Origin: Terriglobales bacterium
Lineage (GTDB): Bacteria; Acidobacteriota; Terriglobia; Terriglobales; Acidobacteriaceae
NCBI GenBank assembly: GCA_035573675.1
Contig: DATMAB010000026.1
Location: forward strand, 1 to 47,500
Direction: 5' to 3'
Length of the DNA: 47,500 nucleotides
In this document: piece by piece, positions 1-47,500 of the stretch
How the letters are laid out: each line of letters opens with the position of its first letter
Numbering within the stretch: the first letter of the stretch is position 1
Translations under genes and position numbers: made by a program
The notes under the pieces: model-generated
Seen by the model: the letters and a program-made list of their open reading frames with translations, nothing else
Database searches by the model: none
Told to the model about the DNA's origin: nothing

Positions 1-538
1 CGACCACCGAGATCAGCACCAGGAAGCCCACCCAGTAGCGCGCCTTGAGCGGGATGGGGAACGGCAGGATGATGATGCGCCGGTCGCCGTAGACAACGGC
101 GAACGCCCCCAGGATGCCGTACACGCCGCCCGAGGCTCCGATGGTGGGCCCTGTCATGCTTACCAGCACGCCGGCGAGCGCCATCAGCACCGTCACGACC
201 GCCGCGCCGGTCAGGCTGAGGAAGTAGAGGTCGAGAAAGCGCCGGCGTCCCCAAGCCAGCTCCAGGTCCGTGCCGAACATCCAGAGGATGAGCATGTTGT
301 ACAGCAGGTGGAAGAAGTCGCCGTGCAAGAACGAGTAGGTCACCAGTTGCCACAACCATCCCTTGACCACCAGGCCGGGCACCAGACCGAAGGCGTGGAT
401 GAAGGCGGCGGCCAAGCGCGGCGCCCCCACGCCCATCAGCAGCGTGAGCAGGAAGATGGCGGCGTTGCCGGCGATCAGCCACTTCATCGTGCGCGTGAAG
501 GGAGGGAAGCTGAGCGTGACTTCGTATCCGCGGGGCAT
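1..538 (-). CDS. Rhomboid family intramembrane serine protease (3' end outside window)
   Basis: Partial gene: the N-terminal 179 residues are present and the frame stays open to the window edge. Rhomboids are polytopic membrane serine proteases that cleave transmembrane substrates. The translation starts MPRGYEVTLSFPPFTRTMKW, followed by a hydrophobic first segment. It then shows a family-typical HGDFFHLLYNMLILW stretch (His and Asn of the L1/TM2 region) and the GASGGVYG motif containing the nucleophilic serine. The catalytic histidine of the late helix would lie beyond position 1. The ATG at 538-536 is the first in-frame Met; no clear Shine-Dalgarno is seen. The next gene (M28 peptidase) lies upstream on the same strand across a 162-nt spacer. 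The family call is firm; the substrate is unknown. Confidence 0.88.
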   Translation of the reverse strand, partial: MPRGYEVTLSFPPFTRTMKWLIAGNAAIFLLTLLMGVGAPRLAAAFIHAFGLVPGLVVKGWLWQLVTYSFLHGDFFHLLYNMLILWMFGTDLELAWGRRRFLDLYFLSLTGAAVVTVLMALAGVLVSMTGPTIGASGGVYGILGAFAVVYGDRRIIILPFPIPLKARYWVGFLVLISVV

Positions 539-700
539 GAAAGAGCAGTGGCTAGTGGCTGGAGTTCAGAGTAACAGGTTTGCTGTGGGGCGCGAAGTCC
601 GGCACGGCGGACGCCATGCCGCGCTTCGTATCAGGGCACGGCTTCAGCCGTGCCGAAAGGGACCGCGAAAAGAATGGGCTTTAGCCCCTGAGGGGTCCGC
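539..700. repeat. Spacer with REP-like palindromes and a short heptad
   Basis: Gene-free spacer between the M28 peptidase stop and the rhomboid start. At 635-654 there is a perfect palindrome with 9-bp arms (GGCACGGCT / AGCCGTGCC) and a 2-nt loop. The same architecture recurs at 27388-27407 with slightly different arms, which suggests a dispersed REP-like element. At 676-687 GGGCT-TT-AGCCC, and overlapping it CCCC-TGA-GGGG (685-695), form further small hairpins just past the peptidase stop, so they could aid termination. At 548-561 the heptad AGTGGCT occurs twice. Confidence 0.6.
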
Positions 701-2119
701 TCATCGCTCCGGTGTCGGCACCACCGCCAGGCTGCGGTGGCCTTGGGCGCCCACGGCCCGCACCGCGAGAATGACGTTGTCCTTGGACATCTTGAGCGTC
801 GCGCGGGTGACGTTGCCTACCGGCTTCACGTTCTCCCAGTAGGGCGCGGTGGTCGAGCGCCACAGCACTTCGTAGCCCGTGGCCAGGCCCCCGGGCGAGG
901 GTTCCCACACCAGCGTCGAGTCGTTCTCCAGCTCCTTGGTCAACAGGCGGACGTTGGCCGGGGGCGCGGGCGCCGCCGCCAGCGAGGCCAGTGTGGCGGC
1001 GTTCAGGCGCGCCACGTTGGCTACGTATTCGTAGTCCACGAACCTGGGAAGATCGCCGTACTCGATGCCTTTTTCCGTGCGCGGGTTCTGGTGCTGATGG
1101 TTGTAATCCTCGCGGAACTCGGTGAAGCGCACGGCGGCGTAGCCGAACTCGTTGAAGGGAGTGTGGTCGCCGCCGCGCAGGTAGCGGTCGCGGCGGAAGA
1201 CCGGCATGGGCGCGAACGGCCCGCGCAGGTAGAGGCGCGCGGTGTCGCGGATGTAGCGGGCGAGCTGGCGCGAGGCGGAGTCGTTCTCGCCGCCGGTCGC
1301 GCGGATGAGACGCAGTTCCTGCTCCGTCGCATTCAGCGGAATGCCTTCGGAGAACACGCGCACCAGATTGCGATTCTGCAGGGTGTCGCCGGGCGTGCGG
1401 TTGCCGCCCACGATGTCGTTGTTCAGCACGCCGCCGAGGTTGAGATTCTTCTCCCGCGCGGTGCGGGCGAAATAGCGGCTGCCGAACAGTCCTTGTTCCT
1501 CCCCGGCCACGGCCATGAACACGATGGTCGCGGGGAAGCGGTGCTGGCTCAAGACGCGCGCGCACTCCAGGCTCACGGCCGTGCCGGAGGCGTCGTCATT
1601 GGCGCCGGGGGCGTCGCCGGTGGCGTCCAGCGGATCGGAATTGCGCGAGTCGTAGTGGCCGGTCACCACGTAGAGGCGGCCGGCGTTCGCCGGATCGGTG
1701 CCGCGCAAGGTAGCGACCACGTTGACGATCTCCGTCGGCTGCGGCACGCGCTCAGAGGTTCCCTGTGTGAAGCTTTGGAACTCCACTTCAAGGCAGCCTC
1801 CGCAGGCGCGTGAGTAGCTTTCGAATTCCTGCTTGATCCATTCTCGGGCGGCGCCGATGCCGCGCCCGGAGCGCACTGCTTCCGCATCGGCCGCGGAGAG
1901 TGTGTGCCGCGTCCCGAAGCCCGCCAGCTTCTCGATGTTGGCGCGGATACGGGCTGCGGAAACCTGGCGCAGCGCCGCCACAATGCGCGAATCGCGCGCC
2001 GACGATAACGTTGCCGGGGAGGGCGAAGCGGGAGGGCCCGCGGGGGCGCTCTGAGCCGCTGCTCCCGGGACGAGCGCCAGAGCCAGGATGGCAGTCAGGA
2101 TATGGCCGGGGATGCGCAC
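701..2119 (-). CDS. Secreted M28-family zinc aminopeptidase with C-terminal fibronectin-III-like domain
   Basis: The 472-residue product is a predicted exported metallopeptidase that removes N-terminal residues using two zinc ions. The GTG start at 2119-2117 is preferred over upstream in-frame codons because AAGGAGG lies 4 nt upstream and a signal peptide (RIPGHILTAILALALVPGAAAQ) follows at once. Metal-ligand and catalytic motifs of M28 are visible: VVTGHYDSR (His, Asp), PGANDDASGTA (bridging Asp), AGEEQGLFGS (catalytic and ligand Glu) and a late GGDHTPF histidine. The last ~90 residues (from about PPANVRLL, with STLVWEPSPGG and GYEVLWR) read as a fibronectin type III domain, common in secreted M28 enzymes. 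It is divergent from the zinc-ribbon cluster. Peptide specificity cannot be read from the sequence. Confidence 0.92.
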   Translation of the reverse strand: MRIPGHILTAILALALVPGAAAQSAPAGPPASPSPATLSSARDSRIVAALRQVSAARIRANIEKLAGFGTRHTLSAADAEAVRSGRGIGAAREWIKQEFESYSRACGGCLEVEFQSFTQGTSERVPQPTEIVNVVATLRGTDPANAGRLYVVTGHYDSRNSDPLDATGDAPGANDDASGTAVSLECARVLSQHRFPATIVFMAVAGEEQGLFGSRYFARTAREKNLNLGGVLNNDIVGGNRTPGDTLQNRNLVRVFSEGIPLNATEQELRLIRATGGENDSASRQLARYIRDTARLYLRGPFAPMPVFRRDRYLRGGDHTPFNEFGYAAVRFTEFREDYNHQHQNPRTEKGIEYGDLPRFVDYEYVANVARLNAATLASLAAAPAPPANVRLLTKELENDSTLVWEPSPGGLATGYEVLWRSTTAPYWENVKPVGNVTRATLKMSKDNVILAVRAVGAQGHRSLAVVPTPER

Positions 2120-2123
2120 AGTT

Positions 2124-2130
2124 CCTCCTT
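2124..2130 (-). promoter_or_regulatory. Strong Shine-Dalgarno that fixes the M28 GTG start
   Basis: On the minus strand AAGGAGG sits 4 nt before the GTG at 2119. It decides the start in place of the long upstream in-frame extension, which has no signal peptide and low-complexity serine-rich content. Confidence 0.8.
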
Positions 2131-2162
2131 GGGAATTTTTTCGCATTGCGCGCGCGTGCAAC

Positions 2163-2191
2163 TTGACGCTGGCGCGAAGAGTCTCTAAATA
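2163..2191 (+). promoter_or_regulatory. Putative sigma-70 promoter of the zinc-ribbon cluster
   Basis: TTGACG (2163-2168) is followed after 17 nt by TAAATA (2186-2191), with an overlapping TATAGC. The -35 is five of six to consensus and the -10 is weak. It lies 47 nt before the start at 2238 in the divergent spacer with the M28 gene. Confidence 0.45.
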
Positions 2192-2237
2192 TAGCAGGGG
2201 CGCCGCGCCCGGCGTCCAATCCCCTGAGGAGGCACTC

Positions 2238-2441
2238 ATGGTGTCTTGTCCGGAATGCGAAGCGGACCTGGACTTTGAAGAGGACGACGTAGACGAGGGC
2301 GAAATCGTCTCCTGTCCCGATTGCGGCACCGACTACGAGGTGGTCGGCACCGAACCGCTGCAGTTGGTCAAGGTCGAAGAGGAAGAAGAAGAAGACGAAG
2401 AGTACGAGGAGGAAGAGAGCGAGGACGGTGACTACTCGTAG
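2238..2441 (+). CDS. LysW-like small acidic zinc-ribbon protein
   Basis: A 67-residue protein with two CPxC pairs (CPEC near residue 4 and CPDC near residue 26) that should bind one zinc, followed by an extremely acidic tail of Glu runs. The N-terminal half resembles LysW/ArgW amino-group carrier proteins. However, the C-terminal EDWxE motif, whose terminal Glu carries the biosynthetic intermediate, is absent and the tail ends GDYS. No lysine-biosynthesis gene is nearby. A carrier function is therefore doubtful; it could be a stand-alone zinc ribbon. The ATG at 2238 has GAGGAGG 5 nt upstream, overriding a longer in-frame extension. Its 3' end overlaps the next gene by 14 nt, implying translational coupling. 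Confidence 0.75.
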   Translation: MVSCPECEADLDFEEDDVDEGEIVSCPDCGTDYEVVGTEPLQLVKVEEEEEEDEEYEEEESEDGDYS

Positions 2442-2817
2442 CGTGCGCGCCCTCGCCCTTCCGCTGCTGGTCGCCGCGGTGTGCAGCGCGGCGCTGGAGA
2501 GCGCTCGGGCCTGGGGTCCCGAACCGAAAGACGATCCTCGCAAACCCTATGCGCTGATTTTCGGCACGGTCTGGGGGCCGGACTCGCGGCCGGTGCAGGG
2601 CGTCAAGATCAAGGTCCGCCGCGCCCACGAGAAAAAAGCCCGCTGGGAGATGTACTCCGACCGCCGCGGGGAGTTCGCCGTGCGGCTGCCTGCCGGCAAG
2701 CAGGAATACGTGGTGTGGGCAGACATCAAGGGCCCCAGGGACCGGCCCAAACCGGAAGTCCGTGTGCACATAGAAAACGACGAGCGTGCCGACATCGGCC
2801 TGCATCTAACGGAGTAG
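2428..2817 (+). CDS. Secreted small protein with carboxypeptidase-regulatory-like fold
   Basis: A 129-residue protein. It has a signal peptide (SVRALALPLLVAAVCSAALESARA) and then a single beta-sandwich domain of the CarboxypepD_reg/transthyretin-like type (LIFGTVWGPDSRPVQGVKIKVRR ... YSDRRGEFAVRLPAGKQEYVVWADIKG). Such domains usually mediate binding or stability; no catalytic residues are evident. The GTG at 2428 overlaps the end of the zinc-ribbon gene by 14 nt. The next gene encodes a similar secreted domain 13 nt downstream, so the three form one operon. The specific function is unknown. Confidence 0.75.
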   Translation: MTTRSVRALALPLLVAAVCSAALESARAWGPEPKDDPRKPYALIFGTVWGPDSRPVQGVKIKVRRAHEKKARWEMYSDRRGEFAVRLPAGKQEYVVWADIKGPRDRPKPEVRVHIENDERADIGLHLTE

Positions 2818-2830
2818 CGAGGGGGAGTCT

Positions 2831-3184
2831 GTGGGACGTAAGTCCTTTGTTTGCTTGGCGTTGTTTGCGATTTTGGGCGCTGCTCTGCCGCTTCTTTCCG
2901 CCGACCAGCAGGACAACACCCGTTCGCTCTCCGGGCAGGTGATGACCTCGCAGAACGAGCCACTGCCCAACGCCATCGTCTACCTGAAGAACCAGAAGAC
3001 GCTGGGTGTGCGGACGTTCGTCGCCGAGGCCGACGGTGGCTACCGCTTCGGCGGCCTCTCGCCCAACGTGGATTACCAGGTCTACGCCGAGTACCAGGGC
3101 AAGCGCTCGGACACCAAGACGCTCAGCTCTTTCGACAGCCGCAAGAAGGTCGTCATCCACCTGCGCATCGACCCGGCGAAGTAA
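2831..3184 (+). CDS. Secreted small protein with carboxypeptidase-regulatory-like fold (second copy)
   Basis: A 117-residue protein with an N-terminal signal peptide (GRKSFVCLALFAILGAALPLLSA) and one beta-sandwich domain (LSGQVMTSQNEPLPNAIVYLKN ... GGYRFGGLSPNVDYQVYAEYQG). It is a paralogue in fold of the preceding gene, though diverged in sequence. The GTG start at 2831 follows GAGGGGGAG 4 nt upstream. It is the last gene of the small operon and converges on rpsA. No enzymatic motif is seen; a role in the envelope is an inference from the signal peptide. Confidence 0.72.
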   Translation: MGRKSFVCLALFAILGAALPLLSADQQDNTRSLSGQVMTSQNEPLPNAIVYLKNQKTLGVRTFVAEADGGYRFGGLSPNVDYQVYAEYQGKRSDTKTLSSFDSRKKVVIHLRIDPAK

Positions 3185-3351
3185 GAGTGGTCGATTCTAC
3201 TTCGCGTCAAGATCTTCGCAGGGACGCCGCTGCTAGAGCCGCTCTATGGCAGGCATCCCGACCTCAAACCTCCCAAATGGGACGCTTTGCAGGGTCGAGG
3301 AGGCAATCCCCGTTCCTCCACGTGAATCCGCGGCGAGGGTCGTAAGGCGAG

Positions 3352-5175
3352 CTAGTTCTGCCCGTTGCCCGCGCGCTTCAGCGACATCAGCTCTTCGATG
3401 GTCGAAGTGGCGCTGGAAGCGGAGTGCTTGTAAGCTTCGACCTCGGCGCGGCTGCCTTCCTTGCCCACGGCGCGCAGACTGAGCCCGATTTTCTTCTCCT
3501 GCGGGCTCATCTTGAGGATGCGGAAGTTGTGCTCCGCGCCGGGCTCCAGCTTCATCTGTGTGCCGTGCTCGTCCACGGCCTCGGAGGTGTGGCACAGGGC
3601 CTCGACGCCGTCCGCCACTTCCACGAAGTAGCCGAACGGGGCCGAGCGCACCACTTTGCCGTGCACCACGTCGCCGACATGGTGGCTGTTGCAGAACGCC
3701 TCCCAGGAGTCGGGCTGGAGCTGCTTGATCCCCAGCGACAGCCGGCGGTTCTTGCTGTCGATGGCCAGGATGACGGTCTTCACCCGGTCGCCCTTCTTCA
3801 GCACCTCCGACGGATGCTTGACGCGCTTGGTCCAACTGATATCGCTGACGTGCACCAGGCCGTCGATGCCGTCCTCGATCTCCACGAAGGCGCCAAACTC
3901 GGTGAGGTTGCGCACCCGGCCCTCCACCACGGTGCCGACGGGGAAGCGCTCCTGCAACGACTCCCACGGGTTGGCCAGAAGCTGGCGCAGGCCCAGCGAG
4001 ATGCGGCGGTCGCCGGGATTCACGTCCAGCACCACCACCTCCACCTCGTCGCCGACCTTGACGACCTTCGACGGATGCTTCATGCGCTTGGACCACGTCA
4101 TTTCGCTGACGTGCACCAGGCCCTCGATGCCCTGCTCCAGCTCGATGAAAGCGCCGTAATCGGTCACCGAGATGACGCGGCCCTTCACCCGCGCGCCTAC
4201 CGGATAGCGGTGCGCCGCGTCCAGCCACGGATCCGGGGTCAGTTGCTTGAAGCCCAGGGAGACGCGCTGCTTCTCCTTGTCGAACTTGAGCACTTTCACC
4301 TGGATCTCATCGCCCACGTGCACCAGGTCGCGCGGGTGCGTGAGCCGTCCCCAGGACATGTCGGTGATGTGCAGCAGGCCGTCGATGCCGCCCAGGTCGA
4401 TGAACGCGCCGTAGTCGGTGAGGTTCTTCACCGTGCCGGTGAGGACGGCGCCTTCTTCCAGATGCTCCAGCGTTTTCGAACGCTTGGCCGCAATCTCTTC
4501 CTCCAGCAGCTGCTTCCGCGAGACCACAATGTTGCCGCGCTTCTTGTTCAGCTTGACGATGCGGACGTCGAATTCCTGACCCACCAGCGAATCCAGGTTG
4601 CGCACCGGGCGGATATCGGCCTGCGAACCGGGCAGGAACGCGCGCGCCCCGATGTCCACCGAGAGGCCGCCCTTCACGCGCTCCACCACCTTGCCGTGGA
4701 TGGCCCGATTCTCGTGGTAGGCCTTCTCGATGTCGTCCCACACTTTCAGCCGTTGGGCTTTCTCGTAGGAGAGCAGGACGTAGCCTTCCTCATGCTCGCC
4801 GCGCTCCAGCATCACCGGGATCTCGTCGCCCGGCTTCACCTTGACGTTGCCCGCGTGATCCTGGAACTGGGCGATGGGCACCAGCCCTTCGGATTTCAGG
4901 CCCACGTCCACCACCACGTGCGTGGGCGTGATCTTGAGCACGGTGCCGGTGTGGACCTTCTCATCCAGCACGCCCTCGGTTTCGGCCGTGTAGGTTTCGA
5001 GCGCCTGGGCGAAATCTACGGTTTCTTTCTCGCCCGCGGGCTCCGTACTCGAGGGCGCCGTTGGAGCTGCTACGGTCGGGGGTGCAGCCTCCGGCGCTGG
5101 AACTGCGGGCGTTGCGGCAGTCGCTTCCGGGTTGATCGGGTTGTTTTCGGGGTTGGTCGGCTTCGGGTCTGACAA
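3352..5175 (-). CDS. rpsA: 30S ribosomal protein S1
   Basis: A 607-residue RNA-binding ribosomal protein with six S1 (OB-fold) repeats starting near residues 75, 155, 245, 330, 417 and 504. Repeats three to five carry the canonical YGAF(I/V) and GLLH/GLVH cores, for example GTVKNLTDYGAFIDLGGIDG. S1 delivers mRNA to the 30S subunit. It has a ~55-residue Pro/Ala-rich low-complexity N-terminal extension and a C-terminal tail. The predicted start is a TTG (5175-5173) with AGGA 7 nt upstream; no ATG or GTG gives the MSDPKPTNPENNP N-terminus, so a rare start codon appears to drive an essential protein. A strong promoter lies ~170 nt upstream. The family identity is clear. Confidence 0.96.
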   Translation of the reverse strand: MSDPKPTNPENNPINPEATAATPAVPAPEAAPPTVAAPTAPSSTEPAGEKETVDFAQALETYTAETEGVLDEKVHTGTVLKITPTHVVVDVGLKSEGLVPIAQFQDHAGNVKVKPGDEIPVMLERGEHEEGYVLLSYEKAQRLKVWDDIEKAYHENRAIHGKVVERVKGGLSVDIGARAFLPGSQADIRPVRNLDSLVGQEFDVRIVKLNKKRGNIVVSRKQLLEEEIAAKRSKTLEHLEEGAVLTGTVKNLTDYGAFIDLGGIDGLLHITDMSWGRLTHPRDLVHVGDEIQVKVLKFDKEKQRVSLGFKQLTPDPWLDAAHRYPVGARVKGRVISVTDYGAFIELEQGIEGLVHVSEMTWSKRMKHPSKVVKVGDEVEVVVLDVNPGDRRISLGLRQLLANPWESLQERFPVGTVVEGRVRNLTEFGAFVEIEDGIDGLVHVSDISWTKRVKHPSEVLKKGDRVKTVILAIDSKNRRLSLGIKQLQPDSWEAFCNSHHVGDVVHGKVVRSAPFGYFVEVADGVEALCHTSEAVDEHGTQMKLEPGAEHNFRILKMSPQEKKIGLSLRAVGKEGSRAEVEAYKHSASSATSTIEELMSLKRAGNGQN

Positions 5176-5474
5176 AGTCGTGTCCTGTTCAGGCTCCGTC
5201 CGCGTGCGGAATCCGGAGCCATCGAAAAAAATTCGCGGACTGCTGGCGCAACTCTCTCTGGAATGAGACGCCCGTGTCGTGACAACAACGGGCTTGGGAC
5301 CCCAGCGGCCGGGGCCTGCAACGCGAACGCCGCGCTACAGGACCCAAAAACTATAGCAACCGTCGTTTTGGAGTGTCAAACCAGCGGTCCTCATTTTTCG
5401 ATGCCATTCGGGCGCCCCCTGCTGCCCGCCTGCGTTTGGGAGGGCCGCGTCCACTCTGGTACCCTTGCCCTCCC
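5176..5474. other. Divergent spacer, rpsA / HIT protein
   Basis: This gene-free stretch holds the rpsA promoter (5350-5379) and a ~165-nt rpsA leader. That is long for this genome and could host autoregulation, since S1 is known to repress its own translation in enterobacteria; no specific fold is evident by eye. The HIT gene has no clear Shine-Dalgarno. Confidence 0.5.
5350..5379 (-). promoter_or_regulatory. rpsA promoter, near-consensus sigma-70
   Basis: Minus strand TTGACA (5379-5374), an 18-nt spacer, then TATAGT (5355-5350). The -35 is perfect and the -10 is five of six. Transcription should start near 5343, giving a long leader before the TTG at 5175. Confidence 0.75.
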
Positions 5475-5957
5475 ATGGATTACCTGTGGACGCCCTGGCG
5501 CTACGCCTACGTCACCCAGACCGACAAGGCCCCCGCTTGCATCTTCTGCGAGAAAATCAAGGAAAAGGACGATCGCAAGGCGCTCATCGTGCACCGCGGC
5601 CCGCACTGCTACATTGTCCTGAACGCCTATCCCTATACGCCCGGGCACGTGATGGTGGTGCCCTACGAGCACCTCGACGAACTGCAGAAGCTGCCGGGGC
5701 CGACCGCGCAGGAGATGATGACGCTTTCGCAGCGCATGGAAGGCGTGCTCCGGGAACTCTACAAGCCGGACGGCATCAACCTGGGGATGAACATCGGCAA
5801 GGCCGCCGGCGCCGGCGTCGCCGGGCACGTCCACATGCACGTCCTGCCGCGCTGGATCGCGGATTCGAACTTCATGTCCGCCGTGGCCGAAACCAGGGTG
5901 CTGCCGGAGACGCTGGAGACCACGTGGGAAAGAGTGAAGGGAAAACTAAGGGATTGA
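5475..5957 (+). CDS. HIT-family nucleotide hydrolase/transferase
   Basis: A 160-residue histidine-triad protein of the ATP adenylyltransferase/diadenosine polyphosphate hydrolase-like branch. The triad motif HVHMHVLPRW lies near residue 120, preceded by INLGMNIGKAAGAGVAGH. The N-terminal CIFC pair and the later GPHCYIVLNAYPYTPGHVMVVPYEH stretch are typical of the branch, in which zinc may be bound. The start ATG at 5475 (MDYLWTPWRYAYV) matches the family N-terminus; the longer upstream extension is not supported. The TGA stop is the first three bases of an octamer tandem array (5955-5994). It converges on ligA, whose stop likewise abuts an array. The exact nucleotide substrate is not determinable. 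Confidence 0.9.
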   Translation: MDYLWTPWRYAYVTQTDKAPACIFCEKIKEKDDRKALIVHRGPHCYIVLNAYPYTPGHVMVVPYEHLDELQKLPGPTAQEMMTLSQRMEGVLRELYKPDGINLGMNIGKAAGAGVAGHVHMHVLPRWIADSNFMSAVAETRVLPETLETTWERVKGKLRD

Positions 5958-5994
5958 ATCGCTGAATCAGTCAATCATTAAATCATTGCAAGAC
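5955..5994 (+). repeat. Octamer tandem array beginning at the HIT stop codon
   Basis: Five 8-nt units, consensus TGAATCAT, with unit 1 starting on the TGA stop of the HIT gene. Further stops occur at 5963 (TGA) and 5979 (TAA). The same consensus recurs after ligA (6030-6068, minus strand) and queA (31260-31299). Together with the ligA copy it forms an inverted pair that could fold into a hairpin between the convergent genes. Confidence 0.85.
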
Positions 5995-6029
5995 ATCCAG
6001 AAGACCTGTCCAGTGCGATGGCTGGGGTT

Positions 6030-6065
6030 GCTTTTCAATGATTCACTGATTCAATGACTCAAGGA

Positions 6066-6068
<3 letters not shown>
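6030..6068 (-). repeat. Octamer tandem array beginning at the ligA stop codon
   Basis: Reading the minus strand from 6068, one 7-nt unit and four 8-nt units each begin with TGA, and the first TGA is the ligA stop. The offsets of the five TGAs (0, 7, 15, 23, 31) cover all three reading frames. The inner units are TGAATCAG and TGAATCAT, the same family as at 5955 and 31260. Confidence 0.85.
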
Positions 6069-8141
<2,073 letters not shown>

Positions 8142-8160
8142 TCATACGGGAGGAGGTCGC

Positions 8161-8769
8161 ATGGAGACTTTGCGCGTGACGATGTTGGTTCTCGCCGTGG
8201 TGGCGCTGGTTCTGCCCGCCGCGTCTCAGAAAGAAAAGAAGCAGAAGGCGGCCCCGGCCTGGTCCGCTCCCAAGCCCGCTCCGGAGATGGAGAAGCTGGC
8301 CAGGATGATGGTCGGCACGTGGACCAGCACCGAGAAGCACGAACCCAGCCCGTTCAATCCCGCCGGCGGCGCCGGCAAGGGAGTGTTCAAGGTGAGCCTG
8401 GGTCCGGGCGGCCACTCGCTCATCGAGCAGTACAATTCGCGCGGCGCCATGGGCAAGTTCAACGGCCACGGCATGACCTTCTGGGATCCCAAGGCCAGGG
8501 TTTTCCGCGGCGTCTGGTGTGACAATATGACCGCCGGCTGCGAGGTCTCCGTGGGCCAGTGGGAGGGCGACAACCTGGTCTTCCTCAGCGAAGGCGAGAT
8601 GGAAGGCAAGAAGACCAAGCTGAAAATGATCTACAGCGGCTTTAAGGCCAACGGCTTCGACTTCGGGATCGACATGTCGGTGGCCGAGGCTCCCATGGCG
8701 CGCACTATGACCATCAAGTACACGCGCGCCAGGGCGCAAGTCGCCGCGGCCCCTGCCCCGGCGCAATAG
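8161..8769 (+). CDS. Secreted DUF1579-like protein
   Basis: A 202-residue protein with a signal peptide (TLRVTMLVLAVVALVLPAAS). The lipocalin-like domain resembles DUF1579, with PEMEKLARMMVGTWTSTEKHEP at its start and repeated beta-strand phrases such as GMTFWDPKARVFRGVWCDN. DUF1579 proteins have no established biochemical role. The ATG at 8161 follows GGGAGGAGG 5 nt upstream, a strong ribosome site that rules out the longer in-frame extension. It is divergent from ligA and 52 nt before the lipid kinase gene. The end is Ala/Pro rich. The function is unknown. Confidence 0.8.
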   Translation: METLRVTMLVLAVVALVLPAASQKEKKQKAAPAWSAPKPAPEMEKLARMMVGTWTSTEKHEPSPFNPAGGAGKGVFKVSLGPGGHSLIEQYNSRGAMGKFNGHGMTFWDPKARVFRGVWCDNMTAGCEVSVGQWEGDNLVFLSEGEMEGKKTKLKMIYSGFKANGFDFGIDMSVAEAPMARTMTIKYTRARAQVAAAPAPAQ

Positions 8770-8821
8770 GAACCTCGGTTTTCGCGTGCCCTGCGCTCCC
8801 GTGATAGAAAAGTGCCACGGT

Positions 8822-9772
8822 ATGCGCAGGGCTGCGCTCCTCTACAATCCGGCTTCCGGCGTGCGTCGGGAGCGCCGCGCCGCCGACGTGGAGGCCGTAC
8901 GCCGGGTGCTGGAATCTGCCGGTATCGAGGCGTCCGCCGTCCCCACGCGCCACGCCGGCAGTGCTGCCGAGCAAGCCGCTGAAGCCATAGCCGCGGGCTG
9001 TGATGCCATCCTCGCCTGCGGCGGCGACGGCACCGTGCACGAAGCCCTGCAGGGCATCGTCGCGACCGGCAGCCGTACCCCCCTGGGCGTCATCCCGCTG
9101 GGTACGGGGAACGCGCTGGCCAACGATTTGGGGCTCTCGCGCGATCCCGCGCAAGCCGCCCAGGCCCTGGTCCAGGGCGCAACGCAGCGCATCGCTCTGG
9201 GCCGCATGGAATACACCGCGGCCAACGGCTCCACCGGCTCGCGCTGGTTCGTCTTGATGGCCGGTTGCGGTCCCGATGCCTGCATGCTCTATTCCATGAA
9301 TCTGGCTGCCAAGGCGCACATCGGCATGGGTGCGTACTACTGGCAGGCCGGATGGATGTTCCTGACCCGCCGCTTTCCGCCCTTCGAGGCGGAAGTGACC
9401 GAGCCCGGCGGCGCGCAGCACACGCTCACCGTCTGCCAGATGATGGCGGTGCGCATCTCCTATTTCGGCGGGGCGCTGCGGCGGCTGGCGCCCGGGGCCG
9501 CGCTCAATCGCGACTGCCTGCGCGTGCTCCTCTACCGCCCTCCGGTCAAGCCGCGCTACTTCCTCTATCTGCTGGGAGTCTTTCTGGGAATCAACTGGCG
9601 TGTGCCGGGTGTCGAAGCCATGGACGCGACCGAAGTGGTCTGCCGCGCCTCGAAGAACGAGGCGCGCACAGTGCATGCCGAAGCCGATGGCGAACTGCTG
9701 GGCAGGCTGCCGGTGCGCGTCTCTATCGTGCCGGATGCGCTCACCCTGCTGGTGCCGCGACGTCCATCCTGA
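8822..9772 (+). CDS. Diacylglycerol/sphingosine kinase-like lipid kinase (YegS/DgkB family)
   Basis: A 316-residue kinase predicted to phosphorylate a membrane lipid such as diacylglycerol, recycling it to phosphatidate. The DAGK catalytic core is seen as LLYNPASG at residues 6-13, CGGDGTVHEAL near 65-75 and IPLGTGNALANDLGL near 92-106. The C-terminal domain holds the VHAEADGELLG signature near residue 290 seen across the family. The start at 8822 gives MRRAALLYNPASG, matching the family; no good Shine-Dalgarno is seen. It is followed after 21 nt by the membrane hydrolase gene. Lipid specificity is inferred from family only. Confidence 0.9.
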   Translation: MRRAALLYNPASGVRRERRAADVEAVRRVLESAGIEASAVPTRHAGSAAEQAAEAIAAGCDAILACGGDGTVHEALQGIVATGSRTPLGVIPLGTGNALANDLGLSRDPAQAAQALVQGATQRIALGRMEYTAANGSTGSRWFVLMAGCGPDACMLYSMNLAAKAHIGMGAYYWQAGWMFLTRRFPPFEAEVTEPGGAQHTLTVCQMMAVRISYFGGALRRLAPGAALNRDCLRVLLYRPPVKPRYFLYLLGVFLGINWRVPGVEAMDATEVVCRASKNEARTVHAEADGELLGRLPVRVSIVPDALTLLVPRRPS

Positions 9773-9793
9773 GAGGAGCTGAGCTCAAGCGCC

Positions 9794-10834
9794 GTGGAAC
9801 CCGTTGCCCATTTCCTCACCAACCTGTGCGTGAGCCGCGCCGGCCTGAACCGTACTACGTCGCTGGCCACGGCCATGATGGTGGCCAGCGCCGAGATGCC
9901 CGACATCGACCTGCTGTGGAACCTGGGCGGTCCGGCGGCGGGATTCGGCGCGCACCGCGGCTTCACCCACACGCTGTTGGGCGCCCCACTCGTCGGTGCG
10001 TTGTCGCTGGCCGTGGTGTGGCTCTGGTACCGGCTGCGTTTGCGCCTGAAGCGCCCGCCGCCCACGCCCCCGCGCTGGCGCCGGTTGTTCCTCTACGGAT
10101 GCCTGGGCGGCATCCTTCACATCCTGCTGGACTTCACCAACAGCTACGGCGTTCGCCCCTTCGCGCCGTTCTACGACCGCTGGGTCGCCTGGGACACGGT
10201 CTACATCATCGAGCCGGTGATGCTGGTGATCCTGGTGGCCGGGCTGGTGCTCCCCTCGCTGTTCGCCCTCATCCAGGAGGAAGTAGCCTCGCGGCGCATG
10301 CTTACGCGCGGGCGCGGCGGCGCCGTGTTCGCGCTCATTGCTCTGGTCTTCTTCTGGGGCGTACGCGATTATCAGCACCGCCGGGCCGTGGCCGCGCTCG
10401 AGGCCCGCATCTACCAGGGTGAGGATCCCATCCGCGTCTCCGCCTTTCCCTATCCCGTGAATCCGTTCCTGTGGTACGCGGTGGCGGAGACCCGGGAGTT
10501 CTACGCCTCCATGCACGTCAATTCGTTCACCGCCACCGTTGACCCGGAAGATCGCATGGAGATCCGCTACAAAAGCCAGGACACACCCGTCACCCTGGCC
10601 GCGAAGGACTCCCCTCTGGGCCGCGTGTACATGCACTGGGCGCGCTATCCCATGCTGGAAGTGGAGCCCATCAGCCCCACCGAGGGTGGCGGCTACCTGG
10701 TGCGCTTCTATGACCTGCGCTACGTCTACCCGGAGCCGGGCAGCCGGCGGCCGTTGCAGGCGCTGGTCGAGCTGGACCGCGACCTGCGTGCCGTGGCCGA
10801 GCAGATGAGCGGCCGTCGCAGGCTGCTGCGCTGA
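9794..10834 (+). CDS. Membrane-bound metal-dependent hydrolase (YdjM/DUF457 type)
   Basis: A 346-residue integral membrane protein. The N-terminal half carries the family signature: AEMPDIDLLW followed by GAHRGFTHTLLGAP, where Asp and His residues are probable metal ligands, plus LGGILHILLDFTNSYGVRPFAPFYDRW. Several hydrophobic helices follow (LYGCLGGILHILL, VMLVILVAGLVLP, VFALIALVFFWGV). A ~150-residue hydrophilic C-terminal domain, probably periplasmic, ends the protein. Family members are annotated as hydrolases by motif, with no firm substrate. The GTG start at 9794 lies 21 nt after the lipid kinase stop, so the two are likely co-transcribed; an AGGAG lies rather far upstream. Confidence 0.8.
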   Translation: MEPVAHFLTNLCVSRAGLNRTTSLATAMMVASAEMPDIDLLWNLGGPAAGFGAHRGFTHTLLGAPLVGALSLAVVWLWYRLRLRLKRPPPTPPRWRRLFLYGCLGGILHILLDFTNSYGVRPFAPFYDRWVAWDTVYIIEPVMLVILVAGLVLPSLFALIQEEVASRRMLTRGRGGAVFALIALVFFWGVRDYQHRRAVAALEARIYQGEDPIRVSAFPYPVNPFLWYAVAETREFYASMHVNSFTATVDPEDRMEIRYKSQDTPVTLAAKDSPLGRVYMHWARYPMLEVEPISPTEGGGYLVRFYDLRYVYPEPGSRRPLQALVELDRDLRAVAEQMSGRRRLLR

Positions 10835-10841
10835 AGCCTGC

Positions 10842-10870
10842 TTGACGCTCCTCCGCTCCGCCGCAATAAT
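10842..10870 (+). promoter_or_regulatory. Putative sigma-70 promoter
   Basis: TTGACG (10842-10847), a 17-nt spacer, then AATAAT (10865-10870), five of six matches in each hexamer. It lies immediately after the hydrolase stop and 18 nt before the ATG at 10889. Confidence 0.6.
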
Positions 10871-10888
10871 GGGTTTCCCGAGGTGAAC

Positions 10889-11413
10889 ATGCTCGCTTAC
10901 CTGTTCGTCGCGCTCGCCACCGCCCTGCGCTTCCTGCCGCCCATGCTGAACTTCACGCCGGTAGGCGCGTCGCTGCTCTTCTTTGGAGCGCGCCAGCCAC
11001 GGCGCCGTCTGTGGATCCCGGTGCTCATGCTCGCCGCCTCGGATGTGGTCCTGAACCGCTTCGTGTACGGCTATCCGTTCACCGCCGACCTGCCCATCAC
11101 CTGGGCGTGGTACGCGACCATCCTGCTGTTGGGCGGATTGCTGCGCGAGAACGACCGCCCGCTGCGCCTGGCCGGTGCGGCGCTGGCCACCTCGGTTTCG
11201 TTCTTCCTGGTGAGCAACTTTGCCGTCTGGGCGGTCTGGAACATGTACCCGAAGACGCTCGAAGGACTGCTGGCCTGCTACGCGGCCGCCGTGCCCTTCT
11301 TCCGCAACACGCTGGCCTCAGACCTGGTGTTCACCGTGGTGTTCTTCGGATTGCCCGCGCTGGTGGCTTCCTTTTCGCACTCCCCGCACGAGGATCGTCG
11401 CACCGCCGCGTAG
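10889..11413 (+). CDS. Small integral membrane protein (DUF6580-like)
   Basis: A 174-residue hydrophobic protein with about five predicted helices (LAYLFVALATALRFLPP, VGASLLFFGARQ, IPVLMLAASDVVL, WYATILLLGGLL, AALATSVSFFLVSNFAVWAVW, DLVFTVVFFGLPALV). NFTPVGASLLFFGA and the SNFAVWAVW stretch resemble a widespread uncharacterised membrane family found beside transport or cobalamin-related genes. ATG 10889 is preferred to the GTG at 10883 because CGAGG then falls at normal spacing. It converges with the DedA-like gene 17 nt away. I cannot assign a function. Confidence 0.72.
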   Translation: MLAYLFVALATALRFLPPMLNFTPVGASLLFFGARQPRRRLWIPVLMLAASDVVLNRFVYGYPFTADLPITWAWYATILLLGGLLRENDRPLRLAGAALATSVSFFLVSNFAVWAVWNMYPKTLEGLLACYAAAVPFFRNTLASDLVFTVVFFGLPALVASFSHSPHEDRRTAA

Positions 11414-11430
11414 GCTGCGGAGCAGAAGCG

Positions 11431-12057
11431 TCAGTCCGCCAGTTCCGCAACCGGGGAGCGCCGCAGCCGGTAGTAGAGGATCACCAGCAGGATCACCACT
11501 CCAATCGCGCCCAGCGTGGCTCCGAAGTGATTGCGGAACAGGTCGCCGAGCGTGTGCACCACCCGCTCGCCGAACAGGACCGTCAGAACGGACAGGATCG
11601 TGTAGCGCGCCATGCGCCCGGCGATGATCGCCAGAAGAAACTCTCCCAGTGGCATGCGGAAGACCCCGGCCGCCAGCACGAACAGTTTGAAGGGAGTGGG
11701 AGGCGGGAGCATGGAAGGCAGCATCAGCGCCCAGGCAGGGTGGCGCTCGAAGGAGTTGTGTAGGCTGGCCATGCGTTGCGGGGAGACCCGCTTCGCCAGC
11801 ACCAACTGGCCGCCCTTCCACCCGATGCCGTAGAGGATGGTGCTGCCCAGCGCCGAACCTACGGCCCCCATCACCGGATACAGCCAGAACTGCTGCGGAA
11901 ACTTGTAGACGTAGGCCGCCACCAGCGGGTCCATGGGGATGCCCACGAACGCGGCGTCGGCGAAGGCAATCGTGAACACCGCCCACGAGCCCAGCGGCGC
12001 CATCAGGCCCCACAGGAATGCGGTGTACTTCGCCAGGATGTGCTTGAGGAAATCCAA
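11431..12057 (-). CDS. DedA/VTT-domain membrane protein
   Basis: A 208-residue polytopic protein of the SNARE-associated/VTT (DedA, YqaA) type, implicated in lipid scrambling or envelope homeostasis in other bacteria. Features include FADAAFVGIPMDPLVAAYVYKF, GAVGSALGSTILYGIGWKGG, a re-entrant-like PSMLPPPTPFKLFVLAAGVFRMPLGEFLLAIIAGRMARY and a C-terminal helix (AIGVVILLVILYYRL). The predicted start is a TTG at 12057; the next Met is at residue 18, after conserved-looking sequence. It lies 49 nt downstream of mogA on the same strand and may be the last gene of that operon. Confidence 0.85.
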   Translation of the reverse strand: MDFLKHILAKYTAFLWGLMAPLGSWAVFTIAFADAAFVGIPMDPLVAAYVYKFPQQFWLYPVMGAVGSALGSTILYGIGWKGGQLVLAKRVSPQRMASLHNSFERHPAWALMLPSMLPPPTPFKLFVLAAGVFRMPLGEFLLAIIAGRMARYTILSVLTVLFGERVVHTLGDLFRNHFGATLGAIGVVILLVILYYRLRRSPVAELAD

Positions 12058-12106
12058 ACGGACTGCTTCATTCTACGCGAAAGAATGAGCCCGCGCGCGA
12101 CGGCCT

Positions 12107-12592
12107 CTAGGCGTGGCCGGCGGGATGCGCCGTGTTCCCGGCCAGCAGTTCCAGAGCGTGCGGCAGCAGGTCGATGATGGCGGCCAGCGATTCTGTCGCG
12201 CCCGCCGGGTTGCCGGGCAGATTGATCAGCAGCGACTGGCCGCGCGTGCCGCACAGGCCGCGGCTGAGCGCCGCCATGGGCGTCTTGCGCGCCCCTTCCA
12301 GCCGCATGCGCTCGGCAAGGCCCTCCACCAGGCGGTCGCACACCGCGCGCGTGGCCTCCGGCGTGACGTCGCGCTCGGCCAGACCGGTGCCGCCGGTGGT
12401 GACCACCAGTTGCGCCCGCGCCGCCAGCCGCATCAGCGCGTTTTCGATGGTGGTGCGCTCGTCGGGCGCGATCTCCGTGGCCACGACCTGGAACCCCTTG
12501 CGCCGCAGCGCCTCCGCCACCGCCGGGCCGGAGAGGTCCTGGCGCTCGCCGCGCGCCGCCGAGTCGCTGACCGTGAGCACCGCGGCCGTCAT
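12107..12592 (-). CDS. mogA: Molybdopterin adenylyltransferase (MogA/MoaB family)
   Basis: A 161-residue enzyme of molybdenum-cofactor synthesis that activates molybdopterin by adenylation before molybdate insertion. Motifs: AAVLTVSDSAARGERQDLSGP at the N-terminus, VVTTGGTGLAERDVTPEATRAV (glycine-rich nucleotide loop) and LLINLPGNPAGATESL. MogA and MoaB paralogues are hard to separate by eye; the presence of moaC and moeA supports a Moco role either way. The ATG at 12592 is 1 nt from the TGA of the upstream response-regulator gene, implying tight translational coupling. Confidence 0.88.
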   Translation of the reverse strand: MTAAVLTVSDSAARGERQDLSGPAVAEALRRKGFQVVATEIAPDERTTIENALMRLAARAQLVVTTGGTGLAERDVTPEATRAVCDRLVEGLAERMRLEGARKTPMAALSRGLCGTRGQSLLINLPGNPAGATESLAAIIDLLPHALELLAGNTAHPAGHA

Positions 12593-12593
12593 G

Positions 12594-13340
12594 TCAGGTT
12601 TCGAGGATGTTCTCTTCGGCGTCGCGGTTGGCCTCGTCGATCAGGCGCAGGCCTTCCATTAGCAGGCCCTGGGTGGAGCGGGTGCAGGTCTGCTCCGCGC
12701 TCTTGCCGGTGAAGTCGATGGTGAAGCTGCCGCCCGGCCAGCCCAGCACCTTGTACACGGCGTCGTCGCCCTTCAGCGGTCCGTAGACGGCGTGGTTGAT
12801 CTGGCCGTCGGTGAAGTACATCTCGCAGCGCTCGCCGTCGTTGCTCAGCACCAGCTTGCAGGTCTTGTGGCCCAGCTCCAGCGACTGCAGCAGGTCCATC
12901 ACGTTCATTTGCGCCAGGCTGCCGCGCAGCACGCCTTCGCCCGGCGCTTCCCGCGCCATTTTCTCCAGCGCGATGCGATCGATGGTCTTCTTGATCCGCG
13001 TTGTGGCGTCGCGCAGGAAGAAGGGCTTCTCCACCAGCTCTTCCACCGATTGCAGTCCGCGCAGCTTGTCGGTGATATCAGCTTTGCTGGCCAGCAGGAT
13101 CACCGCCATCTTGGCGGTCGCGGCGCGGCTGCGGATCTTGTCCAGCAGTTGCTGGCCGTCGAGCCCGGGCATGCGAAAGTCGCTGATCAGCAGGTCGGGG
13201 GGCTCGTCGATCACCTTCAGCAGAGCGTCGGCGCCGTCCGTGGAGGTCGAGACGTGGGCCAGCGGGTCCAGCGCCCCGCGCAGCATCTCCAGCACCATCG
13301 GGTTGTCGTCCACCAGGAGGACTTTGACGTTGGCCTGCAT
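12594..13340 (-). CDS. Response regulator with C-terminal DUF4388 (PatA-like) domain
   Basis: A 248-residue protein. The receiver domain (residues ~5-125) has LLVDDNP acidic pocket residues, the phospho-acceptor Asp in LLISDFRMPGLDG and the conserved Lys in VEKPFFL. The C-terminal ~110 residues (VLRGSLAQMNVMDLLQSLELGHKTCKLVLSN ... MYFTDGQINHAVYG) match DUF4388, the effector domain of PatA-type regulators, common in acidobacteria and myxobacteria. There is no DNA-binding domain, so output is probably protein-protein. It sits between moaC (8-nt gap) and mogA (1-nt gap), an unusual place for a signalling protein. Start ATG 13340; GAGGAAAT lies about 13 nt upstream. Confidence 0.88.
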   Translation of the reverse strand: MQANVKVLLVDDNPMVLEMLRGALDPLAHVSTSTDGADALLKVIDEPPDLLISDFRMPGLDGQQLLDKIRSRAATAKMAVILLASKADITDKLRGLQSVEELVEKPFFLRDATTRIKKTIDRIALEKMAREAPGEGVLRGSLAQMNVMDLLQSLELGHKTCKLVLSNDGERCEMYFTDGQINHAVYGPLKGDDAVYKVLGWPGGSFTIDFTGKSAEQTCTRSTQGLLMEGLRLIDEANRDAEENILET

Positions 13341-13348
13341 GGGGTTGG

Positions 13349-13828
13349 CTATTTCCTCGGGCGCGCCCGCCGGTAGTCGCCGCTCTTGCCGCCCGTCTTG
13401 CGCTCCAGCACGACCTGGCGTATCTCGATGCCCTTCTCCAGGGCCTTGCACATGTCGTAGACGGTCAGAGCGGCCACGCTGGCGGCCACCAGCGCTTCCA
13501 TCTCCACGCCGGTAGCCGCCGTAGTGGCCACGCGCGCGGCGATGGAGACGCCATTCTCGCACAGCCGTGTGGTCACATCAACGTGGCTCAACGGCAGCGG
13601 ATGGCACATGGGAATCAGCTCGGCGGTCCGCTTGGCGGCGCTGATGCCCGCAATCCGCGCCACCTCCAGCGGATTCCCCTTGGGATTCCTGGGCAACGCC
13701 TTGAGCACGCGGCGCGACATGGCCACGAAGGCCGTGGCTTCGGCCTCGCGACGCGTGGCCGGCTTGGCCGAGACGTCCACCATGCGCGCCCGCCCCCGCG
13801 TATCGAAATGGGAAAGCTTTTTCGCCAC
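13349..13828 (-). CDS. moaC: Cyclic pyranopterin monophosphate synthase
   Basis: A 159-residue MoaC, which with MoaA converts GTP to cyclic pyranopterin monophosphate in the first stage of molybdenum-cofactor synthesis. The family signatures [20 protein letters not shown] and [28 protein letters not shown] are intact, with the catalytic His and Lys present, and the N-terminus reads [25 protein letters not shown]. The GTG start at 13828 lacks an obvious Shine-Dalgarno. It lies 29 nt after the moeA stop, in the order moeA-moaC-regulator-mogA. No moaA, moaD or moaE is present in the window. Confidence 0.95.
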
Positions 13829-13857
13829 GGAACGAGGAGCGCTATCTTACATCGGGC

Positions 13858-15096
13858 CTAGCGCAGCAGCACCGCGACCATCTCGCCCGCGGCCAACCGC
13901 TCGCGGTCCGGAGGCACCACCAGGAAGCAGTTGGCGCGGGCCGCCGAGGCCAGGTCTCCCGAGCCCTGCCAGAGCACCCGCTCGACTTCCGTCTCCTCGA
14001 TATGACCGGTAAGACGCGCGGGCAGGAACCGCGTGAGACCCGTCCTCACCTTCACTTCCGACTTCAAGCGCGCGCGCAGGAAATGCAGCGGCTCGGGCGC
14101 GGCGCCGGAGAGCGCGTCCACCAGCGGGCGCGCGAACAATTCGAACGTCACCATGGTCGAGATGGGGTTCCCCGGCAGGCCCAGGAAGAACGTGGGGCGC
14201 GCGTTGGGCTGGCGCGCCGCGCGGCCGAACACTACCGGACGCCCGGGCTGGATGAGCGCGCCGGCGAAGAAAATTTCCGCGTCGAATTCGGCCAGCACCT
14301 GCTCCACCAGGTCATAGCGGCCGACCGAAACCCCTCCCGTGATGAGCAGCAGGTCCGCTCCCAGTCCCTGTTGGATGAGCCGCCGCAGGGCCTCGCGCTC
14401 GTCGGGAGCAATGGGCAGCCGCGCCGGGTCGCCGCCCGCCGCCTCCACCTGCGCCGCCAGCGAATAGCTGTTGGAGTTGCGGATCTGGTTGGGACCGGGC
14501 TCGGCCGCCACGTCCACCACTTCATCGCCGGTGGCCAGCAGGGCTACGCGCGGACGGCGAACGACGCGCACTTCCGTTCGTCCGGCCGCCGCCGCGGCGC
14601 CGATCTGCGCATACCCGAGGCGCGTACCGCGCGGAACGAGCACGTCGCCCGCGCGCGCTTCGCTGCCCGCAGGCACCACGTTCTCGCCTGCCGCGGCCGT
14701 GCGCGTCACCTCGACCATGGGGCCTTTGCGCGCCGTGTATTCCACCATGACCACGGCATCGGCGCCCGCAGGAACTGCCGCTCCGGTCATGATCTCGACG
14801 GCTTCTCCAGCGGCGAGCGAAACGAAGCCGGCAGGCGGACCGCCTCCCGCACGGATTTCGCCCACCACGCGCAGGTGCGCCGGCGGCGAGGCCAGGTCGG
14901 CGGCGCGCACCGCAAAGCCATCGCGCGTGGCGCGCGGAAAGGGCGGCAGGTCGCGGTCGCACAGAACGTCCTCGGCCAGCACGCGCCCGCGGCTCTCGGC
15001 CAGCGCCACGGGCTCCACCTCCGCAGGCCGGGCCTCGCGGGCGCGCTCCTCCACCACGCGCCGCGCGTCCGGAAAAGGCAACACAGGGGCGGACAT
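13858..15096 (-). CDS. moeA: Molybdopterin molybdenumtransferase
   Basis: A 412-residue MoeA, which inserts molybdate into adenylated molybdopterin. Motifs include the N-terminal LPPFPRATRDGFAVRAADL, the MPT-binding domain segments VALLATGDEVVD, NSNSYSLAAQVEAAGG and LLITGGVSVGRYDLVEQVL, and LGLPGNPISTMVTFELFARP. The C-terminal domain IV is present. The ATG at 15096 has AGGA 9 nt upstream; the longer in-frame extension is arginine-rich shadow sequence antisense to the next gene. It is the first gene of the Moco operon, divergent from the diguanylate cyclase gene. Confidence 0.95.
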   Translation of the reverse strand: MSAPVLPFPDARRVVEERAREARPAEVEPVALAESRGRVLAEDVLCDRDLPPFPRATRDGFAVRAADLASPPAHLRVVGEIRAGGGPPAGFVSLAAGEAVEIMTGAAVPAGADAVVMVEYTARKGPMVEVTRTAAAGENVVPAGSEARAGDVLVPRGTRLGYAQIGAAAAAGRTEVRVVRRPRVALLATGDEVVDVAAEPGPNQIRNSNSYSLAAQVEAAGGDPARLPIAPDEREALRRLIQQGLGADLLLITGGVSVGRYDLVEQVLAEFDAEIFFAGALIQPGRPVVFGRAARQPNARPTFFLGLPGNPISTMVTFELFARPLVDALSGAAPEPLHFLRARLKSEVKVRTGLTRFLPARLTGHIEETEVERVLWQGSGDLASAARANCFLVVPPDRERLAAGEMVAVLLR

Positions 15097-15174
15097 GACT
15101 TTCGTCCTGCCGGTTATGGTACCAGCGTGCGGCCGTAAGCGCTTTCCGGGCGCGTTTTCCGCAAAACCATGCGG

Positions 15175-15180
15175 TAAAAT
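15175..15180 (+). promoter_or_regulatory. -10 element close to the diguanylate cyclase start
   Basis: TAAAAT lies 11 nt before the ATG at 15192, so the transcript would start about 5 nt before the codon. No convincing -35 is seen. The spacing resembles the leaderless pattern at ligA and queA. Confidence 0.4.
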
Positions 15181-15191
15181 CCGGCTCAGGA

Positions 15192-16673
15192 ATGCAGAAG
15201 ATCGCCATCCTGTACGACGCCAGCCAGGCCGTCCTCTCGACCTTCGAGCTGGATGAGGTGCTGAACCGCATCCTCTCCATCCTGCGCGACTATTTCCAGG
15301 TGCAGAACGCCACCATTTTTTTGCTCGACCCGGCGAGCAACGAGCTGTACGTGCGCGCGCATTTCGGGCGCGCAATCGGCAGTGAAGGCGTCCGGTTGCC
15401 CGTGGGCAAGGGCCTCATCGGCACGGCCGCGCAACTGAAGCGGCCCATCTACGCGCCCGACGTCAGCCAGGACCCGCGCTACGTGAAGGCGATGGAGTCC
15501 ACGCGCTCGGAAGTCGCCATCCCGCTGATGGTGCGCGACGACGTAGTGGGCGTGCTCGATTGCCAGAGCGACCAGCTCGACTTCTTCAGCGCGGAAACGG
15601 TGGACCTGCTGACGCTGTTCTCCACCCAGGCCTCGATCGCCCTGCAGAACGCCCGCCTGTACACGCTGGAACGCAAGCGCTCGACGCAACTGGAGGCCAT
15701 CAACGCCATCGCCCGGGAGACTACCGGCATGCTGGACCTCGACCAGTTGCTGGACAAGGTCTGCTCCATGATCCTGGTTTCGTTCCCGGTGGACGAGGTC
15801 GCGGTGCTGCTGCGCGAGGAGGAAGGCGACCTGGTCATCCGGGCGCAGCAGGGTCGGCTGACGCCGCGCATGCGCATCGGAGGACGCCTGCCCTCGGGCG
15901 CCGGGCTCTGCGGACGGGCGCTGGCCGGCGGACGTCCGGTGGTGGAGAACGACGTCACCACCGTCGAAGGCTACGTGCCGGGATACGCGGAAACCCGCTC
16001 CGAGCTATGTCTGCCTTTGATTTCCTTCGGACAGACGCTGGGCGTGCTGGCGCTGGAGAGCGCGACGCTGAACGCCTTCCAGCCCGGCGACGTGCAGGCG
16101 CTGGAGTCCATGGCCGATATCTGCGCCGGCGCCATCCAGAACGCGCGCTTCTTCGACCGCGTGAAGCAGATGGCCTACCTCGACGGCCTCACCTCCATCT
16201 ACAACCGGCGCTACTTCGAGATGCGCGTGGTGGAGGAGATGGAGCGCGCCAGCCGCTACACCGGGCAGATGGCCGTGATCATGGTCGATATCGACCACTT
16301 CAAGCGGCTGAACGACGAATTCGGCCACCTGCTGGGCGACGAGGTGCTGCGCCAGATCGCCGCCATCTTCACCCAGCAACTGCGCAAGGCCGACGTGGTG
16401 TGCCGATACGGCGGCGAGGAGTTCGCCATCCTGGTGCCGGAAACCACCGGCGAGAAGGCCATGGGCGTGGCGGAGAAGCTGCGCCGCGTGGTCGAGGCTT
16501 GGCCCTTCCCCGGCGTGCCGCGCCCGGTGACCATCAGCGCCGGCGTCGCCGACTATCCCGAGAACGGCACCACCCGCGACGAACTGGTGCGCGCCGCCGA
16601 CGAAGCCCTCTACGCCGCCAAACAGGCCGGAAGAAACCGCGTGATGGCCGCAGTGGGCGTCCGCAAGGGGTAG
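15192..16673 (+). CDS. Diguanylate cyclase with two GAF domains
   Basis: A 493-residue cytoplasmic enzyme predicted to make cyclic di-GMP from two GTP. Two GAF sensor domains (residues ~1-160 and ~170-320; e.g. YFQVQNATIFLLDPASNELYVRA and FPVDEVAVLLREEEGD) precede a GGDEF domain beginning AYLDGLTSIYNRRYF. The active site is GGEEF near residue 407, and the RKAD motif five residues upstream is an intact RxxD inhibitory site, so product feedback is expected. There is no membrane segment, so the signal is likely cytosolic. The start is ATG 15192. It is divergent from moeA and followed after 81 nt by the restriction gene, which has different base composition. Confidence 0.95.
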   Translation: MQKIAILYDASQAVLSTFELDEVLNRILSILRDYFQVQNATIFLLDPASNELYVRAHFGRAIGSEGVRLPVGKGLIGTAAQLKRPIYAPDVSQDPRYVKAMESTRSEVAIPLMVRDDVVGVLDCQSDQLDFFSAETVDLLTLFSTQASIALQNARLYTLERKRSTQLEAINAIARETTGMLDLDQLLDKVCSMILVSFPVDEVAVLLREEEGDLVIRAQQGRLTPRMRIGGRLPSGAGLCGRALAGGRPVVENDVTTVEGYVPGYAETRSELCLPLISFGQTLGVLALESATLNAFQPGDVQALESMADICAGAIQNARFFDRVKQMAYLDGLTSIYNRRYFEMRVVEEMERASRYTGQMAVIMVDIDHFKRLNDEFGHLLGDEVLRQIAAIFTQQLRKADVVCRYGGEEFAILVPETTGEKAMGVAEKLRRVVEAWPFPGVPRPVTISAGVADYPENGTTRDELVRAADEALYAAKQAGRNRVMAAVGVRKG

Positions 16674-16754
16674 GTCGTAGAAACCGCACGGTTACAAGGT
16701 CGGCATTCCCCGGGGCTCTTCACCCCAATAACTCGTGCTATTCTCGCGAGTCAA

Positions 16755-18116
16755 ATGAGAAAGAGCGATCTGCCCTTCGGGAGTGAGTTCTCCCCGAGCC
16801 AGATAGATCTCCGTGAAGTCCTAGAGTTCGCCAAACAGCACGGCGGAGACTGGAAAGCCTTCGAGGCTGCTGTCCGTTCGAAGTATTTCGATGCTCACAT
16901 TGAAACCAGCGCGTACAACCGGGCCAAACTCGCCAATAACACAAAGCTCGGCATGCAGGCCTACGGCATCATTGATGACCAGGCCACCCTAACAACGTTC
17001 GGCCAGGAGCTCTATTCACTCCGACATGACGAAAAAGCACTGTACGAGGCGCTTGCCAGACACATCCTGCGGAATCTGAACGGAGCATCGTTGATTCAGT
17101 GCATTCAGGACATTCAGGCCAGCGGCGAGCCCGTAACCCTGATCAAACTGCGCGAATGGCTCGAAGAGCGTGGAATTCACTTCCCAAGAGGCGGCAAACA
17201 CCCCAGCATCATGCGGCTTTGGCTTGAAAAGGCTGGCGTCTTTTCTGACGGCTATAGGGTCGACGAGTCGCGCTTGCGGAAGATGCTAGGAGTCGCTACG
17301 GAGGACATCGACGTTCTGGCAAGGCTTAGCCTACCCCAGCGATTCTTCCTCAGAACGCTGATCAACCTCGGACCGGATCGAAGCTACCCCTCGAATGAGA
17401 TCGAAAAAGCGGCGACGGCTACGTACGGTCAGAAATACAACGAGAAGGCGCTGGCAAAACAGGTCCTGTATCCGTTAGAGAAGGCGGGATACATAACGCT
17501 CAAGAAGTCCACCCGAGCCAAACCACCGGTCGTCTCCGCAACACCGAAATTGGTTGCAGAAGTTGTCGAACCCCTGCTCCGGCAGCTCGAAATGCGCTTG
17601 CCGGACGACCTGCGTCCGCTTCTCCGCAGACCTTTCTCTGAGATTGTCACGGAGCTCAGTGCCACGGACCGTCATACGAGAGGCTTAGCCCTTGAGGCAT
17701 TAGCGTTCAAGTTAATGCGACTCGTGGACCTTGAGTACCGGGCAACCCGCCTTCGCGGAATAGCCACTGGTGGAGCCGAAGTTGATGTAATCTTCGAATC
17801 GAGTCGTCTGGTGTTCTCTAGATGGCAGGTACAATGTAAAAACACGGCCAGGGTTACTGTTGATGACGTTGCAAAAGAAGTTGGCCTCACCCACTTTCTC
17901 AAGAGCAACGTCGTCGTCGTTGTCAGTACGGGGGAGATCGGGCAAGAGGCCCGTCGCTACGCAAACAAAATCATGCAAGATTCCAACCTCTGCGTGGTCA
18001 TGGTTGATGGCGCAGACATCCGACAGGTTGTAGGTAATTCCTTGAGGATTTTGGATGTGCTCAACAGAGAGGCCAAGCACGCAATGAAGCTGAAGGTCTT
18101 GGAACTTCAGAAATAG
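16755..18116 (+). CDS. Mrr-like PD-(D/E)XK restriction endonuclease
   Basis: A 453-residue probable nuclease. The C-terminal third carries a PD-(D/E)XK fold of the Mrr type: GLALEALAF (Glu near residue 313), GGAEVDVIFE (catalytic Asp near 344) and WQVQCKN (Q-x-K near 358-360), followed by VVVVVSTGEIGQEARRYANKI. The N-terminal two thirds probably hold winged-helix DNA-recognition modules (YGIIDDQATLTTFGQELYSL; QVLYPLEKAGYITLKK) but are not recognisable as a named family. GC content and codon use are visibly lower than in the neighbours. A methyltransferase gene follows after 4 nt, so this is read as the nuclease of a restriction-modification pair. The ATG at 16755 lies 12 nt after a TATTCT hexamer. 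Confidence 0.8.
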   Translation: MRKSDLPFGSEFSPSQIDLREVLEFAKQHGGDWKAFEAAVRSKYFDAHIETSAYNRAKLANNTKLGMQAYGIIDDQATLTTFGQELYSLRHDEKALYEALARHILRNLNGASLIQCIQDIQASGEPVTLIKLREWLEERGIHFPRGGKHPSIMRLWLEKAGVFSDGYRVDESRLRKMLGVATEDIDVLARLSLPQRFFLRTLINLGPDRSYPSNEIEKAATATYGQKYNEKALAKQVLYPLEKAGYITLKKSTRAKPPVVSATPKLVAEVVEPLLRQLEMRLPDDLRPLLRRPFSEIVTELSATDRHTRGLALEALAFKLMRLVDLEYRATRLRGIATGGAEVDVIFESSRLVFSRWQVQCKNTARVTVDDVAKEVGLTHFLKSNVVVVVSTGEIGQEARRYANKIMQDSNLCVVMVDGADIRQVVGNSLRILDVLNREAKHAMKLKVLELQK

Positions 18117-18120
18117 GCAT

Positions 18121-19176
18121 ATGGCAACTCAAGCACCAAGGGGCTATCTGGTCACGGAACACGGCGCCGTTATTCATGGCGATTCTTGCCTCTATCTGAA
18201 TCAGTATGTCAAGCAGTCTTCCGTGGACCTGATCATGACCAGCCCACCATTTGGCCTGGTCAGAAAGAAAGGGTACGGAAACGCTGACGCAAGCCAATAC
18301 CTTGAATGGTTCCGACCATTCGCCGAAGCCTTTCGGCGGGTTCTGAGGGACAACGGCAGCTTGGTCATCGACATTGGAGGAGCTTGGATTCCTGGGCAAC
18401 CAACCCGTAGCCTCTATCATTTCAAGCTTCTAATCATGCTTTGTGAAGAGTTTGGCTTCCATTTAGCCCAGGAGTTCTACTGGTGGAATCCCGCGAAGTT
18501 GCCCACACCAGCCGAGTGGGTCACCGTGCGCCGAATCCGAGTGAAGGACGCAGTCAATTGCATCTGGTGGCTTTCTGCGTCCCCGTGGCCCCGCGCTGAC
18601 AATCGGCGGGTGCTTCAACCTTATAGCGAAAGCATGCGAGAGCTTCTGAGGAACGGCTACAAACCAAAGAAACGGCCATCTGGACATGACATAAGTGACA
18701 AGTTTGGAATCGATAATGGCGCTTCGATTCCACCAAATCTGATAGCTCTCGCAAACACCGAGAGTAACGGAGAGTATCTAAGGTACTGTAAGCACAAGGG
18801 GATTCAACCTCATCCCGCGAGATTTCCGGCGGCAATACCCGAGTTTTTTGTACGCATGCTCACGGACGTTGGGGACCGCGTGATCGACCCCTTCGCGGGA
18901 AGTTGTGTCACCGGGGAAGTCTGTGACCGACTAAGGAGAAAGTGGATCTGCATCGAGCTCGACGAAGAATATTTGAGAGGGGCAAAATCACGATTCACAA
19001 AATCTCGGCGGCCGAGCGAGTCCCAAGCATCGCTGTTTGAGCCTGAGATAACTCCACAGGGCTTTTACAAAGCGTATCGTCCCGGGATTCTCTGGAATGG
19101 GCATCCTGCCGATCGGCTTGTGGCAGACGGCGGGCGCAGTCGCAAAGTAGGCCAGGCAGCCAAAGCAACCAAGTAA
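18121..19176 (+). CDS. Beta-class DNA methyltransferase resembling M.PvuII
   Basis: A 351-residue methyltransferase. The catalytic motif TSPPFGLVRKKGYGN lies near residue 40 and the SAM-binding DPFAGSCVTGEV near residue 256; this order (motif IV before motif I) defines the beta class, and TSPPF is typical of N4-cytosine enzymes. From memory the sequence resembles the CAGCTG methyltransferase M.PvuII over long stretches (e.g. EWVTVRRIRVKDAVNCIWW, KKRPSGHDI, GASIPPNLI, HPARFPAAIPEFFVRML). Its role is to protect host DNA against the adjacent nuclease. Low GC suggests acquisition. A ~60-residue C-terminal tail is not part of the core. Specificity is inference. Confidence 0.88.
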   Translation: MATQAPRGYLVTEHGAVIHGDSCLYLNQYVKQSSVDLIMTSPPFGLVRKKGYGNADASQYLEWFRPFAEAFRRVLRDNGSLVIDIGGAWIPGQPTRSLYHFKLLIMLCEEFGFHLAQEFYWWNPAKLPTPAEWVTVRRIRVKDAVNCIWWLSASPWPRADNRRVLQPYSESMRELLRNGYKPKKRPSGHDISDKFGIDNGASIPPNLIALANTESNGEYLRYCKHKGIQPHPARFPAAIPEFFVRMLTDVGDRVIDPFAGSCVTGEVCDRLRRKWICIELDEEYLRGAKSRFTKSRRPSESQASLFEPEITPQGFYKAYRPGILWNGHPADRLVADGGRSRKVGQAAKATK

Positions 19177-19261
19177 CTGTCTTCGCGGCAGAAATCGCTT
19201 TCTCCCCTTGACAAGCCCTCATTACTTGATATAAACTTTTTTAATGACTTATCAAAATGAT

Positions 19262-19359
19262 AAGTTCTTTGTTTTGACTATTTTGGCCCTAAGCTCTTTG
19301 ACATCAATATTTTGCCCGACCCCAGCCCCCTAAGTCTATTGCTTTGAAGATTTTGCAGG
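19262..19359. repeat. Three imperfect ~28-nt direct repeats
   Basis: Copies start at 19262, 19291 and 19332. Each opens with AAG(T/C)TCTTTG or a close variant and ends with an ATTTTG(G/C) block. Spacing is 29 and 41 nt. A G-rich run (GGGGGAGGGGAGGGGG) follows the last copy. The function is unknown. Confidence 0.55.
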
Positions 19360-19388
19360 AAAATAGGGGGAGGGGAGGGGGTCCATCA

Positions 19389-19444
19389 GACCTGCGACCT
19401 GCGGGCTGAGAACTGAGAACTGAGAACTGAGAACTGAGAACTGC
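19389..19444. repeat. Eight-unit heptad tandem array
   Basis: Exactly 56 nt = 8 units of 7 nt. Two GACCTGC units, one GGGCTGA, four identical GAACTGA and a terminal GAACTGC. TGA recurs every 7 nt, covering all three frames on the plus strand. It lies 5 nt from the stop of the downstream minus-strand gene. Confidence 0.9.
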
Positions 19445-19449
19445 CCCTC

Positions 19450-20943
19450 TCACCGCAGCCGGTTGGCCACCGCCTGTACGCGCTCGTCAGTGCGGAAGCC
19501 GTGAATGTAGAGGGGGCCGGGCCGGCTGCGGACGTAGTCCGTGGCCTGGCTGATCTGGTCGCTGGCGTCGCCCGACGACGGAATGGAAATGTGGGTGAAC
19601 TGGAAGCCGTAGACGGCAGTCCACTGCTGCTCACGCTGGATCCAGCGCTGGTTGTCGGGCTTCGTGCCGTCCATCAGGGAGACGACTTCACGGATACCCG
19701 CCAGCTTCAGGGTTCCGATCTCGTCGTCGGTCGGGTAGGGCCCGAGCACATATTTCCTGTTGAACTTGAACAGCGGCCCGCGCTCGAAGGAATCGCGTCC
19801 GATGGGGACGGGAACAAACTGCCCGCCGCCGAGAGCGGCATCGAGCGGCCAGACCCAGCGTCCTATGCGGTAGCCGAGGATGTACACCCGCTCGCCTGAG
19901 TTGCGCGCGTACTGGGCTAGGTCGCGAATGGCCAGCGGGTCGGGCGCATGGGTATCGATCGGCTTGGTGGTGACCCGCAGGTTGTAGTCGGCGGCCACCT
20001 TGTTGATCTGCTCGATCCAGGGCTGATTGTCGGGATCAGCGGGATCGAGCGTGGAGATGACCTCGCGCACGCCGTGGCGCAGTACGGCGGTGAACCATTC
20101 CTGCTCCACGGGCAGCGGTCCCAGGACGATGCGCTTGTGCTCGTAGGTGAAAATCGTGCCGCGCTCAAGACGTTCGGGCAGCAGCTCGTCCACGGATTCT
20201 CCCGCCAGCGCCAGCCCGTGGGTGGCCATCTGGCGGACGAGGTTGGCGCGATGCTGGCCCAGATAACAGTGCACGTAGTACCGCTTGCTGCCGTCGCCGA
20301 GCAGGCGGCGGATGGCCTCCAGTGCGTCCCGGTTCTCCGAGATCCAGGGCAGCATGGGGAAGGAGTACACCGGGATGCCGGCCTCGCCGGCGTTGGCGGT
20401 TTCGCGGTCGAGCAGCACCTTTTCGAAGGGAAGCGCGGGATGCAGCAGAGTAATCACGCCGTCGTAGTGCTGGAACTTGAGGCTCTTCAGGTCGTCCAGG
20501 TCGGGGTAGGGACCGAAGGTCAGGTTGCGGGAGAGCTGCTGGACGCGGGCGCGCCGCTCGGCGATGATGCCGACTCCGGTGTCCAGGAACATGACGAAGG
20601 CGGCGCCGGCTGCGACCACGACGAGCAGCAGGACGAGATGCGCCTGCCGCGGGCGATAGGTGCGCCCGAGTGCAAGGCGGTAATAGAGCGCGGTGACCGC
20701 CAGGGCGATCAGGCCCCAGGCGAAGACCAGCAGGCCGAGGAGGCGGTCGATGCCGGCCTGTCCCCAGCCCCGCGCTTCGAGCGCATGCTCCAGCGGCACC
20801 AGAGCGAACAGGAGGAAGGCAGCGCCGCCGGCAAAGCCGAAACAGCCCAGGAACAGCAAGGTCATCAGCCACTTGCGCCCGCGGCCGAGAGCGGGGCCGC
20901 GCGCCGTGGCTTTGGAACCCGATGGAGTGCCGCGTTGTGCCAT
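19450..20943 (-). CDS. Membrane protein with three tandem tyrosine/dual-specificity-phosphatase-like domains, two degenerate
   Basis: A 497-residue protein. Three predicted membrane helices lie in the first ~120 residues (LMTLLFLGCFGFAGGAAFLLF; LLGLLVFAWGLIALAVTALYY; LVLLLVVVAAGAAFVMFL). Three repeats follow, each opening with a (F/L)GP(Y/L)P phrase (LTFGPYPDLDDL, RIVLGPLPVEQEW, YVLGPYPTDDEI). Repeat 1 has a complete CX5R phosphatase loop, HCYLGQHR (Cys226, Arg232). In repeat 2 the loop reads ILGYRIGR (Cys to Leu) and in repeat 3 HGFRTDER (Gly482 for Cys, Arg488 kept). Only repeat 1 could be catalytic; the others look like pseudophosphatase modules. ATG 20943 is chosen because upstream in-frame sequence is arginine-rich shadow. 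The substrate is unknown. Confidence 0.75.
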   Translation of the reverse strand: MAQRGTPSGSKATARGPALGRGRKWLMTLLFLGCFGFAGGAAFLLFALVPLEHALEARGWGQAGIDRLLGLLVFAWGLIALAVTALYYRLALGRTYRPRQAHLVLLLVVVAAGAAFVMFLDTGVGIIAERRARVQQLSRNLTFGPYPDLDDLKSLKFQHYDGVITLLHPALPFEKVLLDRETANAGEAGIPVYSFPMLPWISENRDALEAIRRLLGDGSKRYYVHCYLGQHRANLVRQMATHGLALAGESVDELLPERLERGTIFTYEHKRIVLGPLPVEQEWFTAVLRHGVREVISTLDPADPDNQPWIEQINKVAADYNLRVTTKPIDTHAPDPLAIRDLAQYARNSGERVYILGYRIGRWVWPLDAALGGGQFVPVPIGRDSFERGPLFKFNRKYVLGPYPTDDEIGTLKLAGIREVVSLMDGTKPDNQRWIQREQQWTAVYGFQFTHISIPSSGDASDQISQATDYVRSRPGPLYIHGFRTDERVQAVANRLR

Positions 20944-21071
20944 GCTTCGCCCGCCGGCGCGGAAAGCGTGCGCCGGGGGCATCATGATACTAGAGGCTGG
21001 AAACCTGTTGCCAAAGGCCCCGGCGACGCGAAACAATGCCGTTCCCACTCTCCCAGGGAAAGAAGCGACCG

Positions 21072-21767
21072 ATGAGCACCAGTCCGAAGCCGGCGCCGGA
21101 GGAGCGCAAGTCCGCCACTGTGGCCCTGTTCGGCCTGGAGGAGCCGGCGGCAGGCATCTTGCGCGATTGCTTCCGCCAGTTTGGCATCCGGACGGAAGCC
21201 GTGGTGGGAGACCCGGTGGAGCGCCTGCAGCGACAGAAATTCGAGGCCTGCGCGCTGCGGCTGAACGAAGATGCGGAGGCCATCCTGAAGGCGGCGCGCG
21301 GCTCGCCCTCGAACCGCCGCATCGTGGTGTATGGCCTGAGCCGCAGCCCGGAAGAGGCCATCCGCTACTCCAAGTACGGCGTGAATGCCATGTTGCAGGA
21401 GCCGGTGGACCGTCAGTCGGTGCTGAAGGTGGTGCGGGCCACGCACCTGCTGGTCATCAACGAACTGCGCATTTACGTGCGTGTTCCCGTGTTCACCGAG
21501 GTCGCTCTGGAACGCGCGGGCCGTAAGTGCACCGCCTCCACCCTGGAAGTGAGCGCCGGAGGCATGTCGATGCGCTGCGCCGAGAAGCTCGCCATGGGGG
21601 AGGCCGTCGACGTGAGCTTCACGCTGCCGGGAGAGAAGCCCTTGAAGCTGGGCGCCACGGTGGTGTGGCGGCGCGATCCTGATGTCGTGGGCCTGCGCTT
21701 CGAGCCCACTGACGAGCGCCGCATCACCGTGCGCCAGTGGATCGATACCTACCTGGGTATCGGCTGA
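21072..21767 (+). CDS. PilZ-domain protein with receiver-like N-terminus
   Basis: A 231-residue cytoplasmic protein. The N-terminal ~125 residues have the alternating strand/helix pattern of a receiver (TVALFGLEEPAAGILRDCFRQFGIRTEAV ... GVNAMLQEPVDRQSVLKVV), but no clear phospho-acceptor Asp is found, so it is likely a pseudo-receiver. The C-terminal PilZ domain has RxxxR (RIYVR) and EVSAGG, an Asp-to-Glu variant of the usual (D/N)xSxxG c-di-GMP motif. It may respond to cyclic di-GMP made by enzymes such as the GGDEF protein at 15192; this is inference. ATG 21072 is preferred to an in-frame ATG at 21036 because an AGGGAAAGAAG stretch precedes it. Confidence 0.82.
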   Translation: MSTSPKPAPEERKSATVALFGLEEPAAGILRDCFRQFGIRTEAVVGDPVERLQRQKFEACALRLNEDAEAILKAARGSPSNRRIVVYGLSRSPEEAIRYSKYGVNAMLQEPVDRQSVLKVVRATHLLVINELRIYVRVPVFTEVALERAGRKCTASTLEVSAGGMSMRCAEKLAMGEAVDVSFTLPGEKPLKLGATVVWRRDPDVVGLRFEPTDERRITVRQWIDTYLGIG

Positions 21768-21792
21768 GAAAATCACGTACACTCAGAGCGGA

Positions 21793-22695
21793 ATGGCCAC
21801 CGTCGTACTGGACCGCGTCCGCAAGGCGTTTGACCGCTTCGTGGCGGTGGACGACCTCGCCTTCTCCATCGCGCCCGGGACCATCCACGGGCTGCTGGGG
21901 CCGAACGGCGCCGGCAAGACCACCACGCTGCGCATGATCCTGGGCATCCTGGTGCCGGATTCGGGGGAAGTGCGTCTTTTCGACGAACCGTTCCGGCGCG
22001 AGCACCTGCGGCGCATCGGGTACTTGCCCGAAGAACGCGGCCTCTACAAGCGCATGAAGGTGCTGGACCAGTTGCGCTTCCTGGGCGAAGTGAAAGGACT
22101 GGCGGGCGAGGAAGCGGCACGGCGCGCGCGGCAATGGTGTGAGCGTCTGGCCATCGCAGACTGGCTGCCGCGCAAGGTCGAAGAGCTTTCCAAGGGGATG
22201 CAGCAGAAGGTGCAGTTCGTGGCGGCGCTGCTGCACGACCCGGAATTCGTCATCCTGGACGAGCCTTTCGCCGGCATGGATCCGGTGAACACCGCCATGT
22301 TGAAGGACGTGCTGGTGGAGCTGAAGAATGCCGGCCGCACCATCCTGTTCTCCACCCATCGCATGGAGCAGATCGAGCGCCTGTGCGACACGATCTGCCT
22401 GTTGCACCGCGGACGTGCCGTGCTGCAGGGAGACCTGAAGCGGATCAAGGCCGGCTACGGGCGGAACATGGTGCACGTGAGCTATGAGGGCGCAGCCGCG
22501 TTCCTGACCGGCAACGGCGTGGTGGAATCGTTCAACGACTACGGCAATTACGCCGAAGTGCGGCTCAAGGCGGGCGCCGACGCGCACGAGTTCCTGAAGC
22601 TGGTGGCCGCGAGCTGCCGCGTGAGCCGCTTCGAGCTGGTGGAACCCTCGCTGGAGCAGATCTTCCTGGAGGTGGTGGGGAAGGCCGATGCGTAA
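21793..22695 (+). CDS. ABC transporter ATP-binding protein (NatA-like)
   Basis: A 300-residue ATPase. Walker A GPNGAGKTT near residue 39, the signature VEELSKGMQQKVQF (a variant of LSGGQ), Walker B FVILDEPFAGMD and the H-loop STHRMEQ are all intact. The C-terminal extension after ~residue 230 is typical of ATPases paired with ABC-2 permeases of the Na+/drug/antibiotic export type. Its stop overlaps the permease start by 8 nt, so the two form one complex and one transcript. The substrate is not determinable. ATG 21793 gives MATVVLDRVRKAFDRF. Confidence 0.94.
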   Translation: MATVVLDRVRKAFDRFVAVDDLAFSIAPGTIHGLLGPNGAGKTTTLRMILGILVPDSGEVRLFDEPFRREHLRRIGYLPEERGLYKRMKVLDQLRFLGEVKGLAGEEAARRARQWCERLAIADWLPRKVEELSKGMQQKVQFVAALLHDPEFVILDEPFAGMDPVNTAMLKDVLVELKNAGRTILFSTHRMEQIERLCDTICLLHRGRAVLQGDLKRIKAGYGRNMVHVSYEGAAAFLTGNGVVESFNDYGNYAEVRLKAGADAHEFLKLVAASCRVSRFELVEPSLEQIFLEVVGKADA

Positions 22696-23941
22696 CGTGT
22701 GGCTCGTCCTGAAGCGCGAGTACCGGGCCTGGGTGCTCACGCGCGCCTTCTGGTTCACCACCCTGCTGATGCCGCTGCTGGTCTCGCTGCTGCTGGTGCT
22801 CCCTGCGAAGCTGGCCAGCTACCGGCTGGAGGCGCGGCGCAGCATCGTGGTGGTGACGTCGCGGGCGGAGTTCGGGGAAATGCTGCGCCAGCAGCTCACC
22901 GAGGTGGACGAGAGCAATCCCACAGCGGTGAAGTTCCAGGTGCGCGTGAGCACCCAGGCGACCGAGGCGGAGCGGGAGTCGCTGCGCGCGCAGGTGGCCG
23001 CCGGCACCATCGACGGCTACCTGTGGGCCACCGACGACGCTCTGGCCGAGCGCAAGGCGCTCTACATCTCGCGGGGCGTGGGCGACTTCATGGAGTGGGG
23101 CGGGCTGCGCGTCGCGCTGCAGGTGGCGATGATGCGCGAGGAGCTTCGACGGCAGGGCGCCGGCGCCGTCGACATGCAGGAACTGCTTCGCCCCTTCGAG
23201 CTGCAGACCGTCCGCGTGGAGCAGGGAACGGAGCGGCGCTGGAGCGGCCGCGGCATGGTCATCATGACAGTTCTTCTGGTGACCTCGCTGTACGGCGTAG
23301 TGCTGATGTACGGCGTCATCCTGATGCGCTCGGTGCTGGAGGAGAAGGCGTCGCGCATCGTCGAGGTGCTGCTCTCTTCCATCTCTTCGCGCGAGCTGAT
23401 GGCGGGCAAGATCCTGGGCGTGGGCTGCGTGGGCATGACGCAGATGGGCATCTGGGCGCTGATGGGCGTGGCCGTGCTGGTGCCGGCCATGGCCAAGTGG
23501 AAGGACATCACCCTGCAAGTGCCGGCCAGCGCGGCGCTCTTCTTCCCGGTCTTCTTCGTGCTCGGATATCTGCTGTATGCGGGATTGTGGGCGGTGCTGG
23601 CCGCCATCACCAACTCCGAGCAGGAAGCCTACCAGTTGCAGACGCTGGTGATGCTGCCGCTGCTGGTCTCCATCGTGCTGGTGTTCTTCGTCATCCGCCG
23701 GCCGGACGCCACGGTTTCCATCTGGCTCTCCATGGTGCCCTTTTTTGCGCCGCTGCTGATGTACGTGCGCATCCTGGTGGAGATTCCGCCGGCGTGGCAG
23801 ATCGCCCTTTGCCTGACTCTGCTGACGGCTACCACCTGGGGGCTGCTGACGCTGTGCGCGCGCATCTACCGTATCGGCATCCTGATGTACGGCAAGCGGC
23901 CTACCTTGGCGGAAGTGTGGCGATGGACGAAGTACGCGTGA
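22688..23941 (+). CDS. ABC-2 type transporter permease (NatB-like)
   Basis: A 417-residue permease for the preceding ATPase. A first helix (TRAFWFTTLLMPLLVSLLLVLPAKL) is followed by a ~190-residue extracytoplasmic domain, then five or six helices (VIMTVLLVTSLYGVVLMYGVILM; MTQMGIWALMGVAVLVPAMA; ALFFPVFFVLGYLLYAGLWAVLAAI; LVMLPLLVSIVLVFFVI; and C-terminal helices). The phrase EEKASRIVEVLLSSISSRELMAGKILG is the ABC-2 family coupling region. It overlaps the ATPase gene by 8 nt and the acyltransferase gene by 19 nt. This is an export role by family; the cargo is unknown. Confidence 0.92.
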   Translation: MRNVWLVLKREYRAWVLTRAFWFTTLLMPLLVSLLLVLPAKLASYRLEARRSIVVVTSRAEFGEMLRQQLTEVDESNPTAVKFQVRVSTQATEAERESLRAQVAAGTIDGYLWATDDALAERKALYISRGVGDFMEWGGLRVALQVAMMREELRRQGAGAVDMQELLRPFELQTVRVEQGTERRWSGRGMVIMTVLLVTSLYGVVLMYGVILMRSVLEEKASRIVEVLLSSISSRELMAGKILGVGCVGMTQMGIWALMGVAVLVPAMAKWKDITLQVPASAALFFPVFFVLGYLLYAGLWAVLAAITNSEQEAYQLQTLVMLPLLVSIVLVFFVIRRPDATVSIWLSMVPFFAPLLMYVRILVEIPPAWQIALCLTLLTATTWGLLTLCARIYRIGILMYGKRPTLAEVWRWTKYA

Positions 23942-24648
23942 GCGCCGCCGCCGCGGCGCCGCAGGAGAAGCCGCAGACGGGAGTCCGGTTCACGGCGTGG
24001 CAGCGCTTCGTGATTTGGCTGGCCACGTGGGCGGGCACGCTCGCCATTCGCCTGATTGCACCGACGCTGCGCTGGTCGGTCTCCATCGAGGAGGGCGGGC
24101 CGCCGGAAGGAAACGTCCGCCCGGCCATCTACGTCTTCTGGCATCGCTGCGTGTTCGTGGCCACCTGGCACTTCCGCCGGCGTGAGATCGCGGTGATGAC
24201 CAGTCAGAGCTTCGACGGCGAGTACATCGCTCGCATCATCGAGAAGTTCGGCTATGGCGCGGTGCGGGGATCGAGCTCGCGTGGCGCGGTGCGGGCGCTG
24301 CTGGGCATGCACCGCGAGATCGACCAGGGGCGCACCGTGGCCTTCACCATCGACGGCCCGCGCGGGCCGCGCTACGTGGCCAAGCCGGGGCCGGTGCTGC
24401 TGGCGCGCAACACCGGCGTGCCCGTCATGTGCTTCCACATCGCGCTCGAGGATCCGTGGATCCTGCCTTCATGGGACCAGTTCATGATTCCCAAGCCCTT
24501 CTCGCGGGCCCTGGTACGTATTGGGCGGCTCATCGATGTACCGGCGGACGCCGATTCGGCCGCCCTCGAGCGCTATCACGCCGAAATGCAGGCTACGCTC
24601 GACCGCATCCGCGAGTTCGCGGAGCAGAACGTCGCGCGGGCGCGTTGA
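23923..24648 (+). CDS. DUF374 lysophospholipid acyltransferase-family protein
   Basis: A 241-residue protein. After an N-terminal hydrophobic segment (FVIWLATWAGTLAIRLIAPTL) come DUF374 hallmarks: IYVFWHRCVF (the family's variant acyltransferase His motif), VMTSQSFDGEYIARIIEKFGYGAVRGSSSRGAVRALLGM and TIDGPRGPRYVAKPGPVLLARNTGVPVM. DUF374 proteins are thought to acylate lipid A-like or other envelope lipids, consistent with a didermal cell. The ATG at 23923 lies inside the permease gene (19-nt overlap), so expression is probably coupled. This start is preferred over the very long in-frame extension, which is a shadow of the permease. Confidence 0.88.
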   Translation: MDEVRVSAAAAAPQEKPQTGVRFTAWQRFVIWLATWAGTLAIRLIAPTLRWSVSIEEGGPPEGNVRPAIYVFWHRCVFVATWHFRRREIAVMTSQSFDGEYIARIIEKFGYGAVRGSSSRGAVRALLGMHREIDQGRTVAFTIDGPRGPRYVAKPGPVLLARNTGVPVMCFHIALEDPWILPSWDQFMIPKPFSRALVRIGRLIDVPADADSAALERYHAEMQATLDRIREFAEQNVARAR

Positions 24649-24699
24649 CAGCTTTCCTCATCCCGACTACAGTCTTGGTCGTTGACGGACGCTGTTCGG

Positions 24700-24905
24700 T
24701 CCGCCTGTTCTTTCTCAATCCGGGTTCGCGCGTCCCCGCCGCTGGGCGGGGACTGGGAAGCGGGTGAGAATCCCGCGCTGCCGCGCAACTGTAAGCGAGC
24801 GCTGTCGCGGCCGAGTCACTGTGGGGATGTTGTCCATGGGAAGGCCGGCCGCATGAAGGGATGCTGATTGCGGCATCCGAACTCGCAAAGCCAGGAGACC
24901 GGCGC
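24700..24905 (+). promoter_or_regulatory. Cobalamin (adenosylcobalamin-type) riboswitch
   Basis: The 300-nt gap before the TonB receptor holds the conserved cobalamin aptamer elements in order. They are a GGGAA/GGTGAGAATCCC core near 24753-24775, GCCGCGCAACTGTAA near 24780-24794, a TCACTG arm followed by GGGAAGGCCGGC, and the B12 box AAAGCCAGGAGACCGGC at 24887-24903. The receptor's Shine-Dalgarno lies 32 nt beyond the B12 box, so cobalamin binding probably blocks translation or transcription of the receptor. Confidence 0.92.
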
Positions 24906-24948
24906 GAAGCCGCCCTATCAACCTCTTTCGCGTGCAAAGGAGGATTCG

Positions 24949-27183
24949 ATGCCGCTTCGTGGTTTCCTGGTGGTTCCGGTCTTGCTGGGCGCATGGGTGT
25001 GCGCCCCGGCTGAGCAACTCACGGTTCGCGTAGTCGATCCGCATGGCGCTGCAGTCGGCGGCGCGCGCGTGACGCTGTACAAACAAGAGAGCTCCACGGC
25101 GGTGGCCGTGCAGGCCACCAGCGCGCAGGGCGCAGCGGTGTTCGCGCAAGTCCCTGCCGGCGCATATCGCGTGGAAGTTCTGGCGGCAGGCTTTGCCGCA
25201 TACGAAGGCGCAGTCGAGATTCCGCGCGATGCCGGGCACCAGGCGCAACTGGCGGTGGCCGGGCGCGCGGAGACGGTGGTGGTTACGGCGTCGGGAACGC
25301 CTTTGCCCGCCGCCGAGTCCGGAGCGCCGGTTGCGATCCTTGACCGCGCAACCCTCGAGGTGATGCAGCCCACGGCGGAGAGCGAGGCGTTGCGCTTTCT
25401 GCCCGGGGCCGTAGTCAGTACAGCCGGGCGGCGGGGCGGCATCGCCTCGCTGTTCGTGCGCGGCGGCGACTCGCGCTACAACAAGGTCCTGGTGGATGGC
25501 GTTCCGGTGGCCGAACCGGGCGGAACGTTCGACTTCGGCGTGGTGCCGCTGCAGGAAGCCGAACGGTTGGAGTTCGTGCGCGGCGCGGTGGCAACTCTCT
25601 ACGGCTCCGACGCCATGACCAGCGTGGTGGAAGTGTTCTCCGCCACGGGGCACACGCGGACTCCGGAACTGCGCTTGGGCGCTGACGGGGGGCATTTCTC
25701 CACGGCGCACGGGTATGCGTCGCTGGCGGGCGCGCGGGGCCGTCTGGACTTGAACCTGTTCGCCGATGAGTTCCACACGCAAGGCGAGGGAGTGAACGAC
25801 GAGTACGGCAACTCGTCACAGGGAGGGAACATCGGCGTGGTGCTTTCGCCGCGGGTCTTCTTCCGGCTGCGGGCGCGGCATTCCAACAACCGTTCCGGCG
25901 TGCAGGGCGCGTGGAACTTCAATGGAGAGCCATTGGCGTCGCCGGACATCGACCAGTTCGCGCGCCAAAGGAATTTCCTGGCCTCGGCGGAGCTGGTGGT
26001 TGCCGCGCCGGCGCGCTGGCAGCATCGGCTGCGCGGCTACGAGTACAACCACAAGCGCCTGAACGAAGATAACGTGGCCGACCGCGGCTGCGACGTAGTG
26101 GCCTTCGACTTCACCGACTGCTTCTTTTCCGCCTTCACCAACATCAACCGCGCCGGATTCAGCTATCAGGGCGAGTACGCCCCGCGGGCCTGGCTGCGCA
26201 CCACTTTCGGCTACGAGTTCGAGGACGAGAACGGCGCGCTGGACTCGCAGTTCCTCACTCTCGATTTCGCGACGTTCACGCCGGCGCTCGGCACCAGCCA
26301 CACGCGGGGGCTACGGCGGAACCATGCGCTGTACGCGGAGCAGGTGTTCACACGCGGCAGGTTCGCCGCCGTCTACGGCTTCCGCTATGCGCATAATGAG
26401 AGCTTCGGTGACCGGGTGGTGCCGCGCGTCTCGGTGAGCGTGCTGGCGCTTCACGGGGGCCAGGCGCTTTCCGGCACGCGGTTGCGCTTCGCCTACGGGG
26501 AAGGCATCAAGGCGCCGCGCTTCGAGGAGAGTTTCGGCTTCACCGGGACCTTTCCTACGTTGCCCAATCCCGACCTGAAGGCAGAGGAGAACCGCTCGCT
26601 CGAGGGCGGCTTCGAGCAGGGTTTTGCGAACAACCGATTCGCTCTGAGCGCGACGTACTTCCATAACCTGTTTCGCAACCAGATCAACTTCGTCATCGAT
26701 CCGGTGACTTTCCAGAGCCAGTACGTGAATGTGAACCGCGCGTTTGCGCAAGGCGCGGAAGTCGAAGTGCACGGGCGGCTGCGGCGCGACCTGACGCTGG
26801 ACGCCGCGTATGTCTACACTTCGACCCAGGTGCTGGAGGCTCCGTTCGGGCCGCAGCCGGAGGGAGCGCAGTTGTTGCGACGCCCGCGGCACCTGGGCTC
26901 GCTGCGGCTTACCTACCTGGCGCGACGCTGGGGCGGCAACCTGGGCGGGAGCTTCGTGGGGCGGCGTCCCGATTCGGATTTCTTCACGGCTTCCACAGCC
27001 GTAGACCACGCCGCCGGCTACGCGCGCGTGGACGTGGGCGGCTGGTACGCCGTGCACCCGCGGGTGACTCTGTACGCCAATGTCGAGAACCTGCTCGACC
27101 GGGACTACAACGAAGTGGTGGGCTATCCGGCCCTGGGAGTGAACCTGCGCGCGGGGATGAGGTTCCGGATCGGGGGCGAATAG
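24949..27183 (+). CDS. TonB-dependent outer-membrane receptor, BtuB-like
   Basis: A 744-residue receptor, predicted to import cobalamin-type corrinoids across the outer membrane. Order: signal peptide (RGFLVVPVLLGAWVCAPA), a carboxypeptidase-regulatory-like domain (residues ~20-95, LTVRVVDPHGAAVGGARVTLYK), a TonB box-like ETVVVTAS near residue 106 resembling that of BtuB, a plug domain (LRFLPGAVVSTAGRRGGIASLFVRGGDSRYNKVLVDGVPV) and a long barrel ending GYPALGVNLRAGMRFRIGGE rather than with an aromatic residue. The ATG at 24949 follows AAAGGAGG 6 nt upstream. The cobalamin riboswitch immediately upstream supports the substrate. No btuCDF genes are seen nearby. Confidence 0.92.
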   Translation: MPLRGFLVVPVLLGAWVCAPAEQLTVRVVDPHGAAVGGARVTLYKQESSTAVAVQATSAQGAAVFAQVPAGAYRVEVLAAGFAAYEGAVEIPRDAGHQAQLAVAGRAETVVVTASGTPLPAAESGAPVAILDRATLEVMQPTAESEALRFLPGAVVSTAGRRGGIASLFVRGGDSRYNKVLVDGVPVAEPGGTFDFGVVPLQEAERLEFVRGAVATLYGSDAMTSVVEVFSATGHTRTPELRLGADGGHFSTAHGYASLAGARGRLDLNLFADEFHTQGEGVNDEYGNSSQGGNIGVVLSPRVFFRLRARHSNNRSGVQGAWNFNGEPLASPDIDQFARQRNFLASAELVVAAPARWQHRLRGYEYNHKRLNEDNVADRGCDVVAFDFTDCFFSAFTNINRAGFSYQGEYAPRAWLRTTFGYEFEDENGALDSQFLTLDFATFTPALGTSHTRGLRRNHALYAEQVFTRGRFAAVYGFRYAHNESFGDRVVPRVSVSVLALHGGQALSGTRLRFAYGEGIKAPRFEESFGFTGTFPTLPNPDLKAEENRSLEGGFEQGFANNRFALSATYFHNLFRNQINFVIDPVTFQSQYVNVNRAFAQGAEVEVHGRLRRDLTLDAAYVYTSTQVLEAPFGPQPEGAQLLRRPRHLGSLRLTYLARRWGGNLGGSFVGRRPDSDFFTASTAVDHAAGYARVDVGGWYAVHPRVTLYANVENLLDRDYNEVVGYPALGVNLRAGMRFRIGGE

Positions 27184-27488
27184 AGACAAGACTTTGGCCA
27201 CGGATGGACACGGATTGGGGAGCTTTGAACTATGAACTAAGAACTAGAGCGGTTTGGCTCTGTTCACATCCTCAACAGGAGTCTTGGCAGGAAATGGCAG
27301 AAACACCAAGGTCCCTTCGGGGCCCGCTCGGTCCGCGTTGCTCCCTCGCGGGCCCGCGGGACGACAATTCATTGTGGGGCCGCTTACGGCGCGGCTGAAG
27401 CCGCGCCCCTTCAAGACAGGATGTCAACGGAGCCAGACGAGTTCCAGGAACTGAGAATCAATCCCTGGTAATCGCGTGTGAATCGGGG
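27184..27488. repeat. Gene-free spacer with heptads and REP-like palindrome
   Basis: About 300 nt between the receptor and the BMC genes, which converge here. Contents: a 10-nt direct repeat (CACGGAT-containing, about 27200-27217); three heptads GAACTAT, GAACTAA and GAACTAG at 27227-27247, two with stop triplets; a GC-rich imperfect palindrome around 27308-27365; and a perfect 9-bp-arm palindrome at 27388-27407 (GGCGCGGCT / AGCCGCGCC), the same architecture as at 635-654. No open frame looks coding. Confidence 0.65.
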
Positions 27489-27764
27489 CTAGGTTTTCAG
27501 CATATCCACTGCGTCCACCACGCCCACGATGGTCATATCGATAGGAGCGTTGACGCGGCCGGCGGCGCTCATGGCGGAGTAGCCTTCCTGCACGACCAGG
27601 ACGCGGTCGCCCACGCCGGCGTCCACGGCATCCAGCGCCAGGATGGGTTCACCGCGCTCGCTGTCATCCGGGTGGACGGGCTGGACCATGAGCACCTTGC
27701 GGCCCTGATGGGAGGGATGTTTCTGCGTAGCCACGACTTCGCCGAGCACGCGGCCCAGGATCAT
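27489..27764 (-). CDS. BMC vertex (pentamer) shell protein, EutN/CcmL family, copy 3
   Basis: A 91-residue EutN/CcmL (BMC-P) protein that would cap icosahedral vertices of a bacterial microcompartment. It starts MILGRVLGEVVATQKHPSHQGRKVLMVQP and contains the family phrases LALDAVDAGVGDRVLVVQEG and DMTIVGVVDAVD. The start at 27764 overlaps the preceding gene's stop in an ATGA tetranucleotide, so translation is coupled. Last gene of the locus. The in-frame N-terminal extension is arginine-rich shadow sequence. Confidence 0.92.
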   Translation of the reverse strand: MILGRVLGEVVATQKHPSHQGRKVLMVQPVHPDDSERGEPILALDAVDAGVGDRVLVVQEGYSAMSAAGRVNAPIDMTIVGVVDAVDMLKT

Positions 27765-28054
27765 CGCGAGGCCCTGCCAGCCGCGGGCGGAGAGCCGGCG
27801 GTGATGGCATCCACGATGCCGACGACGGCGGCGTCGGTGGGCACTTCGCCGCCCAAGGCCAGACCGGCCTCGCGGCCGCGGCACCAGTAGACGGTCTCCT
27901 CGAAGCCGGCGCCGATGGCGTCCACCGCCACCAGCGGGCGTCCGCGCGCCGAGCCGTCCTGCCGGATCGGTTGCAGCAGCAGGAACTTCTGGCCGGCCAG
28001 GCTCGGATGTTTCGCTGTGGCTACGACACGGCCAATCACGCGCGCCAGCATCAT
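27761..28054 (-). CDS. BMC vertex (pentamer) shell protein, EutN/CcmL family, copy 2
   Basis: A 97-residue BMC-P protein (MMLARVIGRVVATAKHPSLAGQKFLLLQPI ... LVAVDAIGAGFEETVYWCRGREAG ... DAAVVGIVDAITAG). Both ends overlap neighbouring BMC-P genes by ATGA, so the three vertex proteins are translated as a coupled set. It is clearly diverged from copies 1 and 3, suggesting distinct vertices or hetero-pentamer partners rather than a recent duplication. Confidence 0.92.
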   Translation of the reverse strand: MMLARVIGRVVATAKHPSLAGQKFLLLQPIRQDGSARGRPLVAVDAIGAGFEETVYWCRGREAGLALGGEVPTDAAVVGIVDAITAGSPPAAGRASR

Positions 28055-28371
28055 GCCCGCCTGCCTTTGGCCGGACCGGCGGCCAGACGCTTTTCGTTCT
28101 CGGAATCGGTGCGCACCGTGTCCACGATGCCCACGATGGCGCTGTCCACGGGAGAGTCCTTCAGTCCGGCGGCCATACGCGCGGAAGAGCCGCCCACCAG
28201 CAAAACGGTCTCATGGAAGCCCGCGCCGACCGTATCCACGGAGACGATGTAGTTGGAACCGTCGGGCTCGCCGGCGGGATTGACGGGCCGGCACACCAGG
28301 AGCTTGCGGCCCTCAAGGCGCTCGTCTTTGCGCGTGGCCACTACCGTGCCGACAACGCGAGCCAGTATCAT
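28051..28371 (-). CDS. BMC vertex (pentamer) shell protein, EutN/CcmL family, copy 1
   Basis: A 106-residue BMC-P protein (MILARVVGTVVATRKDERLEGRKLLVCRPVN ... VSVDTVGAGFHETVLLVGGSSARMA ... DSAIVGIVDTVRT). It has a 15-residue charged tail absent from the other two copies. The ATG at 28371 has GGAGAAGAG somewhat distant upstream; the longer in-frame extension is rejected as shadow. It follows the BMC hexamer gene by 61 nt. Confidence 0.92.
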   Translation of the reverse strand: MILARVVGTVVATRKDERLEGRKLLVCRPVNPAGEPDGSNYIVSVDTVGAGFHETVLLVGGSSARMAAGLKDSPVDSAIVGIVDTVRTDSENEKRLAAGPAKGRRA

Positions 28372-28432
28372 CGGATCACTCTTCTCCGGAGAAGGAGCCG
28401 CGCCGCAATGGCACCGGCGCAGCCGTGGCGGC

Positions 28433-28729
28433 CTAGGCAGCCGCGCTCTTGCCGGAGCGGCCGATCGGCAGCACGTCTTCCAGGCTGGCATGCGGGCGCG
28501 GGATCACGTGCACCGCGATCAGCTCGCCCACGCGGCGCGCCGCGGCGGCGCCGGCATCGGTGGCGGCCTTCACCGCGGCCACGTCGCCGCGCACCATGGC
28601 GGTCACGTAGCCGGAGCCGATCTTCTCCCAGCCCACCAGCGTCACCTTGGCCGCCTTCACCATGGCGTCGGAGGCTTCGATCATCGCCACCAGCCCCCGC
28701 GTCTCGATCATCCCCAGTGCTTCGCCCAT
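28433..28729 (-). CDS. BMC hexamer shell protein (BMC-H, EutM/PduA/CcmK-like)
   Basis: A 98-residue single BMC-domain protein forming the facets of a microcompartment. The N-terminus [60 protein letters not shown] matches the family closely, and [16 protein letters not shown] is the usual end. The ATG at 28729 has GGAG 8 nt upstream, and that ribosome site is itself the last unit of a CTGAGAC heptad run in the spacer from the aldolase gene. Only one BMC-H is present here, against three BMC-P. Confidence 0.95.
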
Positions 28730-28740
28730 CGGTTTTCTCC

Positions 28741-28760
28741 AGGTCTCAGGTCTCAGGAAC
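28741..28760. repeat. Short heptad run in the aldolase/BMC-H spacer
   Basis: AGGTCTC occurs twice (28741-28754) and is followed by a partial third unit. On the minus strand the units read CTGAGAC, each with a TGA, and the next unit (CTGGAGA) supplies the BMC-H Shine-Dalgarno. Confidence 0.65.
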
Positions 28761-28798
28761 AAACCACCACATCAGCAAGAAACGAAATCAAAATCCAC

Positions 28799-29605
28799 CT
28801 ACCAGCGCCGCTTGCTGTGGCGCATGGCGTCTTCCACAATCGCCGCCAGTTCTTCGCGCGTCACGGTGATGCGCTCGGGCGGCTTGCCCGATCCGGGCGC
28901 TCCAGCCGCGGCCAAGTCCGCCGCCGTCACCGGACAGCCGGGAGCCATGGCGGCAGCCGAGCTTACACCTTCGTACTTCTCCCGCGCCACCATCAGTTTC
29001 GCGACGTCTTCCTGGCTCAGGAGCTGCTGCCTCCCAAGCAGGTGCGTGACCAGTGCGATGCGCGCGAAGTGTTCCACCGTTTCCATCTTCATATAGGCGC
29101 GCAGCAGGTCTTCGCCGTAGGTGACTACGCCGTGATTGGCCATCAGGATGGCATCGTACTGCGGCACCAAGGGCTCCAGCGCCTGCGTCAGTTCCGGTGT
29201 GCCGGGCGTGCCATACTGGGCGATAGGGATGCACCCCAGCGCCAGCACAATCTCCGAGATCAGCGCCTGGTTGAGCGGAATGCCAGCGGCGGCGTAGCCG
29301 GTAGCCGTGGGCGGATGCGCGTGCACGATGCCTTTGACGTCCGGACGCAGCCGGTAAACGAGCAGGTGCATGGCGATTTCGCTGGAGACATTGCGGCGCC
29401 CGGTGACCTTCTTGCCCTTCATGTCGACCACCACCAGGTCCTCGGGTTCCATCATCCCCTTGCTCATGGCGGTGGGCGTGGAGAGCACGGTGTCGTGGTC
29501 CAGGCGGACGGAGAGGTTGCCATCGGTCGCGGCCACGAAGCCGCGCTGATGGATCATCTTGCCGAAGCGGCAGATGTCCTCACGATGCTGGCGCTCGCTC
29601 TTCAT
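28799..29605 (-). CDS. Class II aldolase (fuculose/rhamnulose-phosphate aldolase type) with C-terminal encapsulation peptide
   Basis: A 268-residue zinc aldolase. Metal and catalytic residues correspond to those of E. coli FucA: Glu76 (SSEIAMH), His95 and His97 (HAHPPTATGYA), His158 (ANHGVVTYG). The reaction expected is cleavage of a deoxy-sugar phosphate to lactaldehyde and dihydroxyacetone phosphate. After the fold comes a Pro/Ala/Gly linker and a short amphipathic helix (TREELAAIVEDAMRHS) ending RRW, typical of peptides that target enzymes into microcompartments. Upstream gene of the BMC locus. ATG 29605 lies within a dyad (29605-29623). I infer a compartment of the planctomycete/verrucomicrobial (PVM-like) type. 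Confidence 0.9.
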   Translation of the reverse strand: MKSERQHREDICRFGKMIHQRGFVAATDGNLSVRLDHDTVLSTPTAMSKGMMEPEDLVVVDMKGKKVTGRRNVSSEIAMHLLVYRLRPDVKGIVHAHPPTATGYAAAGIPLNQALISEIVLALGCIPIAQYGTPGTPELTQALEPLVPQYDAILMANHGVVTYGEDLLRAYMKMETVEHFARIALVTHLLGRQQLLSQEDVAKLMVAREKYEGVSSAAAMAPGCPVTAADLAAAGAPGSGKPPERITVTREELAAIVEDAMRHSKRRW

Positions 29606-29623
29606 ACTACTAATGTCGTAGTA
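29605..29623. promoter_or_regulatory. Dyad operator overlapping the aldolase start codon
   Basis: TACTAC-7 nt-GTAGTA, with perfect 6-bp arms, overlaps the last base of the aldolase start and the leader, where a Shine-Dalgarno should be. The arms resemble BlaI/MecI-type operators, but the regulator is not in the window. Confidence 0.5.
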
Positions 29624-29651
29624 GACCTTTTCCGGGCGCGGTAGTCGGCGT

Positions 29652-29681
29652 ATCCTACCGCAGGCGATTCCAGCGAGGCAA
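29652..29681 (-). promoter_or_regulatory. Putative promoter of the aldolase-BMC operon
   Basis: Minus strand TTGCCT (29681-29676), an 18-nt spacer, TAGGAT (29657-29652). The start site would be near 29645, about 20 nt before the dyad, so a bound repressor would block elongation or translation. Confidence 0.5.
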
Positions 29682-29690
29682 CGGAGAAAG

Positions 29691-30149
29691 CTAGCAGATC
29701 CAGATGCCCCCGGGGACGACCAAGGCCGCCCCTACGGCCAGGAAGTCCAGGGCGTAGGACAAGAGAGTCCCGAGTGCCGCGTATTTCAGCATGCGTCTGC
29801 GGTCGCGTTGTGCGCGGTCGAAGAACAGCCACAAGAGCAGGTACCACTCGCCCATGCGGATGGGCAGCAGCAGGGCGTAATAGGCCAGGATCCACCACTC
29901 GCCGGAACCCTGGGCAGGGGCGTAGAGCAGGCCCCAGGAGAGGCCGAAGGTCGCCCCGACTACGATGCCGATGCCGGTCCGCGCCAGACCCACCAGGACT
30001 TTCTTCTTCGTGGTCCAGTCGAAGCGGTAGGCGCGGTTGAGGCAGACGGCGGCGCCGGTGTAGCCGGCCGCCTTCACCACGGCGAACGCGGCGAATCCGA
30101 TGGGTGTTCCGCCCCCGGGCAGGGTTCCTCCGGGCAGCCAAAATAGCAT
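29691..30149 (-). CDS. Small integral membrane protein, uncharacterised
   Basis: A 152-residue protein with about four hydrophobic segments ([95 protein letters not shown]) and a basic loop ([10 protein letters not shown]). I do not recognise the family. The ATG at 30149 is chosen because upstream in-frame sequence is antisense to queA. It is divergent from queA over a 18-nt gap, and the two starts share an AT-rich CTATAAT core. It lies 85 nt upstream of the aldolase gene on the same strand, but a separate promoter in the gap suggests it is not part of the BMC operon. Confidence 0.65.
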
Positions 30150-30155
30150 GAAACC

Positions 30156-30161
30156 TATAAT
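30156..30161 (+). promoter_or_regulatory. queA -10 hexamer, predicted leaderless start
   Basis: A perfect TATAAT ends 6 nt before the GTG at 30168, so the predicted first transcribed base is the start codon itself. No convincing -35 is seen. Confidence 0.55.
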
Positions 30162-30167
30162 CGAGAG

Positions 30168-31262
30168 GTGCGGGTCGCCGACTTCGATTACCACCTGCCG
30201 CCGGAGCGAATTGCGCAGGAACCGCTGCCGGACCGCGCGGCCTCCCGACTGTTGCGCCTGGACCGGGCTTCGGGGCGCTGGGAAGACCGCCGCTTCGCTG
30301 ACCTGCCCGAGTTGCTGCGCCCCGGCGACCTGCTGGTGCTGAACAACAGCCGCGTTTTCCCCGCGCGCCTTTACGGACGCCGCGCCGGCGCACGCGCCCA
30401 GCCCGTAAGCCCGCGCAATCCGGCGGCCAGGGACTTTCTGCGCGGCCGCGTAGAGGTCCTGCTGACCCGCCAACTCGACCCCCAGGCCGGGGAATGGGAA
30501 GCGCTGGTGCATCCCGGGCGCAAGATCGGCGTCGGGGAGCGGCTGTTCTTCGGCGAGCAGGATGAGCTGCAAGCCGAAGTCATTGCCCGCGGCTCTTTCG
30601 GTGAGCGACGCCTGCGGTTTGCCCCGGTCGCGGATTTCTTTGCCACGGTCGAGCGCATCGGCCATGTGCCCTTGCCGCCCTATATCGATCGACCGGACGT
30701 GGCCGCCGACCGCGAGCGATATCAGACCGTCTTTGCGCGCGAGCGCGGTTCAGTAGCGGCGCCTACTGCCGGGCTGCACTTCACGCCGCAGATATTGGAA
30801 GGCCTGCGTGTGCGCGGCGTGGAGACAATCGAGATCACGCTGCATGTCGGCCTGGGCACGTTCCAGCCGGTGCACACCGAGGTGGTCGAGAAGCACCGTT
30901 TGCATAGCGAGGCCTACACCGTCTCCCCTTCCGCGGCCGCAGCCATCCAAAAGGCGCGCGACGAAGGACGGCGGATCGTGGTCGTGGGCACAACCTCGGT
31001 GCGCACGCTCGAACACTGTGCGCGCACGAATCCCGAGGGCAGGATCACGCCCGGCTCGGGCGAGACGGACATCTTCATTTACCCCGGCCTCGATTTCCGG
31101 GTGGCCGGCGCGCTGCTGACGAACTTCCACTTGCCGCGCTCGACGCTGCTCATGCTGGTGTGCGCCTTCGCGGGCCGGGAGAATGTGCTGGCCGCGTACG
31201 AGCATGCAGTGAGGGAAAACTATCGGTTTTACTCTTATGGAGACTGCATGTTGATCGATTGA
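30168..31262 (+). CDS. queA: S-adenosylmethionine:tRNA ribosyltransferase-isomerase
   Basis: A 364-residue QueA, which transfers the ribosyl moiety of SAM to preQ1-modified tRNA, making epoxyqueuosine. Hallmarks: [25 protein letters not shown] at the N-terminus, [46 protein letters not shown] and the C-terminal [18 protein letters not shown] ... [12 protein letters not shown]. Length is normal. The GTG start at 30168 has no Shine-Dalgarno and sits 6 nt after TATAAT. The TGA stop is the first codon of an octamer array. It is 84 nt upstream of polA. Confidence 0.96.
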
Positions 31263-31299
31263 ATCATTGAGTCAGTCAATCATTGAATCAATGAAAGGC
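31260..31299 (+). repeat. Octamer tandem array beginning at the queA stop codon
   Basis: Five 8-nt units, first unit TGAATCAT, where the TGA is the queA stop; four of the five units start with TGA and the third with TCA. The same family follows HIT and ligA 25 kb away, showing the array is a dispersed element rather than local slippage. Confidence 0.85.
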
Positions 31300-31346
31300 C
31301 GCTTCCCGTCGAGCAGGCTGCTAGACTCTCTCGTGCGCGTCAGACA

Positions 31347-34064
<2,718 letters not shown>

Positions 34065-34065
34065 C

Positions 34066-35430
34066 TTAAGCGCCCAACGCCTTCTCGATTGCGGCGCAGA
34101 TCGATTCGGTAGCCTGTTGCATTTCCTGTTCGGATTTCGCTTCGACCATGACCCGGGCCAGCGGCTCCGTACCGGAGTAGCGCACCACGACGCGCCCCTG
34201 TCCGTCGAGCGCGCGCTCTGCTTCGGCGATGGCGCGGGCCACGGCCGGCACCTGTTCGAGCGGTTTTTTCTCGCGCACGCGGACGTTCTTGATGATCTGC
34301 GGGAACACTTCCAGGTCGCCGACCAGTTCGGCAAGCGGCTTGCCGGTGCGCGCCATGATCTCCATGACCCGCAGCGCGGTCAGCAGGCCGTCGCCGGTAG
34401 TGTGGTCGTCGGCAAAGATGATGTGCCCGGACTGCTCGCCTCCCAGGACAGCCCCGGACTTCTGCATCTCCTCCAGCACGTACTTGTCGCCCACCGGAGC
34501 GCGCAGCATGCGGATGCTGGAGCGGGCCAGGGCCGCCTCCAGGCCCATGTTGGACATGGTGGTGGCCACCACCAGGTCGCCGCGCAGCGCGCCTTTGGTT
34601 TTCAGGTCGCGCGCGGTCAGCAGCAGCACGGCATCGCCGTTCACGATGTTGCCGGCGGCATCCGCGAACAGGGCGCGGTCGGCATCGCCATCGAAGGTGA
34701 CGCCCAGGTCGGCCTCATTGCGCTTCACTTCTTCCGCCACCACGTGCGGGAACAGGGCGCCGCAATGGTCGTTGATGTTGCGCCCGTCGGGCGCGTCCTG
34801 CAGATAGCGGCAGCGCACACCGCACGCCCCGAACACTTCTTTCGCCAGCGTGCTGGCCGCGCCGTTGGCGCAGTCCACAACTACGCGCAGATGGCTCAGG
34901 TCGGTTCCCATCGGGTGGTCGTCCAGCCAGCGCACGTACAGACGCTGAAGAGAAGCGCTGCCGGGAAGCGAAGGCTCGTGCGGCGCGGGGCGTTCCGCGA
35001 CGCTCGCCGCCTTGGGGTCGGCCAGCAGCGAGAAGATCTCCCGCTCGACTTCGAGTTCCACGGCGTCCGGCAGCTTGTAGCCGCTGGAGGCGAAGACCTT
35101 GATGCCGTTGTCGGTCCAGGGATTGTGCGAGGCCGAAATCACCACTCCGGCGGCGAAACCACGGGCTCGCGCCAGGTAGGCGATCCCGGGCGTGGTGATG
35201 ACGCCGGCGCTTTCCGTGCGGACGCCCGCCGCGGCCAGGCCGGCCGTGACCGCATCCGCGATCCACGCGCTGGACTCGCGCGTATCCTGACCGAGCACGA
35301 CCTTCGGCGGACCGTTGGTGCGTCCCAGGTGGTGTCCCAGAGCGCGCCCGATGATGAAGCTGGTATCGGCGTCGAGCGGGAACTCGCCCGCGACGCCGCG
35401 GATGCCGTCGGTGCCGAACAGCTTCCTCAT
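34066..35430 (-). CDS. glmM: Phosphoglucosamine mutase
   Basis: A 454-residue GlmM, which interconverts glucosamine-6-phosphate and glucosamine-1-phosphate for peptidoglycan and LPS precursor supply. Motifs: RKLFGTDGIRGVAGEFPLDAD; the phosphoserine loop ISASHNPWTDNGIKVF near residue 100; the metal loop TFDGDADRAL; sugar loop GGEQSGHII; and phosphate loop VVRYSGTEPLARVMVE. Its ATG overlaps the cdaA stop by 4 nt (ATGA). The cdaA-glmM pairing recalls Gram-positive loci in which GlmM binds and inhibits CdaA; a similar link here is an inference. Confidence 0.97.
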   Translation of the reverse strand: MRKLFGTDGIRGVAGEFPLDADTSFIIGRALGHHLGRTNGPPKVVLGQDTRESSAWIADAVTAGLAAAGVRTESAGVITTPGIAYLARARGFAAGVVISASHNPWTDNGIKVFASSGYKLPDAVELEVEREIFSLLADPKAASVAERPAPHEPSLPGSASLQRLYVRWLDDHPMGTDLSHLRVVVDCANGAASTLAKEVFGACGVRCRYLQDAPDGRNINDHCGALFPHVVAEEVKRNEADLGVTFDGDADRALFADAAGNIVNGDAVLLLTARDLKTKGALRGDLVVATTMSNMGLEAALARSSIRMLRAPVGDKYVLEEMQKSGAVLGGEQSGHIIFADDHTTGDGLLTALRVMEIMARTGKPLAELVGDLEVFPQIIKNVRVREKKPLEQVPAVARAIAEAERALDGQGRVVVRYSGTEPLARVMVEAKSEQEMQQATESICAAIEKALGA

Positions 35431-36266
35431 TCCTGCTGGCCCTTCACGGTTTGGGACTCGTCGCGGACGACGATGGGCGTAGGCAGGGCCGCCGGCGGCA
35501 GGTAGCGGTGCACCAGCTCGCCCAGCCGCTGGCGCAAATACTCGACGGTGATGTCGCGCTCCACTTCGCCGGCCACGCCCAGGCTGATGGCGCCGGTTTC
35601 CTCGGAGACCACGATGGCCACGGCGTCGGTGTCTTCCGTGATGCCGATGGCGGCGCGGTGGCGCGAGCCGAGCTGGGTGGAGAGCACCGGGTTCATGCTC
35701 AGGGGCAGGAAGCAGGCCGCGGCGGCGATGCGGTCTTTCTGCACGATGACCGCGCCGTCATGCAGCGGGGCGCTCGGGCGGAAGATGGTGGCCAGCAGAT
35801 CGTAGGTCAGGCGCGCGTCCAGCGGCACGCCGCTCTCGATGTAGGTCTTCAACCCGACTTCGCGCTCGATGACGATCAGCGCGCCGGTGTGGTTCTGCGC
35901 GAACAGGTTCACGGCCAGCACAATGTCGTCGTAGGAATCCGAACCGGCGCCCTGGGTGAGACGCGGAAAGGCGAGGGTGCGGCCCAGTTTTTGCAGCGCC
36001 TGCCGGATCTCCGCCCGGAAGATGACGATGAGCGCAAAGACGGCGTAGGGCAACAGGCGATCGGCCAGCCAGCTCACCATGGGCAAATGCCCGGCGCGCG
36101 CCACAGCCAACAGGAGCGCCAAGGCGCCCGCGCCCAGCAGCACGTGGTAGCCGCCGGTGCCGCGCAGCATCACCAGGAAGCCGTAGACCAGCGCGGCCAC
36201 CACCAGGATGTCCAGCACCGACACCAGCGACACTTGTGTGACCAGCTCGAAGAAGCGAGTCATCAT
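35427..36266 (-). CDS. cdaA: Diadenylate cyclase CdaA (DAC domain)
   Basis: A 279-residue membrane enzyme making cyclic di-AMP from two ATP. Three N-terminal helices (SVLDILVVAALVYGFLVML; YHVLLGAGALALLLAVA; LADRLLPYAVFALIVIF) precede the DAC domain, whose active-site motifs are intact: PLHDGAVIV (DGA) and LGSRHRAAIGITE (RHR). Start either of two adjacent ATGs (36266 or 36263). The gene overlaps glmM by 4 nt. The usual middle partner CdaR (YbbR) is absent between them. A TACAAT hexamer at 36322-36317 may be the -10. It is divergent from the hydrolase gene. Confidence 0.94.
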   Translation of the reverse strand: MMTRFFELVTQVSLVSVLDILVVAALVYGFLVMLRGTGGYHVLLGAGALALLLAVARAGHLPMVSWLADRLLPYAVFALIVIFRAEIRQALQKLGRTLAFPRLTQGAGSDSYDDIVLAVNLFAQNHTGALIVIEREVGLKTYIESGVPLDARLTYDLLATIFRPSAPLHDGAVIVQKDRIAAAACFLPLSMNPVLSTQLGSRHRAAIGITEDTDAVAIVVSEETGAISLGVAGEVERDITVEYLRQRLGELVHRYLPPAALPTPIVVRDESQTVKGQQE

Positions 36267-36371
36267 TCCACAACTCTAAGCAGTGAATCCAGAACGGGGC
36301 CGGCTGCGCAGTTTCTATTGTACCGCCATGCTCCAGCCGGCCCCCGAAGCGGCCGGCGCGCGCCGCTCGGG

Positions 36372-36377
36372 TAAAAT
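36372..36377 (+). promoter_or_regulatory. -10 element of the alpha/beta-hydrolase gene
   Basis: TAAAAT lies 14 nt before the ATG at 36392, giving an expected leader of about 8 nt. No good -35 is seen. Confidence 0.35.
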
Positions 36378-36391
36378 CGAAGATTGTCCTC

Positions 36392-37345
36392 ATGAGCGCG
36401 GAAGCCCCATCCCGAAACGGCCAGCCGGCAACACCTGCACTGCCGGCGTGGCTGCGGGAGATGTATCCCTTCCGTACGGCGAGCGTGACGGTCCACGGCA
36501 AGCGCATGAGCTACGTGGACGAAGGGGCCGGCGACGCGCCGCCCATCGTGCTGCTGCACGGCAATCCGACCTGGTCGTTCCTCTATCGCAACGTGATCCC
36601 GCGGCTCACCGGGCGCTACCGGGTGATCGCGCCGGACCACGTCGGTTTCGGGCTCTCGGAGAAGCCCGACAACCTCGCGTACTACACGCTGGAGCGGCAC
36701 ATCGCCAACTTCACCGCGCTGGTCGAGGCGCTGGGCCTTAAGAAGATCACGCTGGTACTGCACGACTGGGGCGGGCCCATCGGGCTGGGCTACGCGGTGG
36801 CGCATCCGGAGAACGTCGCGCGGCTGGTGCTGATGAACACCTGGGCGCACCTGCCGCACAACCCGGACGCCTACGAGCTGCACTGGGGACTGCGCATCTC
36901 GCGCGGGCCGCTGGGCAGCTTCACCGTCCGCAACCTGAACCTGTTTGTGGAGCTGGCGCTGCGCATGGCGGTGACCCGCAAGCTCTCTGCGCGCGAGTTC
37001 GATGCTTACCGTTTTCCTTTTCCGGACGCCGCCTCACGCACGGGCGTGCTGGCCTTTCCGCGCATGATCCCGCTGCGGGAATCCGATCCCGCCGGCCGCA
37101 CGATGAGCGAGATCGAGCGCGGCCTGGCCAAGATCACCGCGCCCGCGGACATCCTGTGGGGCAAGCGCGACCCGGTGTTCGGCCGCCTGCACGCCTACCG
37201 GATGCGCGACAACCTGCGCAACGCGCGCGAGCCGGTGTTCCTTGATTCGGCCTCGCACTTTCTGCCCGAGGACGCGCCTGACGCGCTGGCGGAGAAGATC
37301 CTGACCGAGCGCAAGGCGGCGGTGGCGCTGAAGATCCTTACGTAG
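36392..37345 (+). CDS. Haloalkane-dehalogenase-like alpha/beta hydrolase
   Basis: A 317-residue alpha/beta-fold hydrolase of the dehalogenase/epoxide-hydrolase group. The oxyanion region is LLHGNPTWSFLYRNVIP, the nucleophile elbow is LHDWGGPIG (Asp nucleophile near residue 131), the acid is probably Asp in WGKRDPVFG and the base His in DSASHFLPED. The Asp nucleophile and HGNPTWSFLYR phrase fit haloalkane dehalogenases, but halide-stabilising residues cannot be verified by eye, so the substrate is open. The TAG stop lies inside a perfect 30-nt palindrome (37341-37370). Confidence 0.88.
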   Translation: MSAEAPSRNGQPATPALPAWLREMYPFRTASVTVHGKRMSYVDEGAGDAPPIVLLHGNPTWSFLYRNVIPRLTGRYRVIAPDHVGFGLSEKPDNLAYYTLERHIANFTALVEALGLKKITLVLHDWGGPIGLGYAVAHPENVARLVLMNTWAHLPHNPDAYELHWGLRISRGPLGSFTVRNLNLFVELALRMAVTRKLSAREFDAYRFPFPDAASRTGVLAFPRMIPLRESDPAGRTMSEIERGLAKITAPADILWGKRDPVFGRLHAYRMRDNLRNAREPVFLDSASHFLPEDAPDALAEKILTERKAAVALKILT

Positions 37346-37370
37346 AGACGCAGCAAGCTGCGTCTCTACG
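37341..37370. repeat. Perfect 14-bp-arm palindrome containing the hydrolase stop codon
   Basis: Arms CGTAGAGACGCAGC (37341-37354) and its exact complement (37357-37370) flank a 2-nt AA loop. The hydrolase TAG stop is bases 3-5 of the left arm. A second copy with one wobble mismatch is at 37511-37532. It may act as a terminator-like or mRNA-stabilising hairpin. Confidence 0.85.
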
Positions 37371-37384
37371 TCGAGCGGTCGGCG

Positions 37385-37419
37385 GCAGTCGGCATTCAGC
37401 AATCAGCATCTAGCAAAAC
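37385..37419. repeat. Five-unit heptad array
   Basis: Units on the plus strand are GCAGTCG, GCATTCA, GCAATCA, GCATCTA and GCAAAAC. On the minus strand three consecutive units start TAG, TGA and TGA, so stops again recur with a 7-nt period. Confidence 0.8.
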
Positions 37420-37423
37420 CCTA

Positions 37424-37490
37424 GATCCTTCGCTCGGGCTTCCCGCGCTGGAGGAAGCGCGCGGGAGCCCTCCCTCGCTCAGGATGACGA
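37424..37490. repeat. REP-like imperfect palindrome
   Basis: A ~67-nt element with complementary blocks GGGCTTCCCGCGC (about 37436-37448) and GCGCGGGAGCCC (about 37459-37470), flanked by GATCCTTCGCTC and a GCTCAGGATGA end. The ATCCT..AGGAT ends also pair. The layout resembles dispersed intergenic elements that I recall from acidobacterial genomes; no transposase-like gene is present. Confidence 0.6.
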
Positions 37491-37510
37491 CGTTGGTTGG
37501 TAGCCACCTG

Positions 37511-37532
37511 GAGACGCAGCAAGCTGCGTTTC
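37511..37532. repeat. Second copy of the GAGACGCAGC palindrome
   Basis: Arms GAGACGCAGC and GCTGCGTTTC around an AA loop, matching the inner part of the 37341-37370 palindrome with one G-T wobble. Confidence 0.75.
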
Positions 37533-37570
37533 TACGGAGCGCGGGTGGAATCCGCGGCGATGAGTTGCCA

Positions 37571-37716
37571 GTACTGAGTACCGAGTATCGAGTACTGAGT
37601 AACCCGAGCTCGCGGCAGGCCGCAAGCCGCTGGCAGCCGGCGGCCAGCAGCACTCGGCAGTCAGCAATCAGCAAGACCGAAGTTCTAACCACCGGCCACT
37701 GACCACTAGCCACTGG
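37571..37716. repeat. About 20-unit heptad array in one register, running into the xseA stop
   Basis: Three visibly different heptad blocks share one 7-nt register: GTACTGA-type units at 37571-37598, CAGCAAT-type units at 37655-37675 and CACTGAC-type units at 37690-37714. The distances 84 and 119 nt are exact multiples of 7. The intervening 56 nt is C/G-rich and keeps a loose heptad pattern. On the minus strand the first unit TAGTGGT carries the xseA stop. Confidence 0.8.
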
Positions 37717-39073
37717 TTTTCCGCACGGTGGCGTGAATCGTTCCGCGCGCCAGGCGGGCAGAGATCTCATCGCCTGGGGCGAGTTGCGCGGCGTCCTTCA
37801 ACAGGTTGCCGGCGGCGTCGAAGACCAGCGCATAGCCGCGGTCGAGCACCTTGAGCGGCGAGAGCCCGTCGAGCTGCGCGGCCAGGCGGTCCAGGGACGC
37901 CCGGCGCTCGAGCAAGTGATGGCGTGCGGCTGCGCCCAGCGCAGCAAACCGGGCCGCCAGCTCGCGCTTCAAACCGGCAAGGCGCCCGCGCAGGTCGTAG
38001 TGCCGCAGACGCGTCGCCGCGACGTCGAGCCGCCGGCGATGGCGCTCGAGCAGGTCCTGCTGGGCCTGTGCCAGGCGGAACAGCAGTTCATCGCGGCGCT
38101 GCTGGCGCCGCCCGAGGAACTCGTTGATGCGGGCGAAGGCGGCGTGCTGGGCCAGCTCGGTGAGCGTCTGGCGCGCCCTCAGCAGCCGGTAGCGGGCGGC
38201 GCGGGCCAGGCGCTCGCGCAGGTCGGCGACGCGCCGCTCGAGGTCGTGCTTGGGCTCGACCACCATCTCCGCTGCGGCCGAAGGCGTAGGCGCGCGCAGG
38301 TCGGCGACGAAATCGGCGATGGTGAAATCGGTCTCGTGGCCGACGGCCGAAATCACCGGCACCTTGCTCGCGGCGATGGTGCGGGCCAGCGCCTCGTCGT
38401 TGAAGGCGGCCAGGTCCTCGGCCGAACCTCCGCCGCGCGCCACCAGGATGACGTCCACGTTGCGGGCGCGGCTGAAGTAATTCACGCCGGCGGCGACCTC
38501 GGCGGCCGCCGCTTCGCCCTGCACCTGCGCCGGGAAGATGAGCACATGCACGCTCTCGTGACGCCGCCGGAGGACGTTCAGGATGTCGCGGATGGCGGCG
38601 CCCTGCGGCGAGGTCACGATGCCGATGGTGCGGGGCAGCGCCGGCAACGGCTTCTTGCGCGCGGCGTCGAACAGGCCTTCGGCCGCCAGGCGCGCTTTCA
38701 ACTGCTCGAAGGCGATCTGCAGCGCGCCCGCGCCTTTGGGCTCCAAATACTCGGCGGAGAGTTGCAGTTCGCCGCGCGTCTCGTAGACCGTGACGCGCCC
38801 GCGGGCGATCACCGCCATGCCGTCCGCGGGCCGGAAGCGCAACAGCCGGGCCTGCGAGCGGAACATCACCAGGCGGAGCTGCGCGTCGCCGTCCTTGAGG
38901 GTGAAATAGAGGTGGCCGGAGTCGGCGGCGCGGAAGTTCGAGATCTCGCCCTCGACCCAGACGTCGGAGTACTCGCGCTCGATGGAGGTGCGCAGCGCTC
39001 CGATCAGGTCGCGGACGGTCCACACGCGCCGCGGCTGCGGAAAGAGCAGGCCAAGCTGGGGGTCGAGGGCCAC
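37706..39073 (-). CDS. xseA: Exodeoxyribonuclease VII large subunit
   Basis: A 455-residue XseA, catalytic subunit of the single-strand-specific exonuclease VII. The N-terminal OB fold reads RVWTVRDLIGALRTSIEREYSDVWVEGEISNFRAADSGHLYFTLKD, followed by the catalytic domain (LPRTIGIVTSPQGAAIRDILNVLRRR, VDVILVARGGGSAEDLAAFNDEALARTI, ISAVGHETDFTIADFVADLRAPTPSAAAE), a long coiled coil and the C-terminal DRGYALV segment. The GTG at 39073 gives VALDPQLGLLFP and is preferred to the longer extension that reads into repeat-like DNA. No xseB is seen. The TAG stop is in unit one of a heptad array, which therefore encodes the last residues. Confidence 0.95.
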   Translation of the reverse strand: MALDPQLGLLFPQPRRVWTVRDLIGALRTSIEREYSDVWVEGEISNFRAADSGHLYFTLKDGDAQLRLVMFRSQARLLRFRPADGMAVIARGRVTVYETRGELQLSAEYLEPKGAGALQIAFEQLKARLAAEGLFDAARKKPLPALPRTIGIVTSPQGAAIRDILNVLRRRHESVHVLIFPAQVQGEAAAAEVAAGVNYFSRARNVDVILVARGGGSAEDLAAFNDEALARTIAASKVPVISAVGHETDFTIADFVADLRAPTPSAAAEMVVEPKHDLERRVADLRERLARAARYRLLRARQTLTELAQHAAFARINEFLGRRQQRRDELLFRLAQAQQDLLERHRRRLDVAATRLRHYDLRGRLAGLKRELAARFAALGAAARHHLLERRASLDRLAAQLDGLSPLKVLDRGYALVFDAAGNLLKDAAQLAPGDEISARLARGTIHATVRKTSG

Positions 39074-39203
39074 GGAAACGCAGTGTACAGTGGCTGGTGG
39101 CCAGTTACCAGGAAGGGATGCCAACGCAGAGGCCGTAGAGAAGGGAAGGGGCAAAATGCAAAATATAAATAAAGAGGGGAAAGCGGAAGGCGGAGAACGA
39201 GAG

Positions 39204-39238
39204 GCAGTAAGCTAGCGGCTAGAGGCTAGTAGCTGACC
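39204..39238. repeat. Five-unit heptad array, a stop triplet in every unit
   Basis: Units GCAGTAA, GCTAGCG, GCTAGAG, GCTAGTA, GCTGACC: TAA, TAG, TAG, TAG and TGA in turn, covering all three plus-strand frames. It is followed by a 9-nt repeat (CCTCTGCGT twice) at about 39237-39254. It lies between the xseA start and the PilZ gene stop. Confidence 0.85.
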
Positions 39239-39277
39239 CTCTGCGTCCTCTGCGTTCTCGGCGGTGGAAAAAGGGTG

Positions 39278-39634
39278 TTACTCCAGCGGCGGGGCGACGG
39301 CGTACGGGTCGTGCTGGACGACCTCGAAGTCGTCGTAGACGGCGGCGATGCCCACGCGCTTATCGGCCTCGCGCTGCTGGATGCGCACGATCCTGGCCTT
39401 GCAGCGCACCACCACCTGCTTGTCTCTGCCGGTGATCTCCGGGGGCAGGGGCATGGCGACTTCGATGGTGGAGCCCATCTTGAGCTCGACGTCGGTATAG
39501 AGGAAGACGCTGTTCTGGCTGACGTCGCGGGTGTACCACACTTCTTCGTGGACGCCGCCGTTCGACCAGCGGACCGAAGCCGGCATCAGGTGCGGAAGTC
39601 TCTCGTGGGTGCGCTTGCTCTTCGTCTCAGGCAT
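39278..39634 (-). CDS. Single-domain PilZ protein
   Basis: A 118-residue protein consisting of one PilZ-type beta-barrel. THERLPHLMPASVRW gives the N-terminal Arg region and DVSQNSVFLYTDVELKMGSTIEVAMPLPPE matches the (D/N)xSxx(G/S) loop, with Ser in place of Gly; only one of the usual two arginines of RxxxR is evident, so c-di-GMP binding is uncertain. VVRCKARIVRIQQ is a core strand pair. The ATG at 39634 follows GGGGGAGG 3 nt upstream. It stands alone; possible partners are the pilus ATPase or other motility factors, by inference. Confidence 0.82.
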   Translation of the reverse strand: MPETKSKRTHERLPHLMPASVRWSNGGVHEEVWYTRDVSQNSVFLYTDVELKMGSTIEVAMPLPPEITGRDKQVVVRCKARIVRIQQREADKRVGIAAVYDDFEVVQHDPYAVAPPLE

Positions 39635-39803
39635 AGTCCTCCCCCTTGCGCAGAACCAGTGGGGAGAGCCAGGCAGGGGGAGCGCCCAGTCGAATTATAG
39701 ATAGCATGAAAGCCGGATTTTGGGAATCCCCCAAAACGGCCATCCCCGGCGGTGTCCATTGTAGCGCGGTTTCGGCGTTAAGCAGTTGCCCGGCAGGGGG
39801 ATA

Positions 39804-39845
39804 GCGACGAGCGACAAGCAATAAGCGATAAGCAGTAAGCGATGC
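39804..39845. repeat. Six-unit heptad array (left arm of inverted pair)
   Basis: Units GCGACGA, GCGACAA, GCAATAA, GCGATAA, GCAGTAA and GCGATGC. TAA recurs every 7 nt in three consecutive units. It pairs with the array at 39872-39906 to form a long interrupted hairpin with a ~26-nt loop. Confidence 0.85.
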
Positions 39846-39871
39846 GGGTCCCGGGCTGGGCGGGAAAGAAG

Positions 39872-39906
39872 GCTTATTGCTTATCGCTTGTTGCTTATTG
39901 CCTTAC
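39872..39906. repeat. Five-unit heptad array containing the DUF2905 stop (right arm)
   Basis: Units GCTTATT, GCTTATC, GCTTGTT, GCTTATT and GCCTTAC. Reading the minus strand from 39905 the gene's TAA stop is followed by TAA triplets at offsets 8, 22 and 29, covering all three frames. Confidence 0.85.
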
Positions 39907-40133
39907 TTTCCAAATCGCCCGATCAGGTACAACGCCAGCGACAGCACCACGCTCAGCAGGATCGACGTCGCCAGCGGAAAGTAGAATACGCTGTTCTTTC
40001 CGCGCCAGACGAAGTCTCCGGGCAGGCGGCCCAGGGGCAGGTTGAGCTTGCCGCCCAGGGTCAGCAGCAGGCCGAGGACGACCAGAACGGCGCCCAGGAG
40101 GATGAGGAGCTTGCCGGCGGCGGACACAAGCAC
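39903..40133 (-). CDS. DUF2905-family small membrane protein
   Basis: A 76-residue protein with two hydrophobic helices (GKLLILLGAVLVVLGLLLTL and ATSILLSVVLSLALYLIGRF) around GGKLNLPLGRLPGDFVWRGKNSVFYFPLATS, the DUF2905 signature. The family has no known function. Two GTG starts are possible (40133 and 40127). TAAAAT at 40139-40134 would start transcription at about 40127, so the second GTG could be a leaderless start. The TAA stop lies in a heptad array. Confidence 0.85.
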   Translation of the reverse strand: MLVSAAGKLLILLGAVLVVLGLLLTLGGKLNLPLGRLPGDFVWRGKNSVFYFPLATSILLSVVLSLALYLIGRFGK

Positions 40134-40205
40134 ATTTTAGCCACTGAGACACTGAGGGCACAGAGGAGACATCCCTCGGGTGAGGCCCTTAGGACAACCA
40201 TCCTT

Positions 40206-40421
40206 ATGCAGCTAGACGCGGTTGTGATGGCCGGACAGGCCGTCAATGTTGGGAATGTCCCTTTCGCCTGGGGCAAGGTAGGATTGCTTCAGAGAATTGA
40301 AGACAAAGAAACCATCGGAGCCGAAGCCGTCGCCGCCATGTTCATGCGGTTGTGCAGCGTGCGACATAGGGATTCACTGCGCGAGAAAGCCGGACTGCCA
40401 GCACCCGCCGTACAAGCCTAG
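40206..40421 (+). CDS. Hypothetical small protein
   Basis: A 71-residue open frame, MQLDAVVMAGQAVNVGNVPFAWGKVGLLQ at the start, with a mixed helical composition (GAEAVAAMFMRLCSVRHRDSLREKAG). I do not recognise it. There is no obvious Shine-Dalgarno. It converges with the next small gene, overlapping its stop by 4 nt. Base composition here is lower in GC than in flanking genes, and the small pair might be a remnant of an acquired module. Coding status is uncertain. Confidence 0.35.
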   Translation: MQLDAVVMAGQAVNVGNVPFAWGKVGLLQRIEDKETIGAEAVAAMFMRLCSVRHRDSLREKAGLPAPAVQA

Positions 40422-40636
40422 GCCGAAAAGCCGGTAGTAGCTGACGCCTGAACCGGTTCGTCCTGGAAGCGGCGCTGTTCTTTGCCCACCCACTCGACGA
40501 AGAGTGCTTCAAACTCCTGCTGGGTATAGATTCCCTTCTGGATCAGGAGGGTGTTCATCGCATACAGCGCGGCCCTGAACCGCTCTTCTCTTGAGGCAAT
40601 CCGCAGAGCTTCGTCGAAAGACACTGTCACCCTCAA
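40418..40636 (-). CDS. Hypothetical small helical protein
   Basis: A 72-residue protein predicted largely helical: FDEALRIASREERFRAALYAMNTLLIQKGIYTQQEFEALFVEWVGKEQRRF. The phrase LLIQKGIYTQQEFEAL resembles short helical stretches of nitrile-hydratase-beta-like accessory proteins, but this is too weak for assignment. Possible starts are TTG 40636, GTG 40630 or GTG 40624; GAGG precedes the last by 6 nt. No partner is evident. Confidence 0.5.
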   Translation of the reverse strand: MRVTVSFDEALRIASREERFRAALYAMNTLLIQKGIYTQQEFEALFVEWVGKEQRRFQDEPVQASATTGFSA

Positions 40637-40702
40637 CGCTGTTCAGACGCAATCAAAGCATTAGTTCCCGGCAAGTGTCAACGAGCCTGTAGATGCAAGT
40701 GC

Positions 40703-42808
40703 CTACTCCTGCACGCTCACCACTTGCAGGATCTCCTCGACCGTGGTCAATCCTTCCTTCAGCAGCCAGGCGGAGTACTTTTTCAGGTCGAGCATGCCGT
40801 GGCGGAGGGCGGCGGCGTGGATCTCTTCCGTGGTTGCGCCCTTGGCGACCATGGTGCGCAGTTCGGGGTTCATCTTCAGGACTTCGTAGATGCCCACGCG
40901 GCCGCGCACGCCCTTGCCGTTGCACTCGCCGCAGCCCACGCCCTTGTAGATGGTGGTGCCTTTCTCCAGGCCCATAAATTCGCAGGTGGTGTCGTCGGCC
41001 TTGATGGGCTCCTTGCATTTCTGGCAGAGGCGGCGGGCCAGGCGCTGCGCCATCACGCCGATGGTGGAGGACGAGACCAGGAAGGGCTCGACGCCCATTT
41101 CGCCCAGACGCGTAAACGAGCCGGCGGCGTTATTGGTGTGCAGCGTGGTGAAGACCAGGTGGCCGGTGAGGGCGGCTTCGACGGCGATGTGCGCGGTTTC
41201 CTTGTCGCGGGTCTCGCCCACCAGGATGATGTCCGGGTCCTGGCGCAGGAACGACCGCAGGATGCGCGCGAAGTCGAGCCCGATCTCCTTGTGCGCCTGT
41301 ACCTGGTTGATGCCGCTCAGGTCGTACTCGATGGGGTCTTCGGCGGTGGAGATGTTGACGCCCGGTTCGTTCAGTTCGGCGAGCGCCGAATAGAGCGTGG
41401 TGGTCTTGCCGGAGCCCGTCGGCCCGGTGACGTACATGATGCCGTAGGGCTGGGAGATGAGCTCGCGCACCAGCTCGAGCGTCGCCTGGTGGGCGATGAG
41501 CTTATCGAGGCCGAGCGTAGTGTTCGATTTGTCGAGGATGCGCATGCAGACCTTCTCGCCCCACTTCGACGGGATGGTGGAGACGCGGAAGTCGATGGGC
41601 CGGCCTTCCATGTTGACGCTGATGCGGCCGTCCTGCGGCAGGCGCTTCTCGGAGATATCCAGCTTGGAGATGATCTTCAGGCGCGAGGTCAGGCCGAGCT
41701 GCACCTTCTTGGGCAGGTTCTGGACCACGCTGAGCACGCCGTCAATGCGGAAGCGCACGACCACTTCGGTCTCCATGGGCTCGACGTGGATGTCGCTGGC
41801 CCCCTTCTTGATGGCCAGGCCCAGGATGGAGTTGGCCAGGCGGATGATGGGCGCGTCTTCCGAGGCCGACATCAGCTCCTGCTTGGTCTCGGCGCCGGTG
41901 GGGCCGCCATCTTCGGTCATCTGCAGATCGCGGATGATCTCCGACTGCAACAGGTCGATCATTTCCGCCGACGTCTTGCCCGCCATGTCGAGCGTGCCGG
42001 TGACGGCCTTGCCGGCCGCGGCGGCCGCCGGCTTCTCCTCCTTCTGCATGAGCTGGGCGTAGGTGGTGCTCATGAACTTCTTGAAGTCTTCCTCGGTGGT
42101 GACCACGGGCTCGATCATCACGCCCTTGATGATGCGGCGGATGTCGTCGAGGGCGATGATGTTGTTGGGGTTCACCATGGCCAGCGTCAGCCGGTTGTTG
42201 GCGAAGGCCACGGGGATGACGCGGTGCTGCAGCATCATGGTCTGCGGAAGCAGGGCGAGCACCCGGGCGTCGAAGTTCATCTTGGCCAGGTTCATGTACT
42301 CGATGCCCACCTGCTGCGAAGCGGCCTCGACGCGCTCGGCCAGCACGGCGGTGAGCGCCAGCCCCATCTTCGGATACAGCATGAACAGGTCCTGGAAGTC
42401 CTTCTGCTCAAGGACCGCACAGGTCGTGGCCTGGGTGGCGGTGACGGTGGCGCTGCGCGGCTTGCCGGTCAACAGCGACATTTCGCCGAAGTTCGTCCCC
42501 GGGCCCAATTCCGTGAGCAGGAAGTCGATGTTGGTGTTGGGGTCCTTCTTGCGCACCTCGACCAGGCCGGAGGTGATGAAGAACATGGAGCTGCCGGGGG
42601 CGCCTTCGCGCACGATGACGGTGTTGGGCGGGTAGTCGCGGCGCTTCATGCGCTTGACGACTTCCTGGCACTCGGCCACCGAAAGGCCGCTGAACAGCTT
42701 GATGCGCTGCAGGAAGTGCAGCGTTCCGGTTTCGGTCGTGGGCTTGGCCGGCGCGGCGGCCGGCGCAGCAGCCGGAGCGGCGGATGGACTTGCCGGGAGT
42801 GTGGCCAT
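40703..42808 (-). CDS. Type IV pilus assembly ATPase PilB/GspE with N-terminal cyclic-nucleotide-binding domain
   Basis: A 701-residue hexameric secretion ATPase. A Pro/Ala-rich leader is followed by a CRP-like cNMP domain (~30-150: LFSGLSVAECQEVVKRMKRRDYPPNTVIVREGAPGSSMFFITSGLVEVRK ... GTNFGEMSLLTGKPRSATVTA), an MshEN/T2SSE-N domain (~165-250) and the ATPase. Walker A GPTGSGKTT (~460), Asp box, Walker B DPDIILVGETRD, His box TGHLVFTTLHTN and a Cys4 zinc site (CQKC ... CGEC) are complete. Canonical PilB lacks the cNMP domain, so this fusion suggests nucleotide control of pilus extension or secretion. The ATG at 42808 has GGAG 8 nt upstream. It is divergent from the HD-GYP gene. Confidence 0.93.
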   Translation of the reverse strand: MATLPASPSAAPAAAPAAAPAKPTTETGTLHFLQRIKLFSGLSVAECQEVVKRMKRRDYPPNTVIVREGAPGSSMFFITSGLVEVRKKDPNTNIDFLLTELGPGTNFGEMSLLTGKPRSATVTATQATTCAVLEQKDFQDLFMLYPKMGLALTAVLAERVEAASQQVGIEYMNLAKMNFDARVLALLPQTMMLQHRVIPVAFANNRLTLAMVNPNNIIALDDIRRIIKGVMIEPVVTTEEDFKKFMSTTYAQLMQKEEKPAAAAAGKAVTGTLDMAGKTSAEMIDLLQSEIIRDLQMTEDGGPTGAETKQELMSASEDAPIIRLANSILGLAIKKGASDIHVEPMETEVVVRFRIDGVLSVVQNLPKKVQLGLTSRLKIISKLDISEKRLPQDGRISVNMEGRPIDFRVSTIPSKWGEKVCMRILDKSNTTLGLDKLIAHQATLELVRELISQPYGIMYVTGPTGSGKTTTLYSALAELNEPGVNISTAEDPIEYDLSGINQVQAHKEIGLDFARILRSFLRQDPDIILVGETRDKETAHIAVEAALTGHLVFTTLHTNNAAGSFTRLGEMGVEPFLVSSSTIGVMAQRLARRLCQKCKEPIKADDTTCEFMGLEKGTTIYKGVGCGECNGKGVRGRVGIYEVLKMNPELRTMVAKGATTEEIHAAALRHGMLDLKKYSAWLLKEGLTTVEEILQVVSVQE

Positions 42809-43071
42809 CGGGTTCTCTCCTCACCTCGCGTGCTGGCGGCGTCCGCTCGGAAGCTCCGGGAGACGGCGCGCAAGGAACGCCTGGGACCACCGTCGCATGC
42901 GGGGGAAGTGCGCGGATTATATACCACGGCAGCGCCGGTGGGGCGGCGTTTCGGCGCCGCTTCGGCGCCCGCGTCCTTCTGCTATAGTAACCACCGCCGG
43001 AGGGTGCGGGGCGGCGCTCGCGGCCGCCCGATCCTCCCCCGGAGAGGCGCGTCCTCATCCCATTCGACCGC
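42809..43071. promoter_or_regulatory. Divergent regulatory spacer, PilB-like / HD-GYP
   Basis: Two opposed -10 elements are visible: TATAAT on the minus strand (42921-42916) towards the ATPase gene, and TATAGT on the plus strand (42983-42988) towards the HD-GYP gene. Neither has a convincing -35. Between them lies a GC-rich direct/inverted repeat built on TTTCGGCGCC. Leaders would be about 100 and 80 nt. Confidence 0.5.
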
Positions 43072-45117
43072 ATGAGCACGGGCGCGAAACCCGAGGTGTC
43101 GCCGGCTGCCCCGCTGCCCCGGCAGCCCCTGCCCATCGTGGTCTTTTTCGAAGGCGACACGGGCGGCAAGCGGGCGGCCATCGAGGCTCACCGTTTCCGC
43201 CGTCTGCCCTTCGAGCACCTGGACAGCCAGGCGCCGGAGGCCGAGCGCGTGTTCCTGGTGACCGAGGAGTGGATCCTCAAGGATCACTTCGAGGCGCTGC
43301 GCGCGCCCAACGTGCGCATCATCGCGCTCACCGACCGCCGCTTCAGCGACCCGCGGCTGGACGGCGCCGTCTACTCCTATCTGCCCGCCAACACGCCGCC
43401 GGAGCTGGTAGAGCGCGCGGTGGAGAACGCGGTGGACCACATCCGCCTGCTGGCCTCGCGCCGCGAGCTGAACGAGCGGCTGGTGGGCGCCACCCGCGAG
43501 ATCAGCGAGCTGAACCAGATCGGCGCGGCGCTCTCCGCCGAACACAACACCGAGAAGCTGCTGGAGCTGATCCTCACCAAGTCGCGCGCCATCACCCAGT
43601 CCGATGCCGGGTCGCTCTACATCGTGGAGACGGCGGAGAGCCTGGAAGAAACCACCGCGCCGGTGAAGGACGAGGTGGGCAAGCTGGTGATGCGGCAGCA
43701 GCGCGAGCCCCAGAAGCGCCTGCGCTTCAAGCTGGCCCAGAACGATACCGTGGCCGTGCCCTTTCGCGAAGCCACCATGGAGATCAACGAGCGCTCCATC
43801 GCCGGCTACGTGGCCATGACCGGGCAGACGGTGAACATCGCCGACGCCTATCGGTTGCCGCCCAACGTGCCCTACAGCATCAACCGCAAGTTCGACGAAG
43901 ATTCCGGCTACCGCACCAAGTCCATCCTGGCTGTGCCCATGCGCAACCAGAAGGACGAGATTGTGGGCGTGGTGCAGCTCATCAACGCCAAGCGCAACGC
44001 GGAGGCCAGGCTGGATTCGGTGGCCGCCGTCACCGCGCAGGTGGTGCCCTACTCGCAGCGCATGCAGGAGATTGCCGCCTCGCTGGCCAGCCAGGCGGCC
44101 GTGGCGCTGGAGAACAGTCAGCTCTACCAGGCCATCCAGACGCTGTTCGAAGGCTTCGTGAAGGCGTCGGTCATCGCCATTGAGGCGCGCGACCCCACCA
44201 CCAGCGGCCATTCCTTCCGCGTCGCCAACCTCACCGTGGGCCTGGCCGAGGCCGTGGACCGTGTGGAGAGCGGCGCTCTCGCCGCCATCCACTTCACGCG
44301 GCAGGAGATGAAAGAGATCCGCTACGCCTCGCTGCTGCACGACTTCGGCAAGGTGGGCGTGCGCGAAGAAGTCCTGGTGAAGGCCAAGAAGCTCTACCCG
44401 TGGCAGCTCGACCTGGTGAAACAGCGCTTCCACTTCGTGAAGCGCACCCTGCAGCACGAGAACTCGCAGAAGCGCATCGAGCACCTGCTGGCGAAGGGCC
44501 GCAAGGAGTACATGAAGCAGCTCCCGGTCTTCGACCAGGAACTGGAAGAACGGCTGGCGGAACTCGACGGCTACTTCAAGAAAGTGCTGGAGTCGAACGA
44601 GCCCACCGTGCTGCCCACCGGCAGCTTCGAGATGCTGATGGACATCGCCGCCAGGAAGTACCTCGACTTCGACGGCGAAGAGCGGGCGCTGCTCACCGAG
44701 GACGAAGTGCGCCTGCTTTCCATCCGCAAGGGCTCGCTCGACGACGCCGAGCGCAAGCAGATCGAATCGCACGTGGTGCACACCTACAACTTCCTGCAGC
44801 AGATCCCGTGGACCAGGGAGATCCGCAACATTCCCGGCATCGCCCGCGGCCACCACGAGAAGCTCAACGGCACCGGCTATCCCTACAAGCTGAGCGCCCC
44901 GGAGATCCCGGTGCAGACGCGCATGATGACCATCTCCGACATCTTCGACGCCCTGGCCGCCTCCGACCGTCCCTACAAGAAGGCCGTCAGCCTGGAGCGC
45001 GCGCTCGACATTCTCGACCTCTCGGTGAAAGACGGCGAGCTCGATCCCGACCTGCACCGCGTCTTCGTCGAAGCCCGCGTGTTCGACAAGTGGAAGATCG
45101 AGCCGTTTCCGTACTGA
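43072..45117 (+). CDS. GAF and HD-GYP domain protein with a large insertion in the HD domain
   Basis: A 681-residue protein. A receiver-like N-terminal region (~20-130, lacking an obvious phospho-Asp) leads into a GAF domain (~160-350), then an HD-GYP domain, typically a c-di-GMP or cGAMP phosphodiesterase. His423-Asp424 lie in LLHDFGKVGV and the GYP motif is HHEKLNGTGYP (GTGYP at 600-604). The two are ~177 residues apart, about 110 more than in ordinary HD-GYP domains; the insertion (roughly 445-540) is charged and helical. The ATG at 43072 lacks a good Shine-Dalgarno. It is divergent from the PilB-like gene, suggesting shared control of surface behaviour. Confidence 0.9.
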   Translation: MSTGAKPEVSPAAPLPRQPLPIVVFFEGDTGGKRAAIEAHRFRRLPFEHLDSQAPEAERVFLVTEEWILKDHFEALRAPNVRIIALTDRRFSDPRLDGAVYSYLPANTPPELVERAVENAVDHIRLLASRRELNERLVGATREISELNQIGAALSAEHNTEKLLELILTKSRAITQSDAGSLYIVETAESLEETTAPVKDEVGKLVMRQQREPQKRLRFKLAQNDTVAVPFREATMEINERSIAGYVAMTGQTVNIADAYRLPPNVPYSINRKFDEDSGYRTKSILAVPMRNQKDEIVGVVQLINAKRNAEARLDSVAAVTAQVVPYSQRMQEIAASLASQAAVALENSQLYQAIQTLFEGFVKASVIAIEARDPTTSGHSFRVANLTVGLAEAVDRVESGALAAIHFTRQEMKEIRYASLLHDFGKVGVREEVLVKAKKLYPWQLDLVKQRFHFVKRTLQHENSQKRIEHLLAKGRKEYMKQLPVFDQELEERLAELDGYFKKVLESNEPTVLPTGSFEMLMDIAARKYLDFDGEERALLTEDEVRLLSIRKGSLDDAERKQIESHVVHTYNFLQQIPWTREIRNIPGIARGHHEKLNGTGYPYKLSAPEIPVQTRMMTISDIFDALAASDRPYKKAVSLERALDILDLSVKDGELDPDLHRVFVEARVFDKWKIEPFPY

Positions 45118-45122
45118 AGACC

Positions 45123-45150
45123 GTTTCGAGTTTCGCGTTTCGAGTTTCGC
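45123..45150. repeat. Four-unit heptad array after the HD-GYP stop
   Basis: GTTTCGA and GTTTCGC alternate twice (28 nt), starting 5 nt after the TGA stop. Unlike most arrays here the units contain no stop triplet. The next gene starts 14 nt further on. Confidence 0.85.
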
Positions 45151-45164
45151 GCGATGAAAGCGCC

Positions 45165-45869
45165 ATGAGAATCCGTCCCTTGGTTGTTGCGGCAGCTCTG
45201 ATTTGCCTGGCTTCTGCTCAAACCGGGCCCGTTGACGTCTCCGCCGAGCCTCACCACCACCTTGCGCTGGAGAACCAGTACGTACGCGTCTTCCGCGTCG
45301 AGGTTCCCCCCAACGCCGCGACTCTTCTCCATCGCCACGCGAACGACTATGTCTTTGTCGTCCTGGGCGCGAGCCGGGTATCGAACGAAGTGGAAGGCAA
45401 GCCGCCGGTGACGCTGCAACTGGCTGACGGCCAGGCCGGCTACACCGAGGGCGGCTTCGCCCACCGCGCGCGCAACCTGGCCTCGACGCCCTTCCGCAAC
45501 GTGGCCATCGAGATTCTGCCCGCGGCCCGGCGGCGTGCGGCTGCGCGCAAGCCTGCGCCGGGATGGGAGCGCGGCGTCGAGCTCTTCGAGGGCGGCTCCG
45601 TCGACACCATCGTGGTGCGCGGCGGCCTGCGCGTCACGGAAACCGAACTCAAGCCCGGTGCGACGCTTCCTCTGCACCGGCACGTGGGCCCGCACTTGGC
45701 CGTCGCCATCACCGACCTCGAGCTGCGCAACCAGCCCTCCGGCAAGCCCGCGCAAACCATCCGCATGCGCGCCGGTGAGTCGGAGTGGGTGGGGTCGGCC
45801 GGGGCGGCTCACTCGCTGACCAACACCGGGAGCCGCCCGGCGCGCTTCCTCGCCATCGAGTTTCGCTAG
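45165..45869 (+). CDS. Secreted protein with two cupin domains
   Basis: A 234-residue protein with a signal peptide (RIRPLVVAAALICLASAQ). Two cupin barrels follow. The first has VEVPPNAATLLHRHANDYVFVVLGASRV and the second TELKPGATLPLHRHVGPHLAVAITDLEL, each with the HxH metal-binding motif and a following G-rich strand. The second half ends FLAIEFR. Cupin function (oxygenase, isomerase or binding) cannot be fixed. The ATG at 45165 is used; upstream in-frame sequence is shadow of the HD-GYP gene. Past the TAG stop the same frame stays open for 40 codons. Confidence 0.82.
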   Translation: MRIRPLVVAAALICLASAQTGPVDVSAEPHHHLALENQYVRVFRVEVPPNAATLLHRHANDYVFVVLGASRVSNEVEGKPPVTLQLADGQAGYTEGGFAHRARNLASTPFRNVAIEILPAARRRAAARKPAPGWERGVELFEGGSVDTIVVRGGLRVTETELKPGATLPLHRHVGPHLAVAITDLELRNQPSGKPAQTIRMRAGESEWVGSAGAAHSLTNTGSRPARFLAIEFR

Positions 45870-45992
45870 GACCAGCCCGAACGGGTGCTGGGCTCGATCG
45901 AGACATTTCTCCGCGCCGGTGGTACGACAAGCCCAATCATTGAGGACGCGGCTCTTGCTGCTCCGGAGAAAATCCGCATCGTCTCCGCTTGA
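45870..45992 (+). pseudogene. In-frame 40-codon remnant after the cupin stop
   Basis: Immediately after the cupin TAG and in the same frame the DNA reads DQPERVLGSIETFLRAGG, then 22 more codons to TGA. DQPERVLGSIETFL resembles the C-terminal helix of alpha/beta hydrolases. It has no start codon, so it may be a gene fragment left by a recombination, or a read-through tail. This is weak evidence from a short stretch. Confidence 0.35.
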
Positions 45993-46105
45993 CACGGGAC
46001 AAATAACCGCAGTACAGTTCGGGCAACGTTTCAGCTCCCCAGGGGTAGGTGCTGTAATTGGGCCACGGTAATCGCTGAGGTCCGCTCAGCGGTGAGGTGG
46101 AAGCG

Positions 46106-47500
46106 GTGGCCACGCAAGAGATTGTCCCGTCCGATGAGTTTGGGACGACCGCGCCTCTACTGCGCGTGTACCTGCGAGTCGTTTGCCTGCTCCTTGGCGC
46201 GGCGTTTGCCTTGGCCGGTTGCGGCGGCGACGGCCAACCGACGACAAGCCCGCCGCCTCCGACGCCCAATCCGGTTCCATCGATTACGTCGCTTTCGCCC
46301 CCGAGTGCTTTAGTGGGCGGACCCGCATTCGCCTTGACGGTCACAGGCGCGAACTTTGTCAACGGCAGCGTAGTCCGATGGAACGGCATCGACCGGACTA
46401 CCACCTTCGTCAACAGTACGCAACTCACCGCCTCTATTCCGGCCACGGACATTGCGACACTGGTCGTGGTCCAGGTCACGGTGTTCAATCCCGCTCCCGG
46501 CGGCGGCCTCTCGAACCAAGTTGCTTTCATCATCAATGTGCCCGCGCCGACGCTCACCAGCATCTCCCCTTCGAGTGCCGTGGCTGGAGCAGCGCCAATC
46601 ACGCTCACGGCCATTGGCTCGGGCTTCATCAATGTCTCGGTAGTCCGCTGGAATGGGGCCGATCGGCCCACCACTTTCGTCAGTTCCACCCAGCTCACGG
46701 CTGCCATTCCGGCCAGCGACCTTGCGGCCGCGGGCGCCGCTCAGGTCACGGTGTTCAATCCCGCGCCGGGCGGCGGCCTCTCTGGCGCCCTTACGTTCAC
46801 CATCGACCCGCTGGTCAGCAATCCCGTCCCGGTGGCCGCGTCGGTTTCACCCTCCACGGTTCCCGTCGGGGTGAGCGGCTTTCCTGTAACGGTGGATGGC
46901 TCCGATTTTGTGGCCGCGTCGGTGGGGCAGTGGAATGGGAGCAATCGGGGCACGACCGTGGTCAGCAGTACGCGGCTGCGAGCCGGCGTGCGATTGGCCG
47001 ATACCGCGGTTGCAGGCAACGCCTCGGTCGCGGTCTTCACTCCAGCGCCGGGCGGCGGAACCTCGGCCTCCCTGAACGTCACCATCGCGCCTGCGGCCGG
47101 CACCGTGGGCGTGGTGGATCGGCCGAGCGTGCCCGATGACCAGGCGGAAGCCGAGGGGAACAGCTTTTCCCCCGCCATCAGCGCCGACGGACGCTTTGTG
47201 GCGTTTGTTTCTCTTGCCACTAACCTGGTGGCCGGAGACACGAATGGATTGCGCGACGTTTTCCTCCGTGATACGTGTCGAGGAGCACCAGCACCTTGCA
47301 CGCCTTCGACCACCCGGATCTCGGTGGCGAGCGACGGTACAGAGGCCAATGGCGACGCCTTTGGCCCTCCCTCAATCAGTCCCGACGGTCGCTTTGTCGC
47401 GTTTGATTCCTTTGCCGACAACCTGGTGCCCGGCGATACCAACGGGACGTCTGATGTCTTCCTCCGCGACACCTGCATCGGAGCGGCAGGGTGTACGCCC
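46106..47500 (+). CDS. Lipoprotein with three IPT/TIG domains and a PD40-like beta-propeller (3' end outside window)
   Basis: A partial gene, 465 codons, open to the window edge. A long signal peptide ends in the lipobox LAGC, so the mature protein is lipid-anchored; a Pro/Thr spacer follows. Three IPT/TIG domains of ~90 residues repeat phrases such as [26 protein letters not shown] and [13 protein letters not shown]. Then come propeller-like repeats ([58 protein letters not shown]) with DTNG loops that could bind calcium and paired cysteines. The GTG at 46106 has GAGGTGG upstream; GTG 46166 would give a more typical signal length. This is probably a surface-exposed binding protein of unknown ligand. 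Confidence 0.82.

Follow-up and report, generated by a model that had tools for sequence, protein, structure and literature searches.

A membrane-anchored bacterial protein with one predicted active and two degenerate PTP-fold domains, with relatives often encoded near a glycosyltransferase gene

Introduction

Phosphatase arrays that join active and dead domains in tandem are familiar mainly from the receptor PTPs of animals. The tandem described for these receptors consists of an active membrane-proximal domain (D1) followed by an inactive copy (D2) (PMC7320164). The protein reported here has the same apparent order, an active membrane-proximal domain and then inactive copies, but it is bacterial and its array probably lies outside the membrane, whereas receptor PTPs are eukaryotic and their phosphatase domains intracellular. 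Its third loop has Gly in place of the catalytic Cys, as described for STYX (PMC8622459).

Several single-domain phosphatases are also close. The PFA-DSPs (AtPFA-DSP1, Siw14) have a PTP fold, and AtPFA-DSP1 is described as having no WPD-loop acid and a His directly before the P-loop Arg (PMC9038691). The predicted catalytic domain of the present protein resembles them in predicted fold and in this His, and it may likewise lack the acid. Unlike these plant and fungal single domains, which are associated with inositol pyrophosphates, it is bacterial, membrane-anchored and followed by tandem dead copies. The DUF442 putative phosphatases of Shewanella (3gxg and 3gxh) are the structures that repeats 1 and 3 match best in fold, but are 14-20% identical in those alignments, and the present protein has no match to their profile, PF04273. 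We know of no membrane helices or tandem array in DUF442 proteins. Phosphatases of the TpbA type are single domains exported via a signal sequence and carry no membrane anchor. TpbA of Pseudomonas aeruginosa is described as a PTP-fold protein that acts outside the cytoplasm in exopolysaccharide control (PMC2691606), both of which may hold here; unlike this periplasmic protein with its signal sequence, ours has three membrane helices and three domains.

A genomic parallel is the Bacillus subtilis ydaJKLMN operon for an unknown polysaccharide, in which a c-di-GMP receptor gene accompanies a putative synthase (PMC7064775). The present system resembles it in this pairing; the operon, compared here by its description, differs in that the description mentions no PTP-like gene (PMC7064775).

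Results

Gene layout and selection

The window is the whole stretch of DNA that was analysed, 47,500 nucleotides from a Terriglobales bacterium of the Acidobacteriota (contig DATMAB010000026.1). Its features relevant here are as follows.

19450..20943, minus strand: gene for a membrane-anchored protein of three predicted PTP-fold domains; ATG at 20943, stop codon at 19450-19452, 497 aa
20581..20853, minus strand: three transmembrane helices, residues ~31-50, 67-88 and 102-121 (hydropathy, loop charges, helices in the model)
20209..20550, minus strand: repeat 1, residues 132-245, PTP fold, predicted catalytic (predicted model, structural matches, alignment)
20344..20358, minus strand: conserved motif PMLPW, residues 196-200, at about the WPD-loop position (repeat-1 alignment)
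20248..20271, minus strand: P-loop 1, HCYLGQHR, residues 225-232, with putative nucleophile C226, H231 and R232 (HC[YF]LGx[HD]R in 30/30 loci)
19819..20160, minus strand: repeat 2, residues 262-375, putative pseudophosphatase (structural match, profile scores, loop alignment)
19855..19878, minus strand: dead P-loop 2, aligned register LGYRIGRW, residues 356-363, Cys replaced by Gly357 and Arg by Trp363 (alignment)
19453..19776, minus strand: repeat 3, residues 390-497, putative pseudophosphatase (modelled alone at pLDDT 89.8; structural matches, profile scores)
19480..19503, minus strand: dead P-loop 3, HGFRTDER, residues 481-488, Cys replaced by Gly482 and Arg488 kept (alignment)
21075..21764, plus strand: divergent PilZ-domain neighbour (Pfam PF07238, E 6.7e-13), which also adjoins the gene in the sister genome

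Re-reading the open reading frame returned the coordinates and strand given in an earlier note on this DNA: a minus-strand gene of 497 aa, whose coding part (20943-19453) specifies three membrane helices and then three tandem domains with a predicted PTP fold. The three hydrophobic helices described there were found by hydropathy and in the predicted model.

We identified an ortholog of equal length in a sister genome that is 87% identical (430/497 residues). Comparison of the two gives a dN/dS of 0.115 over residues 21-497, with values of 0.103 for residues 126-245, 0.108 for 246-377 and 0.075 for 378-497. These values show purifying selection on each of the three repeats, with the dead repeats constrained to much the same degree as the active one. 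A pseudogene was rejected on the overall value. A plasmid- or phage-borne origin was likewise rejected: plasmids and phages gave no match, and viral contigs, covered in 1 of 8 scans, yielded no relative that could be confirmed.

Homology of the three repeats

Each repeat opens with an FGPYP-like phrase, as had been pointed out: FGPYP (residues 143-147), LGPLP (274-278) and LGPYP (400-404). From an alignment of eight proteins that includes the window protein (A1), we built profiles of the first and second repeats (R1 and R2) using the seven other proteins and scored them on the repeats of the window protein. The R1 profile gave 12.4 bits on repeat 2, the weakest of the four comparisons, and 27.5 on repeat 3; the R2 profile gave 22.7 on repeat 1 and 74.3 on repeat 3. 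Each segment was also shuffled 2000 times; hmmsearch reported scores for 1321-1483 of these shuffles per comparison, the highest being 6.5 bits. The membrane segment, a negative control, gave -1.5 bits or no score. The repeats score above every reported shuffle and are homologous; chance resemblance is rejected. Together the two profiles recognise all three repeats.

Of the repeats in the relatives, the second is the one that repeat 3 resembles most (74.3 bits), so repeat 3 looks like a copy of repeat 2. A six-frame search with an R1 profile that included the window protein recovered repeat 3 at E 2.2e-5 and repeat 2 only at E 2.9.

Predicted fold and family membership

The whole-protein model, built from the eight-sequence alignment, has a mean pLDDT of 72.6 and a pTM of 0.38, at which the arrangement of its domains is unreliable. 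Within this model, repeat 1 matches the DUF442 structure 3gxh (Z 12.1, rmsd 2.7, 114 aligned) and repeat 2 matches TpbA (4r0s; Z 9.6, rmsd 2.5, 108 aligned); Foldseek on the whole model found no match at E 0.001. Repeat 3 was modelled alone (pLDDT 89.8) with 17 other repeats as its alignment, and 16 of these 17 rows are first or second repeats that may pull the model toward their fold. This model matches DUF442 3gxg (Z 12.6, rmsd 3.5, 114 aligned), AtPFA-DSP1 (Z 11.9, rmsd 2.0, 103 aligned) and, in Foldseek, 39 chains at E 0.001 or better. All three repeats are predicted to adopt a PTP fold, each with a phosphatase as its best match (Z 12.1, 9.6 and 12.6 for repeats 1 to 3). The earlier note had named the lack of a phosphatase fold in such predictions as a refutation of its triple phosphatase/pseudophosphatase array, and the models do not refute it.

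No Pfam family matches the window protein above cut-off. The Tc-R-P DSP-PTPase profile PF22785 scores 14.7 bits on the window protein and 16.2 on repeat 3 alone, below its curated cut-off of 27, and matches 2 of the 8 A1 proteins (best E 1.7e-5); PF22741 matches one of the eight (E 5.7e-5). Y_phosphatase2 (PF03162) matched 1 of 18 repeats, at E 0.028, and none of the 8 whole proteins at E 0.01, and the DUF442 profile PF04273 is absent from the Pfam matches of the window protein, the A1 proteins and the repeats. An NCBIfam match to Blh lies far under its cut-off (14.9 of 625 bits), and a PDB sequence search returned no match at E 1. We set aside weak matches to DUF6057, DUF6833, VWA, BrkB, PAP2, CofB, LonC, crAss001_48 and Laminin_II. 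We find no support for assigning the protein to any of the PFA-DSP, DUF442, Tc-R-P and TpbA families.

Active-site loops and repeat-1 chemistry

Loop 1 was read by the earlier note as HCYLGQHR with Cys and Arg in place, and our reading agrees. Loop 2 is degenerate and has lost its Cys, as stated there, but the register given (ILGYRIGR) is one residue off: C226 aligns with G357, not L356, and R232 with W363. The reading of loop 3 as HGFRTDER, with Gly482 at the Cys position and R488 kept, also holds; this position is Ser in the sister species. The sole CX5R of the window protein is at C226, and repeats 2 and 3 lack a CX5R P-loop.

Loss of the Cys226 loop in orthologues had been named as grounds for abandoning the phosphatase reading. 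The loop is intact, with the pattern HC[YF]LG[KRQA][HD]R, in all 30 loci compared, which are those of the window, its sister and 28 relatives; none of the 30 has another CX5R after it. In most relatives, as judged by eye in the alignment, loop 2 retains its His, and the Cys position is occupied by Gly, Asp, Asn, Ala or Ser.

The residue directly before the P-loop Arg is His in 22 of the 30 loci, including H231 of the window protein, and Asp in 8. In a set of 32 repeat-1 sequences, of which two are distant or match poorly, no column between residues 190 and 225 is at least 85% Asp or Glu; the pre-Cys columns conserved at 85% or more in this set include P196, M197, L198, P199, W200 and N204. We take PMLPW to occupy about the WPD-loop position, where it was placed through hand alignment with DSP sequences. 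PFA-DSP1 is described as lacking the WPD acid and yet being an efficient enzyme, and mutation of His155 of AtPFA-DSP1, directly before the P-loop Arg, is reported to lower activity by 95-98% (PMC9038691). By analogy, repeat 1 may use PFA-DSP-like chemistry with His231 in place of the WPD acid; an apparent lack of this acid could also mean that repeat 1 itself is inactive. By its CX5R P-loop and predicted PTP fold, repeat 1 belongs to the Cys-based PTP superfamily.

Distribution of the family

At E 0.001, we identified matches in 13 of 396 genomes of the window phylum (3 weak), 4 of 39 genomes of the class of Rubrobacter marinus, 11 of 348 genomes of the order of Rossellomorea aquimaris (among them a weak and a helix-only match) and 6 of 299 genomes of the phylum of Syntrophomonas wolfei (including a weak match and one common to the Rossellomorea-order set). 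The distribution is patchy and wide. A search of named relatives by short patterns confirmed 8 loci. The number of dead copies varies, from none in L063 and one in the Rubrobacter loci L004 and L008 (388 aa) to apparent further degenerate repeats, with weak profile support, in the longer A1 proteins (556-592 aa).

The 30-locus counts leave aside weak matches (L022, L023, L024, L048 and L052), the helix-only L047, the fragments L036 and L053, the single-repeat L021 (loop HCYLGLHR) and L009-L011, of which L010 and L011 are included in A1. The gene of L062 is split in two frames, and the piece holding the loop was counted. The 30 loci are not independent and include near-identical pairs (e.g. L064/L065) and similar sets (e.g. 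L074/L077/L081). The contig of L010 (MWCA01000050.1) is titled Lentisphaerae, and by eye its gene is very close to the Syntrophomonas copies; it is perhaps mis-binned.

Membrane topology

By the positive-inside rule, net-positive loops stay on the cytoplasmic side. In all 8 A1 proteins the N-terminal tail has a net charge of +2 to +6, the loop joining helices 1 and 2 one of 0 to -4, and that joining helices 2 and 3 one of +2 to +6, where the N-terminal tails of L005 and L007 begin at a residue chosen inside the ORF. This pattern points to an N-in, C-out topology, judged by charge only, and suggests that the three-domain array lies outside the membrane, here in the periplasm. The stretch just after helix 3 carries +3 in the window protein versus 0 to -5 in the other seven, so the case for an outward array is a little weaker for the window protein.

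Genomic neighbourhood

We identified a GT2 glycosyltransferase gene at most 3 kb away, on the same strand and with 0-2 genes between, in 23 of the 30 loci. The other seven are the window, the sister, L059 (at a contig end) and the four Syntrophomonas-type loci L074, L075, L077 and L081, one of which sits on a 5.2 kb contig. Further neighbours among the 30 loci are HEAT-repeat genes (16 loci, by BLAST), a protein that we call C4 (11), a YaiO barrel (7), strong GGDEF/REC matches (7) and GH16 (4). The GT2, HEAT, YaiO barrel, GH16 and GGDEF/REC identities were confirmed with Pfam for representatives.

On another contig of the window genome, genes for HEAT (by Pfam), GT2, a large protein that we call C14 and a TPR coding sequence lie in a row, apart from the phosphatase gene. 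The sister genome has the same HEAT/GT2/C14/TPR order, split over two contigs and likewise apart from its phosphatase gene; the last protein of this row has TPR-family matches, and YaiO is not among the matches listed. In one relative (G053), a HEAT, GT2 and C14 operon includes a short one-repeat phosphatase.

Among 61 related genomes, the phosphatase occurs in 3 and GT2 in 12, and all 3 fall within the 12. GT2 is therefore present in 3/3 phosphatase genomes versus 9/58 others (P ~0.006), or 2/2 versus 9/58 with the window genome left out (P ~0.03), at limits of E 0.001 for the phosphatase and a chosen E 1e-60 for GT2, with the window genome's own GT2 protein as query. Because two of the three phosphatase-bearing genomes belong to one genus, this co-occurrence gives modest support to a polysaccharide link.

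Genes of c-di-GMP type flank the phosphatase gene on both sides, the PilZ gene (21075-21764) and a GAF-GGDEF cyclase gene (15192-16673). The latter lies beyond genes for an Mrr-type restriction endonuclease (PF04471) and an N6/N4 DNA methylase (PF01555) at 16755-19176. In the sister genome the ~2.7 kb with the Mrr and methylase genes is missing, and the GAF-GGDEF gene adjoins the phosphatase gene with only ~65 bases between them. The segment is either an insertion in the window genome or a loss in the sister.

Discussion

We propose that the protein, anchored in the membrane, is a phosphatase that faces outward and works for a synthase-type exopolysaccharide system, with repeats 2 and 3 as pseudophosphatase docking modules, and put the probability of this reading at about 0.5; its topology, catalysis, docking and role in polysaccharide synthesis are what we infer from the observations above. 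The three helices would anchor the protein, with the three PTP domains outside, in the periplasm. Repeat 1 would be the only enzyme: the Cys226 thiolate would attack the phosphate, held by Arg232 and the P-loop, and His231 (Asp in some relatives) would give the acid/base help that a WPD-loop Asp supplies in ordinary PTPs, as in PFA-DSPs. Repeats 2 and 3 would serve as docking sites for the substrate or for a partner, and they may regulate the first repeat. As substrate, a phosphorylated part of the HEAT-repeat/GT2 polysaccharide machine on the outer side of the membrane would be most likely, with a protein loop, a lipid carrier or the nascent glycan as candidates. That the degenerate copies may bind phospho-ligands or regulate repeat 1 was already suggested in the earlier note, and purifying selection on them fits; new here are the probable extracytoplasmic side, the polysaccharide operon link and the apparent absence of a WPD acid.

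The enzyme could instead signal as TpbA does, dephosphorylating tyrosines in outer loops of a membrane regulator such as a diguanylate cyclase and so lowering c-di-GMP and polysaccharide output. TpbA is described as periplasmic; its proposed target is the GGDEF protein TpbB, through which it would affect Pel (PMC2691606). It is the only structure covering repeat 2 among the matches listed, and it also matches repeat 3 (Z 11.0, below DUF442 and PFA-DSP); strong GGDEF/REC matches occur in 7 of the 30 loci, and the window gene has PilZ and GAF-GGDEF genes nearby. The proposal presupposes outer loops on the operon GGDEF proteins, however, and a tyrosine kinase on that side, of which we know none; TpbA itself is soluble. 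We consider it unlikely. Slightly less probable is a glycan phosphatase resembling SEX4 or laforin, in which repeat 1 would strip phosphate off nascent exopolysaccharide and repeats 2 and 3 would bind the chain: the fold matches include structures of SEX4 and laforin (4pyh, 4r30 and 4kyq, the last of which we take to be SEX4), but many other DSPs match equally well. GT2 near 23 loci, the GH16 gene in 4 and the apparently outward-facing site agree with such a role.

Least probable of these is an array that is catalytically dead throughout, with repeat 1 binding phosphate without hydrolysing it. In its favour, the conserved motif at the WPD-like position is PMLPW, with no conserved Asp or Glu nearby. 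Retention of the Cys, the Arg and the His or Asp before it in 30 of 30 loci is hard to explain without catalysis, however, and PFA-DSP1 is described as efficient without the same acid (PMC9038691).

The proposed outward-facing phosphatase may be an undescribed part of surface-polysaccharide machinery, since most of the relatives examined lie close to surface-polysaccharide genes. A bolder and rather doubtful extension is that it belongs to an undescribed cross-phylum family of outward phosphatases that would trim phosphate off a nascent exopolysaccharide or off its carrier. Most members would have between one and three pseudophosphatase modules to hold the chain, making the family a bacterial counterpart of the receptor PTP tandem, placed across the membrane from it. 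Among the open-access papers listed, we found none, by title or start of abstract, on a bacterial tandem active/pseudophosphatase protein, and none by title on a YaiO/HEAT/glycosyltransferase system with a phosphatase; likewise we found no paper on a Bacillus exopolysaccharide operon with HEAT-repeat and diguanylate cyclase genes, and a single genome note covering yaiP and yaiO. A bacterial family with one conserved, apparently active copy and selected dead copies would offer a tractable system for pseudophosphatase function, and the protein is a candidate missing part for HEAT/GT2 exopolysaccharide operons of distant bacteria.

Two other proteins recur at these loci. C4 (L066:6675-7748 and relatives) has ~357 aa and no Pfam match at E 0.01; its 11 loci near the phosphatase gene, among the 30, all come from genomes found by way of Rossellomorea, Sporosarcina or Syntrophomonas. 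C14 (L063:4797-7706, L074:11464-13632 and L092:10173-12878) is a protein of 720-970 aa that recurs in the polysaccharide loci; it has TPR in L094, and the remainder, without a Pfam match, looks by eye like a glycoside hydrolase.
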